This document shows positions 1 through 64,000 of a DNA stretch of 64,000 bases, piece by piece. Below the pieces are notes generated by a model that was given only the letters and a program-made list of their open reading frames with translations, did not search any database and had not been told where the DNA came from. A program made the translations under genes and the position numbers. Position 1 is the first letter of the stretch. Each line of letters begins with the position of its first letter. Origin of the DNA: Prochlorococcaceae cyanobacterium jk18x22bins.40 (lineage in GTDB: Bacteria; Cyanobacteriota; Cyanobacteriia; PCC-6307; Cyanobiaceae); NCBI GenBank assembly GCA_022826155.1, contig JAJDVL010000034.1, forward strand, positions 1 to 64,000. The letters are read 5' to 3'.

Positions 1-263
1 TATAACGCCACCTTGAACGACACGAATAAAAATTCTCCAGGGGCCAACTGCAGAAAGCGAATCCCCTGGGCAGGCTGCTCCAGGAGGCGCACCAGCGGCC
101 GCACCCCGATCAGACACAGCCCTGCGCCGGTGGCGATGGCCACCAGGCCCCGCAGCAGGCGGCTGCGCAGCTCGTCAAGGTGGCCCAACAGGGACATTTC
201 CACCTCATCGGGGAATTCGGATGGGGGCACAGACTGCGTCTTGAGGGGAAGCTGGGTGGACAC
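1..263 (-). CDS. tatC: Sec-independent (twin-arginine) translocase subunit TatC, N-terminal part, cut by window edge
   Basis: Reading the minus strand from a GTG at 263 gives an uninterrupted frame to base 1. After a short polar leader comes the TatC N-terminal signature MSLLGHLDELRSRLLRG, followed by the first hydrophobic segment. TatC is the multispanning receptor of the Tat pathway, which exports folded proteins with twin-arginine signals across thylakoid and plasma membranes. The C-terminal two thirds lie left of the window, so completeness cannot be judged. The GTG start is a choice; the ATG inside the signature at about residue 22 is an alternative. It lies just downstream of the NFACT gene on the same strand with a 31-base gap, so co-transcription is likely. 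Confidence 0.85.
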   Translation of the reverse strand, partial: MSTQLPLKTQSVPPSEFPDEVEMSLLGHLDELRSRLLRGLVAIATGAGLCLIGVRPLVRLLEQPAQGIRFLQLAPGEFLFVSFKVAL

Positions 264-294
264 AGAGGCGCAATGGTCGTAACCACCACAAAGA

Positions 295-2091
295 CTAGGG
301 ACCCTCGCTCTGGAGTAGAGACACCGCCGCATCCGGGCGACCCCAAAGCACACGGCTTTCACGGAAGCGCACCACCCCTGGGCCGGCGCCAGGAATCCGT
401 TGCAGATGGCAGGTCTCGGTGCTCACCACGGCAACGGCGCCGTTGCCCCGCCCACGACTGAAGTAGGCCGCCAGGTCGGCAGCGATTTGCACATCGTCTT
501 CGTCGGCCCCAGTGGCTTCACTGACTTTGAGCACCACGTGGCTGCCAGGCATTCCCTGCGCATGAAACCAGAGATCACCGCGGCGCGCCTCCTGAATGCT
601 GATGCGGTCGTTCTGTCGGTTGTTGCGCCCCACCAATAGGCGGAGTCCCCCGGGGCTGCGCAGTTGAAGGGGGCAGGATGCGGTTGTTCCGGCTGGGGAA
701 ACCACAGAGCGGGAGCGCGTCAGGTCCAGTTCGCGGAGCTCGTCTTCCAACTCCTCCAGGAGAGCCTGTTGCTGATCGGGAGGGGCGCCGCTCCAGTGGA
801 GCAGGAATTGGCCATGGGCAGATTCCAGCCGCGCCAACCGCTGGCGGTGGTGGTCCAGGCGTGGTTCCAGCACCTGACGGGAACGGCGCAGCTTGCGCGC
901 CTTCTGGTAGAGCCGCTGCGCATTGGCCAGGATGGTTTTCTCCGGGTCCAAGGCAATGGACTCCCGAGGACCTCCCATGGGATCTGCCACCAACAGGTGG
1001 GTGAGCCCGCTGCGCTGGAGATCCGGGCAGCACATCAATCGATCTGCCCGGCGCTGCAGGGTGGTGTGGTCCGCCACAGCGGCCAAGCGTTGCTGAACAT
1101 CGTCCCGCAGCCGCTGTTCTCCCGCCATGGCCTTGCACAGAATCTGCACCAGGCGCTGGTGATCCTGCTGCATCCGGGCATGGCGAAGGTGGCGACCATG
1201 GAATGCCGCCAGGGCAAGACCCACACCATGGTCCCCTCCATCCGTGGGACTGGCCCTGTCCTGGGCCGCCGCCGGCGCTGCCCACACGTGATAACCCTGA
1301 TCCCCCTCCAACTCAAACCGGAACCGCCGGACCTCCAGGGCAGCCAACCAGTGTTGCCATTGCCCATGGAGGTCCTGCCACTGGGCCGTGGTCAGTGCCG
1401 TGACACAGAGTGTGGCGTCAATCCCGGCCGCGCCACAGAGTTGGCGAGCCAGGCTGGGGCTGATGCCGCCATAGCGTTGCCAGAGGGCTTGGACCAGGGG
1501 GAGGGGCGCCAACTGCAAGTGTCTCTGCCAACTGGTGCAGGACTCCTGTCCATCCGGCACCCGGCCAGGGGCAGGCGGCGGAGCGCTGTAGTGGTCACCG
1601 CAGCCCAGGGGGCGTACACGGGACTGCCGGGGCTTCACCTGCCGCCCCATGGCCATGATCCGGTCCCCGGCATCCAGGAGAAACAGGTTGCTATGGCGGC
1701 CCATCAGCTCCACCACCAATTGGCGCTCCACCACTGCACCCGGTCGTTTGCTGAACTCCAGTTGCACAATGCGCTCCCATGGGGGCTGCCGCAGGGCCGT
1801 CAATGTCAGTCCCCGCAAACCATGATGGAGTTGCTGAGCCAGGGTGCTGCCGGCGCCCTGGCGTGGTGGCGGCAAGCAGGGGTGGAAGCGCGGCGCCTCC
1901 GCAGACCAGCTCAGTTCCAGCCATAGGTGGGTGCTGATGGTGCGCAAACCCACGTGGATGGTGGCGCCATCGGTTTGCTGAGCCTTGACAAAACGACTGG
2001 GCACCGCCTGGTGGTCCAGTTCATGGCAGACTGCACAGAGTGTGGTGAAATCCTGCTGTTGCACGGGAATGCCAACGCCAGATCCGAGCAT
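295..2091 (-). CDS. NFACT family ribosome quality control protein (RqcH/Rqc2-like)
   Basis: A 598-residue protein with the NFACT layout: an N-terminal domain opening with DFTTL and PSRFVKAQQ, a helical coiled-coil middle (about 300-460), and a C-terminal NFACT-R domain whose core DLWFHAQGMPGSHVVLK starts near residue 506. Family members bind stalled 60S/50S-peptidyl-tRNA complexes and recruit tRNA for tailing; older annotation calls them fibronectin-binding proteins. Full length compared with cyanobacterial homologues. The ATG at 2091 lies inside a 177-bp repeat; GTG at 2064 is an alternative start. A second, broken copy of its first 33 codons lies at 5611-5708 on the other side of the inserted cassette. 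Confidence 0.88.
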   Translation of the reverse strand: MLGSGVGIPVQQQDFTTLCAVCHELDHQAVPSRFVKAQQTDGATIHVGLRTISTHLWLELSWSAEAPRFHPCLPPPRQGAGSTLAQQLHHGLRGLTLTALRQPPWERIVQLEFSKRPGAVVERQLVVELMGRHSNLFLLDAGDRIMAMGRQVKPRQSRVRPLGCGDHYSAPPPAPGRVPDGQESCTSWQRHLQLAPLPLVQALWQRYGGISPSLARQLCGAAGIDATLCVTALTTAQWQDLHGQWQHWLAALEVRRFRFELEGDQGYHVWAAPAAAQDRASPTDGGDHGVGLALAAFHGRHLRHARMQQDHQRLVQILCKAMAGEQRLRDDVQQRLAAVADHTTLQRRADRLMCCPDLQRSGLTHLLVADPMGGPRESIALDPEKTILANAQRLYQKARKLRRSRQVLEPRLDHHRQRLARLESAHGQFLLHWSGAPPDQQQALLEELEDELRELDLTRSRSVVSPAGTTASCPLQLRSPGGLRLLVGRNNRQNDRISIQEARRGDLWFHAQGMPGSHVVLKVSEATGADEDDVQIAADLAAYFSRGRGNGAVAVVSTETCHLQRIPGAGPGVVRFRESRVLWGRPDAAVSLLQSEGP

Positions 2092-2170
2092 CAGTCCGCG
2101 ACTGATGCTGCCGTGAAGTTTGCCGAACCCTCCAGCCGCCTGATGATTCTAACCGGCCTCAATGGGGTGG
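1994..2170. repeat. 177-bp direct repeat, left copy (NFACT/gmk 5' junction)
   Basis: Aligns without gaps to 5611-5787, with about 18 mismatches in 177 bases by eye. It holds the start of the NFACT gene (minus strand) and a decayed 5' piece of gmk (plus strand): the gmk frame is open here, but the P-loop has changed from GPSGVGKG to GLNGVAYV. The repeat stops one codon before the ATG used for the helicase gene at 2174. It looks like one boundary of an inserted cassette. Confidence 0.9.
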
Positions 2171-2173
2171 CAT

Positions 2174-4258
2174 ATGTTCATGAGGTACCAGTCCCAACGT
2201 GCTCTGGCATTACTGCGAGAGGGTACAGGACGACCGGATGCCGAGTTCCGCGAAGGGCAGGAACACGCCATCCGTCATGTGGTGGAAGATGGCGGCCGGT
2301 TGCTGGTGGTGCAGAAGACAGGGTGGGGCAAAAGCTTCGTCTACTTCATTGCGACCAAGCTGCTGCGGGAATCCGGAGCCGGACCTGCGCTGCTGATTTC
2401 CCCGCTGCTGGCGCTGATGCGGAACCAGATTGCCGCCGCAGAGCGCATGGGGGTCAAGGCGGTCCGGATCGCCTCCGATAACCAGCAAGATCGAGGGGGT
2501 GTGGAAGAGCAGTTGCGACGCGATGAGGTGGACATCCTGCTCATCACGCCCGAGCGATTGAAAGACCAGCGTTTTGGCGAGGAGGTGCTGGCCCGGATCG
2601 CTGATCGCATCGCCCTCTTTGTCATTGACGAAGCCCACTGCATCTCGGACTGGGGACATGACTTCCGGCCCGATTACCGGCGGATCGGACGCACGATCAA
2701 GGACCTGCCGCCAAACCTCAGACTGCTGGCAACCACTGCAACCGCCAACAACCGGGTGATGGAGGACTTGGGTCAGGTGCTCGGTCCCCACCTGGAGGTG
2801 CAACGGGGAGGTCTTGCCCGTCCATTGCTCCTGCTTCAGACCATACGGCTGCCTCGGCAGGTGGAGCGGTTGGCGTGGCTGGCGGAGCAGGTTCCCAAGC
2901 TGCGTGGCCACGGCATTATCTATACGCTCACCGTCCGCGATGCCCATCAGGTGGCGGCATGGCTGCAATTCAGGGGGATCCAGGCCGAGGCCTACACGGG
3001 ACGGACCAGCAACGACCGCTGTGAGGAACTGGAGCAGGCGTTGCTGGACAACCGGATCAAGGCGCTGGTGGCCACCACGGCTCTCGGCATGGGTTTCGAC
3101 AAGCCGGATCTGGGCTTCGTGATTCACCACCAGAGCCCTGCCTCGGTTGTTCACTACTACCAGCAAGTGGGCCGGGCCGGGCGTGCGCTGGATGCTGCGT
3201 ACGGGGTGCTGCTCAGCGGTGAGGAAGAGGCAGGGATCGCCAACTATTTCATCCACAGCGCCTTTCCGATACCCGCTGAAGTTCAGCAAGTCGTCGATGC
3301 GCTTGAGGGCGCTCCCGATGGATTGTCCATTTCAGAACTGCTGGGAAAAGTCAATATGAGCAGGGGCCGCATTGACAAGACGATGGCCCTACTCTCGCTG
3401 GAATCCCCGGCACCAATTGTCAAGAAAGGAGGGAAGTGGCAGTTGACCGCCGTGAATCTGAGCGCCGACTTCTGGGAGCGGGCAGAGCGCCTCACCAGGC
3501 TGAGGCGTGACGAGCAACGGCAGATGCAGGAGTACGTGGAATTGCAGTCCGGACACATGGAATTCCTGATTCGGGCGCTGGATGGGGATCCAGGAGCGGT
3601 TCGTCTCCCGAACCTGCCGATTTTGCCAACCCGGGCAGCGCCCAGTCCGAAGCAGGACGCGGTGGCTTTTCTTCAACGCACCAGCCTCCTGATCGAACCG
3701 CGCAAGCAATGGCCAGCCGGTGGCCTGTCAGGATACCGCGTGTGGGGCAACATTCCGGCGCAGCATCGGGCGGAGCCTGGAAAGGCGCTCTGCACCTGGG
3801 GTGATGCCGGATGGGGGGAGATTGTCAGGCGTGGTAAGCACCAGGATGATCAATTTGCGGATGAGCTTGTCAGAGCTTGTGTCAATCTGATGGCAGGCTG
3901 GAGCCCCAGCCCATCGCCCCAGTGGGTCACCTGCATCCCGTCGCAGCGTCGCCCGAATCCGGTTCCCGATTTTGCCGCACGCTTGGCTCGGCAACTGGGT
4001 CTACCTTTCCATCAGGTGTTGCACAAGGCCGAGGCTCGCCCCGAGCAGAAGAGGATGGCGAACAGCACGCAACAGGCGAGGAACGTGGACGGCTCCCTTG
4101 TGGTATCCGGGGAATCCTTATCCCGTAGCCCGGTGTTGCTTGTGGACGACATGGTGGATTCCCGCTGGACCTTGACGGTTGCCGCGTGGCTGCTGCGCTC
4201 CCACGGAAGCGGGAAAGTGTGGCCCCTCGCCCTCGCCTTGACGAACGACAGGCGATGA
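2174..4258 (+). CDS. RecQ-like SF2 DNA helicase fused to a C-terminal phosphoribosyltransferase domain
   Basis: A 694-residue protein. Helicase motifs: I QKTGWGKS (47-54), Ia [16 protein letters not shown] (152-155) followed by the RecQ loop [42 protein letters not shown] (331-337). I see no RQC zinc cluster or HRDC domain. After a linker, residues about 570-694 form a ComF/type-I PRTase-like domain ending in the PRPP-loop segment [12 protein letters not shown] (about 655-665), where the usual TTG is DSR. The start is set by GGGGTGG five bases upstream of ATG 2174; ATG 2162 lies inside the repeat. The gene overlaps the dprA-like gene by ATGA, so the two are probably translated together. Probable role: nucleic-acid-triggered conflict or recombination system (inference). 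Confidence 0.85.
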
Positions 4259-5610
4259 AGGCAGAGCTCTCTCCCAATACCCAGGCGATTCTGCTGTTGA
4301 CGGCCCCTCTGGTCATTGGGCGCAGCAAGCCGTCCGTCAACCCTTTAACTGCGGGAGAGTACGGCCGGCTGGCGCGGCTGCTGCGGGAATTGCACCGGGA
4401 GCCTGCCCATCTGCTGGAACCTGACGCGGACTCCCTTGTGGAAGAGTGCCGGATCACCTTGGATCCGGGACAACTCCAAGGCCTGCTCGGCCGCGGATTT
4501 CTTCTCAGTCAGGCAGTGGAGCGCTGGCGCTCGCGGGCGATCTGGGTTGTGAGCCGAGCCGATGCACAGTATCCTCAGCGGTTGAAAAAACGGCTCAAAG
4601 ACGGTGCTCCGCCGGTTCTCTACGGCTGTGGTGATGCCTCGATTCTGAACACGGGCGGTCTTGCCGTTGTCGGCTCCCGGCACGTCAACGAAACGCTGAT
4701 TGCGTACACTGAAGACGTGGGACGACTCACTGCGGCATCCCGGCACGCCGTGATCTCCGGGGGCGCACGGGGAATTGATCAGGCCGCCATGGGTGGAGCG
4801 CTGGCAGCAGGCGGGAACGCGGTGGGCGTCATGGCTGACGGTCTGGAAAAGGCTGCTGTGCGCAGGGAGTACCGGGAGGCACTCATGGGTGGGCGATTGG
4901 CTCTGATCTGCCCCTACGATCCCGCGGCTCGCTTCCATGTGGGCCATGCCATGCAGCGCAACAAGCTGATTTACGCATTGGCGGACGCCGCGCTGGTGGT
5001 GAACTCCGACGACAGAAAAGGCGGCACCTGGGCCGGAGCGAGCGAGCAACTCACAAGATTGAATCTGGTTCCGGTCTACGTGCGTACCCGTGGAGACGTG
5101 ACCAGGGGTCTTTCAGAGTTGCGAAAGCTTGGCGCAAAGCCCTGGCCCAATCCCGAGACGGCGCAGAAGTTGGAATCCATCCTCGCTGGGCCCGGCGTTG
5201 CGGCATCCCCTGCACCGGAACCGGCCGTGCTCCAGGAGCCTCTCCTCACGACTCACCGTTCACCAGCCGACGAACTGTTTGCCAAGGTCACGGAACTACT
5301 CCAACACATGGATGGGCCGAGGACCATTGACCGCGTCGCCAAGGAACTGCAAATCCCCAAGACATTGGCTGGCGACTGGCTGAAACGCTTTGTTGACATG
5401 AAGCTCAGAACGCTGTTCAAGGGCTCAGACACCTCCAGGACCATTCCCGAACTTGCCCAGGCACTGCAAATCCACAGGGGTCAGGTTCCCCCCTACCTGA
5501 AACACCTGGTCAAAGAAGGCTTGGTGGAGAAAGTCAAAGACAAGAGGTCCGGGCGCGTCAGATACCGCTCCCTCGGCTTGATCGGTCCTCTCTTTGGCAG
5601 GGGGAATTAA
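4255..5610 (+). CDS. DprA/SMF-like (SLOG superfamily) protein with C-terminal winged-helix domains
   Basis: A 451-residue protein starting at an ATG that overlaps the helicase stop (ATGA). The central Rossmann-like DprA domain has VVGSR (138-142), SGGARGID (168-175) and a subfamily block with [18 protein letters not shown] and KGGTWAGA (about 232-262). The last 110 residues look like two winged helices. Classical DprA loads RecA on transforming DNA. This copy differs: it is paired with a PRTase-bearing helicase and sits on an insertion, as in ShosTA-type pairs where a DprA-like partner accompanies a PRTase. Its TAA stop at 5608-5610 abuts the right repeat. A canonical competence DprA is the alternative; context argues against it. 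Confidence 0.85.
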
Positions 5611-5787
5611 CGACCGGGCACCACCTGCTGGTCCAGCCCATGGCAGACTGCACAGAGTGTGGTGAAATCCTGCTGTTGCACGGGAATACAAACGCCAGAT
5701 CCGAGCATCAATCCGCGGCTGATGCTGCCGTGAAGTTTGCCGAACCCACCGGCGGCCTGCTGGTGTTAACCGGCCCCAGTGGGGTGG
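5611..5787. repeat. 177-bp direct repeat, right copy (NFACT/gmk 5' junction)
   Basis: Gap-free partner of 1994-2170. Here the gmk half is intact and functional, and the NFACT half is a remnant: the first 33 NFACT codons read on the minus strand up to PGR, then diverge at 5610, the last base of the dprA-like stop codon. Homology therefore ends exactly where the cassette begins. A single-crossover integration of a circle carrying this junction would give this geometry. Confidence 0.9.
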
Positions 5788-6326
5788 GCAAGGGCACCAT
5801 CCTGCAGGCACTTTTGGCCCGCTATCCCCAGGTGTGGCTGTCCGTATCCGCCACCACCAGGGCGCCACGACCCGGTGAGCGGCATGGGGAGAACTATTTC
5901 TTCCTGAATCGCCAGACCTTCATGGACCAGGTGGCCCGGGGTGAATTTCTGGAATGGGCCGAATTTGCCGGCCACGCCTATGGCACCCCCATTGGACCCA
6001 TTCAGTCCCGGCTCCGTGCTGGCCAGACGGTGGTGCTGGAAATCGAGGTGGAGGGGGCCCGTCAGGTGCGGCGCCGTCTCCCCACTGCCGTCCAGGTATT
6101 TTTGCGACCCCCTTCCATGGGGACCCTGGAGGAGCGCATTCGTGCCCGGGGCAGTGATTCCGAGGATTCCATTGCCAAAAGGATTGCCCGGGCCAGGGAA
6201 GAACTGACTCGGGCAGAGGAGTTTGACCACGTGATCCTCAATGGGAACTTGAATCAGGCCATTGCTGATGTGGAAGCCATTCTGCAACCCATGTTGAGGT
6301 TCGTCTCAAACGAGAGTGCAAGATGA
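5730..6326 (+). CDS. gmk: Guanylate kinase
   Basis: Catalyses GMP + ATP to GDP + ADP in the cytoplasm. The P-loop GPSGVGKG is near the N-terminus, followed by the GMP-binding region with TTRAPRPGE and ENYFF, and LEIEVEGARQVRR. I use GTG at 5730, giving 198 residues, close to the usual 200-210. ATG at 5640 is in frame, but its extra 30 codons are the antisense of the NFACT start within the repeat, so they are unlikely to be translated. It originally stood head-to-head with the NFACT gene; the helicase/DprA cassette now separates them. Converges with psaJ. Confidence 0.9.
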   Translation: MKFAEPTGGLLVLTGPSGVGKGTILQALLARYPQVWLSVSATTRAPRPGERHGENYFFLNRQTFMDQVARGEFLEWAEFAGHAYGTPIGPIQSRLRAGQTVVLEIEVEGARQVRRRLPTAVQVFLRPPSMGTLEERIRARGSDSEDSIAKRIARAREELTRAEEFDHVILNGNLNQAIADVEAILQPMLRFVSNESAR

Positions 6327-6352
6327 CCCATTACCCTCCCCATCAGAGGGGC

Positions 6353-6469
6353 TCACAGGGGATGAAACAGGAGATCAGGGAAGAAGCGGTTGAACTCAAT
6401 GGCAATGCCTGCATGAAACGTGAGCCAAAGAGCAGCCAGCACAGGGGCAGTGGTGAGGAATTTTGTCAT
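6353..6469 (-). CDS. psaJ: Photosystem I reaction centre subunit IX (PsaJ)
   Basis: A 38-codon gene. It reads [10 protein letters not shown] at the start and ends with [14 protein letters not shown], a close match to PsaJ of other cyanobacteria, including the single membrane helix between. PsaJ is a small thylakoid subunit next to PsaF at the outer face of PSI. Start ATG at 6469, with a GGAG-like stretch nine bases upstream; stop TGA at 6353. It begins six bases after the psaF stop, so psaF-psaJ is one transcript. Confidence 0.93.
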
Positions 6470-6474
6470 GGAGA

Positions 6475-6951
6475 TCAGCGGGGAGAAATGGTGATCTGGT
6501 TGTTGTCTGCAAACATGTCGCCACTCCGCATCTGGGCGATGGCATCAACCGGCCACTTGACGGCGCCTAATGCGCAGTTAAGGGCCAAGCCAGTATCGAT
6601 CTGAATTTCCTTCATTTGAGAACCTTTGCCGCGGATGGCCATCATGTAGCTGCGGCCAGCCCAGCCGATCCAGCCGGCCATGTAAAGGAAAAGCAGACTG
6701 GGAATCAGAAAATCACCAGCGTGGCTGAAGCGGCCATCAACAATGAGGCGGGGCAGGCCATCCGCTCCACAGGAGGCCTGGCTATACATGTTAAAGCGGG
6801 CCTTGGCCTGCTCCGTGGTGGCAGCGGCAGCCCGTTCCTGAAAGCGGGGTGAGTCGGCGCAAAGGGTGAGCCCTGCCACATCGGCATGGGCAGCAGGCGC
6901 AAATCCGAACAGCAGAACTGCGGAAAGAAGCGCCGCAAAGAGACGTTTCAT
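6475..6951 (-). CDS. psaF: Photosystem I reaction centre subunit III (PsaF)
   Basis: A 158-residue precursor. Start chosen at [12 protein letters not shown], which opens a signal peptide with a predicted cut after AHA near residue 23; the mature chain begins DVAGLTLC. Two conserved cysteines and a C-terminal transmembrane stretch ([19 protein letters not shown]) fit PsaF, the lumenal-side subunit near the donor docking site. Upstream in-frame codons to 7011 lie in the divergent promoter region shared with tsaD and are not expected to be coding. Co-transcribed with psaJ. Confidence 0.93.
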
Positions 6952-7069
6952 GGGATCCGGGGAAGGCAAACGGCGGTAAGGACAAAAGCTGTCATTCGCC
7001 GGAAACGGCAAGATGACGACTTGTGGGCCGCACGTTGATCACAATCTTAAAAGGAAACGGAAAAGACCA

Positions 7070-8143
7070 TTGACCATCGTTCTGGCCCTCGAAACAAGTT
7101 GTGATGAGACAGCAGTGGCCCTGGTGAACAGTCGTGCCCCCTATGGCCAACAGGTCCTGGCCAGCCAGGTGGCCAGCCAGGTGGCCAGTCATGCTCCGTA
7201 TGGCGGGGTTGTGCCGGAGTTGGCCGCACGGCGACATGTGGAACTCCTGCCCCACCTGGTGGACCAGGCCTTTGGGGAGGCCGGCATCGGCTGGGATGAG
7301 GTGAGTGCCGTTGCCGCCACCGCCACCCCCGGCCTGGTGGGGGCCCTACTGGTGGGTCTCACCACCGGCAAGACCATGGCCCTGCTCCATGGCAAGCCCT
7401 TTCTGGCGGTTCATCATCTGGAAGGTCACCTCTGCTCTGCCCAGTTGACGGGCGGCCCACCACCGGAACCACCGTTTCTGGTGTTGCTGGTCTCCGGTGG
7501 CCACACACAGTTGGTGCGGGTGGACGGCCCTGGCGTCTACCAGCTCTGTGGCGCCACCGTAGATGATGCAGCCGGTGAAGCTTTCGACAAAGTGGCCCGT
7601 CTTCTGGGGTTGGGCTATCCGGGGGGGCCCGCCATTGAGGCTGCGGCCGGTGGCGGTGATCCCCAACGCTTTGCCTTCCCCCAGGGTCGGGTCAGTCGCA
7701 CGGGGGGCGGATATGAACCCTATGCCTTCAGCTTCAGCGGCTTGAAGACAGCCGTGCTGCGCTGTATCGAAGGGTTGCAGCGCCAGGGGGAGCCGTTGCC
7801 GGTGGCGGATCTGGCCGCCAGTTTTGAGTCCATCGTGGCCACGGTGCTCAGCAGTCGCAGTGTGCGCTGTGCCCTGGATCAGGGATTGTCCCGGCTTGTG
7901 GTGGTGGGTGGTGTGGCCGCCAACCACCGTTTGCGCCAAGCCCTGGAGCAACGGTGCCGGGAGGAGGGGCTCACCCTTGTCATGGCGCCACTGGCGTTTT
8001 GCGGGGATAACGCCGCCATGATTGGCGTGGCCGCTGGTCAGCGGCTGGCCTCGGGCTGCCAAAGCCCCTGGACGATTGGCGTCAGCCCACGACTGCCGCT
8101 GCACGAGGCCGGTTCTCTCTATGGTCCACACCCTCCTTTCTGA
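7070..8143 (+). CDS. tsaD: tRNA N6-threonylcarbamoyladenosine transferase TsaD
   Basis: Transfers the threonylcarbamoyl group to A37 of ANN-decoding tRNAs with TsaB/TsaE. Visible family features: [10 protein letters not shown] at the N-terminus, [13 protein letters not shown], the metal-binding HHLEGH (about 115-120), [10 protein letters not shown], and [11 protein letters not shown] start at TTG 7070, preceded by AAAGGA, because homologues begin two or three residues before the [10 protein letters not shown] block. The longer ATG start at 7013 would fall within the psaF promoter region. The neighbourhood psaJ-psaF / tsaD / hli is a known picocyanobacterial order. Confidence 0.92.
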
Positions 8144-8181
8144 AGTTCTAACATTTTCTTTAACTCTCTGTCCTGCCCGCC

Positions 8182-8364
8182 ATGAATCAGCCGGATGCCC
8201 CGGTGGCTGATCTGGGTCGCCCCGTTGCCGAACCCGTCAGCCGTGAAGAACTCAATCGTTGGAAGCGTGGCTTCACCCCGCAAGCAGAAATCTGGAACGG
8301 TCGTTTGGCCATGATCGGCATCTCCGTGGCCATCCTGGTGATAGTGCTGTTGCGCTTGGCCTGA
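8182..8364 (+). CDS. High-light-inducible protein (Hli/Scp)
   Basis: A 60-residue one-helix protein. It carries the chlorophyll-binding LHC motif EIWNGRLAMIG at residues 36-46, then a hydrophobic tail. Hli proteins bind chlorophyll and carotenoid and protect PSII assembly intermediates under light stress. It follows tsaD by 38 bases. A short GC-rich inverted repeat (8380-8396, stem AGGCCTG/CAGGCCT) lies after the stop, without a T-run. Confidence 0.92.
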   Translation: MNQPDAPVADLGRPVAEPVSREELNRWKRGFTPQAEIWNGRLAMIGISVAILVIVLLRLA

Positions 8365-8425
8365 ATCAGCACTGGCCGGAGGCCTGCATCAGGCCTAATC
8401 CTTGGATCAGTTCCCTACTGCCAGC

Positions 8426-9553
8426 GTGAACCATCGGGTCAGTCTTGTCCTTGGAACCCGCCCGGAAGCCATCAAGCTGGCGCCCGTCATCCTGGCGTTG
8501 AAGGCGGCCAGCGACTTTTCCACCCGTGTGATTCAAACCGGACAGCACCAGCATCTGGTCAAGCCGGTCATGGATCTGTTCGGCCTGGCCCCGGACCGGG
8601 ACTTGGCGCTCATGACGCCACGGCAAAGCCTGGCTCACATCACCTGCACGGCCCTGACGGGTCTTCAAGAGGATTTTCTCCGTCACCCCCCCCACCTGGT
8701 GCTGGTTCAGGGGGACACCACCACCGCCTTTGCCGCCGCCTTGGCTGCCTTCTACCAGCGCATTCCTCTGGCCCACGTGGAGGCAGGCCTACGTACGGAC
8801 GATCTATGGAATCCCTACCCGGAGGAAGCCAATCGCCGCCTGATTGGCCAACTGGCCCAGCTCCACTTTGCTCCCACATCCCGCGCAGCCTACAACCTCA
8901 AGACCGCTGATGCACTGGGCGTCATTGCGGTCACAGGCAATACGGTGATTGACGCCCTGTTGACCGTAGTGCAGCAGCGGCCCGCCTGCCCTGTGCCCGG
9001 CCTGGCGTGGGACGGTCACCAAGTGCTCCTGGCAACGGTTCACCGGCGAGAAAACTGGGGAGAACCGCTACAGGAGATCGGCCGCGGCCTGCGCCAAGTG
9101 CTGGACAACCATCCCAAGGTCACTCTGCTCCTGCCCCTGCATCCCAACCCCACGGTGCGTGAGCCTCTGGGGCGGATGCTGGCGGACCATCCACGGGCCT
9201 TTTTGGTGGAGCCTCTGGACTACAAAGCCCTGGTGGGCGCCATGGCCGGTTGCACCCTGGTGCTCACTGACTCCGGCGGCCTTCAGGAGGAGGCCCCGAC
9301 TCTGGGGAAACCCGTGCTGGTGTTGCGGCATACGACGGAACGGCCCGAGGCCGTGGATGCCGGCACAGCCCGTTTGATCGGCACCTCGGCCAGCGCCATC
9401 CTCCGTGAAGTCTCGCGCCTGCTCACAGACCCGGCGGCCTACAACGCCATGGCCCGCGCCGTGAATCCCTTCGGTGACGGTCATGCCAGCCAGCGCATTG
9501 TGGAAGCCTGCCGACAGTTTCTTCACCAGCACAGGGGGGCGTCGCAGCCTTAG
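8426..9553 (+). CDS. wecB: UDP-N-acetylglucosamine 2-epimerase (non-hydrolysing)
   Basis: Interconverts UDP-GlcNAc and UDP-ManNAc for surface polysaccharide. Motifs in order: LGTRPEAIK, VQGDTTTA, HVEAGLRT, PEEANRR, LTDSGGLQEEAP and RHTTERPEA. About 375 residues, normal length. GTG at 8426 places GTRPEAIK at residue 10, as in relatives; TTG at 8402 is also possible. Neither has a convincing ribosome-binding site. Its stop overlaps that of the converging ycf54 by four bases. Confidence 0.9.
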   Translation: MNHRVSLVLGTRPEAIKLAPVILALKAASDFSTRVIQTGQHQHLVKPVMDLFGLAPDRDLALMTPRQSLAHITCTALTGLQEDFLRHPPHLVLVQGDTTTAFAAALAAFYQRIPLAHVEAGLRTDDLWNPYPEEANRRLIGQLAQLHFAPTSRAAYNLKTADALGVIAVTGNTVIDALLTVVQQRPACPVPGLAWDGHQVLLATVHRRENWGEPLQEIGRGLRQVLDNHPKVTLLLPLHPNPTVREPLGRMLADHPRAFLVEPLDYKALVGAMAGCTLVLTDSGGLQEEAPTLGKPVLVLRHTTERPEAVDAGTARLIGTSASAILREVSRLLTDPAAYNAMARAVNPFGDGHASQRIVEACRQFLHQHRGASQP

Positions 9554-9867
9554 GGGCTGGCCAGGGGATCGGGAATGGCCGGGGTGGGCGCTTCAAACTG
9601 CCCTCTGGCCACCCATTCCAGGCGCAGCTTCATGAAGTCGATAAACTTGGCGTCCGTGGACACCACCGCTGCTGCGGGACGGGGAACAGCGGCGCCGTCA
9701 GCCTTGACAGGCTCTGCCTCCAGAAAGGCCGGCTGGCGCACCAACCAGAAATCTACGGTCTTGCCCTGGTCTCTGTAATGCTCGCGCCGCTCCCGCAACA
9801 CTTCGGCAAGGGGTTCCTCCTCACAGAGGAAGCGTTCACTGGCGGCAACGTAATGGTAGATGGCCAT
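9550..9867 (-). CDS. ycf54: Ycf54 family Mg-protoporphyrin monomethyl ester cyclase accessory protein
   Basis: A 105-residue protein matching Ycf54: YHYVAASERFLCEEEPL, RREHYRDQGK, DFWLVRQPAFLE, PAAAVVSTD and KLRLEWV in the expected order. It associates with the aerobic cyclase that forms ring E of chlorophyll. The ATG at 9867 overlaps the pdxJ stop (TGATG), which suggests coupled translation with pdxJ. Residues after about 95 form a short Pro/Ala tail beyond the conserved core. Confidence 0.88.
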   Translation of the reverse strand: MAIYHYVAASERFLCEEEPLAEVLRERREHYRDQGKTVDFWLVRQPAFLEAEPVKADGAAVPRPAAAVVSTDAKFIDFMKLRLEWVARGQFEAPTPAIPDPLASP

Positions 9868-10604
9868 CAATCCTCGATAGCTGGAAGGTGTTGACGGGGA
9901 TTCTGGATCAAGGCCTTCATCTGGCGGACAGCGGTGGTCAAGCCCACGGCCAGGGCTCTGGCCACAATGGTATGACCAATGTTGAGCTCTTCCATGCCGG
10001 GGATGGCGGCCACGGGCTCCACGTTCTGGTAGGTGAGGCCATGACCCGCGTTCACCCGTAACCCCAAGGCGTGGGCCAAGCGTGTTCCTGCCTGGAGACG
10101 GGCCAGTTCAGCAGCGGGGCTGGTGGCGTTGGCATAGGCCCCGGTGTGCAACTCCACCAACCGGGCGCCGGAGGCCCGGCAGGCTTGCAGTTGATCCGCC
10201 TCGGCATCCACAAACAGGCTCACGGGAATGTCTTCCCCCTGGAGGCGTTCCACCGCTTGGCGCAGCGTCGGCAGTTCCTGCATCACGTCCAGGCCCCCTT
10301 CCGTGGTCACCTCCTGACGGCGCTCAGGCACCAGGGTCACTTGGTGGGGGCGCACCCGCAGGGCTGTGGTCACCATCTCGTCCGTGGCGGCCATCTCCAG
10401 GTTAAGGCGGCTGCGCAGGGTGTGGCGTAGCAACTCCACATCCCGGTCTTGCATGTGGCGCCGGTCTTCCCGCAGGTGAACGGTGATCCCGTCGGCGCCC
10501 CCCAACTCCGCCAGAGCTGCCAGTTGGACAGGGTCGGGCTCCACGGTGCGGCGTGCTTGACGCACCGTGGCGACGTGATCAAGATTGATGCCCAGGCTCG
10601 CCAT
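9867..10604 (-). CDS. pdxJ: Pyridoxine 5'-phosphate synthase
   Basis: Condenses 1-deoxyxylulose 5-phosphate with 3-amino-2-oxopropyl phosphate to PNP in vitamin B6 synthesis. A 245-residue TIM barrel: [14 protein letters not shown] at the start, [47 protein letters not shown], and [12 protein letters not shown] at the C-terminal phosphate site. Full length. Overlaps ycf54 and forms a two-gene operon with it. Confidence 0.95.
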
Positions 10605-10634
10605 GACCTCTCTGTTGATGGTCCCGTTGCTGCA

Positions 10635-11096
10635 TTAATTGTCATACCAGTCAGGGCACTTCTCGTAGCAGGCGCTGTTGCTGTCGTTTTCCCGAGCTTC
10701 CACTTTCCAGCAGCAACAGCGCCCCTGATCCCGCTGTCGGAGCAGGGCATTGGCCCATCCCCACACCAGCCTGGCCGTGGCCTCCATGCCCACGTTCTCC
10801 AGCACCCGCAGATCCAGCGCCCCCAACTGGTGCAGCCGTTGCCACTCCGCCAGCAGGGGATCATCGCTGTTCACCAGGAAGGTGTGATCAAACTGCTCTG
10901 CCAACTGCCGCTGCAGAGGACCCAGGCTGGAGAAATCCACCACAAAGCCGTGTTCGTCCAGGTGGGTAGCGGCAAACCAAAAGGTGAAGGAGCGGCTATA
11001 GCCATGGACAAAACGACAGTGACCCTGGTGGCGCCACTGGCGGTGACAACAGGGGAAATCCGTAAAGGCTTTGCTGCAGGTGTAGGGACTCCTCAT
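10635..11096 (-). CDS. 6-pyruvoyl-tetrahydropterin synthase/QueD family protein (divergent)
   Basis: A 153-residue protein. It keeps the family pattern of a reactive Cys followed by His ligands (CCHRQW and [10 protein letters not shown]), the VVDFSSL strand, FDHTFLV, and the C-terminal KVEAREN glutamate. The spacing differs from E. coli QueD, and an insert with CCCW follows, so the substrate is uncertain. 7-cyano-7-deazaguanine (queuosine) synthesis is plausible, because queF is also in this window at 17505. It lies 30 bases upstream of pdxJ on the same strand. Confidence 0.78.
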
Positions 11097-11170
11097 GGGC
11101 CGGGCAGGAGAGTGGGGTCATGGCCAGGGTGGTCCCCTGTGGGGGACAATCACCGAAGGTTCAACGGACC

Positions 11171-11923
11171 ATGACCTATCCTGCTGCCCCGGAGCCGGGC
11201 CATGGCGCCCTGCCGGTGTCTTCCGTCCCCTCCCACCAGCCCTTGCAATGCCCTCCCCTGGAGATGCTGCGTTTTGATGATGCAGGGCTGATTCCCGCCA
11301 TCGCCCAGGACTGGCTGGATGGCGCCGTACTGATGGTGGCCTGGATGAATCGGGCCAGCCTGGAGCAAACCGTGGCCACAGGGGAGGCCCACTACTGGAG
11401 CCGCTCCCGGCAGGAACTCTGGCACAAGGGGGCCACCTCCGGGCATTATCAGCGGGTGCGCAAGTTGCGCTACGATTGCGATCAGGACGTACTGTTGCTC
11501 ACGGTGGAGCAGGTGGGGGACGTGGCCTGCCACACCGGTGCCCGCAGTTGCTTTTACGACTCTGGCGCCGAGCCGTCTCCCGGCGGTCCCCACGCCCCGG
11601 CTCCCCCGGCTGACGCAGTATCCGAGTTGTACCAACTGATTGTGCAGCGCCGCCAGCAGCCGGAAGACGGCAGCTACACCAACGCCCTCTTCCGCGGTGG
11701 GGACAACCGCATTCTCAAGAAAATCGGCGAGGAATCGGCAGAGTTGGTGATGGCCTGCAAGGACGACGACGCCAACGCCATCAGCGCTGAAGCCGCTGAC
11801 GTGCTCTACCACATGCTCGTGGCCCTGGCCCACCATGGCGTACCCTGGCGCCAGGTTCTGTTGGAGTTGGCCCAGCGCCGGAACAAGTCCCGACCTGGCC
11901 AGGCCAACCTGCCACCGACTTAA
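11171..11923 (+). CDS. hisIE: Bifunctional phosphoribosyl-AMP cyclohydrolase / phosphoribosyl-ATP pyrophosphatase HisIE
   Basis: Steps 2 and 3 of histidine synthesis in one chain. The N-terminal HisI half has [13 protein letters not shown], the YWSRSR block and zinc/magnesium ligands in CDQDVLL and CHTGARSCF. The C-terminal HisE half has [23 protein letters not shown] and the [11 protein letters not shown] helix. About 250 residues. Start at ATG 11171 with GAAGG upstream. HisZ of the same pathway is at 59920, so his genes are dispersed. It is followed after two bases by the glycine-repeat gene. Confidence 0.92.
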
Positions 11924-11925
11924 CT

Positions 11926-12306
11926 GTGTCCAAATCCTGTCTCCAGGAGAGCGCTGCCTTGACCACCCCTGCCGAACCCAGGCCGGCCCATTGCGGCTCA
12001 CGCCCCAAGAAAATTGCCTTTGGCATTGCCCCGCTGGGGGTGATTTCCATTGGCATTGTGCCCATGGGGGTGGTGGCCATTGGGGTGGTACCCATGGGGG
12101 TGGTGAGCCTTGGCGCCGTGGCCATGGGGGTGATCACCGGCTCGGTGGTGGGCATGGGGGTGCTCACGGCCGGCGTCAGCACCATGGGGGTCTGGTTTGT
12201 GGGCAGTGACGCGGGAAGCATGGGCCTGGTGCGCCTTGGTCCTGGCGCCAAGGATCCCCATCACGGCCACCACGGGTCCCATGGCCATAGCCATGGAAGC
12301 GATTAA
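11926..12306 (+). CDS. Small hydrophobic protein with a glycine every fifth residue and a His-rich tail; unknown function
   Basis: A 126-residue frame starting at GTG 11926, two bases after hisIE; a downstream start is possible. Residues 33-93 have glycine at 33, 38, 43, 48, 53, 58, 63, 68, 78, 83, 88 and 93, with Ser at 73. The intervening residues are V, I, A, M and P (units such as GVVPM and GVVAI). The tail, from about 112, is HHGHHGSHGHSHGSD, likely metal-binding. The DNA carries a matching 30-base periodicity around CCCATGGGGGTGGT. A membrane-inserted or beta-roll fold is possible; I recognise no named family. Confidence 0.65.
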   Translation: MSKSCLQESAALTTPAEPRPAHCGSRPKKIAFGIAPLGVISIGIVPMGVVAIGVVPMGVVSLGAVAMGVITGSVVGMGVLTAGVSTMGVWFVGSDAGSMGLVRLGPGAKDPHHGHHGSHGHSHGSD

Positions 12307-12384
12307 AGCCACGCGGTGAAGCTCGGCGTTGCGGCCCACCATGGGGCTGGCTGTTGTAGGGTGGTAACATCCACTGTCATTCTC

Positions 12385-12456
12385 GGTCGATTAGCTCAGT
12401 GGTAGAGCGCATCCTTCACACGGATGATGTCACTGGTTCAAATCCAGTATCGACCA
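12385..12456 (+). tRNA. tRNA-Val (anticodon CAC)
   Basis: A 72-base cloverleaf. Acceptor GGTCGAT pairs with ATCGACC, D-arm GCTCAGTGGTAGAGC, anticodon stem CATCC/GGATG around loop TTCACAC (anticodon CAC), T-arm ACTGG-TTCAAAT-CCAGT, discriminator A. No CCA is encoded. A methyltransferase frame on the opposite strand ends inside it at 12416. Confidence 0.93.
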
Positions 12457-13291
12457 TGTCTGAATTCCGGTCATTGTCCTGGGGGCGGACAAGGCGTGCT
12501 GGCGGTGGGGCTTGGCCTGTGATCGGAGCCCCATGGGCCGCCGCCGTTTTCCGAGCAATATAATAACCGTAGCCGACAAAAGCTTTATATTTCTCATAAA
12601 ATAGAATTTCATTCTCTTCAGCTTTAATAATCGCCCTTGCTGCGGCAGACTTTTTATGTCGCTCCAGAAATCCGGCAAAGCGCTTCTGTATGGGGCGATA
12701 GTAATTGTCAAGCCAGCAGTTCTCAGGCAGCACAAAGTAGCCTAGCGGCAAGAACCCCAGGCGTTCCAGGATGTCCATCTTGGCAGAGGCAGTATCCACC
12801 TTCGGGTACTCCCTATCCCAATAGGCCTGAAGTTCCTCTGGACGCTCCTCGGTCAGCCAGGTCAATTCGGATACAGCAAGGATCCCGCCCGACTTCAGAT
12901 ATTTCCGCCATGCTTCAATCCCTTCTGCAAATCCCATGTTGTAGATTGCGCCCTCCGACCAGATGGCATCCAGTTCTTCCTCCGCAAAAGACAGTTGCTC
13001 CATGGACTCTGTGCGAGTGACGACGTGATCGGCCACCCCGATGCGGCTGGCGGCCTCTGCGAGTCTGTTGAGAAATTCCGGATGAATATCAACGGCCGTG
13101 ATGTGGGCATCCAGTGTCTTGGCCAGTACGAAAGTTGCGGCGCCAGAGCCACAGCCAATGTCGGCAATCTTCAGCTCCCTTGACTTTTTAAGTCCTGAAA
13201 GCGTGATCGCAAGACGTGTTTGTTCCTCACCACCTGGCCCTTGCCGCTGGGCGTCCTGATACAAATCGACGAGAAGTTGCACATTGTCCAT
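12416..13291 (-). CDS. Class I SAM-dependent methyltransferase, 3' end running into tRNA-Val
   Basis: Motif I is IADIGCGSGAATFVLA (about 42-57), followed by VDIHPEFL, an acidic motif III region near WSEGAIYN, and GGILAVSELTW. Overall it resembles UbiE/small-molecule methyltransferases; the substrate is unknown. The last codons (from DMVDTGFEP) are the antisense of the tRNA gene at 12385-12456, and the stop lies in the tRNA anticodon arm, so the natural C-terminus was probably lost or fused. The true domain likely ends near residue 245 (YGYYIARKT). Surrounded by decayed sequence, which suggests acquired DNA next to a tRNA. Confidence 0.75.
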   Translation of the reverse strand: MDNVQLLVDLYQDAQRQGPGGEEQTRLAITLSGLKKSRELKIADIGCGSGAATFVLAKTLDAHITAVDIHPEFLNRLAEAASRIGVADHVVTRTESMEQLSFAEEELDAIWSEGAIYNMGFAEGIEAWRKYLKSGGILAVSELTWLTEERPEELQAYWDREYPKVDTASAKMDILERLGFLPLGYFVLPENCWLDNYYRPIQKRFAGFLERHKKSAAARAIIKAEENEILFYEKYKAFVGYGYYIARKTAAAHGAPITGQAPPPARLVRPQDNDRNSDMVDTGFEPVTSSV

Positions 13292-13800
13292 GACAGGGGC
13301 TTTGGTGGGTCCGGGTCAAGTCTATGGGCGAAGCGGCGCTGCTGGCTGGCTGCTGCCTGGTCTGTATCCAGAGATTGCCTGGCGATGCAGTGGGGCCAAA
13401 GTGGTTGCCCCCATTTCTGTGGCTGAATCCTTCTCCTTCGCTGGCTAAGACACCTCTGAACAAGTGATGAGAGTGCTAGAACGGAGTGACTGGGATCTGG
13501 AAGGAGTCCCGCTGACATGGAGCGTATGGAGAGTAGTTTTGCGGGTCTTGAGTAGGAGAGCAGGAAGCGTAAGACGGGGAGGAAGATGTTGTTGGAGCGT
13601 ATGGAGGTTTTGTGTACTGATACGGAAACATAGTAGAATGAACGATGAGGAGATGAAACTCCTCTGTAACATCGAGTGGCGTTTTGAAGATGGGTGCTGG
13701 CAAGCGCTTCGTGAGCAGACTTTCCTTCGCCCACTGGACTGACGCAGTGGGTTGGGGCTTAACTCACTGGAACACCAGGTTTTTGGCATGAGCCTCAAGT
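13292..13800. other. Gene-poor, probably degenerate stretch upstream of the methyltransferase
   Basis: About 500 bases in which no frame resembles a known protein. Short open frames on both strands (for example 13464-13742 plus and 13445-13798 minus) have biased, low-complexity composition and no recognisable motif. Purine-rich DNA with a repeated GGAGCGTATGGA (13518 and 13595 areas) stands out from the usual GC-rich coding pattern. A plus-strand frame from about 13690 reads MGAGKRFVSRLSFAHWTDAV before a stop, which may belong to the pseudogene that follows. Confidence 0.4.
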
Positions 13801-13992
13801 CGGCCTGCTTTAAGACCAGATGTGGGCTTGGACCTCTACGACGGTGGGCGCGATTACCGCACCGGCTAGAACCTCACCCACCCGGACGATGGGGAATCCT
13901 TCGCCTTCGACGTGACACGGTGGAAGAGCGTCAACAACAACGACACCGCGCCGGAGCACGGGACTGAACTCAGGCTCGACACCAGTTTCTGA
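13801..13992 (+). pseudogene. Remnant of an unidentified protein gene with an internal stop
   Basis: Plus-strand frame 1 from 13801 reads like real protein: RPDVGLDLYDGGRDYRTG, a TAG at 13867, then LTHPDDGESFAFDVTRWKSV and later DTAPEHGTELRLDTSF before TGA at 13990. The Asp/Gly-rich sequence continues in the same frame on both sides of the TAG, which points to a broken gene rather than chance. No start codon or family could be assigned. It ends about 40 bases before the purB stop on the other strand. Confidence 0.45.
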
Positions 13993-14031
13993 GGGTGATC
14001 ACGCCACTCTTGGCCATCGTTGTCCCTGTGC

Positions 14032-15327
14032 TCACAATCCAAGACGCTGCCAAACCTGATCCAGGTTCGCCTGATGCTGTTGAGGAGAGAAACAGGCCGC
14101 CAGCGCCTCCCCATTCAGGTGGGCCTTCACCCGTGAATCAGCCGCCAGACTGGCTTGGAAGTCACCACCCGGCTGGTTCCAGGCCTTGTGGGCATGGTGT
14201 TGCACCAGGGCATAGGCCTCCTCACGGCTGAGACCAGCAGCCACCAGCGCCAGCATCACCTGCTGACTGAAGATCACGCCGCCGTAGATGGTCATGTTGC
14301 GGAGCATGGTCTCGGGATAGGCCACCAGGCCAGCCACAACGTCGGTCATTTCCCGCAGCATGAAGTGGAGGGTGATGGAGCAATCCGGCAGGAGCACTCG
14401 CTCGGCGGAGCTGTGGCTGATGTCCCGTTCATGCCAAAGGGGCACGTTCTCCAGAGCCGCCAGGGCATAGCCCCGCAGGAGCCGCGCCAGGCCGCTGATG
14501 CGTTCACTGCGGACGGGGTTGCGCTTGTGGGGCATGGCGGAGCTGCCCTTCTGCCCCTTGGCGAAGTGCTCTTCCACCTCCAGCACGTCAGTCCGTTGCA
14601 GGTTGCGAACCTCCGTTGCAAAGCGATCCAGCGTTGCCCCCACCAGGGCCATGGTCTGCACATACTCGGCATGGCGATCACGGCTGACCACCTGGGTGCT
14701 GACGGTGTCCGGAGTAAGGCCAAGCTGGGTGCAGACCAGGGCTTCCACACGGGGATCAATGTTGGCGTAGGTCCCCATGGCCCCACTGACCTGCCCGACG
14801 GCCACCACCTGCTCCAGCCGGGCCAGACGCCCTTGGTGGCGCTGCACCTCCGCCAACCAGCCAGCCAACTTGAAGCCCAGGGTGATGGGCTCCCCGTGGA
14901 TGCCGTGGGAACGTCCCACCATGGCGGTGTGCTTATGGCGTTGAGCCTGTTGCCTGACGGCAGCCTCCAACTGGTTGAGTTCCTGCTGCAGCAGTGCCAC
15001 CGCCGCTTTCATTTGTAGAGCCAGAGCAGTGTCCAGCACATCACTGCTGGTCATGCCCATGTGGATGTAGCGTCCTGCATCCCCCACCTGCTCATTCAGG
15101 TTGGTGAGAAATGCAATAACGTCGTGACGCACCTGGGCTTCAATGTGGAGAATCCGCTTCACATTGAAGCTGGCCCTAGCCCGGATGTCCTCCATGGCCC
15201 CAGGGGGAATCCTCCCCAACTGACAGTTGGCCTCGCAAGCAGCCAATTCCACCTCCAGCCAGCGCTGATAGCGGGCCTCGTCGCTCCAGACGGCCGCCAT
15301 CTCCGGGAGGGTATAGCGTTCGATCAC
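14032..15327 (-). CDS. purB: Adenylosuccinate lyase
   Basis: Cleaves SAICAR and adenylosuccinate in purine synthesis. A 431-residue chain starting MIERYTLPEMAAVW. Family landmarks: MTSSDVLDTA, GRSHGIHGEPITLGFK (catalytic His), and the fumarase/aspartase signature KGSSAMPHKRNPVRSE. Normal length, no disruption. Divergent from the tlyA-like gene at 15411. Confidence 0.96.
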   Translation of the reverse strand: MIERYTLPEMAAVWSDEARYQRWLEVELAACEANCQLGRIPPGAMEDIRARASFNVKRILHIEAQVRHDVIAFLTNLNEQVGDAGRYIHMGMTSSDVLDTALALQMKAAVALLQQELNQLEAAVRQQAQRHKHTAMVGRSHGIHGEPITLGFKLAGWLAEVQRHQGRLARLEQVVAVGQVSGAMGTYANIDPRVEALVCTQLGLTPDTVSTQVVSRDRHAEYVQTMALVGATLDRFATEVRNLQRTDVLEVEEHFAKGQKGSSAMPHKRNPVRSERISGLARLLRGYALAALENVPLWHERDISHSSAERVLLPDCSITLHFMLREMTDVVAGLVAYPETMLRNMTIYGGVIFSQQVMLALVAAGLSREEAYALVQHHAHKAWNQPGGDFQASLAADSRVKAHLNGEALAACFSPQQHQANLDQVWQRLGL

Positions 15328-15410
15328 AATCTGCTACAGCGCAGTAAGTAACTTACCGGCTCACCGGGGGAGACCGCCCCGCAACACACTGGCCCATGGG
15401 ACAAGGACAG

Positions 15411-16241
15411 ATGCGGCTGGATCAGCTTTTAGTGGAGCGGGGCTTGGCCCCCAGCCGCCAGCAGGCCCAGCGCTGGATCCGGGCGGGCTGGGTGCGCAGT
15501 GGCGCCCGAATTCTGGACAAGCCCGGTCAGGCCACCCGTTATGACCTTGCCTTGCAGGTGCAGCAGCAGGCCCGGTTTGCCTCCCGGGGCGGTGAGAAAT
15601 TGCTGGGGGCCATCCGTGCCTTTGGGTTGCGGGTGGCTGGTCGCACGGCCCTGGATGCCGGCATCTCCACCGGTGGCTTCACGGATTGCCTGCTACAACA
15701 GGGCTGCCGACGCATCTACGGGGTGGACGTGGGCTATGGGCAGGTGGCATGGCGTCTGCGTCAGGATCCCCGTTTGGTGCTCAAGGAACGCTGCAACCTG
15801 CGCTACCTCACCCCCGCCGTGTTGTATGGACCTGATGACGTCTGGGCCGATTTGGCGGTGGCGGACCTCTCTTTCATTTCCCTGGGTCTGATTTTGCCGC
15901 CGCTAAAAGCCCTCTTGAAACCACCTCGGGAGGCAGCGGTGTTAATCAAGCCCCAATTTGAAGTGGGGCGGACGTTGGTGGGCCGTGGCGGGGTGGTGCG
16001 GGATGCCCGGGCCCAGGCCGGTGCCATCAAAGCTGTTCAGGCCAAGGCAGACCATCTAGATTGGCGTGCCGTGGGGTTAGCGCCCTCCCCCATCAAAGGC
16101 GCTGCCGGCAACCAGGAGTACTGGCTCCACTTGGTGCAGCCCGACAAAAGCGAGGGACGACGTACTGTTGAGCCGGAACAGGTGGAGTCAACGGTTCAGG
16201 CAGCCCTTGGCCAGGACAGTGGGCGGGCTACCGGGGATTGA
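15411..16241 (+). CDS. TlyA family rRNA (cytidine-2'-O)-methyltransferase / hemolysin-like protein
   Basis: The N-terminal S4 RNA-binding domain (MRLDQLLVERGLAPSRQQAQ) is followed by an FtsJ-type methyltransferase fold: DAGISTGGFTDCLLQ (SAM site), YGVDVGYGQ, DLAVADLSFISL and LIKPQFE (catalytic Lys). TlyA enzymes methylate 16S/23S rRNA riboses. I start at ATG 15411, six bases after AAGGA, rather than ATG 15396. About 276 residues. Converges with glnB, with 15 bases between stops. Confidence 0.88.
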   Translation: MRLDQLLVERGLAPSRQQAQRWIRAGWVRSGARILDKPGQATRYDLALQVQQQARFASRGGEKLLGAIRAFGLRVAGRTALDAGISTGGFTDCLLQQGCRRIYGVDVGYGQVAWRLRQDPRLVLKERCNLRYLTPAVLYGPDDVWADLAVADLSFISLGLILPPLKALLKPPREAAVLIKPQFEVGRTLVGRGGVVRDARAQAGAIKAVQAKADHLDWRAVGLAPSPIKGAAGNQEYWLHLVQPDKSEGRRTVEPEQVESTVQAALGQDSGRATGD

Positions 16242-16256
16242 ACCGGAACTCGCTCC

Positions 16257-16646
<390 letters not shown>

Positions 16647-16655
16647 TCAGTGTGT

Positions 16656-16952
16656 TTAGGCCTGTGGCAACGGGCCACAGCAAACCACACCAGCGGCGGA
16701 GCAGTCCGAGAGAAATTCGGGCAAGGTGTCAGACTCAAGCTCAACGCACCCGGCAGCCAAAGAGTCCCAGTGGCAATTTTCAAAGTGCAACTGGAGCCAC
16801 AACATCCCCAGAGCACTATGGACGGAAATTCGCTGGGGAGGGGAAGAAGAGGCGCCAGCAGAGGCTAAAGACGCTGAAGATATGGGAGAAGCCACACCAG
16901 CCACCGGGCTCAGGAACAGATCCATTGAGGAGAGTGTTGATTCCTTTGCCAT
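16656..16952 (-). CDS. Hypothetical protein, uncertain
   Basis: A 98-residue frame in the 400-base gap between glnB and the DUF4278 gene. The second half (LWLQLHFENCHWDSLAAGC) has plausible mixed composition with several Cys and acidic residues; the first half is Ser/Ala-rich and low in complexity. No family recognised. The plus-strand frames here are less protein-like. Nothing else is visible in 16596-16996. Confidence 0.35.
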   Translation of the reverse strand: MAKESTLSSMDLFLSPVAGVASPISSASLASAGASSSPPQRISVHSALGMLWLQLHFENCHWDSLAAGCVELESDTLPEFLSDCSAAGVVCCGPLPQA

Positions 16953-16996
16953 TAGTGGGGCGTGGCCTCTGTTTTTCAGTAGCTATGGCTACGGAA

Positions 16997-17203
16997 TTAG
17001 CGTTTCAGCGCTTCGGCGATGCGGGTTTCATAGACGGTTCCCCGATAGCTCACCCGCACAGGACGATCCGACAGGACATCGGCCTCGTGGCGGGGAGCCT
17101 TGTTGAAGTGGATGCCACGGTAAACGTGCTCCACCGGTTGATCGCTGAGATCAGGGCGCTGGGTGGTGTCGTAATCAACACCACGATACTTGAGTTGGAC
17201 CAT
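16997..17203 (-). CDS. DUF4278 domain-containing small protein
   Basis: About 68 residues from ATG 17203. It contains two copies of the domain pattern: MVQLKYRGVDYD near the start and VSYRGTVYETR near the end, with HVYRGIHF between. DUF4278 proteins are short, largely cyanobacterial and of unknown function. The longer frame back to 17239 adds a less conserved leader. No operon partner is close. Confidence 0.8.
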   Translation of the reverse strand: MVQLKYRGVDYDTTQRPDLSDQPVEHVYRGIHFNKAPRHEADVLSDRPVRVSYRGTVYETRIAEALKR

Positions 17204-17504
17204 GAGAGAAACCTCCACAGAACGGGCAGTGCCAGCCATGGACTGGCGAAATCCGCTTTGTTCAAGAGGTGCGTTGCTTCACCGTCGCGGTTTGGCTACT
17301 TCCAGCGCACCTGAAGCCGGAGCCATGGGTGCGCCCAACGTTTTGTCCTCGTCATCACATGTAGGCCTTCTGCGCTGTTCATGACAAGCACTTTACGGGT
17401 TTATTGACAAATCTTTGGAGAAACTTCAGGAATACGGCCGGGTTGTCCGCCTGTAGGGTGAACACCACAGCCCCTTCCGGACCAGTTTCTGGACCCTGAC
17501 CGGC
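17204..17504. promoter_or_regulatory. Intergenic region upstream of queF with a possible promoter
   Basis: About 300 bases without a convincing gene. TTGACA at about 17404-17409 is followed 18 bases later by a weak AGGAAT, roughly 70 bases before the queF start, and could be its promoter. The rest, including a GC-rich stretch near 17300, shows no clear structure. Confidence 0.3.
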
Positions 17505-17900
17505 ATGACAGAGCGCCAAACCATCACGCCCCGCTACGGGGAGCGGGCCATTGCTGCCGCTGAGTTGATCTGCTTCGACAACCCCAACCCTGGCCGCTCC
17601 TACCACGTCGCCATTGAGCTACCGGACTTCACCTGCAAGTGCCCTTTCTCCGGCTATCCCGACTTTGCCGTGTTGCGCCTTCGTTACCAGCCTGGCCCCA
17701 AGGTTCTGGAACTCAAGGCCCTCAAGCTGTACGTCAACAGTTGGCGGGACCACTGCATTTCCCACGAAGAAGTGGCCAACCGCATCCTGGACGACTGCGT
17801 CGCGGCCTGCTCACCCCGCTGGATGGAGTTGGTGGCTGATTTTTCACCCCGGGGCAACGTTCACACGGTGATCACGGTTCACCATGGTCAGCGTCAGTGA
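17505..17900 (+). CDS. queF: NADPH-dependent 7-cyano-7-deazaguanine reductase QueF (type I)
   Basis: Reduces preQ0 to preQ1 for queuosine. A 131-residue, single-domain (type I) enzyme. The nucleophile is Cys46 in CPFSGYPDF with Asp53 nearby, and the QueF motif is ELKALKLY. RDHCISHEEV and PRGNVHTVI match the family. The 3' end overlaps the converging ccs1 gene by 29 bases. Confidence 0.94.
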   Translation: MTERQTITPRYGERAIAAAELICFDNPNPGRSYHVAIELPDFTCKCPFSGYPDFAVLRLRYQPGPKVLELKALKLYVNSWRDHCISHEEVANRILDDCVAACSPRWMELVADFSPRGNVHTVITVHHGQRQ

Positions 17901-19203
17901 GGGCATCCAGTAAGCGGGGCAGTGCCTCACCAAAACCCACCACGTCCCGGTTGCTGAGGCCAGCCACGTGAAGGCGGCCCTCGGCTGCAACGGCCCAGAG
18001 TTTGCGGCTGGCCAACACACTCAGACCGCCCCCCAGCAGGGCCACGGCAAATCCTGCATAGACCAGAGGAACGCCCGGATCTCGCTTGATCAGCAAGCCA
18101 CTGGCGGGCAGAATACGGGTGATGCGGATGGGCAGGCCATCCACCTCCAGCGGGGGGCCGGCAACCCGCAGTACCCCCAGCCTCTCCCCGTTGCTGTCGT
18201 ACAGCAGCACAGGCCCCTGCTCGCTGGCAACAGTGAGCAACACGGGGTGAGATCCGTCGGGGCGCGTTGGTATGGCGACTCCCCAAACCTGCTCCCCCAG
18301 GCTGGGCAGAGGCTGGAGCGGAAACTGCAACTGGGGGCTCCGACCAAGCTGCACCGTCAGAGCAGCCACCTGCCAGTCAGCCTGGTACACCGTTACACCC
18401 CCCAGGCGGGCAGGATGGTTGACGCTGATATCCACATGGCGCGTGTCAGCCATGGCGGGGGAAGACAACAACAGTTGGGAGTGAAACTGCTGCGCCTGAC
18501 CCCGTGCATCCCGATCCACGGAAAACCCTTGCAACCGAATGGAAAGATGGGCTTCCCCTTGACGGTCCACCAGTTCCAAAGTCCGGCCAGGCGCCAAAAA
18601 ACGTTCCAGTCGTTGTCCCCCCAGTGCGCCCCAGGCGGCGCCGGTCATCAGCACAATCAAACCCACATGAACCAGGAGGGGGCCGCTCCGACCAGCGATC
18701 ACCCCTTGCCTGGCCGCCAGTCGCCCTGGCTTCTGCCGCACCGTCCAGCCCCGCTGCCGCAGAAGCCGGGCCAAGTGCTGCAGACTTTGGGGTCCCGCAT
18801 TTCGTGTGAGTCCAACACTGTATTGGCTCAATTGGTGGGGATGCTGATGGTCCGCCCACTGCAGCCCTGCTTGCAGGGCAGGCCATTGGCGGCGGATGCT
18901 GCACGTGGTCAAGGAGGCGGCCAGTAGCGCCAGCAATGCGAGAAACCACCCACTGGAATAGACGTGATCCAACTGCAGAGCCAGAATGGGGGCCGCTGTC
19001 AGCAGCCCCAGCCAGGGTTGAGTGTCGTAATGGTCGTGATAAGCGCTGGTGGGCTCGTTTTGGGGTAAGGCCGTGCCCAGGGCACTGGCGAGGGCAATGA
19101 GCAGCAGCAAGCCAATGGCCAGCCGCAGATCACCAACCAGGGCAAGCAGTCGTTGTCCGAAACGCAAGACCTGTGGGGTATTTGACGCCATGTCTGATGC
19201 CAT
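17872..19203 (-). CDS. ccs1: Cytochrome c biogenesis protein Ccs1/ResB
   Basis: A 443-residue membrane protein of the System II pathway, which delivers and ligates haem to c-type cytochromes at the lumenal face together with CcsA. Start at ATG 19203 or the in-frame ATG 19191. N-terminal helices: RLAIGLLLLIALASALGTALP with the PQNE loop, LDHVYSSGWFLALLALLAAS, and GPLLVHVGLIVLMTGAAWG. A large soluble lumenal domain follows, then a last helix near FAVALLGGGLSV. Downstream of ccdA on the same strand, a functionally sensible pairing. Confidence 0.92.
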   Translation of the reverse strand: MASDMASNTPQVLRFGQRLLALVGDLRLAIGLLLLIALASALGTALPQNEPTSAYHDHYDTQPWLGLLTAAPILALQLDHVYSSGWFLALLALLAASLTTCSIRRQWPALQAGLQWADHQHPHQLSQYSVGLTRNAGPQSLQHLARLLRQRGWTVRQKPGRLAARQGVIAGRSGPLLVHVGLIVLMTGAAWGALGGQRLERFLAPGRTLELVDRQGEAHLSIRLQGFSVDRDARGQAQQFHSQLLLSSPAMADTRHVDISVNHPARLGGVTVYQADWQVAALTVQLGRSPQLQFPLQPLPSLGEQVWGVAIPTRPDGSHPVLLTVASEQGPVLLYDSNGERLGVLRVAGPPLEVDGLPIRITRILPASGLLIKRDPGVPLVYAGFAVALLGGGLSVLASRKLWAVAAEGRLHVAGLSNRDVVGFGEALPRLLDALTDADHGEP

Positions 19204-19207
19204 GGCC

Positions 19208-19963
19208 TTAAGAAGGTAGGGGGAGTTGCGAGAGCAAAAGGATGCTGCCAACCGACACCAGGACGGCGCCGCTGAAGCGTGGAATCCACTGGGTCCAGGC
19301 ACGGAGCGCCAGCAGCCGGGGAAGGGACGCGGCAGCGGTTCCCACCAGAAGCAGGGGCAACACTTGTCCCACCCCGAAGCCCGCCAAAAGCACGGCGCCC
19401 AACAGGGGATGGCCGTCACTGCCAATCCAGGCCAGGAGCACAGCCAGGACAGGCGTCGTGCAGGGAGAGGCCGCCAGCCCAAAAGCCAGACCCGCTGCCG
19501 TGGGGGTAAGCGCCGGGGGAATGCGGCCATGGATCCATGGTCCTGTCGGTCCTGTGGGCCAAGCCATGGGCAGCAACCCCAGGAGGTTGAGGCCCATGAC
19601 CAACGCCAAGCCAGCCACCAAGGCCGTCGCCAATGCAGGAATTTGGCCGTAGATCCGTCCCATGAAGGCACTGAGGAGGCCCAGCCCTGTCAGGGTGACA
19701 ACAATGCCCCCCGCAAACGCGCTGCTGCGCTGCCAGGGTCCCAGCGTGCCGGAGTTGGTTCCCGCCAGAAACGCCATGGTCACGGGCAGAAGGGACAGGG
19801 AACAGGGGCCCAGGGATGCGAGGAGACCCAAGAGGGTCACCACAGCCAGGCTGAGGGGCCACGGAGCGGTGAGGCTCTGGTTCAGCAGGTGCTCTCCCCA
19901 GCGGGAAGCATTGGCCAGGCCAAAATCCACTGCAGAGGCCAGTAGGGGCACGAGCTTAACCAC
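19208..19963 (-). CDS. ccdA: Cytochrome c biogenesis protein CcdA (thiol-disulfide transporter)
   Basis: A polytopic protein that carries reducing equivalents across the membrane to keep apocytochrome CxxCH thiols reduced. The two conserved redox cysteines are in LASLGPCSLSLLP and LAASPCTTPVLAV. About six hydrophobic helices. The GTG start at 19963 overlaps the ftsW stop; GTG 19951 is an alternative. It ends five bases before ccs1. Confidence 0.9.
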   Translation of the reverse strand: MVKLVPLLASAVDFGLANASRWGEHLLNQSLTAPWPLSLAVVTLLGLLASLGPCSLSLLPVTMAFLAGTNSGTLGPWQRSSAFAGGIVVTLTGLGLLSAFMGRIYGQIPALATALVAGLALVMGLNLLGLLPMAWPTGPTGPWIHGRIPPALTPTAAGLAFGLAASPCTTPVLAVLLAWIGSDGHPLLGAVLLAGFGVGQVLPLLLVGTAAASLPRLLALRAWTQWIPRFSGAVLVSVGSILLLSQLPLPS

Positions 19964-21098
19964 GCTGCTTCTGTTTGAGAGCGTAGCCTTTTTCCGTGCG
20001 CTCCAGATTGGCGCGGATGAGGAGTCCTGCTGTGACCAGGCAACTGAGCACGGCGCTCCCCCCATAGCTGAACAAGGGGAAGGGCAGCCCCGTGGTGGGG
20101 ACTACCCCTGTGGCGACAGCCATGTTGAGAATGGCCTGGCCCACCAGGAGAATGGTGGCCCCACTGGCAACGAGCTGAGACTTCCGATTCAGGCTGGTGC
20201 AGGCAACCCGCAGGCCCAGCAAGGCAAACACCAACAGAAAGCAGAGCAGGATCAGGCAGCCGAGGAAGCCCAGCTCTTCGGCATAGACTGCAAAAATGAA
20301 ATCCGTGGTGTGGAAGGGAAGGTGGTGGAGTTTCTGGGTTGACAGCGCAAAGCCGGCGCCACTCATGCCTCCTGATCCAATGGCCAAAATGCTTTGGATC
20401 AACTGATAGCCGCTACCCGTGGGGTCCGACCACGGGTTCAAGAAGGCAATGATCCGCTGAAGTTGATACGGATTCACCATGAGGCTTGTGACACCTGCCC
20501 CCAGACCCAGCCCGGCGACCCCCATGAGTTGGCCCATGGGCAGACCGGCAGTAAAGGCCATGAGCCAGAGCAGCAGCCCCAGCAGGGTTGCCGTGCTGAG
20601 GTTGGGCTGCCTTAAAATCAAAGCCAGGACTACGGCAAAAACACCAATCCAGAACAACCGCTGCACCATCCAGTGGCGCTGCCAATTGGAGAACAGAACG
20701 GCGGCCTGGAGAATGACCAGAGGCTTGATCAACTCCGAGGGCTGTATCTGCACAGGGCCGACCACCAGCCAGCGGGATGCGCCGTTGATGGTGACCCCAA
20801 AGAAGATGGTCAGCACCAGCAGCGCCAGACCGGCCAGCATGCCTACGGCGCTCAGGCGCAACCACTGGCGCAGAGGCTGGCGTACAATGATCAGGAGCAG
20901 GCACCAGCCCACCAGCAGCCAGAACGCTTGGCGCTTGACGTAGTACAAACTGTCCCCCAACTCCTGCTGTGCAGACCACCAACTGGCGGATGCCAGAATA
21001 AGAAGTCCCACGAGGCTCCAGAGGGCAGTCAGCAGGAGAAGCAGTCGTGCATCCGCAGGCCAGGCGTCGCCCTGGGAGTCGAGCGTTGGCTTGATCAT
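19956..21098 (-). CDS. ftsW: Peptidoglycan glycosyltransferase FtsW (SEDS family)
   Basis: A 380-residue protein with about ten transmembrane segments. SEDS landmarks: NGASRWLVVGPVQIQPSEL, FLNPWSDPTGSGYQLIQS, HTTDFIFAVYAEELG and a C-terminal PLFSYGGSA block typical of FtsW/RodA. FtsW polymerises septal glycan with its cognate class b PBP. Which paralogue this is rests on overall resemblance. Leads an overlapping ftsW-ccdA-ccs1 run on the minus strand. Confidence 0.9.
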   Translation of the reverse strand: MIKPTLDSQGDAWPADARLLLLLTALWSLVGLLILASASWWSAQQELGDSLYYVKRQAFWLLVGWCLLLIIVRQPLRQWLRLSAVGMLAGLALLVLTIFFGVTINGASRWLVVGPVQIQPSELIKPLVILQAAVLFSNWQRHWMVQRLFWIGVFAVVLALILRQPNLSTATLLGLLLWLMAFTAGLPMGQLMGVAGLGLGAGVTSLMVNPYQLQRIIAFLNPWSDPTGSGYQLIQSILAIGSGGMSGAGFALSTQKLHHLPFHTTDFIFAVYAEELGFLGCLILLCFLLVFALLGLRVACTSLNRKSQLVASGATILLVGQAILNMAVATGVVPTTGLPFPLFSYGGSAVLSCLVTAGLLIRANLERTEKGYALKQKQRG

Positions 21099-21130
21099 CG
21101 CTACCGTTTCTCCAAATCCCAGGCACAGAA

Positions 21131-21153
21131 AAAGCCTGGCAAAGCCAGGCTTT
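21131..21153 (-). terminator. Intrinsic terminator after apcC
   Basis: A perfect inverted repeat, AAAGCCTGGC-TTT-GCCAGGCTTT read on the minus strand, followed by further T residues. It lies 32 bases past the apcC stop and before ftsW, so it should end the apcABC transcript. Confidence 0.85.
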
Positions 21154-21184
21154 CATTGGAGGGGCTTGCGGGGGTGAACTAACT

Positions 21185-21385
21185 CTAAAGACCAACGTTG
21201 TCCTGTTGGCGACCTGCACAAAGCTCAACCTTGAGGATTTTCCCCCCCTGCTTCTGGATGCGCTGCTGCTCAGCGAACCAACTGTCGTAGGGAACCCACT
21301 TGGTGAAGTAGGTGTTTTGCAGTTCCCGCTGGGCGCGGATGTTGCGCTGCGTGGGCAGGCAAGCGGTGATCTTGAAAAGACGCAT
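21185..21385 (-). CDS. apcC: Phycobilisome core linker ApcC (Lc 7.8)
   Basis: A 66-residue small linker. MRLFKITACLP at the start, NTYFTKWVPYDSWF in the middle and KILKVELC near the end are typical. It caps allophycocyanin trimers in the core cylinders. Last gene of apcA-apcB-apcC, followed by a terminator. Confidence 0.95.
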   Translation of the reverse strand: MRLFKITACLPTQRNIRAQRELQNTYFTKWVPYDSWFAEQQRIQKQGGKILKVELCAGRQQDNVGL

Positions 21386-21423
21386 AAAACGTTCCTCACT
21401 GCGGGATTTGATCCGCTAGGCGC

Positions 21424-21912
21424 TCAGCCGCCCAGGCCGGAACAGATGTAGTCAAAGTACACACCCATCTCCTTGCCGGCGTCAGCACCCACCAGGGAGG
21501 CGGTGACCTGTTTCATGGCCTGGATGGCCTGAACGGTGGCACCGATGGGCACACCCAGGGAATTGTAGGTCTCGCGAAGACCGTTGAGAACACGCTCGTC
21601 CAGAATGGAGGTGTCCCCAGCCAGCATGGCGTAGGTGGAATACCGCAGATAGTAGTCCATATCGCGGATGCAGGCGGCGTAGCGGCGGGTGGTGTACATG
21701 TTGCCGCCGGGGCGGGTGATATCCGAATAGAGAAGTGCCTTGGCCACAGCATCGCGGACAATGGCGGAAGCATTGGCGCTAATTGTCGCAGCCGCCCGCA
21801 CCCGCAACTCGCCACTGCGGAAGTAGGATTGCAGCTTGGACATGGAGCCGTCGTCCAGGTAGAGCCCTTGGATGTCGGAGGAGTTGATAACGGACGTGAT
21901 TGCGTCTTGCAT
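21424..21912 (-). CDS. apcB: Allophycocyanin beta subunit
   Basis: Start at [13 protein letters not shown] (21912), giving 162 residues; the longer frame to 21981 overlaps apcA and is not homologous. Phycocyanobilin-binding Cys81 sits in [16 protein letters not shown] and the methylated Asn71 in PGGNMY. Forms (alpha-beta)3 trimers of the phycobilisome core that pass energy to ApcE. Confidence 0.96.
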
Positions 21913-21964
21913 GACCTGAGAAGCGTGGAGAATGGAGGAAGGGTCTGGGAAAAATGCGGCGGCC

Positions 21965-22450
21965 TCAGGACAGGGCGCCAATCACATAGTCAAAGTAAAA
22001 GGATGCCTCGTCAGCATCCTGGCCACCAAGGAGGGACAGAGATGCGGATTTCATTTCACGCACCGACTCCACAATGGCGTCCAGCGGGGTGCCCAAAGAA
22101 CGGTACATTTCACGGGCACCAATGATGCCGATTTCCTCAATGGGAGTGACATCGCCCGAGACAATCCCGTAGGTGACCAGACGCAGATAATAGTCCATGT
22201 CACGCAGACAGGAGGCGGTCATGTCCTCTCCGTAAGCATTGCCGCCGGGAGAGATGACGTCAGGGCGCTTCTGGAACAGTTGGCTGCCAGCCTGCTTGAC
22301 GATGCGCTCGCGATTCTCGCTAAGAGCATTCGCTACTCGCAGCCGCTGGGCGCCGCCAGAGACAAAAGACTTGATTTGATCCAGTTCACCGGGGCTCAAG
22401 TAGCGGGCCTCGGCATCGGCGTTGATGATCGAATTGGAGACGATGCTCAT
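21965..22450 (-). CDS. apcA: Allophycocyanin alpha subunit
   Basis: A 161-residue globin-like phycobiliprotein. Cys81 in [14 protein letters not shown] binds phycocyanobilin; SISNS-like start [20 protein letters not shown]. First gene of the apcABC operon, 52 bases before apcB. Its leader is the 550-base region up to the apcE stop. Confidence 0.96.
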
Positions 22451-22999
22451 TCGGTTCGGCCTCGAAGCGTACGGTCTCTCCTGAGAGGACCAGGGTTAGG
22501 GGGGATTGGAAGGATTAAGGCAAACTGAACTGATCCTGTAGGAGGGCCAGAAGAGCCGCCTTGGCCAATGCCTAAGGTAGACTAGGCGACCCATGGCGGT
22601 TGGGAGCGTTCACGTCCCTGGTTCTGTAACAAATACAAGGCAAGTAACGTTTGATTACCATCCCACAGGCCAGCCGTTGGCCTGGTTCCCGTGCCAATTG
22701 TCTTGGTGGCAGTCAGGTCGCATTGTCGGAAATCCTCAGGGTTATGTAACAGTTCTTCACGGTGACTATTCACCAAAAAGGAACAGCAGCATAGGCGCCC
22801 GTATAGACAAGCCGATTCTATCCGCAGAACACAAAATTAGCTCTGTCTTCACTAGAGACAACCCTGCTCCGCTGGCTGCTGCTCGTTATAAAAATTTTGC
22901 CAGTGCCAAAGCGCTGCAATGCTAAGAATTCCCGTTAAAATTACCAGATTTCAATAACATTGAAGCAACGCCTTGACACAGGGCTTGGGTCCACCAACC
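22451..22999. promoter_or_regulatory. Long leader/promoter region of apcABC
   Basis: About 550 bases between the apcE stop and the apcA start, more AT-rich than neighbouring genes and without a protein-like frame (22593-22925 plus has no homologous look). apcABC is transcribed leftward, so its promoter and 5' leader must be here. I could not fix the -10/-35 boxes with confidence. A separate small RNA is possible but not demonstrable by eye. Confidence 0.5.
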
Positions 23000-25900
23000 T
23001 CAAGGTCGTGGGGTGATGCCTGCAGGCCCCCCATCCAGACGGGCTGTCCGCGTGATCACGGCCTGACTGCGACCAGGGAACGTCCGGGCTCCCTCCACCA
23101 CGGGCACAGTGTTGTCCCCAAAACGCTCCTTGTACTCCGGCGTATCCAATAGGGCGGTCACAGCGGCTATTGTGCCAACACGGGCCTGTTGGTCAGCAAA
23201 TGCGCTGGCCTCCGTTTGGCTGGGGGAGCGGCCCTGAAGAGCCATGTACGCTGCATCGGCGGCCTTCAGTGCCGAAAGAGAAGACAGCCGGTTCTGGAAC
23301 AAGGAACTGGCACTCACCTGGGCAATGAAGCCAGCCACCGTAATGCGTCCGGAGCGGAGTTGAGACTCGGCCGAGGTCAGCCGCTCCTTGGCAAGGGGAA
23401 CCCGTCCCAGAAGTTGGCGGTAGGCGGCGTTAACCACAACGGTCAACTCCTCCTCACCGGGGTTGGAGGAGAGACGGAACTTGACGGATTGTGGCGTTCG
23501 TCTCGGTTGACCAAGCGCGGAAAACAATCCGGTGGCTGGGGTAAACAGCAGGTTTGCCGGGAGATTGCGCATTGGCACTCCCTTCAGGAAGGCTGGCGTG
23601 GCGCCCCGCTCGCTCACTTTAGCTGTCCAGGGGGGTGGCTCCACGTCGGACACCGTGCTGGTGGTGGACTGACCCGCCGCCGGCATCCCGGCAAACACCG
23701 TTGTGAAGCTGGGGGTGGTGTAGGTGCGGGGGACGGTGTCCTCGACGGAATAGGGCACCACGTTTTCCCCAAAGCGCTGCAAGTACTCGTCGCTATCGAG
23801 ATAACTGTCCATCTCGGCCACCACACCCTGCTCTGCCACCAAGCGGGCATGGACGGCCAACTCCTGTTGATTGGCCGGAGGCCGTCCCAGCAGATGGCGG
23901 AAGTTGAAGGCTACAAACTGCTGGGGGTTGCAAACCTCGAAATAGCGGCGACGGTACAGGTTGCTCAAGGCAATCTTCCGCACAAACTGCCGCACAGTGA
24001 TGGTCCCGTTGGCCAATTCGGACTCTGCTCCGATGAGCCGCTCGGATTCCGTAGGTTGAATGTTGCCCAACACTTGGCGATAGGCAGCGCGGACCACCTG
24101 CTGAAGCTGGCTGCTGTCGCCACGGCTGGTGAGGGACACCGCCTCTTTGCGGGGAAGCGGGAGCCCCCGCACGAAGCGGGGCGTCGCCACCGGCACCATG
24201 ACCGTGGTCCGGGCCCCAGGGAAGGGACGAACACGGTCCACACCACGGCGTGGCAAGGCGCCGCTGTACTGGAATCCCCTCTGGGGCCGTCGCTCGGGCC
24301 GCCGCTCGCCACGGAGAGGATTGGACGTATCGCCCACATAGGGGATCCTGTAATCCGGCCGCAGGCCCGGAACCTGGCGCGTCACCCGGTCCGTTGGCGT
24401 GATGTAGCGCTCGTAGGGAACCGTGTCCTCACCGAAGACCATGCCGTACTCCCGAGAGTCCAGCATGGCGTTCACGATGCCGTAGAAGCCTTCCCGGGAG
24501 GCCACGTCAAAATAGGCGTCAATTTCCCAGCGGCCATAGGTGGGGCGTCCCAGCAGGTGCCGGTGGATCACCTCAATGGCCTTGACCACGTACAGGCCAT
24601 CCCAGTAGCGCTTGCGGAATCTGTTGGAGCAGGCCACCGCTCGCACAAACTCCCGCAGGGTGATGTCCCCGTTCTCCAGCTTGATCTCTTCGCTGGAGAG
24701 GCGCTCCCCCTCATAGCCCAGGGTGCCGAGGATTTGCCGGTAGACGGCTGCCACAACAGCCTGGGTGGACGACTCGGTGTGGCGAATGCTGGGCTGTCCT
24801 CCACGGCGGGGAATTGACGCTCCACCCGTGGCCACCTGTTGCAAGCGGACCACCTTGGGTCCCGATGTGGTGGGGCGGGGCTTGCGCAAGTCCGCTGAGC
24901 CCATCTGGGCACTCAGGCCAGGGGCGCTTCCCACGAGCAAGCGGCGACTGTCGTATCCAAAGCCTGCAGCCAGGGTTTTGGGGGCCTTGGTGCTGGAGGG
25001 GAAGATGGCGCCGTACTGATTGGCCAGCGGATCGTTGGCGCCGCCGTAGGCATGCTGATCCGGCAGGGGACGTCGCTGGCCCGAGAAGCTGGTCACATAC
25101 TGGGGAGCCCCCTGGAAGCGCGCCGCGTAATTGAAAAGCTTGCGGTTGGGACCCCAGTTGGCGCTTTCCTGGGCCTCTTCCCCCAAACCCCGCAGGTAGG
25201 GCACCGTCTCTTCACCATAGACGCGGCCGTACTCAGGGGAATCCACCAGGAAGTCCACAAGGGCGCCTTGTCCACCACTGGAGACTACGGAAAAGGCCTG
25301 ACGGAATTCCTCCAGGGTGCTCACGCCACGCCCAAGGAAATGACGGAAGGCCAACTCCACAACCCGACTGTTGGACTGGTTGCTATAGAAGTCTCGACGG
25401 TACAGCGAAGAATGCCCAATGCTGCGTACAAACTCCCGCATCGAGATGCGCCCGTTGCGCACATCGGTCTCGGGAGCAGCCAGCCGCAGGGAGTAGGCCT
25501 TGGCCACGTCCCGCTCCAACACTTGGCGATAGGCTGCCCGGACCACCTCTGCTTTTTCCCGACCGGACAGCCCTGGTCGCATCACGTAGCGACCTGGCGA
25601 GGCGGCAGCCTCGGCATAGGCTGCCGGGAGCTGGAGCCCCTGGGCCACCCCACTGCCAGGGCGGAGGCGGGGTGAGGGGCCACTCTCGGAAAGCTCCTTG
25701 AGCAGAACGTTGAAACAGTCCACCACCAACTGGCGGCTCTCCGGCTCATCCTGGAACACGGATGCGGCTGCGGCTCGCATTTCTTGCAGGGCCAGCAGCG
25801 TTGCCGGAATGGAACAACCTTTCTCCAGTACCTCCCGCAATCCACGGGCATTGACCACCAGAATGCTGGGATCACCGGCCACAACGGCATATCCCACATA

Positions 25901-26428
25901 GCGCAGGAACCAGCCCAGATCCCGAAGGGACTTGGTCATGCGCTCCTTGCCGTAGCGGGAGACGTCAATGGGAGCGAAGCCTGCCGGGGTGACCACCGCC
26001 ACGTCCCCTGCTTGGCGAAAGTTCTCCAGTAGGCGGGTGAACACGCCCCGGTTGGAACCGGTCGGTTGGGCAAACGTCTCAACAGAGCGGTCAAAGGCTT
26101 TCTGTTCCGATCGACCTTCCGGGAAAGCTGACCCCACACCGGGCACGGCCGCAGTGCGACTCGGGGGCTCTTCCAGGTAGGCCAGGGGTGTTCCGCCCGA
26201 GAAAATACGGTTTGCCGCTTGAGCGATGATGACGCCGGCGTTGGCGGCAAGGCGACGGGCAACGTCAACACGTTGTTGCCCACCCTGGAAAAAGTTGATC
26301 AGCCGATCCAACTCAGTGCGATCGGGGAAGCGATCCTGCTGTTCAGCCTGACGCAGGCTGGAAAGCGGCAGGGTGTCATACAGTTGCGGTGAAACGCTAC
26401 TGCTGCCACTGCTGACGGTCACGGTCAT
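23000..26428 (-). CDS. apcE: Phycobilisome core-membrane linker ApcE (LCM) with four linker repeats
   Basis: A 1142-residue terminal emitter and scaffold. The N-terminal phycobiliprotein-like domain (about 15-240) carries the chromophore Cys205 in LEKGCSIPAT and a long loop insert around 82-155. Four pfam00427-type linker (REP) domains follow at about 290-410, 550-675, 770-895 and 990-1115. Each opens with AAYRQ(V/L)L or VYRQIL and closes with FG-type strands before a VPY or VPV segment. Pro/Arg-rich arms separate them. Two REPs fit two-cylinder, three fit three-cylinder and four fit five-cylinder cores. Upstream leader 26429-26599. Confidence 0.95.
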   Translation of the reverse strand: MTVTVSSGSSSVSPQLYDTLPLSSLRQAEQQDRFPDRTELDRLINFFQGGQQRVDVARRLAANAGVIIAQAANRIFSGGTPLAYLEEPPSRTAAVPGVGSAFPEGRSEQKAFDRSVETFAQPTGSNRGVFTRLLENFRQAGDVAVVTPAGFAPIDVSRYGKERMTKSLRDLGWFLRYVGYAVVAGDPSILVVNARGLREVLEKGCSIPATLLALQEMRAAAASVFQDEPESRQLVVDCFNVLLKELSESGPSPRLRPGSGVAQGLQLPAAYAEAAASPGRYVMRPGLSGREKAEVVRAAYRQVLERDVAKAYSLRLAAPETDVRNGRISMREFVRSIGHSSLYRRDFYSNQSNSRVVELAFRHFLGRGVSTLEEFRQAFSVVSSGGQGALVDFLVDSPEYGRVYGEETVPYLRGLGEEAQESANWGPNRKLFNYAARFQGAPQYVTSFSGQRRPLPDQHAYGGANDPLANQYGAIFPSSTKAPKTLAAGFGYDSRRLLVGSAPGLSAQMGSADLRKPRPTTSGPKVVRLQQVATGGASIPRRGGQPSIRHTESSTQAVVAAVYRQILGTLGYEGERLSSEEIKLENGDITLREFVRAVACSNRFRKRYWDGLYVVKAIEVIHRHLLGRPTYGRWEIDAYFDVASREGFYGIVNAMLDSREYGMVFGEDTVPYERYITPTDRVTRQVPGLRPDYRIPYVGDTSNPLRGERRPERRPQRGFQYSGALPRRGVDRVRPFPGARTTVMVPVATPRFVRGLPLPRKEAVSLTSRGDSSQLQQVVRAAYRQVLGNIQPTESERLIGAESELANGTITVRQFVRKIALSNLYRRRYFEVCNPQQFVAFNFRHLLGRPPANQQELAVHARLVAEQGVVAEMDSYLDSDEYLQRFGENVVPYSVEDTVPRTYTTPSFTTVFAGMPAAGQSTTSTVSDVEPPPWTAKVSERGATPAFLKGVPMRNLPANLLFTPATGLFSALGQPRRTPQSVKFRLSSNPGEEELTVVVNAAYRQLLGRVPLAKERLTSAESQLRSGRITVAGFIAQVSASSLFQNRLSSLSALKAADAAYMALQGRSPSQTEASAFADQQARVGTIAAVTALLDTPEYKERFGDNTVPVVEGARTFPGRSQAVITRTARLDGGPAGITPRP

Positions 26429-26599
26429 GAAGGAAAGGCTCCGATGCAGCCACGGCCTGATGGCTCAGACCTTCTGTGCCAAAACGCTACGCTGTCGCTG
26501 TGGGAAGTCAGAGGATCAGTGAACAAATGTTTGCAGCGCCGGGGGTGTCCGGAGATGTTTCCCCATTGACACTTGTTGGTGCCGCAATCTCCTCACCCC

Positions 26600-27802
26600 A
26601 TGACCATGGCTGATGGGGCCACGCCCCGGGTGCGTGACTTCTACAACGCGTTCCCCTATCCGCCAGATCCCCTGCAGGATGGTCCGCCGCCGGGCTACAA
26701 CTGGCGTTGGTGCTACGCCACTGCCTATAGCCACTGCACAGGTCAGGCACCTGATCCCCGTCCCCGCCAGTCCCTCAACATTCTCGATGCCGGTTGTGGC
26801 TCCGGCGTGAGCAGTGATTACCTGGTGCATCTCAATCCCGAAGCCCGGGTGACCGCCCTGGACATCAGCCCCAAGGCCCTGGCTGTGGCCCAGGAGCGCC
26901 TTCGACGCTCCGGCGGCGAGCAGCGCATCCGCTTTCACTGCATCAGTTTGTTGGAGGCTCCGTCCCTGGGGCGGTTTCAGCTCATCAATTCCGTCGGCGT
27001 TCTGCATCACATGGCGGATCCCGCCGCTGGTCTTGCGGCGCTGGCCAGGGCCTTGGCGGACGGGGGCATCCTGCACCTGTTCCTCTATGCAGACGGAGGC
27101 CGCTGGGAGATTCACAGGACCCAGTACGCTCTGGGACTGCTGGGCGTCCAGGCAGACGGAACGGGGGTCCGGTTCGCCCGTCAACTCATTGCCCAGTTGC
27201 CTGAGAACAACAGCATCCGGCAGCGCCATCAGCGGCGTTGGAACCTGGATACGGTCGATGATGCGGCCTTTGCCGACATGTATCTCCATCCCCAGGAAAC
27301 CAGCTACACCCTGGAGAGGCTCTTCCGACTGGTGGAGGGTTGCGGGCTGGAGTTTCTGGGCTTCAGCAATCCCCGGGTCTGGCGGTTGAACACCCTCTTG
27401 CAGGGGGAAGCCCTGGAGCGTGCCAGGGCTCTCCCGGATCGGCAGCAATGGCAGCTTGTCGAGGCCCTGAACACAGACATCAGCCACTTTGAGTTCTTCC
27501 TGGGGAAACCACCCCTGCCGAACCACACCTGGAGTTGTGACGAGGACCTGCTGGCCGCCGCCGCCCAGCGCAATCCCTGCCTGTGGGGCTGGCCCGGTGC
27601 GCGACTGCTGGACCCCGACCTGGAGCCCATGGATCTTGACCAGGAGGAGGTGAACCTGCTGAAAGCCATTGATGCAGCGCCGTCACAATCATTGCAGCAT
27701 CTGGTGGACGCTGACGACGGCAGGAGTCGAGCGGACCTGGGGGAACAGGTCAGGAGACTCTGGAAGCGCAGATTGATTCTGCTGCGCCCCACGATCCACT
27801 GA
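26600..27802 (+). CDS. Class I SAM-dependent methyltransferase
   Basis: About 400 residues from ATG 26600; ATG 26573 is an alternative. RVRDFYNAFPYPPDPL at the N-terminus and motif I ILDAGCGSGVSSDYL, then ALDISPKAL, INSVGVLHHMADP and GGILHLFLYA. The C-terminal 200 residues, with many Trp/Leu, form an extra domain seen in methyltransferases of this cyanobacterial type. Substrate unknown. Divergent from apcE and upstream of the ATP synthase operon. Confidence 0.82.
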   Translation: MTMADGATPRVRDFYNAFPYPPDPLQDGPPPGYNWRWCYATAYSHCTGQAPDPRPRQSLNILDAGCGSGVSSDYLVHLNPEARVTALDISPKALAVAQERLRRSGGEQRIRFHCISLLEAPSLGRFQLINSVGVLHHMADPAAGLAALARALADGGILHLFLYADGGRWEIHRTQYALGLLGVQADGTGVRFARQLIAQLPENNSIRQRHQRRWNLDTVDDAAFADMYLHPQETSYTLERLFRLVEGCGLEFLGFSNPRVWRLNTLLQGEALERARALPDRQQWQLVEALNTDISHFEFFLGKPPLPNHTWSCDEDLLAAAAQRNPCLWGWPGARLLDPDLEPMDLDQEEVNLLKAIDAAPSQSLQHLVDADDGRSRADLGEQVRRLWKRRLILLRPTIH

Positions 27803-28072
27803 CCCTGGGTGTTAGAATCTCCCCGCATTGGCCTGTGAAGCAACTCTGTGGACAGAACGGAGGTGAACCACGGGCTAGCCATTGAGGCGTCTCCTGAAGA
27901 TTTGCTTCAGGCCCATCCAACAATCCTCTGGCGGGACCAGTTGCTCCATCGCCTCGCTGGCCACAACCTGCCCCCGTCTCCTCTTGGTGATCGCGATGGT
28001 TGGGCTGGGTTCATACCATTCGTTGCCGGGTCTTCTTCGCTCGCGAAGGTGCCAGAGGATCAACCCGGTCCG

Positions 28073-28471
28073 ATGGTGCCCGGTCCAATGATGGAGTTCT
28101 TCCGTCTTCGGCAGCGGGTACTGCGGCTGACACTGATCCTTACCATCGGTTCTGGCCTGTTGACAGCCCTGGTCTGGGATCTGCATACGTGCCTCAGCCT
28201 TCTTGCCGGCGCCGCTGCGGGAATCCTCTACCTGCTTCTGCTTTCACGTTCCGTGGAACGGTTGGGCAAGCGCTCCAACAGGCTTGGGAAGGCTCATCTG
28301 GGGGTCCCCGTTCTGCTGTTCATCCTGGCCCTTCGGCTGCAAGGGCTGGATCTCTTGCCGGCCTTCCTTGGCTTCGTGCTCTACAAGCCAGCCATTTTGC
28401 TCATCGCCTTCGGCGATCTGACGGGTTCCCACAGGCCCACAACCTTCCCTTCCGGTTCCCCACTTGCCTGA
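28073..28471 (+). CDS. ATP synthase subunit I (Atp1)
   Basis: First gene of the atp operon. A small membrane protein with four hydrophobic segments, including LRLTLILTIGSGLLTALVW and LSLLAGAAAGILYLLLL, and the pattern SVERLGK. Family members assist c-ring assembly or Mg2+ uptake. Start uncertain: ATG at 28073, 28088 or 28091; the frame upstream to 27848 is probably leader, not protein. Three bases before atpB. Confidence 0.8.
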   Translation: MVPGPMMEFFRLRQRVLRLTLILTIGSGLLTALVWDLHTCLSLLAGAAAGILYLLLLSRSVERLGKRSNRLGKAHLGVPVLLFILALRLQGLDLLPAFLGFVLYKPAILLIAFGDLTGSHRPTTFPSGSPLA

Positions 28472-28474
28472 GTC

Positions 28475-29248
28475 ATGCTGTTGCAGACCCTTCTTCCCCT
28501 TGCCGAGGCTCTACCGGCCAGTGATGCCGAACCCATGGTTGAAGAAACCCATGGTCTGGAAATTGGCCAGCACTTTTACTGGCACCTGGGCCAACTGGAC
28601 CTTCACGGTCAGATCTTTCTCAGTTCCTGGATTCTCATTGGCGCCCTGCTGACCATTGTGGTGGTAGGGACGCGCCGGATGGGACGTAAGCCCGGGGGAC
28701 TACAAAATCTCCTGGAGTTCCTCTGGGACTACATCCGCAACCTTTCCCGGGACCAGATTGGCGAAGCAGCCTACCGAGACTGGATGCCCTTTATCGGCAC
28801 GCTGTTTCTGTTCATCTTTTTCTGCAACTGGGGAGGGGCCCTCGTGCCCTGGCGCTTGGTGCGCCTGCCCTCCGGTGAGTTGGGCGCCCCCACGGGAGAC
28901 ATTAATACCACTGTTGCCCTGGCCTTGCTGGTGTCCCTGGCCTACTTCTACGCCGGGCTGAGCCGCAAGGGACTGCGGTACTTCGAGTACTACGTGGAGC
29001 CCACCCCCATCATGCTCCCGTTCAAGATTGTCGAGGACTTCACCAAGCCCCTCTCTCTCTCCTTCCGTCTGTTCGGCAACATCATGGCCGATGAGCTCAC
29101 CGTCTCTGTGCTGGTGCTGCTTCTGCCTCTGTTTGTGCCTTTGCCCATGATGTTTTTGGGCCTGTTCACCAGTGCCATTCAGGCCTTGATCTTTGCCACC
29201 CTGGCGGCCTACTACATTGGCGAGGCGGTTCACGAGGAGCACGCCTGA
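28475..29248 (+). CDS. atpB: ATP synthase Fo subunit a
   Basis: A 257-residue proton-channel stator. The essential Arg is in [19 protein letters not shown] and the C-terminal helix [18 protein letters not shown] are conserved. At least five transmembrane helices. Called atpI in cyanobacterial nomenclature. Part of the order 1-a-c-b'-b-delta-alpha-gamma, all on the plus strand. Confidence 0.95.
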
Positions 29249-29317
29249 AGCGGCTCCCTCCGTCGCTCACAATCACTGCGCGCGGTCCGAAAGTCTCGGG
29301 CCCCTTCCCTGTCTTAA

Positions 29318-29632
<315 letters not shown>

Positions 29633-29717
29633 AGGTGAGCCAGCAAGACGCTGCGGCCCAGGCTGCCTGAACCCCGCCCCGTGCTTGTCCTGAACCATCG
29701 TCCATCCTAACTTCCCA

Positions 29718-30185
29718 ATGATCAACTGGTTGTCACTGGCCGAGGCTCCTGTTCCTGAAGGCGGCCTCTTCGACTTTGATGCCACCTTGCCGTTGATGGC
29801 CATTCAGGTGGTGATCCTCACCTTCATCTTGAACAAGCTGTTCTTCCAGCCTGTTGGCAAGGTGGTTGAGGAGCGGGAAGGCTTTGTGACCACCAGCCAC
29901 AAGGACGCCAAGGAACGAATGGCCCAGGTGCAACGCCTTGAAGAAGATCTCAAGGCCCGGTTGCAAGAGGCTCGTCAAGAGGCTCAGGCTGTTATTACCG
30001 CGGCTGAAGACGAGGTGGCCACGCTTCATAAAGCTGCCCTGGCGGAAGCCAAGGCCTCTGCAATGAAGTTGAGGGAGGAGGCGCGAGCCGACATTGAAGC
30101 CCAGCGGTCGGCAGCCGATGCTGCTCTGACTGACGAATCTCGTCGGCTCGCCGACTTGATTATTCAGCGCCTGGTCGCCGTCTGA
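29718..30185 (+). CDS. atpF2: ATP synthase Fo subunit b'
   Basis: A 155-residue peripheral-stalk subunit. One N-terminal helix ([20 protein letters not shown]) with [11 protein letters not shown] directly after, then a long Ala/Glu/Gln coiled coil. Phototrophs have paired b and b' genes, as here with atpF nine bases downstream. Also called atpG in cyanobacteria. Confidence 0.93.
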
Positions 30186-30193
30186 ATCTATCC

Positions 30194-30727
30194 ATGCCCA
30201 TCGTCGCCCCCACCACCATGGCCACCCCCCTCTTGCTGGCAACAGAAGGTTTTGGCGTTGACCTTGACATCCTCAACGACAACCTGATCAATCTGGCCAT
30301 CCTCATCCCTGTTCTGGTCTGGTTTTTGAAGGGATTCCTCGGTGGCATCCTCTCTCGCCGCCGTGAGACCATTCTCCAGGATCTCAACGAGGCGGAATCC
30401 CGCCTTGCTGAAGCGACAACCCAGTTTGAGAAGGCTCAGGCCGAGTTGGCTGCCGCCCGGGAGACGGCCCAAACAATTCTCAGGGATGGCCAAGCCCGCG
30501 CCGATGCCATTCGTGCCGAGGGTGAGCAGCGCACCATCGCCGAGATGGCTCGCCTTCAGGAGGAAGCCAAGGCCGACATGGACAGCGAAGCGCGGCGTAT
30601 TGGCAACGAACTGCGCCGCAGCACCGCTGAGCAAGCCATCGCTCTGGCCCTTCAGGATCTTCCCGAAGCTCTTTCCCCCAAGAAGCAGGCAGAGCTTCTG
30701 GAGGCCACCATCCACTCCCTTGGCTAG
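30194..30727 (+). CDS. atpF: ATP synthase Fo subunit b
   Basis: A 177-residue partner of b'. The membrane helix [20 protein letters not shown] is followed by [17 protein letters not shown] and a long charged coiled coil that contacts delta at its end. Starts MPIVAPTTM; the ATG at [12 protein letters not shown] is an alternative. Three bases separate it from atpH. Confidence 0.94.
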
Positions 30728-30730
30728 ACG

Positions 30731-32849
<2,119 letters not shown>

Positions 32850-32880
32850 TCCGGCCAGGTCCTCACCACTTCGCTGAACC

Positions 32881-33828
32881 ATGGCCAATCTCAAACAGAT
32901 CAGAGACCGGATCAACTCGGTCAAAAACACCCGCAAGATCACCGAGGCCATGCGCCTCGTTGCGGCGGCCAAGGTGCGCCGTGCGCAGGAGCAGGTGTTG
33001 CGCAGCCGCCCCTTCTCCGATCGCCTAGCGCGGGTCCTGGAAAATCTCCAGTCCCAAATGGCTTTTGAAGCCGTTGATGCTCCCCTGCTGGAGCAGCGTG
33101 AGTTGAAAACCGTCACCCTGGTCTCCATTGCTGGAGATCGGGGGCTCTGCGGCGGCTACAATGCCAACGTCATCAAGCGCACAGAGGAACGCCATCGGGA
33201 GTTGAAAGCCAGGGGGTTGCAGGTGAACCTCCTCCTGGTGGGCCGCAAGGTCAATGCCTACTTTGGCCGGCGAGACTACCACATTGTGGACAGCATTGAA
33301 AATCTGGAGCAAGTGCCCACCTCCGCTGAGGCTGCCCACATTGCCAGTCGACTGTTGCCCCTGTTTCAGGGGCGAAGCAGTGATCGGGTGGAAGGGATCT
33401 ACACCAAGTTCATCAACCTGGTGAGTTCCAAGCCCGTCGTGCAAACCCTCCTGCCTCTGGATCCCCAGGGCATCGCCACGGTGGACGACGAGATGTTCCG
33501 TCTCACCAGCAAGGAGGGCGCCATGGAGGTGGAGCGTGGCTCACTCCCCAACACCCAGCCCAGGCTGCCCTCCGCCATGGTCTTTGAGCAGACTCCTGCC
33601 CAACTGCTGAACGCACTCCTGCCCCTTTACGTGCAGAACCAGGTGCTGCGTTCCCTCCAGGAAGCAGCCGCATCGGAGCTGGCCAGCCGCATGACGGCCA
33701 TGAACAACGCCAGTGACAATGCCAAGGCCCTGGCCAAAACCCTCACATTGGACTACAACAAAGCCAGGCAGGCAGCCATCACCCAGGAAATTCTTGAGGT
33801 GGTGGGTGGCGCCGCCGCCATGGGTTGA
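32881..33828 (+). CDS. atpG: ATP synthase F1 subunit gamma
   Basis: A 315-residue rotor shaft. N-terminal helix [20 protein letters not shown] and C-terminal helix [12 protein letters not shown]. The extra loop of photosynthetic gamma subunits (region [11 protein letters not shown] to MEVERG, about 195-225) is present without the plant regulatory Cys pair, as in other cyanobacteria. Called atpC in cyanobacterial usage. Last ATP synthase gene of the cluster. Confidence 0.96.
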
Positions 33829-33836
33829 GCTGACCA

Positions 33837-34157
33837 ATGGACACCTTCACCGTCACTGTTTGTCTACAAGGAAAGGTTCACACCTTCCCTTGCCGTGGGG
33901 ATGAAACGGTGTTGGCCGCAGCGGAAGCGGCCGGAGTCGTTCTGCCCTGTTCCTGCTGCACAGGACTATGCACCACCTGCGCGGCCCTGCTCAAGCAGGG
34001 CCGCGTGGTGCAGCCCGATGCCATGGGTGTGCGGGATAATTTGCAGGAGAAGGGCTTTACCCTGCTGTGTGTGGCGTATCCTCGCAGCAATCTGCAACTG
34101 GAAGGTGGCCAGGAGGATGCCCTGTATGAAGCCCAGTTTGGTCAATACCAGACATGA
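33837..34157 (+). CDS. 2Fe-2S plant-type ferredoxin
   Basis: A 106-residue electron carrier. Cluster ligands follow the C-x4-C-x2-C...C rule: Cys40, Cys45 and Cys48 in CSCCTGLCTTCA and Cys78 in LLCVAYP. It starts eight bases after the gamma-subunit stop and may be read with the atp operon. It is not the major PetF by sequence; the partner is unknown. It overlaps the next small gene (ATGA). Confidence 0.9.
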   Translation: MDTFTVTVCLQGKVHTFPCRGDETVLAAAEAAGVVLPCSCCTGLCTTCAALLKQGRVVQPDAMGVRDNLQEKGFTLLCVAYPRSNLQLEGGQEDALYEAQFGQYQT

Positions 34158-34381
34158 GCGCTGGTGGTGGGTCTGTCACGGACATGGGGTATTCCACCCC
34201 GCGGTTGCAGAGGGTCTCTCTGGAGTTGATTCTTGAGCCCGGCCCCTTGCTGGAGCCCATTGAAAAGGCTTTGGCTCAACACGGCACACCACTCCGTTGG
34301 GCCATTACCGCCTGTACAGCCCTACCGGAGGGACAGCGGTGGATCCGGCTGGAGGCAATGGTGCTCCATTGCACTCCATAG
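34154..34381 (+). CDS. Small conserved-looking protein of unknown function
   Basis: 75 residues, overlapping the ferredoxin stop by ATGA. An internal ATG at 34187 (MGYSTPRLQRVSLELI) may be the true start. The core LEPGPLLEPIEKALAQHG and LRWAITACTAL suggests a small alpha/beta domain. I recognise no family. The tight spacing on both sides (DUF3326 gene after two bases) suggests one transcript. Confidence 0.65.
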   Translation: MSAGGGSVTDMGYSTPRLQRVSLELILEPGPLLEPIEKALAQHGTPLRWAITACTALPEGQRWIRLEAMVLHCTP

Positions 34382-34383
34382 TC

Positions 34384-35448
34384 ATGGGCGCGCCACCCAT
34401 GCCCACGGTGCTGATCATCCCCACCGGAATTGGCTGTCAGCAGGGAGGTTTTGCCGGGGACGGTCTGCCGGTGGCGCGCCTTCTGGCGGCTGCCAGCGGC
34501 TGCCTCATCACCCACCCCAACGTCCTGAACGCCGCCTCCCTGTACTGGCCTGATGACCGCATCCACCCTACAGAGGGTTGGGCGCTGGATCGCTTTTGCC
34601 AAGGGCAGACGGCCCTGCGGCCCCACCATCGCCATTGCCTGGGTTTGTTGTTGGATGGTGGCCTGGAGCCAGACTTGCTGGAACGCCACCGTCAGGTGGC
34701 TGCCGCGGCACGGTTCAGCCTGGGTTTGCCCATCGGTCCTGAGGTGGTCACGCCGAAGTCCCTCGGGGTGCGCCTGGAGCAGGGGGCGAGTGGCATGAGT
34801 TGGGGCGGCGTGAACCGTGTTGACCTACTGCTGGATGCTGGCCGCCAACTTCAACACCGTGGCGCCACAGCCGTGGCTGTGGTGACCAGCTTCCCCGATG
34901 AGTCCCCCACATCTCCCCTGTTGCAGAGCTACCGCCATGGCAGAGGGGTGGATGCTCTGGCTGGGGCAGAGGCGGTGATCAGCCACCTGCTGGTGTGGGA
35001 GTTGGGACTTCCCTGCGCCCATGCCCCGGCTGTACACCCGTTGCCCTTGCTGTCGGACGTGGATCCCCGTGCAGCGGCGGAGGAGTTGGGCTACACCTTC
35101 CTGCCGTCCGTGTTGGTGGGGCTGAGTCGGGCGCCCCAGCTCATCCCTGCCGCTGCCGCCCGGATGGGTGATCTGCTGGCTCATCAGGTGGGCGCCCTGG
35201 TGGCGCCCCACGGCGCCCTGGGTGGGCCGGCGGTTCTGGCAGCGGCTGAGCGGGCGATCCCCATCCTGGCGGTTCATAACCCCTCCCAACTGGAGGTTAC
35301 CGCAGAAGCCCTGGGCTTGGAGGGGGTAATTCACGTCGCCAATTACCAGGAAGCTGCCGGTGTGGTGCTGAGCCTGCGGGAAGGTCTGGATCCCGGTGCA
35401 TTCCAACGTCCCCTGGGGCAAACTGGACCTGAACTGATCAGGGGCTGA
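34384..35448 (+). CDS. DUF3326 family protein
   Basis: About 354 residues from ATG 34384; ATG 34399 is an alternative. It starts with VLIIPTGIGCQQGGFAGDG, a glycine-rich nucleotide-binding-like segment, followed by LITHPNVLNAA, GVNRVDLLLD, AVVTSFPDE and APHGALGGPAVLAAAER. DUF3326 proteins are found in cyanobacteria and plastids; function unknown. Overlaps the amidotransferase start (TGATG). Confidence 0.85.
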   Translation: MGAPPMPTVLIIPTGIGCQQGGFAGDGLPVARLLAAASGCLITHPNVLNAASLYWPDDRIHPTEGWALDRFCQGQTALRPHHRHCLGLLLDGGLEPDLLERHRQVAAAARFSLGLPIGPEVVTPKSLGVRLEQGASGMSWGGVNRVDLLLDAGRQLQHRGATAVAVVTSFPDESPTSPLLQSYRHGRGVDALAGAEAVISHLLVWELGLPCAHAPAVHPLPLLSDVDPRAAAEELGYTFLPSVLVGLSRAPQLIPAAAARMGDLLAHQVGALVAPHGALGGPAVLAAAERAIPILAVHNPSQLEVTAEALGLEGVIHVANYQEAAGVVLSLREGLDPGAFQRPLGQTGPELIRG

Positions 35449-36194
35449 TGCCCAGGACACCCCAGTTGCGCATTGTGCAGACCATTGCGCGGGAGGGGCC
35501 TGGTCTCATCGCCCCCCTGGCCACGGAGCGCGGTTGGCAACTTCAGGTGACGCAACTCTGGACCGATCAACCTCTTCCCGAGCCACAACAGGGCCAGGCC
35601 TTCCTGCTCCTGGGGGGACCGGCCAGCGCCAATGATTGCCATGGACGCATCCCTGAGTTGATCCGTCTCTGCCAACACTTGCTGGAGCAACACATTCCCG
35701 TCATGGGTATCTGCCTGGGCTTGCAGGTGCTGGCCAAGGCCAAGGGTTGTGTGATCCGTGCTGCCCGGCAACGGGAGTTGGGTTGGCTGGATCCCCAGGG
35801 GCAACCATGGACACTGCATCAAACCCCTGCCGGTCGCCACCATCCCCTCCTGCACGGCCTGCCCGACCCTTTACCGGTGTTTCAGTTGCACGGGGAAGAG
35901 GTGGTTCCAGAGTGTTCTGTGGAGACCATGGCCAGCAGCCCTCTCTGCCACAACCAGATTGCGGCCCTTGGCCCTGCAGCCTATGGAGTGCAGGGCCACA
36001 TGGAACTGGATCAAGCCATGGCGGAGCGCTGGTTTGCCGAGGATGACGACCTGCGCCCCATTGCCCACCAAGCCCGGTTCAGCCAGGCTGGCCTGAAGGC
36101 ACTGATACCCGTTGGCCGGACGCTTTACGGGAACTGGTTGACCCTGGCGGCCCGACAGTTGGCCTCTGATCACGCTATTTCCAGTGAAGAGTGA
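35448..36194 (+). CDS. Class I glutamine amidotransferase (GMP synthase-like)
   Basis: A 248-residue stand-alone GATase. Nucleophile Cys in VMGICLGLQVLA, oxyanion region LLLGGPASAN, and candidate catalytic His in the QGHMELD region; LHGEEV lies upstream. No synthetase domain follows, so the acceptor of the ammonia, or a hydrolase activity on gamma-glutamyl compounds, is unknown. Translationally coupled to the DUF3326 gene. Confidence 0.86.
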   Translation: MPRTPQLRIVQTIAREGPGLIAPLATERGWQLQVTQLWTDQPLPEPQQGQAFLLLGGPASANDCHGRIPELIRLCQHLLEQHIPVMGICLGLQVLAKAKGCVIRAARQRELGWLDPQGQPWTLHQTPAGRHHPLLHGLPDPLPVFQLHGEEVVPECSVETMASSPLCHNQIAALGPAAYGVQGHMELDQAMAERWFAEDDDLRPIAHQARFSQAGLKALIPVGRTLYGNWLTLAARQLASDHAISSEE

Positions 36195-36204
36195 AGTGGA
36201 CGCC

Positions 36205-36594
36205 ATGATCGGGCATCGACGCTGGCTTGCTCTCCTGCCCTTGGCCACCCTCGGCTACCTCGTTGCCCGTAGCCAAGGGGTTCACCTGCCCGGGATCATC
36301 TGCCCCTTTCGAACCATCACCGGCATCCCCTGCCCCACCTGTCACCTCACCCGCTCGGCCATGGCCAGCCTGCAGGGAGACCTGGGCTTGGCATTGCATC
36401 ATCATATCTTCGGGCCGCCTCTGGTGGGCTGGCTGGGCTGGGCCGCTTGGCGATCCCTGCGGCAACGCCGCCTGGCGCTACCGCTGCCCTCCGGTGGCGC
36501 CATGGCCGCACTTGTGGTGCTCTTGTTGAGTTATTGGATGTTGCGGGTGGCGGGCTGGACCCTGCTGGGCTGGGCCACCTTCCCCGCCAACTGA
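36205..36594 (+). CDS. DUF2752 family membrane protein
   Basis: About 129 residues from ATG 36205. DUF2752 signature: CPFRTITGIPCPTCHLTRS, with conserved Cys, then GDLGLALHHHIFGPPLV. Two to three transmembrane helices, the last containing MAALVVLLLSYWMLRVAGW. Function unknown. Converges with the minus-strand gene at 36597. Confidence 0.85.
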   Translation: MIGHRRWLALLPLATLGYLVARSQGVHLPGIICPFRTITGIPCPTCHLTRSAMASLQGDLGLALHHHIFGPPLVGWLGWAAWRSLRQRRLALPLPSGGAMAALVVLLLSYWMLRVAGWTLLGWATFPAN

Positions 36595-36596
36595 GC

Positions 36597-37334
36597 TCAT
36601 GCAAGTTCCCGGGCGCCAACCAGCCCTTTGTGGTGGATGTAGTTTTGCATGTAAAGAGCTGTCATTGGCAACATTGCAAGGACGGGGAAAATACAGAGCA
36701 CTATTGAAACAATTACAGCCAGGAAACACAGCAATGAAACACCGAAATAGGAGCCGAAATTCTGAAACATCCCTTTCAACGCCTTGCTCAGACAAGTTAT
36801 CAGGTTTAGATTGGTTGTAAAGACGTAGTGGACGTAGAGTGGACCTGCTAGAAGCACCAAGATGCCCGGAATCAAGCAGAGTAGCAAGCCAATGACTCCG
36901 ACGATGAAGAATTGAAAGCCGGCCAGTAGATAGCGCAACGGTTTGTGACTGAGGATACCAACGATCTCGCCAGGATGGGGACAGCGATCTGTAGTGTAAT
37001 AGATTGCCGCCACCGCCTCCATCAGAATACTGGCCAGATTGGCTAGAATTGTTGTGGGCAGAGAACCAACCGTAGAAATAAAACTGGCAATAATGTCTGC
37101 TTGTGTTGTGGGCAGAGAACCAAAAAAACTGGCAATAGCGTCATATGCACTGATATTTCCTTCCAGTAGATAATTAAGTGATACAAAATGGAGTGATATT
37201 GAAAAGACGGTGTCAATCAGCGCAGTGATCAAGATGAGTCCCCAGATAGCGGCAAAGGTGGGGGCGTTGTGCCTCACTTGCTGCCAAACCTTGGCAAAGG
37301 TTGGTGCCTCGGTGGCGTTGGCGGGGATGCTCAC
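36597..37334 (-). CDS. Polytopic membrane protein of unknown function
   Basis: A 245-residue hydrophobic protein with a cytosolic-looking start (TFAKVWQQVRHNAPTFAAIW) and five or more helices, such as LLAGFQFFIVGVIGLLLCLI and LLCFLAVIVSIVLCIF. Layout resembles DUF975/YesL-like integral membrane proteins, but I cannot assign it. The AT content is higher than in neighbours. Residues about 70-100 contain SLPTT twice, matched by a repeated GTTGTGGGCAGAGAACCA in the DNA (37052 and 37105 areas), so a local duplication occurred. Confidence 0.7.
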   Translation of the reverse strand: MSIPANATEAPTFAKVWQQVRHNAPTFAAIWGLILITALIDTVFSISLHFVSLNYLLEGNISAYDAIASFFGSLPTTQADIIASFISTVGSLPTTILANLASILMEAVAAIYYTTDRCPHPGEIVGILSHKPLRYLLAGFQFFIVGVIGLLLCLIPGILVLLAGPLYVHYVFTTNLNLITCLSKALKGMFQNFGSYFGVSLLCFLAVIVSIVLCIFPVLAMLPMTALYMQNYIHHKGLVGARELA

Positions 37335-37476
37335 TGTGTTGGACCCTCAATTGGCTAAGGAAGCCTACCCCATGCAGCCAACTGCTGGATTCACTACCCT
37401 GCGCGGCTCTGCAGGCGTTACAGAAAGCTCCCAAAAACCAGTGCCACTGACTCCTCCCTCAACTGCGGAGGAGAGG

Positions 37477-37683
37477 TCAAGGCTGGTTGGTGGAGCTTTT
37501 GGCTTTGCGGCCTGAGCGGCCGGCAACCAATTCCAGGAGGGCTTCCATCTGGGCCATGACGCCACGAACCTCTCCAGGATCAGGCAGGAGGCCATCCTCC
37601 TGAACCCCCTGGTGCATTTCCCGCAACTCTTGCCGAATGTAGCGCAGATGGCTAACCACCTGCTCGCGCTTGGACTGAGACAT
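37477..37683 (-). CDS. Small conserved-looking helical protein
   Basis: 68 residues from MSQSKREQVVSHLRYIRQEL. Highly charged, probably a helical hairpin (RQELREMHQGVQE and GVMAQMEALLELV), with a basic tail. Such short proteins are common in picocyanobacteria; no function known. The ATG at 37689 is an alternative two codons upstream. Upstream is tRNA-Ala on the same strand. Confidence 0.65.
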   Translation of the reverse strand: MSQSKREQVVSHLRYIRQELREMHQGVQEDGLLPDPGEVRGVMAQMEALLELVAGRSGRKAKSSTNQP

Positions 37684-37721
37684 ATGCACACCCTACCATA
37701 GCCATGGGACAACTGAGGCCA

Positions 37722-37794
37722 TGGAGAGTAGGGGAGTCGAACCCCTGACCTCTGCGGTGCGATCGCAGCGCTCTACCATCTGAGCTAACTCCCC
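37722..37794 (-). tRNA. tRNA-Ala (anticodon CGC)
   Basis: A 73-base cloverleaf on the minus strand. Acceptor GGGGAGT with ACTCTCC (one G-T pair), D-arm GCTCAGATGGTAGAGC, anticodon stem CTGCG/CGCAG around ATCGCAC, T-arm AGGGG-TTCGACT-CCCCT, discriminator A. No encoded CCA. Confidence 0.94.
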
Positions 37795-37858
37795 AAGGGT
37801 ATGGTTCCACCATACCCGCCCCTGCCCCCAAACTGGAGAATACCCACCTTCCCGGATC

Positions 37859-38086
37859 ATGGTTTCCGATCTGACCAGTGCATCCCGGCAGCTTGAGCAG
37901 CAGTTGGCCGCCATGAATCGGACCACTGTTGCCGCTATCGCCCGGCGTTTGGAGGAGGACGACTATGCCGATGCCTTTGGGGGCCTCCAGGACTGGCACC
38001 TGCTACGGGCATTGGCTATCCACCGCCCTGATCTGGTGCAGCCCTATCGCCACCTGATTGACCAAGAGCCCTTTGACGAAGACTGA
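37859..38086 (+). CDS. DUF2555 family small protein
   Basis: 75 residues, with the cyanobacterial DUF2555 core DDYADAFGGLQDWHLLRALA followed by RPDLVQPY. The N-terminal half is a charged helix. Function unknown. Stop at 38084-38086 lies within the first unit of a 15-base tandem repeat that ends at the coaBC start. Confidence 0.8.
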   Translation: MVSDLTSASRQLEQQLAAMNRTTVAAIARRLEEDDYADAFGGLQDWHLLRALAIHRPDLVQPYRHLIDQEPFDED

Positions 38087-38115
38087 AGACCTGGCGCCCA
38101 AAGACCTGGCGCCCA
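38086..38115 (+). repeat. 15-bp perfect tandem duplication before coaBC
   Basis: AAGACCTGGCGCCCA occurs twice back to back; the final A is the first base of the coaBC ATG. Each unit contains the palindrome TGGCGCCA. The repeat replaces any recognisable ribosome-binding site directly upstream of this ATG. Confidence 0.85.
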
Positions 38116-39374
38116 TGGATCCGGTTGTGGGTCGGCGCATTCTGGTGGCTGTTTGCGGAAGTATCGCCGCCGTCAAGTTGCCCCGGTTGGTGTCCAGCCT
38201 GGTGCAGCAAGGGGCACAGGTGCGCTGCGTGCTCTCCCCCAAGGCGGAGCAATTTGTCAGTCCCTTGGCCTTGGCCAGCCTCTCCCGCCAGCCTTGCAAC
38301 CTTGAGGCTCACCAATGGGATCCTTGCCAGCCACGACCATTGCACGTTGCCCTGGCGGAGTGGGCCGAGCTGGTGGTGGTGGCACCGCTCTCAGCCACCA
38401 CACTGGCCCGTCTGGTCCATGGGATGGCGGACACGTTACTCAGCAGTACCGTTCTGGCCACCCAAGCCCCCCTGCTGGCAGCCCCCGCCATGAACACAGC
38501 CATGTGGGACGCACCCGCCGTGCAGGCCAACTGGCAGGCCCTGTGCCGGTGGCCCCGCCTGCTTCCCATGTCCCCCGCCCAGGGCCTGCTGGCCTGCGAC
38601 AGTCGCGGCATGGGTCGGCTGCCGGAACCGGAACTGCTGTTGCAGGGCATCAGAGCAGCCTTCACCACAGGGGGCGTGGCTGACCTCAGAGGCTTGCGCA
38701 TTCTCTGCAGCGCCGGGCCAACACGGGAGTTCCTGGACCCGGTCCGTTGCCTTACCAACCCCAGCAGTGGCCGCATGGGTGTCGCCATGGCCCTCATGGC
38801 CGCCCTACGGGGCGCTGCTGTACAGCTTGTCCATGGCCCCCTGAGCAACGTGCCCGCCAGTTGGCTGGACCCATTGGACACCTGCCCGGTGGTGTCGGCC
38901 GCGGAGATGGGTGCAGCACTTGCCCAGCGTCTTCCCCAGGTCCATGGACTGGTCATGGCGGCGGCGGTGGCGGATCATGCCCCAGGGGTCACCACTGCCG
39001 TCAAGTGGGCCAAGGATGCGCTGCCCAACCCCCTGCCCCTGCAAGACACTCCAGACCTGGCGTCGATTCTGGCGGCTCGCACGCGGGGGGATCAGTGGAT
39101 ACTGGGATTTGCAGCCGAGCATGGGCTGGATCGGGTCCGAGCGCTGGAGAAGCTGCGGCGCAAGGGGTTGGATTGGATTGTCCTCAATCCCGTTGGCCGT
39201 GCAGGACGCGGCTTTGGCAACCAGCCCAACGGGGGCATTCTCCTGTGGGCTGACGGTCGGGAGCACAGGTTGGCCAGCCAGGATAAGGCCACCATGGCTG
39301 GCGCCATCTGGTCGGCACTGGCTGGAGAGATTCACCAGTTTCAACGGTCCGGACCCCGATCAACCTCAACGTAA
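38115..39374 (+). CDS. coaBC: Bifunctional phosphopantothenoylcysteine decarboxylase / phosphopantothenate-cysteine ligase
   Basis: Two steps of coenzyme A synthesis. The CoaC half begins RRILVAVCGSIAAVKLPRLV (FMN site) and has the PAMNTAMW substrate motif. The CoaB half has ILCSAGPTREFLDPVRCLTN with SSGRMG, AAAVADH and ILGFAAEHGLD. About 419 residues, normal. ATG 38115 fits family N-termini; TTG 38058 would extend it by 19 residues through the tandem repeat. Confidence 0.93.
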   Translation: MDPVVGRRILVAVCGSIAAVKLPRLVSSLVQQGAQVRCVLSPKAEQFVSPLALASLSRQPCNLEAHQWDPCQPRPLHVALAEWAELVVVAPLSATTLARLVHGMADTLLSSTVLATQAPLLAAPAMNTAMWDAPAVQANWQALCRWPRLLPMSPAQGLLACDSRGMGRLPEPELLLQGIRAAFTTGGVADLRGLRILCSAGPTREFLDPVRCLTNPSSGRMGVAMALMAALRGAAVQLVHGPLSNVPASWLDPLDTCPVVSAAEMGAALAQRLPQVHGLVMAAAVADHAPGVTTAVKWAKDALPNPLPLQDTPDLASILAARTRGDQWILGFAAEHGLDRVRALEKLRRKGLDWIVLNPVGRAGRGFGNQPNGGILLWADGREHRLASQDKATMAGAIWSALAGEIHQFQRSGPRSTST

Positions 39375-39392
39375 AGATCCTCTGCAGACCCA

Positions 39393-39674
39393 TTAGTTAC
39401 GGTGCTCCGGGGAAGTCTCCGGCATTTTCAGGAGGCTGCGCAGCTGGGGGCGCGGGATATAAGGCCAGCCACCTGATCGTTCCATGTCTTGCAAAAGCTG
39501 ATAGAGGGCGTTGCGCCCGTCAGGGAGTGCTTCACGGAAGGGACCCTGCTCAATCTGGCGGTGGAAACGCTCCAGTTCACGCAACAACTCCAGCAAACCC
39601 ACGCTATCGCCGCGCCGATCAGCAACCAGGGCCTGCATGGTGTCCCGAAGAACTTGCAAGCGGTGGTCAGCCAT
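39393..39674 (-). CDS. Small helical protein of unknown function
   Basis: About 93 residues from MADHRLQVLRDTMQALVADR; ATG 39731 would add a Pro/Ser-rich leader. Helical segments with ELLRELERFHRQIEQGPF and NALYQLLQDMERSGGWPYIP look conserved rather than random. No named domain. Divergent from psbO, with which it shares an upstream region of about 140 bases. Confidence 0.65.
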   Translation of the reverse strand: MADHRLQVLRDTMQALVADRRGDSVGLLELLRELERFHRQIEQGPFREALPDGRNALYQLLQDMERSGGWPYIPRPQLRSLLKMPETSPEHRN

Positions 39675-39816
39675 GGACCCGGACGCTGTATTGCTCGGAC
39701 GGGGACTTGACGGGCCGGGATGATTGGTCATTGAGGCCTGTTGCAAGCTGCGACATCGTAAGCATGATGGCCGGTCTCCACCTGTAGGATCGGGGACCGA
39801 TCGTGGTTTTCGAGCA

Positions 39817-40638
39817 ATGCGATTCCGCCCCCTGGTCGCGGCTGTTCTGGCGCTGTGCCTGATTTTTGTCACCGCCTGTGGCGGTGACGCCAAGGCCAGG
39901 ACCCGCGCCGGCCTTACCTACGATGAGATTCTCAACACCGGCCTGGCCAACGACTGCTTCACTGTGGATGAGTCCGCCCGGGGGGTCATCCCGTTGGACC
40001 CGGAGGCCAGCTACCAGTTCACCAACATCTGCCTGCATCCCTCCTCCGTTCAAGTGCTGGTGGAGCCCGTCAACAAACGCCAGGCCCCCCGTTTTGTGGA
40101 TGGGAAAATTCTCACCCGCTACACTTCCTCCCTGGATGAAGTGTTTGGTGACCTGACGGTTGCCGATAACCAAGTCACCTTTTCCGAGAAAGGCGGCATG
40201 GACTTTCAGTTGATCACCGTCATCATGCCCGGTGGCGAGGAAGTGCCCTTCGTGTTCAGCAGCAAGGACCTAGTGGCCACAGCCCCCGGTGAGGCCATCA
40301 CCACCAGCACTGACTTTAAAGGCTCCTACATCGTTCCCAGCTACCGTACCAGCAATTTCCTCGATCCCAAGGGCCGGGGCCTGACCACAGGCTATGACAG
40401 CGCTGTTGGACTTGTGCCAGTGGGCAGCTCCGAAGAGTTGGAGCGGGAAAACGTGAAGCGCTACCTGGAGAGTGAGGGCACCCTGAGTCTCTCCATCACC
40501 CGTGTGGATGGAGAGACTGGTGAATTCAGTGGTCTGTTCACGGCGCTACAGAAGTCCGATACGGACATGGGAAGCAAGGAGCCCCTGGAGCTCAAGATCA
40601 CTGGAGAACTCTACGGGCGGGCTGACAAGGTCACCTGA
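39817..40638 (+). CDS. psbO: Photosystem II manganese-stabilising protein PsbO
   Basis: The extrinsic lumenal 33-kDa protein that shields the oxygen-evolving cluster. Start at MRFRPLVAAVLALCLIFVTACGG: a signal peptide with a lipobox-like TAC-G, so it may be N-terminally lipidated. Mature features: LTYDEILNTGLAN, the disulfide pair in NDCFT and TNICLHP, and PVNKRQAPRFVDGK, GGMDFQLITV, PSYRTSNFLDPKGRG. 273 residues including the signal. A perfect 20-bp inverted repeat follows. Confidence 0.95.
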   Translation: MRFRPLVAAVLALCLIFVTACGGDAKARTRAGLTYDEILNTGLANDCFTVDESARGVIPLDPEASYQFTNICLHPSSVQVLVEPVNKRQAPRFVDGKILTRYTSSLDEVFGDLTVADNQVTFSEKGGMDFQLITVIMPGGEEVPFVFSSKDLVATAPGEAITTSTDFKGSYIVPSYRTSNFLDPKGRGLTTGYDSAVGLVPVGSSEELERENVKRYLESEGTLSLSITRVDGETGEFSGLFTALQKSDTDMGSKEPLELKITGELYGRADKVT

Positions 40639-40650
40639 CCTTATCCTCGC

Positions 40651-40693
40651 AGCCGAAGGAGCTTGCTGCACAATGCAGCAAGCTCCTTCGGCT
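40651..40693 (+). terminator. Perfect 20-bp stem-loop between psbO and sat
   Basis: The arm AGCCGAAGGAGCTTGCTGCA (40651-40670) is repeated inverted at 40674-40693 with only CAA between. There is no T-run, so it is not a textbook intrinsic terminator. It starts 13 bases after the psbO stop and ends 12 bases before the sat ATG, so it could also stabilise the psbO mRNA 3' end or mask the sat start. Confidence 0.75.
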
Positions 40694-40705
40694 GCATTAG
40701 CACCT

Positions 40706-41866
40706 ATGACCGCCACCATCAGTCCTCCGTCCCACATTGCTCCCCACGGCAACAGCCTGGTCAACCGGATGGTTTCCGAAGCGGACCGGTCTGCTCTGAT
40801 GGAGTCTGTTACCAAAACGGTGGCCTGTGGCGACCGGGAAGCCTGCGACCTGGAATTGCTGCTGGTGGGTGGGTTCTCGCCCCTGCGCGGTTTTATGGGA
40901 GAGGAGGACTATCACGCCGTCATCGATACCATGCGCACCAGCAGCGGTCTGCTCTTCGGGCTGCCCGTTGTGTTCCACACGGATCGGGAGGATATTACGC
41001 CGGGTGATCGTCTCTTGCTCACCTATCGGGGCCAATTTTTGGCCGTGATGGACGTGGCGAGCAAGTGGCTCCCCAACAAGCCCTGGGAAGCCCAGCAGTG
41101 CTACGGGACAACCTCTATTGAACATCCCGCGGTGCGCATGATCAGCGGGGAGCGGGGCCGCTACTATCTGGGTGGCCCGGTTCACGGGTTGAGCCTGCCC
41201 CACCGAGGATTTTCCTGCCAGACCCCCACGCAATTGCGTGACCGCCTTCCCAAGGGGCGCGACGTGGTGGCCTTCCAATGCCGCAACCCCATCCATAAGG
41301 CCCACTATGCACTGTTCACCGGGGCGCTGGAGGCGGAGAACGTGACATCGGATGCGGTGGTGCTGGTGCATCCCACCTGCGGCCCCACCCAGGGGGACGA
41401 CATTCCCGGCGAGGTGCGGGTGAAAACCTATGAGCGCCTTGCTGAAGAGGTGAAGAATCCGCGCATTCACTGGAGCTATCTGCCCTACTCCATGCACATG
41501 GCCGGCCCGCGGGAGGCGCTCCAGCACATGATTATCCGCAAGAACTACGGCTGTACCCATTTCATCATTGGTCGGGACATGGCCGGCTGCAAATCCTCCA
41601 TTACCGGCGAAGACTTCTACGGTCCCTACGACGCCCAGGATCTGGCCAGAACCCACTGCCACGAGTTGGGCATGCAGGTGGTGCCATCCCTCAACCTGGT
41701 GTACACAGACGAAGAGGGCTATATCAGTGCCGACCGCGCTGCAGAAAAGAACCTGCACATCAAAAAACTGAGCGGCACCAAGTTTCGCCAGATGCTGCGC
41801 AGTGGTGAGGCGATTCCCGAATGGTTCGCCTTCCGTTCCGTTGTGGAGGTGCTGCGCTCCTCCTGA
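40706..41866 (+). CDS. sat: Sulfate adenylyltransferase (ATP sulfurylase)
   Basis: Forms APS from ATP and sulfate, first step of assimilation. 386 residues from ATG 40706; the longer frame overlaps psbO and is not homologous. Motifs: FQCRNPIHKAHYALF (ATP/sulfate loop), VHPTCGPTQGDDIP, LPYSMHMAGPREALQH, and HFIIGRDMAGCKS. Complete. The stem-loop upstream may limit its translation or read-through from psbO. Confidence 0.95.
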   Translation: MTATISPPSHIAPHGNSLVNRMVSEADRSALMESVTKTVACGDREACDLELLLVGGFSPLRGFMGEEDYHAVIDTMRTSSGLLFGLPVVFHTDREDITPGDRLLLTYRGQFLAVMDVASKWLPNKPWEAQQCYGTTSIEHPAVRMISGERGRYYLGGPVHGLSLPHRGFSCQTPTQLRDRLPKGRDVVAFQCRNPIHKAHYALFTGALEAENVTSDAVVLVHPTCGPTQGDDIPGEVRVKTYERLAEEVKNPRIHWSYLPYSMHMAGPREALQHMIIRKNYGCTHFIIGRDMAGCKSSITGEDFYGPYDAQDLARTHCHELGMQVVPSLNLVYTDEEGYISADRAAEKNLHIKKLSGTKFRQMLRSGEAIPEWFAFRSVVEVLRSS

Positions 41867-41938
41867 GCCGTGGGCACGTCCTGACCCAACAGCCTCGGTG
41901 GCTCGTTAGGGTTACTCCACCTCAACACACCCAAGACA

Positions 41939-43783
41939 GTGAGCAAGCGCTGGCGTAATGCAGGTCTTTATGCCCTGCTGGCTGTAATTCTCATTACCAT
42001 CGTCACAGCCTTCATTCCCCAGCGGGGGCAATCCAACGCGCCCCAACCTCTGCGCTACAGCGAGTTTATCGACCAAGTGGAGGCCAACCAAGTGGCCAAG
42101 GTGGCCATTGCTTCCGATCAACGCAGTGCTCAGGTGGTGCATACGGACAACCGACGCTCCCTGGTCAACCTAGCCCCTGATCAAAACCTGTTGCCTCTGC
42201 TGAGCCAGCACCAGGTGGACATTGCCGTACTGCCGGATTCCGGACCGCCCGCCTGGCAGGCTGCGCTCCTCAGTCTGGCATTCCCCCTGTTGCTGTTGGG
42301 CGGTCTGTTTTTCCTGCTTCGTCGGATGCAGTCCGGCGGCGGGAACCCAGCCATGAGCTTTGGGAAGAGTCGGGCCCGGGTCCAGATGGAGCCCAAAACC
42401 CAGGTCACCTTTGATGATGTTGCCGGTATTGAGGGGGCCAAGCTGGAACTCACCGAAGTGGTGGACTTCCTCAAAAACTCGGATCGTTTCACGGCGGTGG
42501 GAGCCAAAATTCCCAAGGGGGTGTTGCTGGTGGGTCCCCCTGGAACCGGGAAAACCCTTCTGGCCAAGGCCGTTGCCGGCGAAGCGGGGGTTCCCTTCTT
42601 CTCCATCTCCGGCTCGGAGTTTGTGGAGATGTTTGTGGGTGTGGGGGCCAGCCGGGTGCGGGACCTGTTTGAGCAGGCCAAGAAGAATGCCCCCTGCATC
42701 GTCTTCATCGACGAAATTGATGCTGTCGGTCGCCAGCGGGGCGCTGGCCTTGGGGGCGGCAATGACGAACGGGAGCAAACCCTCAACCAACTGCTCACCG
42801 AGATGGACGGCTTCGAGGGCAACACCGGCATCATCATTGTGGCCGCCACCAACCGGCCCGACGTGTTGGATGCGGCCCTGATGCGTCCAGGCCGCTTTGA
42901 CCGTCAGGTGGTGGTGGACCGACCGGACTACAAGGGGCGCCTGCAAATCCTCAAGGTCCACGCCCGGGGCAAAACCCTGTGCAAAGGGGTGGATCTGAGC
43001 AAAATTGCCCGGCGTACCCCCGGCTACACCGGTGCTGATCTGGCCAACCTGCTGAACGAGGCCGCCATCCTGGCTGCTCGCCGTCACCTGACGGAGGTGT
43101 CCATGGACGAGATGAACGACGCCATTGAACGGCTCATGGCTGGTCCGGAGAAGAAAGATCGGGTGATGAGTGAGCGGCGCAAGCGCCTTGTGGCCTATCA
43201 CGAGGGCGGCCATGCCCTGGTGGGGGCGCTCATGCCGGACTACGACCCTGTGCAAAAGATCAGCATCATTCCTCGAGGCCGGGCCGGTGGCCTCACCTTC
43301 TTTACCCCCAGCGAGGAGCGGCTGGACTCCGGCTTGTACTCCCGCGCCTATCTGGAGAACCAGATGGCCGTTGCCCTGGGGGGGCGGGTGGCTGAGGAAA
43401 TTGTCTACGGGGATGAGGAGGTTACCACTGGCGCGTCCAACGACCTGCAGCAAGTCACCCGTGTGGCCCGTCAAATGGTGACCCGTTTTGGCATGAGTGA
43501 CCGGCTGGGACCCGTGGCGCTGGGCCGCCAGGACAGCGGCATGTTTCTGGGTCGTGATATGGCCAGCGAGCGGGATTTTTCCGATGATACGGCTGCCCTC
43601 ATTGACGAGGAGGTGGCCACCCTGGTGGACGGGGCTTACCGCCGTGCCAAGGAGGTGCTTATCAAAAACAGGCCCATTCTGGATGAGCTGGCCCAAATGC
43701 TGGTGGAGCAGGAAACCGTTGATGCGGACGAACTGCAGAACCTTCTGGTGACCAGGGATGTGCGGGCAGCCGCTTACCTTTAG
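41939..43783 (+). CDS. ftsH: ATP-dependent zinc metalloprotease FtsH
   Basis: A 614-residue membrane AAA+ protease from GTG 41939. Two N-terminal transmembrane segments (about 9-26 and 108-127), Walker A GPPGTGKT (199-206), Walker [15 protein letters not shown] region [11 protein letters not shown], and zinc motif HEGGH (421-425) with the distal Asp in GASNDLQQ. Closest in look to cyanobacterial FtsH3-type proteins. Such enzymes remove damaged PSII D1 or control acclimation factors. The canonical HEAGH is HEGGH here. Confidence 0.95.
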
Positions 43784-44466
43784 TGGACCCGGTGGCCTTG
43801 GCGGCCAATTTGACGACAAGCCTGCTCCGCCAGCCACTACTGGCTGTGCTGCGGCCACGTGATCCCCAGCGCGCTCTGGCGGAAGTGGCGCTACTGCAAT
43901 CTGTGGGTTGGCGCCATATAGAACTGGCCTGGACAGCCCCATGGCTGCCCGGGCTGATCCCCGCCCTGCGGGAACGGTGCCCCCAGGTGCACCTGGGGGC
44001 CGCCAGTGTGATTACGGCCCGGCAACTGGGCCAGGTTGCCGCCGCCGGTTTGTCTTATGCCTTCATGCCCGTCTGGAAACCAGAGTTGCTGCTGCGCGCC
44101 AGGGAACTGGACATCACGTTGGTGCCAGGTGTCTTCACGCCAACGGAAGTTCACCAGGCCCGTTGCCACGGCTGCACTATGGTGAAGCTGTTTCCCGCCA
44201 CCACCCTGGGAGTTCACTACTGGTCCCGGTTGCGTGTCCCCCTTGGGCCACTCCCCACCTGCATTGCTGCTGGTGGGCTCGCGCCGGAAACTGCGCTCCA
44301 GTGGTTACAGATGGGCGCTGTGGATGCCGTTGCCGTGGGGCAGAAGCTGTTTGGTAGCCTTGCCTTGGGTGATCCTGCCCTAAAGCAGCGGCTGACGGCT
44401 CTGGTGACTGCCGCCAATGGACTGCATTCTGCATCCTGTGGCCCGCAAGCCGGTGGACTATATTGA
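43783..44466 (+). CDS. eda: 2-keto-3-deoxy-6-phosphogluconate/4-hydroxy-2-oxoglutarate aldolase
   Basis: A 227-residue class I aldolase. PLLAVLRPRDPQRAL at the start, GWRHIELAWT, FMPVWKPELLLRA, and the Schiff-base Lys in MVKLFPATTLG. In cyanobacteria it may serve the Entner-Doudoroff shunt, splitting KDPG into pyruvate and glyceraldehyde 3-phosphate, or degrade hydroxyproline-derived keto acids. The GTG start at 43783 reuses the last base of the ftsH stop, implying coupling. Confidence 0.85.
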   Translation: MDPVALAANLTTSLLRQPLLAVLRPRDPQRALAEVALLQSVGWRHIELAWTAPWLPGLIPALRERCPQVHLGAASVITARQLGQVAAAGLSYAFMPVWKPELLLRARELDITLVPGVFTPTEVHQARCHGCTMVKLFPATTLGVHYWSRLRVPLGPLPTCIAAGGLAPETALQWLQMGAVDAVAVGQKLFGSLALGDPALKQRLTALVTAANGLHSASCGPQAGGLY

Positions 44467-44491
44467 CAACTCGTGAGACAGGGATTGTGGT

Positions 44492-46063
44492 ATGCAGCGG
44501 GTCACCAGGCGTTTCCTCTTGCGTGCAATCGGCACGGCAGCCGGTTCAGCCGCCGCCTACCGGACCATGGAAGCGCTGGGCATGGTGGCCGCCTCGGCCA
44601 AGACGCCCGAGCTGAATCTTCCGGTCGGATCCGGCAAGGGGAAGCGGGTGGTGGTTCTGGGTGCCGGCATTGCCGGACTGGTGGCTGCTTGGGAACTTGC
44701 CCAGGCTGGCTGGGACTGTGTGGTGCTGGAGGCAGCAGACCGGGTCGGCGGGCGCAATCTCACCGCACGCGGTGGCGACATCCTCCACGAGGGATCCTTG
44801 CGCCAGGAGGTTTGCTTTGATCGCGAGGATCACCTCTACGCCAATCTCGGACCAGCCCGGATCCCCCATCATCACCGGGCACTCCTCGGCTACTGTAAAG
44901 CCTTCGGCATTGAACTGGAGGTGTTTACCAACGATAACCGTGCGGCAGTCTTCCATGACAGCCAGGGTTTTGCCGGCAAACCGATCACGGCACGGCGGGT
45001 GATGACCGATGTGCGGGGATACGTCGCGGAACTGCTGGCCAAGGCTGTGGATCGTGGTGCACTGGATCAGGAACTCACGGCCGAAGACAAGGAGCGGATC
45101 CTGATCATGCTCCGGCAGTTTGGTGGCCTGAAGGCGGAGGGTCTTGCCTATGAAGGCTCCAACCGGGCAGGCTATCGGGGCCGTGACAATGCCGGCTTTG
45201 CCGGTGGCGGTGAGCCGGAAGCGCCACTTGACTTCCGTGAACTGCTCACCTCGGATTTCTGGGAGTACAAGCTACATTTCAGCCAGTTCCTCAACCAGAG
45301 TCCCACTCTGTTCCAGCCGATTGGGGGGATGGATGCAATCCCCAAGGCATTTGAGCAGCGCATCGGGCATTTGGTGCGCCTTGATTGCCATGTCCAGCAA
45401 CTGCGGCGCACCAACACGGGTGTGCGCATTCTCTTTCGCAATGCCCAGGGGATCATGGAAGCTGTTGAGGGTGACTTCGCGATCTGCACAATTCCTGCAC
45501 CCGTCTTGAAGGATATTCCCAACGATTTCTCCTCCAAAACCCAACATGCCATCCAGTCCCTTGAGTTTGTGGAATCTGTGAAGATCGCCTTTCAGGCGCG
45601 GCGGCGGTTCTGGGAAGAAGACCAGGCAATCTACGGTGGCATCTCCTGGACGGATCAGGACATCACGCAGATTTGGTATCCTGCAAACGGTTATCACCAA
45701 GAGAAGGGCATTGTTCTTGGGGCTTATATCTGGGATCGTGAGCTCGGTCTCCGTTATTCCAAGATGCCAGAAACGGAGCGCCTGCAGCATGCTCTGGCAG
45801 AGGGAGAAAAGCTTCATCCCGGATATACAACAGAGATGGAGTGTGGAGTCAGCCGCGCCTGGCTTAACGTGCCCCTTCAGAAGGGGGCGTGGGCCAGAGA
45901 AACGGAGCCTGTTGAGGAGGCCACCGCTGTGCTCCGCGAGCCTGACGGTCCGTTTTATTTTGCCGGCAGCCAGATTACGGCACTGCCTGGCTGGCAGGAG
46001 GGCGCCGTTCTCTCAGCCCACGTGGCCTTGAATAGAATGCACGACCTTGGCACTTCACGCTAG
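44492..46063 (+). CDS. Flavin-containing amine oxidase / L-amino-acid oxidase family protein, Tat-type signal
   Basis: A 523-residue protein. MQRVTRRFLLRAIG followed by an Ala/Gly stretch resembles a twin-arginine signal. The FAD motif VVVLGAGIAGLVAAWELAQAG is followed by DRVGGRN, and the C-terminal FYFAGSQITALPGWQEGAV closes the FAD site. Members oxidise amines or amino acids to imines plus H2O2. The substrate is not predictable here. Possible export by Tat fits the presence of tatC at the left edge. Confidence 0.86.
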   Translation: MQRVTRRFLLRAIGTAAGSAAAYRTMEALGMVAASAKTPELNLPVGSGKGKRVVVLGAGIAGLVAAWELAQAGWDCVVLEAADRVGGRNLTARGGDILHEGSLRQEVCFDREDHLYANLGPARIPHHHRALLGYCKAFGIELEVFTNDNRAAVFHDSQGFAGKPITARRVMTDVRGYVAELLAKAVDRGALDQELTAEDKERILIMLRQFGGLKAEGLAYEGSNRAGYRGRDNAGFAGGGEPEAPLDFRELLTSDFWEYKLHFSQFLNQSPTLFQPIGGMDAIPKAFEQRIGHLVRLDCHVQQLRRTNTGVRILFRNAQGIMEAVEGDFAICTIPAPVLKDIPNDFSSKTQHAIQSLEFVESVKIAFQARRRFWEEDQAIYGGISWTDQDITQIWYPANGYHQEKGIVLGAYIWDRELGLRYSKMPETERLQHALAEGEKLHPGYTTEMECGVSRAWLNVPLQKGAWARETEPVEEATAVLREPDGPFYFAGSQITALPGWQEGAVLSAHVALNRMHDLGTSR

Positions 46064-46126
46064 GGCAGACGTCATCAAGCCGGGGTAGGTTCACGACTTA
46101 TGATGGCCTGCAACCCGTAAACCTGC

Positions 46127-46729
46127 GTGTCCAGCTCCCCTGTCACCACTGGCATCATCGCAGTCACGGTGGGTATGCACCTGCTGTGCTGGCTTTGGCC
46201 CCCACTCCGGAGTGAACTTTTTGAGCGCTTTGCCCTGGCCAACTGGCTGGTGGCAGAGGGAGAGTGGTGGCGTATGCTGACGGTCACACTCCTCCACGCC
46301 CCGGGCTTCATGCACGTGGCGTTCAACATGTTCGCCCTTTACAACCTGGGTCCTCAAGTGGAGCAGGGGTTGGGTCCATTGCGTTTTGGCCTGCTGTGGG
46401 CTGCTTGCTCTGTAGCGGGGAGCGCCTTTTCTTTTCTTTTGGGCGATCCCAATGCGGTTGCCGTGGGCGCCTCCGGCGCCGTTTTTGGGCTGTTGGGAGT
46501 GTGGCTTGCTGCTGCCGTCCGCCAGAGGCATACCCCTTGGGGGAAGCATCTGATGAAGCAACTTGGCTTTTGGCTGCTGGTTAATGCTGCGCTACCGCTG
46601 ATTGTGCCCAACCTGGCCTGGGAGGCCCATCTGGGGGGGCTTCTGGCTGGCTATGGACTGGGTTGCCTGTGGCAACCTCGGAAGACATCCGAGAAGGACG
46701 CTACAGCACCAGACCCATCCGGTCGTTGA
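46127..46729 (+). CDS. Rhomboid family intramembrane serine protease
   Basis: About 200 residues from GTG 46127. Six hydrophobic helices. Catalytic Ser116 in VGASGAVFGLLG and His168 in WEAHLGGLLAGY; HVAFNMFALYNLG is the rhomboid HxxxN region. Cleaves transmembrane proteins; substrates unknown. A stem-loop follows in the gap to the DUF3386 gene. Confidence 0.92.
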   Translation: MSSSPVTTGIIAVTVGMHLLCWLWPPLRSELFERFALANWLVAEGEWWRMLTVTLLHAPGFMHVAFNMFALYNLGPQVEQGLGPLRFGLLWAACSVAGSAFSFLLGDPNAVAVGASGAVFGLLGVWLAAAVRQRHTPWGKHLMKQLGFWLLVNAALPLIVPNLAWEAHLGGLLAGYGLGCLWQPRKTSEKDATAPDPSGR

Positions 46730-46807
46730 GCGCCAGGGATCCAGCACAGGCAGGATTGTTCGTCGTGACGGTGATACCGGTGGCTGGGGGCGGGGGTAAT
46801 GTTGCTC

Positions 46808-46852
46808 CGATGGCTTCCCGTTAGGCCCCGGCGAGGGGCTCCCAAGCCATCG
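46808..46852 (+). terminator. Two-tier stem-loop upstream of the DUF3386 gene
   Basis: The outer arms CGATGGCTT and AAGCCATCG (9 bp) enclose an inner GCCCC/GGGGC hairpin. A short AT-rich stretch follows (ATCATTATTT), but no clean T-run. It may end the rhomboid transcript or act in the leader of the gene at 46884. Confidence 0.5.
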
Positions 46853-46883
46853 CCATCATTATTTCCTGATCTGCTGTTGAACC

Positions 46884-47564
46884 ATGACCGCCACCATCGT
46901 GCCCACAGAACTCGCTGCCCCCACCCTGAAACCGGGCGCAAATTGCCGCGACGCGTTTCAGGCGGCCTATGAGAATCGCTACACCTGGGACCAGGGCTTC
47001 CCGGGCTATCGAGGGCGTTGCGAGGTTACCAGAGCGGGGGAGACGGCAACCGGCACCTTTCAAGTGGGGCCGGACCTCAAGGCCCATGTTGAGGGCTTAT
47101 TGGATCAGACATTGGCCAAAGCCGTACATCACCAACTCTGGGAGGTGGCCATTCACCGGGTGCGCCGCCCCTTTGGGCAGGTGCATGGGGAGAACGGCTT
47201 TGTTGCCGGCGATACCGATGCCGTGGGCATGGAAGTGATTGTCACCGGTAAGGCCGCGGGTGACCGCTATCGCATCCGGGGCAACGTGGTGACCATGGTC
47301 CATCGCCATATCCACGGCCAAGTGGTGACCATCCACACGGAGGCCGTCACCGAGACGGGTGCGGGATACCTGAGCCGCCACTATCGGAGCCGCTACAGCG
47401 ATCCCCGCAGTGGTGAGCCCCTGGGCCCGGAACAGCATTTCAGCGATGTCTTTGCGCCGCTGGCCACTGGTCACTGGACCTTGCATGAGCGGCTGATCCG
47501 CTGTGATGGTGACGAGCAAGTCTTTCGGTTTCTGGAACTGGAGCCTTTGGAGACCAGTCGCTAA
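46884..47564 (+). CDS. DUF3386 family protein
   Basis: A 226-residue protein with the DUF3386 opening CRDAFQAAYENRYTWDQGF and PGYRGRCEV, then FQVGPDLKAHVEG and repeated beta-strands with EVIVTGKAAGDRYRIRGN. No signal or membrane segment. Widespread in cyanobacteria; function unknown. Confidence 0.88.
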   Translation: MTATIVPTELAAPTLKPGANCRDAFQAAYENRYTWDQGFPGYRGRCEVTRAGETATGTFQVGPDLKAHVEGLLDQTLAKAVHHQLWEVAIHRVRRPFGQVHGENGFVAGDTDAVGMEVIVTGKAAGDRYRIRGNVVTMVHRHIHGQVVTIHTEAVTETGAGYLSRHYRSRYSDPRSGEPLGPEQHFSDVFAPLATGHWTLHERLIRCDGDEQVFRFLELEPLETSR

Positions 47565-47625
47565 GGGAGTCAGCGATGTGGACCGGGGACTGGATCCCTG
47601 GCCCACAGAACCCGATGAGGGGAAG

Positions 47626-47874
47626 TTATTGGGACTCGGGCAGAGGATCAATGGTGCGTAGCCGTTCGCTGAGCTGCCTGGCCATGGTTTGGCGGCTGAT
47701 GCTCAGAAGCTTGAGCGTGTCTTCGTGCATCTTGATTTGCGCATTGGCCGTCTGCATCCCAATGACAAGCTGCTTGATGTCGTCCGGCAGGCTATTGATG
47801 TCATAGCGCTTGCCTTCAAAACTCAGAATGGGCGCATCGCTCGGTGATGTGATTGGCTGGTTTTCGTTTGCCAT
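47626..47874 (-). CDS. DUF6447-like small protein
   Basis: 82 residues: ILSFEGKRYDINSLPDDIKQL followed by ANAQIKMHEDTLKLLSISRQ. The pattern (short beta-hairpin, then a long helix) matches a small cyanobacterial family I know as DUF6447; the number is from memory. Seven bases of its upstream region separate it from the ABC exporter stop region on the same strand. Confidence 0.72.
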   Translation of the reverse strand: MANENQPITSPSDAPILSFEGKRYDINSLPDDIKQLVIGMQTANAQIKMHEDTLKLLSISRQTMARQLSERLRTIDPLPESQ

Positions 47875-47883
47875 CCTTGCGGA

Positions 47884-49683
47884 TTAAAGTTGCGTTGCAA
47901 TTTTATCACCTTCGTCTCCCTGTCCCGGCACCACTGACCCTGGCGCCGCTGACGCGGCGTGAATCAACTGCTGGCGGCACAGATCTTCGTACCGGCCGGC
48001 TCGGGACAGGAGTTGCTGATGGCTGCCTTGTTCAACGATGACACCGTGCTCCAACACCAGAATCTGATCTGCCCCCTGCACAGTGGCCAGGCGATGGGCA
48101 ATCACCAACACCGTGCGTCCCGCCATGGCCCGCCTGAGGCCCTGTTGCACAGCGGCCTCCGTTTCCGCATCCAGGGCGCTGGTGGCCTCGTCCAGCAGCA
48201 GCACAGCCGGATCACCCACCACGGCCCGGGCTATGGCCAGCCGCTGCCGTTGACCACCTGACAGGTTGGTGGCGCGCTCCTCAATCCTGGCCCCATAGCC
48301 TCCCATGGCCAGGATGAACGCCTCCGCATTGGCCAGTTGTGCGGCGCGGCGGATGGCAGTTGGGCTATGGCCACGGCCAAAGTCAATGGTTTCGGCAACG
48401 GTTCCGGAAAAGAGCAGCGCATCCTGGGGCACCAAGGCCATTTGACGGCGCAACTCCGCTGCCCGCACATGGCACAGGTCCTTTCCATCCAGCAGAATGC
48501 GTCCCTGCTGGGGGATGTTGAAGCGGAGCAACAGGGAAAACAGGGTGGACTTGCCGGCCCCTGAGGCGCCCACCAGCGCCACCAATTGACCAGACCGAAC
48601 ACGGAGATTGAGGTTCCGAAAGAGAGATTGGGTTGGCGTATGGCTGAAGTGGATGTTCTCAAGACGCAATTCACCCTGCACCTTGCCGAGGCTGAGGGGC
48701 TGGGGGGGATCCGGAGGCTCCAGGGGTTCCTGCTCCAGTTCCCGCAAGCGCCGCAGTGAGGCCTGACCCTGCTGAAACTCGTTGAAATTGGTGGTGAGGT
48801 GACTGATGGGATCAATGAGCCACCCCAGTGCAACGAGGTAGCTGATGAACTGCTCAGTGGTGAGGCTGTCGGTGTGAATACGCCAAGCCCCCAGCAGCAG
48901 AATGGCCAGGATCCCTGCGGCTTCAAGAAAGCCCACCACCGGATGCTGCAACGCCACCAACTCCAAAGTGCGGAGACGGGCCCGGCGATGTCCATCAATC
49001 TGCCGGGTAAAGCGCTGCTGGAGCCACTCCTCCGATGCAAACGCCCGCACCAGGTGCAGGCCGCCAACGGCTTCCGCCAGCAGTGCTGCCAATTCACTCA
49101 CTTGGGCTTGGCTGCGCTCTGAAGCCCGCAACACCTGCCGGCCAAACCAGCCCACCAGCACAACCATGATGGGGGCCAGCAACAAGGTGGCTGCAGTGAG
49201 CGGCCTATCCAACCAGGCCATATAGCCCAGCACCGCCATCAGCACCAGGACACTGGGTGTGCTGTCGTGGATGGTTTTGTAGATCACCTCCCCGACGCGG
49301 TCCGCATCTTCCGTGAGGCGGTAGGCCAGATCACCAATGGACAGCTTTTCCAATGCGGGGAAGGCCAACCGCTGCAGGCGTGCAAAGATGACCTGCCGCA
49401 GGGCTTGGCTCACCCAGAGGGATGGACCAGCCAGCAGGATGTCTTTGCCGTATTGCGCCAGCTTCTGGACCAAAAAAATGGCCATGGCGACCGCGATCAT
49501 GCGCAGTGCGTCCTGGAAACGCTCCCCACCAATGGCTGGGAACAAGTGGCCAGCCACCTGTGCAAGGAGGGGGAATGTGCCCACGTAAACTACGGTGCAG
49601 CAGGCCCCCGCCAGCAGCGGAGTCCAATGTCGAGCCAATAAAGGAATCAGGCCCCGAAACCTTGCCGCAGAAGGGATGAGCAT
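47884..49683 (-). CDS. ABC exporter, fused membrane and ATPase domains
   Basis: A 599-residue half-transporter of the MsbA/MDR type. Six transmembrane helices in the first 310 residues, then an ATPase with Walker A LVGASGAGKST, signature LSGGQRQRLAIARA and Walker B VLLLDEATSALD with the catalytic Glu present. Likely homodimeric lipid or drug exporter in the plasma membrane. Substrate unknown. Confidence 0.93.
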   Translation of the reverse strand: MLIPSAARFRGLIPLLARHWTPLLAGACCTVVYVGTFPLLAQVAGHLFPAIGGERFQDALRMIAVAMAIFLVQKLAQYGKDILLAGPSLWVSQALRQVIFARLQRLAFPALEKLSIGDLAYRLTEDADRVGEVIYKTIHDSTPSVLVLMAVLGYMAWLDRPLTAATLLLAPIMVVLVGWFGRQVLRASERSQAQVSELAALLAEAVGGLHLVRAFASEEWLQQRFTRQIDGHRRARLRTLELVALQHPVVGFLEAAGILAILLLGAWRIHTDSLTTEQFISYLVALGWLIDPISHLTTNFNEFQQGQASLRRLRELEQEPLEPPDPPQPLSLGKVQGELRLENIHFSHTPTQSLFRNLNLRVRSGQLVALVGASGAGKSTLFSLLLRFNIPQQGRILLDGKDLCHVRAAELRRQMALVPQDALLFSGTVAETIDFGRGHSPTAIRRAAQLANAEAFILAMGGYGARIEERATNLSGGQRQRLAIARAVVGDPAVLLLDEATSALDAETEAAVQQGLRRAMAGRTVLVIAHRLATVQGADQILVLEHGVIVEQGSHQQLLSRAGRYEDLCRQQLIHAASAAPGSVVPGQGDEGDKIATQL

Positions 49684-49722
49684 GAAAATCCGCCTGGGGT
49701 GTGCCAGCCATTACACTCCCCC

Positions 49723-50322
49723 ATGTCCCCCATTCCCCTGAGTCTTGTGGCGCGCACGGAATCCACCATGCTTCCCCTGGGAACATCCATGCCGCCCTGG
49801 CAGTTGCCACGGGTGGAGGATGGCCAGGCGCTATCCAGCACCCAGCTTCCCTCCCGGCCTGTGCTGGTGATGTTTCTGGCGGTCCATTGCCCTTTTGTCA
49901 AGCATGTGGAGCCCGAACTGGCCCGCCTGGATCAGGCTTACAGAGGGCGGGTGAGCCTTGTGGGCATTGGCAGCAATAGCTTGCAGACCCACCCGGAGGA
50001 TGGTCCCGAATACATGGTGGCCCAGAAGCAGCGCCTTGGCATGGATCTGCATTACCTCCATGACGCGGATCAGTCTGTGGCGAAATCCTTTCATGCGGCC
50101 TGCACACCGGATTTCTTCCTCTTTGACGCCAACCACACGCTGGTCTATCGGGGCCAGTTGGATGGATCTCGCCCCAGCAACGGTGTTCCCTGTGACGGGG
50201 CCGACCTGCGGGCTGCCCTGGATGCAGTCCTGTCAGGTCAGCCGGTTGCGGCCCTGCAGCATCCCTCTCTCGGCTGCAATATCAAGTGGCATCCTGGTGC
50301 TGAGCCCGCCTGGTTTGGTTGA
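49723..50322 (+). CDS. Thioredoxin-like (AhpC/TSA-type) protein
   Basis: About 199 residues; starts at 49699, 49723 and 49768 are all possible. After a PPWQLPRVEDGQ segment it has VLVMFLAVHCPFVKHVEPEL. The active site is a single Cys with CPFVKH, not CxxC, as in a family of cyanobacterial redox proteins. Then FHAACTPDFFLFD and a C-terminal Cys in LGCNIKWHPG. Probably a peroxiredoxin-like or thiol-dependent enzyme. Confidence 0.82.
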   Translation: MSPIPLSLVARTESTMLPLGTSMPPWQLPRVEDGQALSSTQLPSRPVLVMFLAVHCPFVKHVEPELARLDQAYRGRVSLVGIGSNSLQTHPEDGPEYMVAQKQRLGMDLHYLHDADQSVAKSFHAACTPDFFLFDANHTLVYRGQLDGSRPSNGVPCDGADLRAALDAVLSGQPVAALQHPSLGCNIKWHPGAEPAWFG

Positions 50323-50328
50323 AGCGCA

Positions 50329-51492
50329 GTGGACCGCCCGATGGCCGTGCCGCCCTTTGATCTGTGCAGGCAACTGGAGACCATGGGTCCGGCCCTGGAT
50401 CGGGCCGTGCTGGAGGTGCTCCACTCCGGGCAGTACATCGGCGGCAAGGTGGTGGCCCAATTCGAGGACGCCTTTGCCCAGAGCGTGGGCACAGCCCATG
50501 CGGTGAGTTGCAATAGTGGCACCGATGCTCTCATCCTGGCGCTGCGGGCCTTGGACGTGGGCATCGGCGACGAAGTGGTCACCACCGCATTCAGTTTCTT
50601 TGCCACTGCTGAGGCCATCAGTGCGGTGGGGGCTCGTCCCGTCTTTGTGGACGTGGATCCTGGCAGCTATCTGTTGGATCTGGACCAGGTGGAGGCAGCC
50701 ATCGGGCCGCGCACCCGGGCGCTGCTGCCGGTGCATCTGTTTGGTCGTCCCCTGAATATGGAGCGGTGCATGACCTTGGCGCACCGTCACGGTCTGAAGG
50801 TGGTGGAGGACTGCGCCCAGGCCGCAGGATCCCGTTGGGCTGGTCGGCCCGTGGGGGGCTGGGGAGACGTGGGATGTTTCAGCTTCTTCCCCACAAAGAA
50901 TCTGGGTGCGGCTGGCGATGGGGGCTGCATCACCACCAATGATCCCCGATTGGCGCAGCGGATGCGGGAACTGGCGGTCCACGGCATGGCCGAGCGGTAC
51001 GTCCACAACGCCCTGGGCTACAACTCCCGGCTGGATGCCCTGCAGGCGGCGGTTCTTCTGGTCAAGCTTCCCTGTCTGCCATCACTCGTCCATGCCCGCC
51101 AGCAGCACGCCGAGGCCTATGGTCGAGCTCTGGCCCGCGTCAGTGGACTGGTGTTGCCCAGACAGGGAGTGGCTGGCCACAGTTGGAATCAATTCGTGGT
51201 GCGCATTCCCGGCGTCGGCCCTCAGATTCGTAACCAAGTGCGGGATACCCTACAACAGCAGGGAATCAATACCATCATCTATTACCCCATCCCGATCCAC
51301 CGTCAGCAGGCCTACAGGAACCTGGGATATGGCATTGGATCCCTGCCCGTTACGGAGTGTCTTGCTGATCAGGTGCTGAGCCTTCCCATGTTCCCGGAAC
51401 TCACCGCGGATCAACGGGAGCATGTGGTGGACGGCTTGCGTCTTGCACTGATGGGGACAGGGCAGCCCCAACATCCTGGGAGCGCCCTATGA
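50329..51492 (+). CDS. DegT/DnrJ/EryC1/StrS family sugar aminotransferase
   Basis: A 387-residue PLP enzyme. N-terminal block YIGGKVVAQFEDAFA, SCNSGTDALILAL, VVEDCAQAAGS, PLP Lys190 in FSFFPTKNLGAAGDGG, and GYNSRLDALQAA. Transaminates keto-sugar nucleotides for surface glycans; wecB at 8426 fits such a need. The last 92 bases overlap a minus-strand small gene. Confidence 0.92.
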   Translation: MDRPMAVPPFDLCRQLETMGPALDRAVLEVLHSGQYIGGKVVAQFEDAFAQSVGTAHAVSCNSGTDALILALRALDVGIGDEVVTTAFSFFATAEAISAVGARPVFVDVDPGSYLLDLDQVEAAIGPRTRALLPVHLFGRPLNMERCMTLAHRHGLKVVEDCAQAAGSRWAGRPVGGWGDVGCFSFFPTKNLGAAGDGGCITTNDPRLAQRMRELAVHGMAERYVHNALGYNSRLDALQAAVLLVKLPCLPSLVHARQQHAEAYGRALARVSGLVLPRQGVAGHSWNQFVVRIPGVGPQIRNQVRDTLQQQGINTIIYYPIPIHRQQAYRNLGYGIGSLPVTECLADQVLSLPMFPELTADQREHVVDGLRLALMGTGQPQHPGSAL

Positions 51493-51613
51493 GCAACGGC
51501 TCAACGGTGAAGTCCCCGTCCTGCAGCTCAAAAAACTCTGCGTAGGCCAAGCAGTCAGCCGACTCATGTGCGGCGAACCTGAGGATTCCACAGGCGTCGT
51601 AAAGGCCAACCAT
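51401..51613 (-). CDS. Small protein of unknown function overlapping the aminotransferase 3' end
   Basis: 70 residues from ATG 51613. The first 45 (LYDACGILRFAAHESADC and AYAEFFELQDG) look like real protein with a compact alpha/beta fold. The last part, antisense to the aminotransferase, is low in complexity, so the gene may have been extended by loss of its stop. No family named. The region 51614-51724 is AT-rich and holds no gene. Confidence 0.55.
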   Translation of the reverse strand: MVGLYDACGILRFAAHESADCLAYAEFFELQDGDFTVEPLLIGRSQDVGAALSPSVQDASRPPHAPVDPR

Positions 51614-51724
51614 CTGAAAGAAGGACGCTTTGGTAGCTTTTCTAACAAAGCAATCCCCTTGTTCTTAAGGAATCTCTCGAATTTCCGTTACGAAATTTTA
51701 GAAAGCTCTTAAGGATCGGGTTGC

Positions 51725-52045
51725 TCAGGAAGGGGTGGAGGCCTCACTGGCGCTGTCAAAACCACTGCCCACAAGACCATCGTCCGCAGCCAGGTTTGGT
51801 CGAAACCCATTGGCCCAAATGGCGCGACTGCGCTGGTAGAGGGACGACTGGCTCAGTCCCCATGTTTTCAAGATTGTTCCCAGGTCGTTCCGGATATCCT
51901 CAGCGCCAGGGAAGTTCCGATAACGCTGGAGTAGTCGGGCGCCATCCACCAGATCCTGATCACGGGGCGATTGAACCTGAAGAAGGCGATCCACCACTGG
52001 ACGATCCCTGCCGTGAAGAGGATGCTGCTGTTGCTGGCTCGCCAC
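51725..52045 (-). CDS. DUF3288 family protein
   Basis: 106 residues from GTG 52045. DUF3288-like sequence: QQQHPLHGRDRPVVDRLL, LLQRYRNFPGAEDIRNDL, and ILKTWGLSQSSLYQRSRAIW. A helical cyanobacterial family of unknown function. A frame from 52126 exists but overlaps the ABC gene start. Divergent from that gene. Confidence 0.78.
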   Translation of the reverse strand: MASQQQQHPLHGRDRPVVDRLLQVQSPRDQDLVDGARLLQRYRNFPGAEDIRNDLGTILKTWGLSQSSLYQRSRAIWANGFRPNLAADDGLVGSGFDSASEASTPS

Positions 52046-52124
52046 TGGATCCTCTCTCCGCACGCACTCGGGCACAGGATAGCCTCCCTTGGGTCCCCTA
52101 GGCTGCCCGCAGCGCAACGGTGCC

Positions 52125-53903
52125 ATGGCCTCAGTCGGTGTGCAGTTCAGGCGGCTGCAGCGTCAGCTTGCGCCCCATGGGAAGCAGTTGATGGCAGGAG
52201 CCATGGCGTTGATGGTGTTGAATCTCGTCGGCGCGGTGCTCCCCCTGCTGGTGCAGGACACCATTGACCGCTTGGCGCCGGGATTCACCATGGGGGAGCT
52301 GGTTAGCGGAGCCGCCAAGTTGCTGGGCTTGGCCACGGTCATGGCGGTGGTGCGCATGACCTCTCGTCTCCTGGTGTTCGGGGTGGGAATTTCCGTGGAG
52401 GCAGGTCTGCGGCAGCAACTCTTTGATCACTTGCTGGGACAGGAGCCTGGCTGGTTGGCCCGGATGCGCACCGGAGAACTCATCACCCGCGCCACCTACG
52501 ACGTGAACAACGTGCGTCGGATGCTGGGTTTTGCTGTTTTGAACATGGTGAACGTGGCCATGATCTATGGCATGCAACTGCCGGCCATGGTGTCCATTGA
52601 CCTGGGTCTCAGCGTGGCTGCGTTGTCGCTTCACCCCGCCATGCTGCTGCTGGTGTCACTGTTTGGCAAACGCATGGCGCGGCTACAGCGTCGCCAGCAG
52701 GAGCATCTCTCGGAATTGAGTGACCTGATTCAGGAAGACCTGTCAGGGATCAGCGCCATCAAGATTTACGGTCAGCAGGCCAACGAACATGAGGCGTTCG
52801 GCGTCTTGAATCGCCACTACCGGAACGCGGCACTGTCTTTGGCCAAGGTCCGGTCCACGCTCTTTCCCGCCCTGGAGAAAATCAGCCACCTCAGCCTGCT
52901 GCTGCTTCTGGCATTGGGTGCGGGAAGGCTGGAGGCCGCCGCACTGGGGGATCCCCAAGGCCTCAGCATTGGCGGTTTTGTGGCCCTGCTCCTCTACGCC
53001 GAGCGACTGGTATTTCCCACGGCATTGCTTGGTTTCACCATCAACACCTTTCAAGTGGGCCAAGTGAGTCTGGAGCGGGTGGAGGAGGTGTTGACGCGCC
53101 AGCCGCAGATCACCGACCCCATGGCAGCCGTGCCGTTGGCGCCCCGGCCGGCAGGACGACTCCAGGTGCGGAACCTCCACTACCGGTATCCCGACAGCAA
53201 TAGAGAGGTGCTCACGGGGGTGAACTTTATTCTGCAGCCAGGTGAAATGGTGGCGCTGGTGGGTGCCGTGGGCTGTGGAAAGTCCACCATCGCCCGGTTG
53301 TTGGGGCGCATGGTTGATCCACCGGAGAAGAGCATTCTTCTGGATGGGCAAGACATCCGGCAACTACGATTGGATGATTTAAGAAGCCGCATTGCCCTGG
53401 TTCCCCAGGAGGCTTATCTGTTCACCGCCACCATGGAGGACAACTTGCGCTACGGCCAACCGGATACGGAACGACAGCAGGTGGTCCGTTACGCTGCTGC
53501 CGCCCAACTCAGTCGGGACATTGAAGGCTTTCCCAAGGGGCTGGACACGATGGTGGGAGAACGGGGCATTACCCTCAGCGGTGGCCAGCGGCAGCGCAGT
53601 GCCCTGGCCAGGGCACTGCTGCAGCAGGCGCCCCTTCTGGTGCTGGACGATGCCCTGGCCAGTGTGGACAACGCCACAGCATCCGGCATCCTGGACAATC
53701 TCCGTCAGCACCGTCAGAGCACCGTGCTGTTCATCAGCCATCAACTGGCTGCCGCCGCCTCCTGTGATCGGGTGATGGTGATGGAGGCCGGTCGCATTGT
53801 CCAATCCGGCCAACATCAGACGCTCCTTCAGCAGAGCGGACCCTATCGACAACTGTGGCGGCGCCAGGCGGTGGAGACTTCCTGGTCCCAAGCCCTGGTG
53901 TGA
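52125..53903 (+). CDS. ABC exporter with a probable degenerate ATPase site (MdlA-like)
   Basis: About 592 residues from MASVGVQFRRL. Six transmembrane helices, then Walker A LVGAVGCGKST, signature LSGGQRQRSALARA and Walker B LVLDDALASVD. The residue after the Walker B Asp is Asp, not the catalytic Glu, as in the degenerate half of heterodimeric exporters such as MdlA or BmrC. A partner half-transporter is not adjacent. The other ABC gene at 47884 has a normal site but lies on the opposite strand. Confidence 0.9.
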   Translation: MASVGVQFRRLQRQLAPHGKQLMAGAMALMVLNLVGAVLPLLVQDTIDRLAPGFTMGELVSGAAKLLGLATVMAVVRMTSRLLVFGVGISVEAGLRQQLFDHLLGQEPGWLARMRTGELITRATYDVNNVRRMLGFAVLNMVNVAMIYGMQLPAMVSIDLGLSVAALSLHPAMLLLVSLFGKRMARLQRRQQEHLSELSDLIQEDLSGISAIKIYGQQANEHEAFGVLNRHYRNAALSLAKVRSTLFPALEKISHLSLLLLLALGAGRLEAAALGDPQGLSIGGFVALLLYAERLVFPTALLGFTINTFQVGQVSLERVEEVLTRQPQITDPMAAVPLAPRPAGRLQVRNLHYRYPDSNREVLTGVNFILQPGEMVALVGAVGCGKSTIARLLGRMVDPPEKSILLDGQDIRQLRLDDLRSRIALVPQEAYLFTATMEDNLRYGQPDTERQQVVRYAAAAQLSRDIEGFPKGLDTMVGERGITLSGGQRQRSALARALLQQAPLLVLDDALASVDNATASGILDNLRQHRQSTVLFISHQLAAAASCDRVMVMEAGRIVQSGQHQTLLQQSGPYRQLWRRQAVETSWSQALV

Positions 53904-53937
53904 GGGATGTCCGCCGGTTGCCGTTGGCTAGGCTCAG

Positions 53938-55212
53938 TTGGTCCAGGGTGACGACAAAGGAGTTGGCGTTGTGCAGGAGGTCAGGCAAGGGTACACGCTG
54001 GACCAGGCCCGCGCCCGGTTGTTGGCGGTCCTGAACCCATTGCCAGGGCGTAACGTCTGCCCGTTACGGCAGGCCCGTGGTCGGGTGCTGGCGGCGCCGC
54101 TGGTGGCGCCCAGGGCTGTGCCCGGCTTCCGGGCCTCCAGCATGGACGGCTATGCCCTACGCGCCGTCGATGGCCGGCCGGGCCAGTCGCTGCCTGTGGT
54201 GGGATGTTCAGCCGCTGGCGCCCCCTATGGCCGTCCTCTGCAGCCGGGGCGGGCGGTGCGCATCTTCACAGGGGCGGTGGTGCCCGATGGCGCCGATGCG
54301 GTGGCGCCCCAAGAAGACGTGCAACTGGCGCAGGGGGAACCCTCCAACTCCATGATCACCCTGGAGACATCCATCCATCCGGGCCAGTGGGTTCGCTCCC
54401 CCCAAGAGGAAGCCGCTCCAGGCGAGCAGTTGGCGAGTGCGGGGCAGCGGCTGGGCAGTGTGGACGTGGTCAGGGCGATGGGGTGTGGCCTATGCACAGC
54501 CCAGGTCTATTCCCGGCCTCGGGTGACCCTGTTGATCACGGGCTCGGAGTTGCGCCCGGCAGGAGATCCTCTTCCCCCCGGGACCATCTGCGACAGCAAC
54601 GGCCCGCTGCTGCTCTCGCTGCTGGAACAGCTTGGTCTGACGGTGGTGGATCACCAATGGGTCGATGATGATCCCCAACGGTTGGAGACGGCACTGCTGA
54701 GGTTGGCCGGCCGCAGTGACGTGTTGATCAGCACAGGAGGTGTATCTGTTGGCGATGGGGACCATGTGCGCCCCCTGCTGGAGCGGCTGGGCACGCTGCA
54801 ATTTTGGCGGCTGTTTCTCAAACCGGGCCGGCCTTTCGCCACGGGCACCATGGCCGGCACCCGATTCTTTGGTCTCCCCGGCAACCCTGTCTCGGCAGCC
54901 GTGACCTTCCTGCAATTGGTCTGGCCGGCGCTTCAAGCTCTGGAAGGGGCGGCGCCAGAGCCCTGGCCTCGCCTGCGGGTTCGCTTGGCCGACCCGCTAC
55001 GGCGCCGACCAGGCCGACCGGAACTGGTCCGTGCCCATCTGACCACGGATTACCGGGGGAACCCTCTCGCCACACCTTGTGGCGACCAGAGTTCAGCCCG
55101 GCTGGCGTCCCTCCAGGGGGCCGATCTGTTGTTGGAAATTGACGCCTCTACCACAGAACTGCCTGCGGGAACGGCCGTGACGGCACAACTTCTGCGGCTG
55201 CCGGTGCTGTAG
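53938..55212 (+). CDS. moeA: Molybdopterin molybdenumtransferase
   Basis: Inserts Mo into adenylylated molybdopterin. 424 residues or slightly fewer; the start is TTG/GTG and uncertain. Features: PGFRASSMDGYALRA, IFTGAVVPDGADAV, LLITGSEL, ICDSNGPLL, STGGVSVGDGDHV, and the substrate loop FFGLPGNPVSAAVTF. The cofactor would serve nitrate reductase. Converges with the prohibitin-like gene, five bases apart. Confidence 0.94.
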   Translation: MVQGDDKGVGVVQEVRQGYTLDQARARLLAVLNPLPGRNVCPLRQARGRVLAAPLVAPRAVPGFRASSMDGYALRAVDGRPGQSLPVVGCSAAGAPYGRPLQPGRAVRIFTGAVVPDGADAVAPQEDVQLAQGEPSNSMITLETSIHPGQWVRSPQEEAAPGEQLASAGQRLGSVDVVRAMGCGLCTAQVYSRPRVTLLITGSELRPAGDPLPPGTICDSNGPLLLSLLEQLGLTVVDHQWVDDDPQRLETALLRLAGRSDVLISTGGVSVGDGDHVRPLLERLGTLQFWRLFLKPGRPFATGTMAGTRFFGLPGNPVSAAVTFLQLVWPALQALEGAAPEPWPRLRVRLADPLRRRPGRPELVRAHLTTDYRGNPLATPCGDQSSARLASLQGADLLLEIDASTTELPAGTAVTAQLLRLPVL

Positions 55213-55217
55213 CCGAA

Positions 55218-56036
55218 TCAGGGCTGGGCATCCACAATCACAGGAATCGACCCACCACCGGGGAAGCTGGGCACAACGCTGGTTTGCCCGTTCCACCGAT
55301 CCAGAAACAGCTTGTAGAGCACCTGGTCGTTGAGGCTCCGGGACAGGGTCTGGAACTTCTTGGCCTCTTCTTCTGCGATGCGCACCTCCGTCTGGGCCCG
55401 CTGCAGCCGCTGCTCGGCAATCTGCTTCTCCTCAATGGCGGCACGGTATTCTTCGGCGATCTGCAAACCGGTCAGGTCCAGACCCTGCACGTCCACATAG
55501 CCAAAACGGCTGAGTTCCGTATCCACCTGCTGCTCCACCTCCTCGGAGATACTGCCCCATTGGGAGGCGATAGTCACCAGGTCGTAGCGGGAGAACACGG
55601 ACTTGAGGGCCTTCAGCAGGGAGGGCTGCACAATGCGGGGATAGACGTCACCGTCAAAGGTGGCAATTTGGGCGTAGACCCGTCCCACCTCCTGGGGCTT
55701 GAGGGCGTATTTGACCGTGGCTGTGGCTTCAATCACCTGCAAGTCTTTGGTGAGGCTGGCAAATCGCTCCGGGCGCACCTGGGTTTTCACGCTGAAGCGA
55801 TGGGTGTTCTGAAACAGGGGCACCTTGAAATTGGGGCCAGCGCCCCGGGGGGAGCCCGTCACCCGCCCCAGAGTGGTGATCACCGCCACGGTGCCGGCAG
55901 GAACGATGAACACGGCCTGACTCAGCAGCAGCAATAGCAGGAGGCTGCCGGCCATGAGGAACCAGGGGACGCCCGGACCACCCGATCCTCCCTTATCGCC
56001 TTTGCCTTTAGCAACGCGGTGAAATTCACTTTCCAT
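55218..56036 (-). CDS. Prohibitin/SPFH family membrane protein
   Basis: About 272 residues from MESEFHRVAKGKG (ATG 56069 adds 11). A polar Gly-rich head, one transmembrane helix (MAGSLLLLLLLSQAVFIVPA), then the SPFH domain with TLGRVTGSPRGAGPNFKVP and a long coiled coil (EEYRAAIEEKQIAEQRLQ). Prohibitin-like proteins form ring assemblies and modulate FtsH proteases; ftsH is elsewhere in this window. Confidence 0.9.
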   Translation of the reverse strand: MESEFHRVAKGKGDKGGSGGPGVPWFLMAGSLLLLLLLSQAVFIVPAGTVAVITTLGRVTGSPRGAGPNFKVPLFQNTHRFSVKTQVRPERFASLTKDLQVIEATATVKYALKPQEVGRVYAQIATFDGDVYPRIVQPSLLKALKSVFSRYDLVTIASQWGSISEEVEQQVDTELSRFGYVDVQGLDLTGLQIAEEYRAAIEEKQIAEQRLQRAQTEVRIAEEEAKKFQTLSRSLNDQVLYKLFLDRWNGQTSVVPSFPGGGSIPVIVDAQP

Positions 56037-56178
56037 GGCTGAATAGCTGAATAATTTACCAGGGTCCATGGGAGACGTTACACCTACTCCAGCCTAAGGA
56101 GCCACGGCTTGTCCAGGTGCCAGGACCTGGCAGCCTCAACCATCTGCTGGCTCAATGAATGCCAGACCCTAGCATCGT

Positions 56179-57222
56179 TTGACCATGCCCTCCTGGAAGT
56201 CCACCACCATGGTCCCGTGGCTGGCGGTGCTGGCTGGCATCTGCGCCGCCTTGGGATGGCTGGCGCTGGGACCTTTGATCACCACAGCGTTGGGTCCGCA
56301 GCAACTCAAAGGTACCAACCCCTTGGCTGGTTTTGAGCCTCTGCTGCTGCGGACCGGGCTGGACGACAACCCATCAGGCGGCAGCCTCACGGCAGCGGGC
56401 GTGAGAGCGGACCTGTCGTTTCGTATCAAGCCGGATGGGTACGGCGGCGAGCAACAACAACCCGTGCTCAGGCTCTGGCCTGCCGCCAGCGAGGACGACA
56501 CACCCATCAGCCTGCTGACGGATACCCCCCTGCTGGAGCACATGGGCTTGCCCAGTCCCGTGACCAACGCCCTGATGCAGATGGTGGAGTTGGACATGGA
56601 CAACGATAGCCCGGAAGTGCTGTTTTCCCAATACAGCGGCGGCGCCCATTGCTGTGCTCTGGTCACCATCTTCCGCGAGAACCATCAGGGTGAGTGGCAA
56701 GCCATTGATGCGGGTGCATTTGACGGAGATATCTTTGCAGCCACGGAGCCTGTCCCGGGCCACGGGTACCTGCTGGCCACAGTGGACAATCGCTTCCTTT
56801 ATCGCTTTTCCTCCTACACAGGATCCAGCGCTCCGCTCCAGTTTCTGGCGCTGCAGGGGGAGCAGATGATCGATGTCGGCCACCAGCCCCACCTGCGTCC
56901 CCTCTTTGAAGAGGATGCGCAACGCCAAGCGCAACGCCTGGACAACCACGGCGGTGGCGAGGTGAACGGCTTGCTGGCCGGATATGCCGCCAGCCATGCC
57001 CGTGCGGGCCGCATTGAAGAAGCTTGGCCCGTGGTGCTCCAGCGCCATGACCGGGACAGTCAATGGGGGCTGGAGTATTGTCCCAATGAGGAGTACCATG
57101 GTCATGGTGGAGACTGCGGCCAAAAGTCCATGCGCCACCCGAATTTCCCCAGTGCGTTGGCCGCACTGCTGCGGGAAGCTGGCTACATTTCAGAGGATAT
57201 GGTCTTGGCTGACAAGCCTTGA
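56179..57222 (+). CDS. Exported or membrane-anchored protein of unknown function
   Basis: A 347-residue protein. One N-terminal hydrophobic helix (VPWLAVLAGICAALGWLALG) and then a soluble domain. It has FSQYSGGAHCCALVTIF, a motif seen in exported proteins with a conserved Cys pair, and a C-terminal Cys/His part with GHGGDCGQKSMRHP. FG-GAP-like beta content is possible. Overlaps the next gene by four bases. Confidence 0.75.
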   Translation: MTMPSWKSTTMVPWLAVLAGICAALGWLALGPLITTALGPQQLKGTNPLAGFEPLLLRTGLDDNPSGGSLTAAGVRADLSFRIKPDGYGGEQQQPVLRLWPAASEDDTPISLLTDTPLLEHMGLPSPVTNALMQMVELDMDNDSPEVLFSQYSGGAHCCALVTIFRENHQGEWQAIDAGAFDGDIFAATEPVPGHGYLLATVDNRFLYRFSSYTGSSAPLQFLALQGEQMIDVGHQPHLRPLFEEDAQRQAQRLDNHGGGEVNGLLAGYAASHARAGRIEEAWPVVLQRHDRDSQWGLEYCPNEEYHGHGGDCGQKSMRHPNFPSALAALLREAGYISEDMVLADKP

Positions 57223-57626
57223 AGCCACAGCCTGTACGCCTACAATTGGTCTTTGACGGCGGATGCCCCTTCTGCCACGGTTTCGCGGAGTTGAGCGAAC
57301 TGAAGGGCCGCCTGCCCCAATTGGAGATCGTTGACGGGCGCGCCAACGATCAGCTTCGTCAGGCACTGAAGGCGCAAGGACACCCACTCTCCGAGGGAGC
57401 CGTGTTGGTGGTGGAGCAGGATGGAGACACCCGGCTGTTTCACGGTCCAGCAGCAGTGGCCCTGCTGTGTGGTCAACTGCGACCTTCCGCGGGGCTGTTG
57501 GGGCTGCTCAAGATGGTGTTTGCCAGCCGAAAACGGACAGAACGTCTTTATCCTCTGCTGTTGTGGGCCCGTTGCCTCGCCTTGGGCTGGCGTGGTCTGC
57601 CCACTGACCCCGATCACCAATCATGA
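57219..57626 (+). CDS. DCC1-like thiol-disulfide oxidoreductase (DUF393)
   Basis: A 135-residue protein with LVFDGGCPFCHGF, the DxxCPxC redox motif of this family, and ASRKRTERLYPLLL near the end. It begins at TTG 57219, overlapping the previous stop, and overlaps bicA by ATGA. Redox partner unknown. Its tight position in front of bicA suggests co-expression. Confidence 0.87.
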   Translation: MKPQPVRLQLVFDGGCPFCHGFAELSELKGRLPQLEIVDGRANDQLRQALKAQGHPLSEGAVLVVEQDGDTRLFHGPAAVALLCGQLRPSAGLLGLLKMVFASRKRTERLYPLLLWARCLALGWRGLPTDPDHQS

Positions 57627-59290
57627 GACTTCTCAACCAGATCAGCAGCAAGCATCTCAAAGGTGACCTGTTTGGAGGCCTCACGGCTGCCGTAATTGCC
57701 TTGCCCATGGCCCTGGCCTTTGGCGTCGCCTCCGGAGCAGGGCCTGAAGCAGGACTATGGAGTGCGGTGTTCATTGGTCTGTTTGCAGCGCTGTTTGGGG
57801 GCACACCCACCCTCATCTCGGAGCCCACCGGTCCCATGACGGTGGTGATGACCGCCGTGATTGCCAACCTTACGGCCAGCAACCCCACCCACGGCATGGC
57901 CATGGCCTTCACCGTGGTCATGCTGGCGGGAGTGTTCCAGATCCTTCTGGGCGTCTTGCGGCTGGGGCGCTACATCACCCAAATGCCTTACACGGTGATT
58001 TCAGGCTTCATGTCTGGAATTGGCTGCATCCTCATCGTGCTGCAACTGGGGCCGGCCCTGGGGCAGAAGGCGCCCCCGGGAGGGGTGGTGGGAACGTTGC
58101 AGAACCTGCCCCAACTGGTGACCGGCGTGCAACCGCTGGAGTTTGCACTGGCGGCCGTCACCATGGCCATTCTCTGGTTCACGCCCCAGCGCTTCAAGAA
58201 GCTTCTTCCCCCGCAATTGCTGGCACTTGTGGCGGGCACCATCATCTCCCTCACCCTGATGCCTGCGCTGAACGCTTCCGGGGAGGACATCCGTCGCATC
58301 GGGGAAATCAGCGCCGGGTTCCCCAGTCTGCAGATGCCGTTCTTTGGCGTCAACGAGTGGCGCCTGATGCTGACGGATGCCGCCGTACTGGGCATGTTGG
58401 GATGCATAGACGCCCTGCTTACGTCCGTGGTGGCCGACAGCCTGACCCGCACCGAACACAACTCCAACAAGGAATTGGTGGGTCAGGGCCTGGGCAACCT
58501 GGTGGCGGGCCTGTTTGGCGGCATTGCCGGGGCTGGCGCCACCATGGGCACCGTTGTGAACATTCAGACCGGGGGACGCTCAGCTCTCTCCGGCATTGTC
58601 CGGGCGCTGGTGCTGATGCTGGTGATTCTGGCTGGTTCCGGGCTGGCGGCCCGAATTCCCCTGGCGGTGCTGGCAGGCATTGCCCTGAAGGTGGGCTTCG
58701 ACATTGTGGATTGGGGATTCCTGAAGCGGGCTCACCGCATCTCCGCCAAGGGGGCCCTGATCCTCTACCTGGTCATTGGCCTCACGGTGCTGGTGGATCT
58801 GATCGTGGCCGTGGCTGTTGGGGTATTCGTGGCCAATATGCTCACCATTGACCGCCTCTCTCAGAAGCAGAGTGATGTGGTGAAGTCCATCAGCACGGCC
58901 GATGATGACTTGGATCTTCCCCAGGAGGAGAAAGCCCTGCTGGATGCGGGGAAGGGCCGCGTGCTCCTTTTCCAGCTCACGGGAGACATGATTTTTGGCG
59001 TGGCCAAGACCATTGGCCGGGAGCACAACGCCATTGGCCAGTGCAACGCCGTTGTTTTTGATCTTGGCGCTGTCTCCCACTTGGGCGTCACCGCAGCATT
59101 GGCCGTGGAAAACGCCGTAGAGGAGGCGGTGAAAGCCAAGCGTCATGTTTATGTTGTGGGGGCTGCGGGCACCACCCGCAAACGGCTGGAAGCACTGAAG
59201 CTGTTTGAATTGCTGCCCGCTGATCACACCCAGTTGAGCCGCGGTGAAGCCCTGGCTGCGGCTGTTGAGGCCATCAAAATTGAACCCTGA
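57623..59290 (+). CDS. bicA: SulP family Na+/bicarbonate transporter BicA
   Basis: A 555-residue protein closely matching cyanobacterial BicA: GGLTAAVIALPMALAFGVAS, SEPTGPMTVVMTAVIA, ISGFMSGIG, the LTSVVADSLTRTEHNSNKE block, and GIAGAGATMGTVVN. The C-terminal cytosolic STAS domain (about 450-555) includes VLLFQLTGDMIFGVAK. Brings in HCO3- for the carbon-concentrating mechanism. It precedes cynS, whose enzyme consumes bicarbonate. Confidence 0.93.
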   Translation: MRLLNQISSKHLKGDLFGGLTAAVIALPMALAFGVASGAGPEAGLWSAVFIGLFAALFGGTPTLISEPTGPMTVVMTAVIANLTASNPTHGMAMAFTVVMLAGVFQILLGVLRLGRYITQMPYTVISGFMSGIGCILIVLQLGPALGQKAPPGGVVGTLQNLPQLVTGVQPLEFALAAVTMAILWFTPQRFKKLLPPQLLALVAGTIISLTLMPALNASGEDIRRIGEISAGFPSLQMPFFGVNEWRLMLTDAAVLGMLGCIDALLTSVVADSLTRTEHNSNKELVGQGLGNLVAGLFGGIAGAGATMGTVVNIQTGGRSALSGIVRALVLMLVILAGSGLAARIPLAVLAGIALKVGFDIVDWGFLKRAHRISAKGALILYLVIGLTVLVDLIVAVAVGVFVANMLTIDRLSQKQSDVVKSISTADDDLDLPQEEKALLDAGKGRVLLFQLTGDMIFGVAKTIGREHNAIGQCNAVVFDLGAVSHLGVTAALAVENAVEEAVKAKRHVYVVGAAGTTRKRLEALKLFELLPADHTQLSRGEALAAAVEAIKIEP

Positions 59291-59430
59291 ACCACGCCCC
59301 CTGGCGGTCTGGCCGCCAGGATCGGCCTGAGCTTTGATCGAGAGGATTGCCCACCGGTGCGTAACGGTAGCCAAGGCAACGGGACTGCTGGTCTGGGCGT
59401 TGGAGAATCGCCACAGTTTTCCCCAACGCC

Positions 59431-59868
59431 ATGGCCACCATGACCGAGACTCTGCTCGCAGCCAAGGCCGCCTCCGGTCTGACGTTTGCCCAGTTGGCGT
59501 CCCATGTGGGGCTTGACGAGATGTGTGTGGCGGCCATGCTGTACGGACAGGCCAGCGCATCGCCCGAAGAGGCGGCCAAGCTTTGTGACGCTCTGGGCCT
59601 GGGAGAGGATGCTGTGGCAGTCCTGACCCGCTATCCCACCAAGGGATGTCTGGATCCCGTTGTGCCCACAGATCCGCTCATCTATCGCTTCTACGAAATC
59701 ATGCAGGTGTATGGACTACCCATGAAAGACGTGATTCAGGAAAAGTTCGGTGACGGCATCATGAGCGCCATTGATTTTACTCTCCATGTGGGCAAAGAGG
59801 AGGACCCGAAAGGAGACCGGGTCAAGGTGGTCTTCTGCGGCAAGTTTCTGCCCTATAAAAAGTGGTGA
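59431..59868 (+). CDS. cynS: Cyanate hydratase (cyanase)
   Basis: Converts cyanate and bicarbonate into ammonia and two CO2. 145 residues; ATG 59431 or 59440. The catalytic triad is in place: Arg86 and Glu89 in [11 protein letters not shown] and Ser112 in [11 protein letters not shown], equal to Arg96, Glu99 and Ser122 of E. coli CynS. 140 bases after bicA. No cynABD transporter is nearby, so cyanate would come from inside the cell or via another importer. Confidence 0.95.
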
Positions 59869-59919
59869 AGGGTTGCCGGCCCATGGGGCGTTAGCATCGG
59901 TCCAAGACCCCGGCTCCCC

Positions 59920-61344
59920 ATGATCCTCTGGCAAGAACGCTCTGACCTTCAGGGCAGTGAGGAGGCCAGCCGACAACCTGCCAGAGGAGCCAGGGACCTG
60001 CTCCCCCAGGACGTGGAGGACAACCGCTGGATTTGCGCCCAGCTTCATGGCGTCTATCGCCGTTGGGGCTATAAGGAGTTGGCGCCTCCCACCATTGAGC
60101 GGCTGGATACCTTGGAGGCTGCTGGCGCCATTGATGCCGAAGTTCTGCTCAAGGTGGCCACCCAGGACGCTCTGGGTCTGCGCCCGGAGATCACTGCCAG
60201 TGTGGCCAGGGCAGCATGCACCCGCTTGGCCGGCCGGCCCAGGCCTTTGCGGCTCTGGTATGAAGGCAGCGTGTTTCAGCGGGAGGACGTGGGTGGCCAT
60301 GAGCGGGTCCAGGAGGAACTGCAGAGCGGCATTGAACTCATTGGCGCCCCAGGGTTGGCAGGGGATGGGGAATTGGTGGCTGTCCTGCTGGATGCTTGCC
60401 GTCAACTGCCCTTCCACCCGGACCACCAGCCCACCCTCCTGCTGGGCCACCGGGCCCTGTTTACCGCCCTTCTGGCGGATTTCCCCCACGGTCAACAGGC
60501 TGGGTTGCGCCAGGCTCTGAGCCGCTACGACGTCTTGCAGCTCCAGGCCCTGGACCTCTCGGACGCGGACCGGCAGCGAGCCCAACGGTTGCTGAGCGTG
60601 CGGGGGGAGCCGGAGGCGGTGCTGGATACGCTGTCGGCCTTCTCAAAAGCTGCTGCTGTGGACGAGTTGCGCGCCCTGGTGGAACTGGTGGCGGAACGGG
60701 CGCGCCAGGCTGGTGTGCGCCTGCAACTGGACCCCACTTTTCTGCCCACGTTCACCTTCTATGACGGGGTCGTGCTGCGCCTGGTCTGCCAAGGTGCCCA
60801 CTCCCTGGTGCCGGTCGCCACCGGTGGCCGCTACAATCGCCTGCTCAGGCACTTTGCCCCTGGGGATCGGGACGCCAGCGGGATCGGCCTCAGTTTCAAA
60901 GTGGAGCGCCTGCGCGGACTCCTGCAGGGCCGCAGGGCAGCGCTCTCCGGCCAGACCGACGTGCAGGTGCTGGTCACTTGTCACCATTCCGGCAACCTGG
61001 GGAACGCCATGGCCTGCCTGGAGCGCCACCACCGCGCCCAGATGCAAGCCGAACTGTTGCCCTGTGGGGCTGGGGAGGCCATCCAGGATCATGTCTCCCC
61101 CTATGGCCCCCAGGTGCTTGTTACCTATGACCACCCGATGAGCCAGGCGGCGGCCCAAGCCTGTGTGCAGCGCCACCGAACAGCGCAGGTGGAGGTTGAA
61201 CTCTGGCCCCAACCGTGCCCTACACTGGAGGCCGCCAGGGCTGCCTGGAGACAGCGACCACTCCCCTGCCTGGAATGGCTGACGGCCGCCAGGGACGGAG
61301 GTCCGCCCCCTGAAGCCCCCATGAGGACTTATCTTTCCCACTAG
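59920..61344 (+). CDS. hisZ: ATP phosphoribosyltransferase regulatory subunit HisZ
   Basis: A 474-residue HisRS paralogue that activates short-form HisG. GARDLLPQDVEDNRWI, LRPEITASVARAA, RLWYEGSVFQRED, and ATGGRYNRLL are the class II core. It is longer than the usual 390 or so: residues after about 345 form an extra domain with VQVLVTCHHSGNLGNA and VLVTYDHPMSQA, like a HisRS anticodon-binding fold. A true HisRS is an alternative, but its catalytic pattern looks relaxed. Confidence 0.85.
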   Translation: MILWQERSDLQGSEEASRQPARGARDLLPQDVEDNRWICAQLHGVYRRWGYKELAPPTIERLDTLEAAGAIDAEVLLKVATQDALGLRPEITASVARAACTRLAGRPRPLRLWYEGSVFQREDVGGHERVQEELQSGIELIGAPGLAGDGELVAVLLDACRQLPFHPDHQPTLLLGHRALFTALLADFPHGQQAGLRQALSRYDVLQLQALDLSDADRQRAQRLLSVRGEPEAVLDTLSAFSKAAAVDELRALVELVAERARQAGVRLQLDPTFLPTFTFYDGVVLRLVCQGAHSLVPVATGGRYNRLLRHFAPGDRDASGIGLSFKVERLRGLLQGRRAALSGQTDVQVLVTCHHSGNLGNAMACLERHHRAQMQAELLPCGAGEAIQDHVSPYGPQVLVTYDHPMSQAAAQACVQRHRTAQVEVELWPQPCPTLEAARAAWRQRPLPCLEWLTAARDGGPPPEAPMRTYLSH

Positions 61345-61369
61345 GATCAGTTCCCCTTCCCCTGTTTTG

Positions 61370-61597
61370 ATGCCCCACACAATTCTCACGGATCGCTGTG
61401 AAGGGGTGGCGGTTTGCGTTGACTCCTGCCCAGTGGCTTGCATTCATCCTGGGGAGGGCAAAAACGTCAAAGGCACCAACTTTTACTGGATTGCCTTTGA
61501 CGTCTGCATTGACTGCGGCATCTGTCAGCAGGTGTGTCCAGTGGATGGCGCCATTGTGCCGGAGGAGCGCCCCCAGTTGCAGCGCCAACGGGGCTAG
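61370..61597 (+). CDS. 4Fe-4S ferredoxin (bacterial type)
   Basis: 75 residues with eight cysteines in two sets: Cys10, 16, 20 and 24 around CVDSCPVACIHPG, and Cys46, 49, 52 and 56 in CIDCGICQQVCPVDG. Low-potential electron carrier. The first set has Cx5Cx3CP spacing, so one cluster could be a [3Fe-4S]. Start at ATG 61370. Located between hisZ and htpG. Confidence 0.9.
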   Translation: MPHTILTDRCEGVAVCVDSCPVACIHPGEGKNVKGTNFYWIAFDVCIDCGICQQVCPVDGAIVPEERPQLQRQRG

Positions 61598-61706
61598 GCC
61601 GTCTTCGGGGTTTTGGCTCATCACGTACGGCATTCCCCACCTGCGCAGGCCTGGGTGACGCTCTTGATCAGGAATAAACTGGATTGCGCTTTGACTGCAA
61701 TGCCCC

Positions 61707-63602
61707 ATGGCTGTTCTTGAGCACGGCGAGATTCAGATTCACACCGAGAACATCTTCCCCATCATCAAAAAGGCGGTTTATTCCGGCCATGAGGTGTTTC
61801 TGCGGGAATTGGTGAGTAACGGTGTTGATGCCGTCAATAAGCGGCGGATGGCAGCTCTGGCTGGAGATTGCCAGGAAGGTGAGGATGGGGAGATTCAGGT
61901 TCGCATTGACCGGGAAGCAAAGACGATCATGGTCAGCGATAACGGCATTGGCATGGACGCTGACGAAATTAAGCGCTATATCAATCAAGTGGCGTTTTCC
62001 AGTGCTGAAGAGTTTCTATCCAAATACAAACATGAGCAGGACGCCATCATTGGCCATTTTGGTCTGGGGTTCTACTCCAGCTTCATGGTGGCCAGCAAAG
62101 TCGAGCTACGGAGCCTCAGTGCAAAACCGGGGGCCAGCGCCGTCCGTTGGAGTTGTGACGGCTCCCCCCAATTCCAGTTGGAGGAGGGTGATCGCAGCAC
62201 ACCTGGCACCGACGTGATTCTCCATTTGCAAGAAGAGGAGTTGGAATACCTGGAGCCCAGCCGCATTCGTCAGTTGATTACCACTTACTGCGACTTCATG
62301 CCCGTTCCGGTGAAGCTGGAAGGGGACACGGTGAATCGCTGCAAGGCCCCATGGCGGCAAAGTCCCAGTGAACTCAAGGACGAGGATTATCGAGAGCTTT
62401 ACCGTTATCTCTATCCCTTCCAAGGGGACCCCCTGCTTTGGGTCCACCTCAGCACGGACTACCCCTACAACTTGCGGGGCATCCTGTTCTTCCCGAAACT
62501 GCAAGAGAACAGCCAGTGGGACCAGGGTCAGATTCGCCTCTATTGCAACCAGGTGTTTGTGAGCGACTCTGTCAAGGAGGTGGTGCCCTCGTTTCTGCTC
62601 CCTTTGAAGGGGGTGCTTGATGCGCCGGATCTCCCCCTCAACGTGAGCCGCAGCGCTCTGCAGACGGACCGCCAGGTGCGCTCCATTGGCGGCTTCATTG
62701 CCCGCAAGGTGGGGGATCGTCTGGCCCAGCTCCATGGGGAAGAGCCACAGCGCTATGGGGAAATCTGGGACGATCTTGCCCCTTTCATCAAAATTGGCGC
62801 CATGGAGGAGGAGAAGTTTGCCGACAAGGTGGCGGATCGGGTTCTTTTTGCCACCACCGCACCAGCGGCGGAAGGCCAGGGTGATCCCATTGCCACAGAC
62901 GCTGGCTGTTACACCACCATCAAGGGTTATCTGAAGCGTTGCCCGGAAGAACGGCGCAAGTCCGTGATCTACTGCACGGACCCCGTTGCCCAAGGCTCGG
63001 CGCTGCAGCTCTGGACAGGCCAGGGCATTGAGGTGCTCACAGCCGATGCCCTGATTGATAGCCAGTTCCTGCCCTGGCTGGAGCAGCGGGAAGAACAGGT
63101 GAGCTTCAAGCGGGTGGATGCGGAACTGGACGAGAGCTTCACGGACCAGACACCGGAGCTGGCTGACGCCAGTGGCGAAGATGACAGCGAGAAGCTACGC
63201 AGCTTGTTCAAAGCAGCCCTGAATAACGACAAAATCACCGTTCAGGTGAAAACCCTCAAGGGGGAAGGCGCCCCGGCCGCCTTGATTCTTTTGCCGGAGC
63301 AGATGCGGCGGATCAATGACGTGAGCGCCCTGATGCAACGGCAAATGCCCAGCCTGCCTGATCACCATGTGTTGTTGGTCAACAAGAGCCATCTCCTGGT
63401 GAAAGGGCTGCTCAAGCTGGCTGCCGGCGCCGTGGTCATCGGTTCGGGTCCTTCCCCCAATACGACCCTCAGCCACCAGATCTGCTCTCACCTTCACCGG
63501 CTGGCCCAGTTGGGTGTGGGTGGTCTCAAAGCGGAGCAGTTGCTCACACTCCAGACCCAGAGTCAGGAACTCCTGGGACGTCTGCTGGAGCGGGTGGACT
63601 GA
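61707..63602 (+). CDS. htpG: Chaperone protein HtpG (Hsp90)
   Basis: A 631-residue ATP-dependent chaperone. GHKL ATPase N-terminal domain: FLRELVSNGVDAVNKRR, VSDNGIGMDADEI, GHFGLGFYSSFMVA. Middle domain: LPLNVSRSALQTD. The C-terminal dimerisation domain lacks the eukaryotic MEEVD, as expected. The usual ELISN.SDA is changed to ELVSNGVDAV. Complete. Confidence 0.95.
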   Translation: MAVLEHGEIQIHTENIFPIIKKAVYSGHEVFLRELVSNGVDAVNKRRMAALAGDCQEGEDGEIQVRIDREAKTIMVSDNGIGMDADEIKRYINQVAFSSAEEFLSKYKHEQDAIIGHFGLGFYSSFMVASKVELRSLSAKPGASAVRWSCDGSPQFQLEEGDRSTPGTDVILHLQEEELEYLEPSRIRQLITTYCDFMPVPVKLEGDTVNRCKAPWRQSPSELKDEDYRELYRYLYPFQGDPLLWVHLSTDYPYNLRGILFFPKLQENSQWDQGQIRLYCNQVFVSDSVKEVVPSFLLPLKGVLDAPDLPLNVSRSALQTDRQVRSIGGFIARKVGDRLAQLHGEEPQRYGEIWDDLAPFIKIGAMEEEKFADKVADRVLFATTAPAAEGQGDPIATDAGCYTTIKGYLKRCPEERRKSVIYCTDPVAQGSALQLWTGQGIEVLTADALIDSQFLPWLEQREEQVSFKRVDAELDESFTDQTPELADASGEDDSEKLRSLFKAALNNDKITVQVKTLKGEGAPAALILLPEQMRRINDVSALMQRQMPSLPDHHVLLVNKSHLLVKGLLKLAAGAVVIGSGPSPNTTLSHQICSHLHRLAQLGVGGLKAEQLLTLQTQSQELLGRLLERVD

Positions 63603-63690
63603 CCACAGGCCTTGGGGGGATTAACTGGGGGGTGGTTCTGTCCGCCATTCACTCATATTGACCTCACCTCCCCTGAAGCAGCCTGTTGCC

Positions 63691-63873
63691 ATGGGGAGCC
63701 TTGGCCCTGTCGCGTGCCCCCCGGCGATCCACCTTCAAGCTGTGGACCCCCAAGAGACGCTTGTGGAAAAGGTCGTGGCATTCTTGCGCCGCACGGCCAC
63801 CTGGCAAGACAATGGCTGGCCCAAGAAGCGGCCTCTCCCTCCAGATGACGAGCGGCTGGTACGCCATCTGTAG
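63691..63873 (+). CDS. Short protein or gene fragment, uncertain
   Basis: Plus-strand frame of about 60 residues from ATG 63691, ending in TAG at 63871. The part ETLVEKVVAFLRRTATW followed by KKRPLPPDDERL looks protein-like. No family recognised. It lies at the border between GC-rich core DNA and the AT-rich tail, so it could be the stump of a larger gene. Confidence 0.3.
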   Translation: MGSLGPVACPPAIHLQAVDPQETLVEKVVAFLRRTATWQDNGWPKKRPLPPDDERLVRHL

Positions 63874-63891
63874 GTATAGGGAGTTGGTGGG

Positions 63892-64000
63892 TTAAAATTG
63901 GGATGTTGTTATTGGAGTAGACTTTTGATTTTCAATAAGTTTGTCTATCTTTTCACTTAAGATTTTATGATCTTCTTTAAGTTCTCCTTGAATAGTCTTC
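63892..64000 (-). CDS. C-terminal end of an AT-rich gene cut by the right edge (coiled-coil protein)
   Basis: On the minus strand an open frame enters from the right edge and ends at TAA 63892-63894. Its 35 visible residues, with KEDHKILSEKIDKLIE, form an amphipathic coiled coil. GC is about 28% in these 109 bases, far below the rest of the window, and the codons are AT-ending. Probably foreign DNA; function cannot be guessed. Confidence 0.6.
   Translation of the reverse strand, partial: KTIQGELKEDHKILSEKIDKLIENQKSTPITTSQF

Follow-up and report, generated by a model that had tools for sequence, protein, structure and literature searches.

A conserved GLTT-repeat protein with a histidine-rich tail in a sponge-symbiont cyanobacterium, a candidate component of metal supply

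Introduction

What might a small protein do whose glycines recur at every fifth position and whose chain ends in a cluster of histidines? The question is raised by a reading frame in the 64,000-nucleotide stretch of cyanobacterial DNA analysed here (the window). Judged by its nearest relatives, the host genus is that of the ‘Candidatus Synechococcus spongiarum’-type sponge symbionts. A first-pass annotation of the window had described the glycine pattern, proposed a regular structure with a metal-binding end and known of no named family of this design. Here, we place the protein in its family, compare its repeat core and C-terminal end among relatives, and evaluate what its gene neighbourhood suggests about function.

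Family membership and distribution

A Pfam search assigned the protein to PF01744, the GLTT repeat (E 3.5e-14, in several stretches; 52.5 bits, cut-off 21), and the same model matches all 42 aligned relatives, so that a named family does exist. The model takes its name from C. elegans proteins that contain xGLTT repeats. Its likeness to the window protein lies in the tandem five-residue unit with in-register glycine, whereas the unit found here, G-V-V-P/A/S-M/I/L, differs in sequence and is accompanied by a ten-residue methionine period and a histidine tail. Pentapeptide-repeat (Rfr) proteins, which form a quadrilateral β-helix, likewise have small residues in register at a period of five. However, the window protein is without their A(D/N)LXX consensus, its period-ten alternation is unlike Rfr, and it gave no match to the Pfam pentapeptide model up to E 10. 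Among NCBIfam models none matches the window protein. Both PF01744 and the second domain of the family, DUF3721 (PF12518), are catalogued in Pfam without assigned function, and in the open-access literature we found no paper on ‘GLTT repeat’ or ‘DUF3721’.

The homologue search that the annotation had recommended revealed relatives across the picocyanobacteria and in distant cyanobacteria. Copies within the sponge-symbiont genus are 82-93% identical, and those across Prochlorococcus, Synechococcus and Cyanobium about 50-74%. Within the window's cyanobacterial family 98 of 121 genomes have a homologue, and in a sample of 291 cyanobacterial genomes PF01744 is present in 71 (33 of 113 genera); viral contigs and phage records yielded no phage copies. 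Several Prochlorococcus-like genomes (L126, L155, L156, L158, L159) have, directly downstream of the main gene, a tandem GLTT paralogue that is short and has no tail. In one of them (L158:9633-9788, genome G018) the main gene is broken by an in-frame TGA and is probably a pseudogene or a sequencing error.

Coding status and start site

The G+C-rich stretch is open in other frames too, as would be expected if the reading frame were spurious or its repeat a coincidence. Against this speak homologues at the protein level, spread over dozens of genera, and the pattern of divergence: over 85 aligned codons the window differs from seven genomes of the same genus at 8-20 third, 1-3 first and 0-2 second codon positions. 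The annotation would have been refuted by missing homologues and non-coding codon statistics; what was found is a widespread family with synonymous-biased divergence. On this comparative evidence the frame at 11926-12306 (+) is a genuine coding gene, and the probability of a spurious one is negligible. A chance or non-coding origin of the repeat frame was ruled out by the third-position bias, the homologues and the shuffles described below.

Two readings of the frame are listed in Table 1; residue numbers follow the 126-residue one, from GTG 11926. The alignment shows CC-TTG-ACC-AC around TTG 11959 in 8 of 8 genomes and AGGAG/GAGAG ahead of it in most relatives, not all, whereas the stretch upstream of this codon is not conserved. 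For these reasons translation likely starts at TTG 11959 rather than at GTG 11926.

Table 1. Coordinates of the GLTT-repeat gene, its parts and its neighbours in the window
Feature	Position	Strand	Remarks
Most likely CDS, GLTT-repeat protein	11959..12306	+	TTG start, 115 aa; Pfam PF01744 match, homologues, third-position bias
Longer reading of the ORF	11926-12306	+	GTG start, 126 aa
AGGAG, Shine-Dalgarno-like	11945..11949	+	9 bases before TTG 11959
N-terminal motif C-G-S-R-P-K-K, conserved	11992..12012	+	Cys and Pro invariant in 42 sequences
Core, Gly at every fifth residue	12022..12204	+	Met before every second Gly (M47, 57, 67, 77, 87)
His-rich tail HHGHHGSHGHSHG	12259..12297	+	Occupies the site of the DUF3721 domain in free-living relatives
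hisIE	11120..11923	+	Directly upstream of the GLTT gene; same in same-genus copies with flanking sequence
QueD/6-pyruvoyl-tetrahydropterin synthase-like gene	10635..11096	-	TIGR03367, 42.8 bits, below cut-off

A gap-free repeat core

The described pattern of twelve glycines in a strict period of five proved accurate. Glycine fills 12 of 13 period-five slots (residues 33, 38, 43, 48, 53, 58, 63, 68, 78, 83, 88 and 93), with Ser73 as the sole non-glycine slot, and the series spans exactly 61 residues (33-93); among 20,000 shuffles of the protein the maximum was 10 slots, and 12 were never reached. The hydrophobic residues between the glycines form a regular, conserved repeat, and the 30-base DNA periodicity was recovered by TRF at 12013-12132 (78-79% matches), where it corresponds to the ten-residue double repeat G-V-V-P-M-G-V-V-A/S-I/L.

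A comparison of repeat number among strains, likewise recommended, showed that the 68-column core from Cys23 to Trp90 is without any gap in 42 of 42 aligned sequences. In one genome, G181, a single unit of five residues has been lost when compared with its sister L175. Repeat number is thus nearly fixed, which favours a folded structure over a slippery repeat. Methionine precedes Gly48, 58, 68, 78 and 88 in every one of the 42 rows, giving five invariant sites spaced by ten, and proline stands two residues before Gly38, 48 and 58 in all of them. Across 14 distant cyanobacterial members, the positions preceding successive glycines are taken alternately by a hydrophobic residue and by histidine or methionine, as in the series VHVHIHIFMAM in L129 and IHIHIHIVMLM in L140. 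The picocyanobacterial core holds no histidine (0%, versus 10.3% in the tail).

Histidine tail and DUF3721

The histidine-rich tail, residues H112 to G124 of the window protein, represents a family trait; 2-7 histidines are found in the tail of 14 of 14 distant cyanobacterial members. Most picocyanobacterial homologues, and most of the free-living relatives, carry DUF3721 as their C-terminal domain; it was detected in 32 of the 42 aligned sequences. Its pattern C-x-G-x-H-x-M-G-x2-W-M-P-C-x2-H holds cysteine, histidine and methionine in fixed places, and 48 of 81 copies have a WMPC-type end. No match to PF12518 came from the window protein, or from the window genome and nine others of its genus (together G000-G009). 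In the nearest genus (L165) a degenerate DUF3721 (33.5 bits) is followed by HHHHH, which fits a loss of the domain in the symbiont genus with the histidine tail retained. Placed on a tree, the tail type requires about seven changes, with a short alignment that limits resolution. In many genera DUF3721 is also found in a small gene of its own, which lies 80-150 bases upstream of the GLTT gene in the same orientation and whose start looks like a signal peptide or lipobox by eye. The proposed metal-binding end thus gains comparative support from the tail histidines across the family and from metal-related neighbours, and the binding itself stays putative.

Association with the zinc-uptake locus

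In the window, a divergent queD-like gene, hisIE and the GLTT gene form a conserved queD-hisIE-GLTT block; HisI is a known zinc enzyme. Just downstream lies a tRNA-Val (CAC) at 12385-12456, and the nominal end of a methyltransferase-like ORF (12416-13291, minus strand) runs antisense through it, so that its C-terminus may be interrupted or misread.

In relatives from several genera (L166, L168-L173, L157) queD, hisIE and the GLTT gene adjoin znuA, znuC, zur and znuB. The order in L170 and L172 is znuA-znuC-zur-znuB-TIGR03943/ArsP_1 permeases-GLTT-queD-hisIE, and some loci have a TIGR03943 permease subunit and an ArsP_1 permease between znuB and GLTT. The window block is accordingly one side of a longer arrangement, which in relatives has the zinc-uptake locus on its opposite side. 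The annotation had asked for an association with metal-related genes, and one was found: among the 66 genomes with both a GLTT gene and znuB, the GLTT gene lies within 10 kb of a Zur-type znuB on the same contig in 19 genomes from 11 of 36 genera, where 0.85 genomes are expected assuming 1.9-Mb genomes and independence, with related genomes counted as independent. Within 5 kb there are 12 genomes versus 0.43 expected on the same assumptions, which make the count of 11 genera the safer figure. The neighbourhood searches followed genes first noticed by eye. The other ABC-3 permease type served as a control: in 28 genomes it was never within 10 kb of the GLTT gene, and in one Prochlorococcus genus (g17) the distance is about 20 kb. 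Within the window's own genus, znuB, znuC and znuA are 6.6-8.8 kb from the GLTT gene in G005, and in the window genome znuB is on a different contig. The GLTT gene of marine Synechococcus and low-light Prochlorococcus has another Fur-family gene as its direct neighbour.

A Zur box was seen between znuC and znuA in L144. Upstream of the GLTT gene none was convincing in the loci scanned; the best window site matches 8 of 16 positions, and shuffles average 8.7. RNA-seq of Synechococcus WH8102 under low zinc or without Zur found only znuC, znuA and two unknown genes upregulated (PMC9337993), and the GLTT gene is not evident among these four. Histidine-rich zinc-handling segments are described for the ZnuA loop and the ZinT N-terminus (PMC10957091); the likeness is a flexible histidine-rich segment and, in relatives, a gene in the znu locus, whereas no relation in sequence or fold was found for the GLTT protein.

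A His/Met-rich porin-like gene is divergent and upstream of the DUF3721-GLTT pair in L144 (8168-9364), and also in L162 and L175. A histidine-rich outer-membrane-like protein lies within the znu loci of one genus (L157:6282-7232, L172:2675-3646); it is ‘ZepA-like’ by eye only, its Pfam match falling below cut-off.

Predicted structure and alternative readings

AlphaFold2 modelled the GLTT protein with seven short strands ten residues apart, at a core pLDDT of about 50-63 and a pTM of 0.28; in the Synechococcus WH7803 version (L067:5007-5486) the DUF3721 end is a helix plus hairpin with pLDDT of about 88-92. Sequence search found no solved relative in the PDB, and a fold search gave no match at E <= 0.001. 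The best matches (E 0.6-1.0) are partly trimeric phage-spike β-helices, at a model confidence too low to interpret. The annotation's proposed shape, possibly membrane-embedded or a β-solenoid, therefore gains no support comparable to that for the metal-binding end; solenoid, trimer and membrane forms are all candidates. The core is hydrophobic, with a 19-residue Kyte-Doolittle mean peaking at 2.0-2.5 and about 60 residues of high hydropathy. This property, together with the permease genes near GLTT in L168, L170 and L172, could point to a membrane-embedded pore or permease accessory built of the hydrophobic repeat. With glycine and proline recurring every 5-10 residues, ordinary transmembrane helices would be hard to form, and the model, at low confidence, predicts short strands rather than helices, so that we consider a membrane role very unlikely.

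Methionine is itself hydrophobic and could fill the core of a β-solenoid. The protein might then be a structural or scaffold protein, with a histidine tail and neighbourhood that are incidental or hitch-hiking; several distant members do sit among unrelated genes, and the case for metal binding is drawn from sequence and neighbourhood. Simple packing fits less well with distant members having histidine instead of methionine at these alternating sites, with the conserved tail histidines and with the 11 genera in which the gene lies near znuB, which leaves the scaffold reading unlikely. If a metal is bound, it may be copper. Methionine is a Cu(I) ligand and a poor zinc ligand, and distant lineages provide copper contexts: in L129 the order is petJ (cytochrome c6)-GLTT-DUF1775-CopC/CopD, and in G253/L134 and G203 the GLTT gene adjoins a BlaI/CopY-type regulator, which we take to be the petRP copper switch. 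The Met/His ladder would then bind Cu(I) in copper handling tied to plastocyanin and cytochrome c6, and the zinc neighbours in picocyanobacteria would be secondary. Set against 19 genomes near znuB there are just three such contexts, and we hold copper instead of zinc to be an unlikely reading.

To the reading we prefer, a small transition-metal-binding protein of cyanobacterial metal supply, with zinc the most likely metal in this lineage and copper possible, we give about an even chance. It is suggested by the gap-free Gly-x4 core with methionine or histidine at every second repeat, by the retained histidine-rich tail, the DUF3721-type ends and the DUF3721 gene directly upstream in many genera, and by the recurrent place in the Zur/znuABC locus together with the copper contexts. 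It is weakened by the lack of a convincing Zur box upstream, by the absence from the WH8102 list (PMC9337993), and by counts that ignore kinship around neighbours first picked by eye; for zinc in particular, the poor ligand quality of methionine and the separate contig of znuB in the window genome also count against it.

Conclusions

If the protein serves metal supply, its core may fold as a compact β structure displaying a Met/His ladder, which could act as a metal store or relay, and the flexible histidine tail, or DUF3721 in relatives, would capture incoming metal and hold it or hand it on. We infer metal binding, the location of the protein and the direction of transfer from sequence features and a gene neighbourhood that are themselves observed. 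A more specific version, distinctly improbable at present, has the Gly-x4 core as a β-solenoid-like rod, with methionine or histidine every ten residues as a ladder along which Cu(I) or Zn(II) would be held or conducted and the tail or DUF3721 as its loading site; if true, such a rod would be a previously undescribed class of metal-handling protein.

The family itself was already named; what is new is a functional lead for it, and the same evidence provides the first such lead for both PF01744 and PF12518. The Met/His ladder offers a testable binding hypothesis. Zinc and copper are very scarce where marine picocyanobacteria live, and a conserved, unstudied family that recurs beside zinc-uptake genes is a candidate for a missing component.
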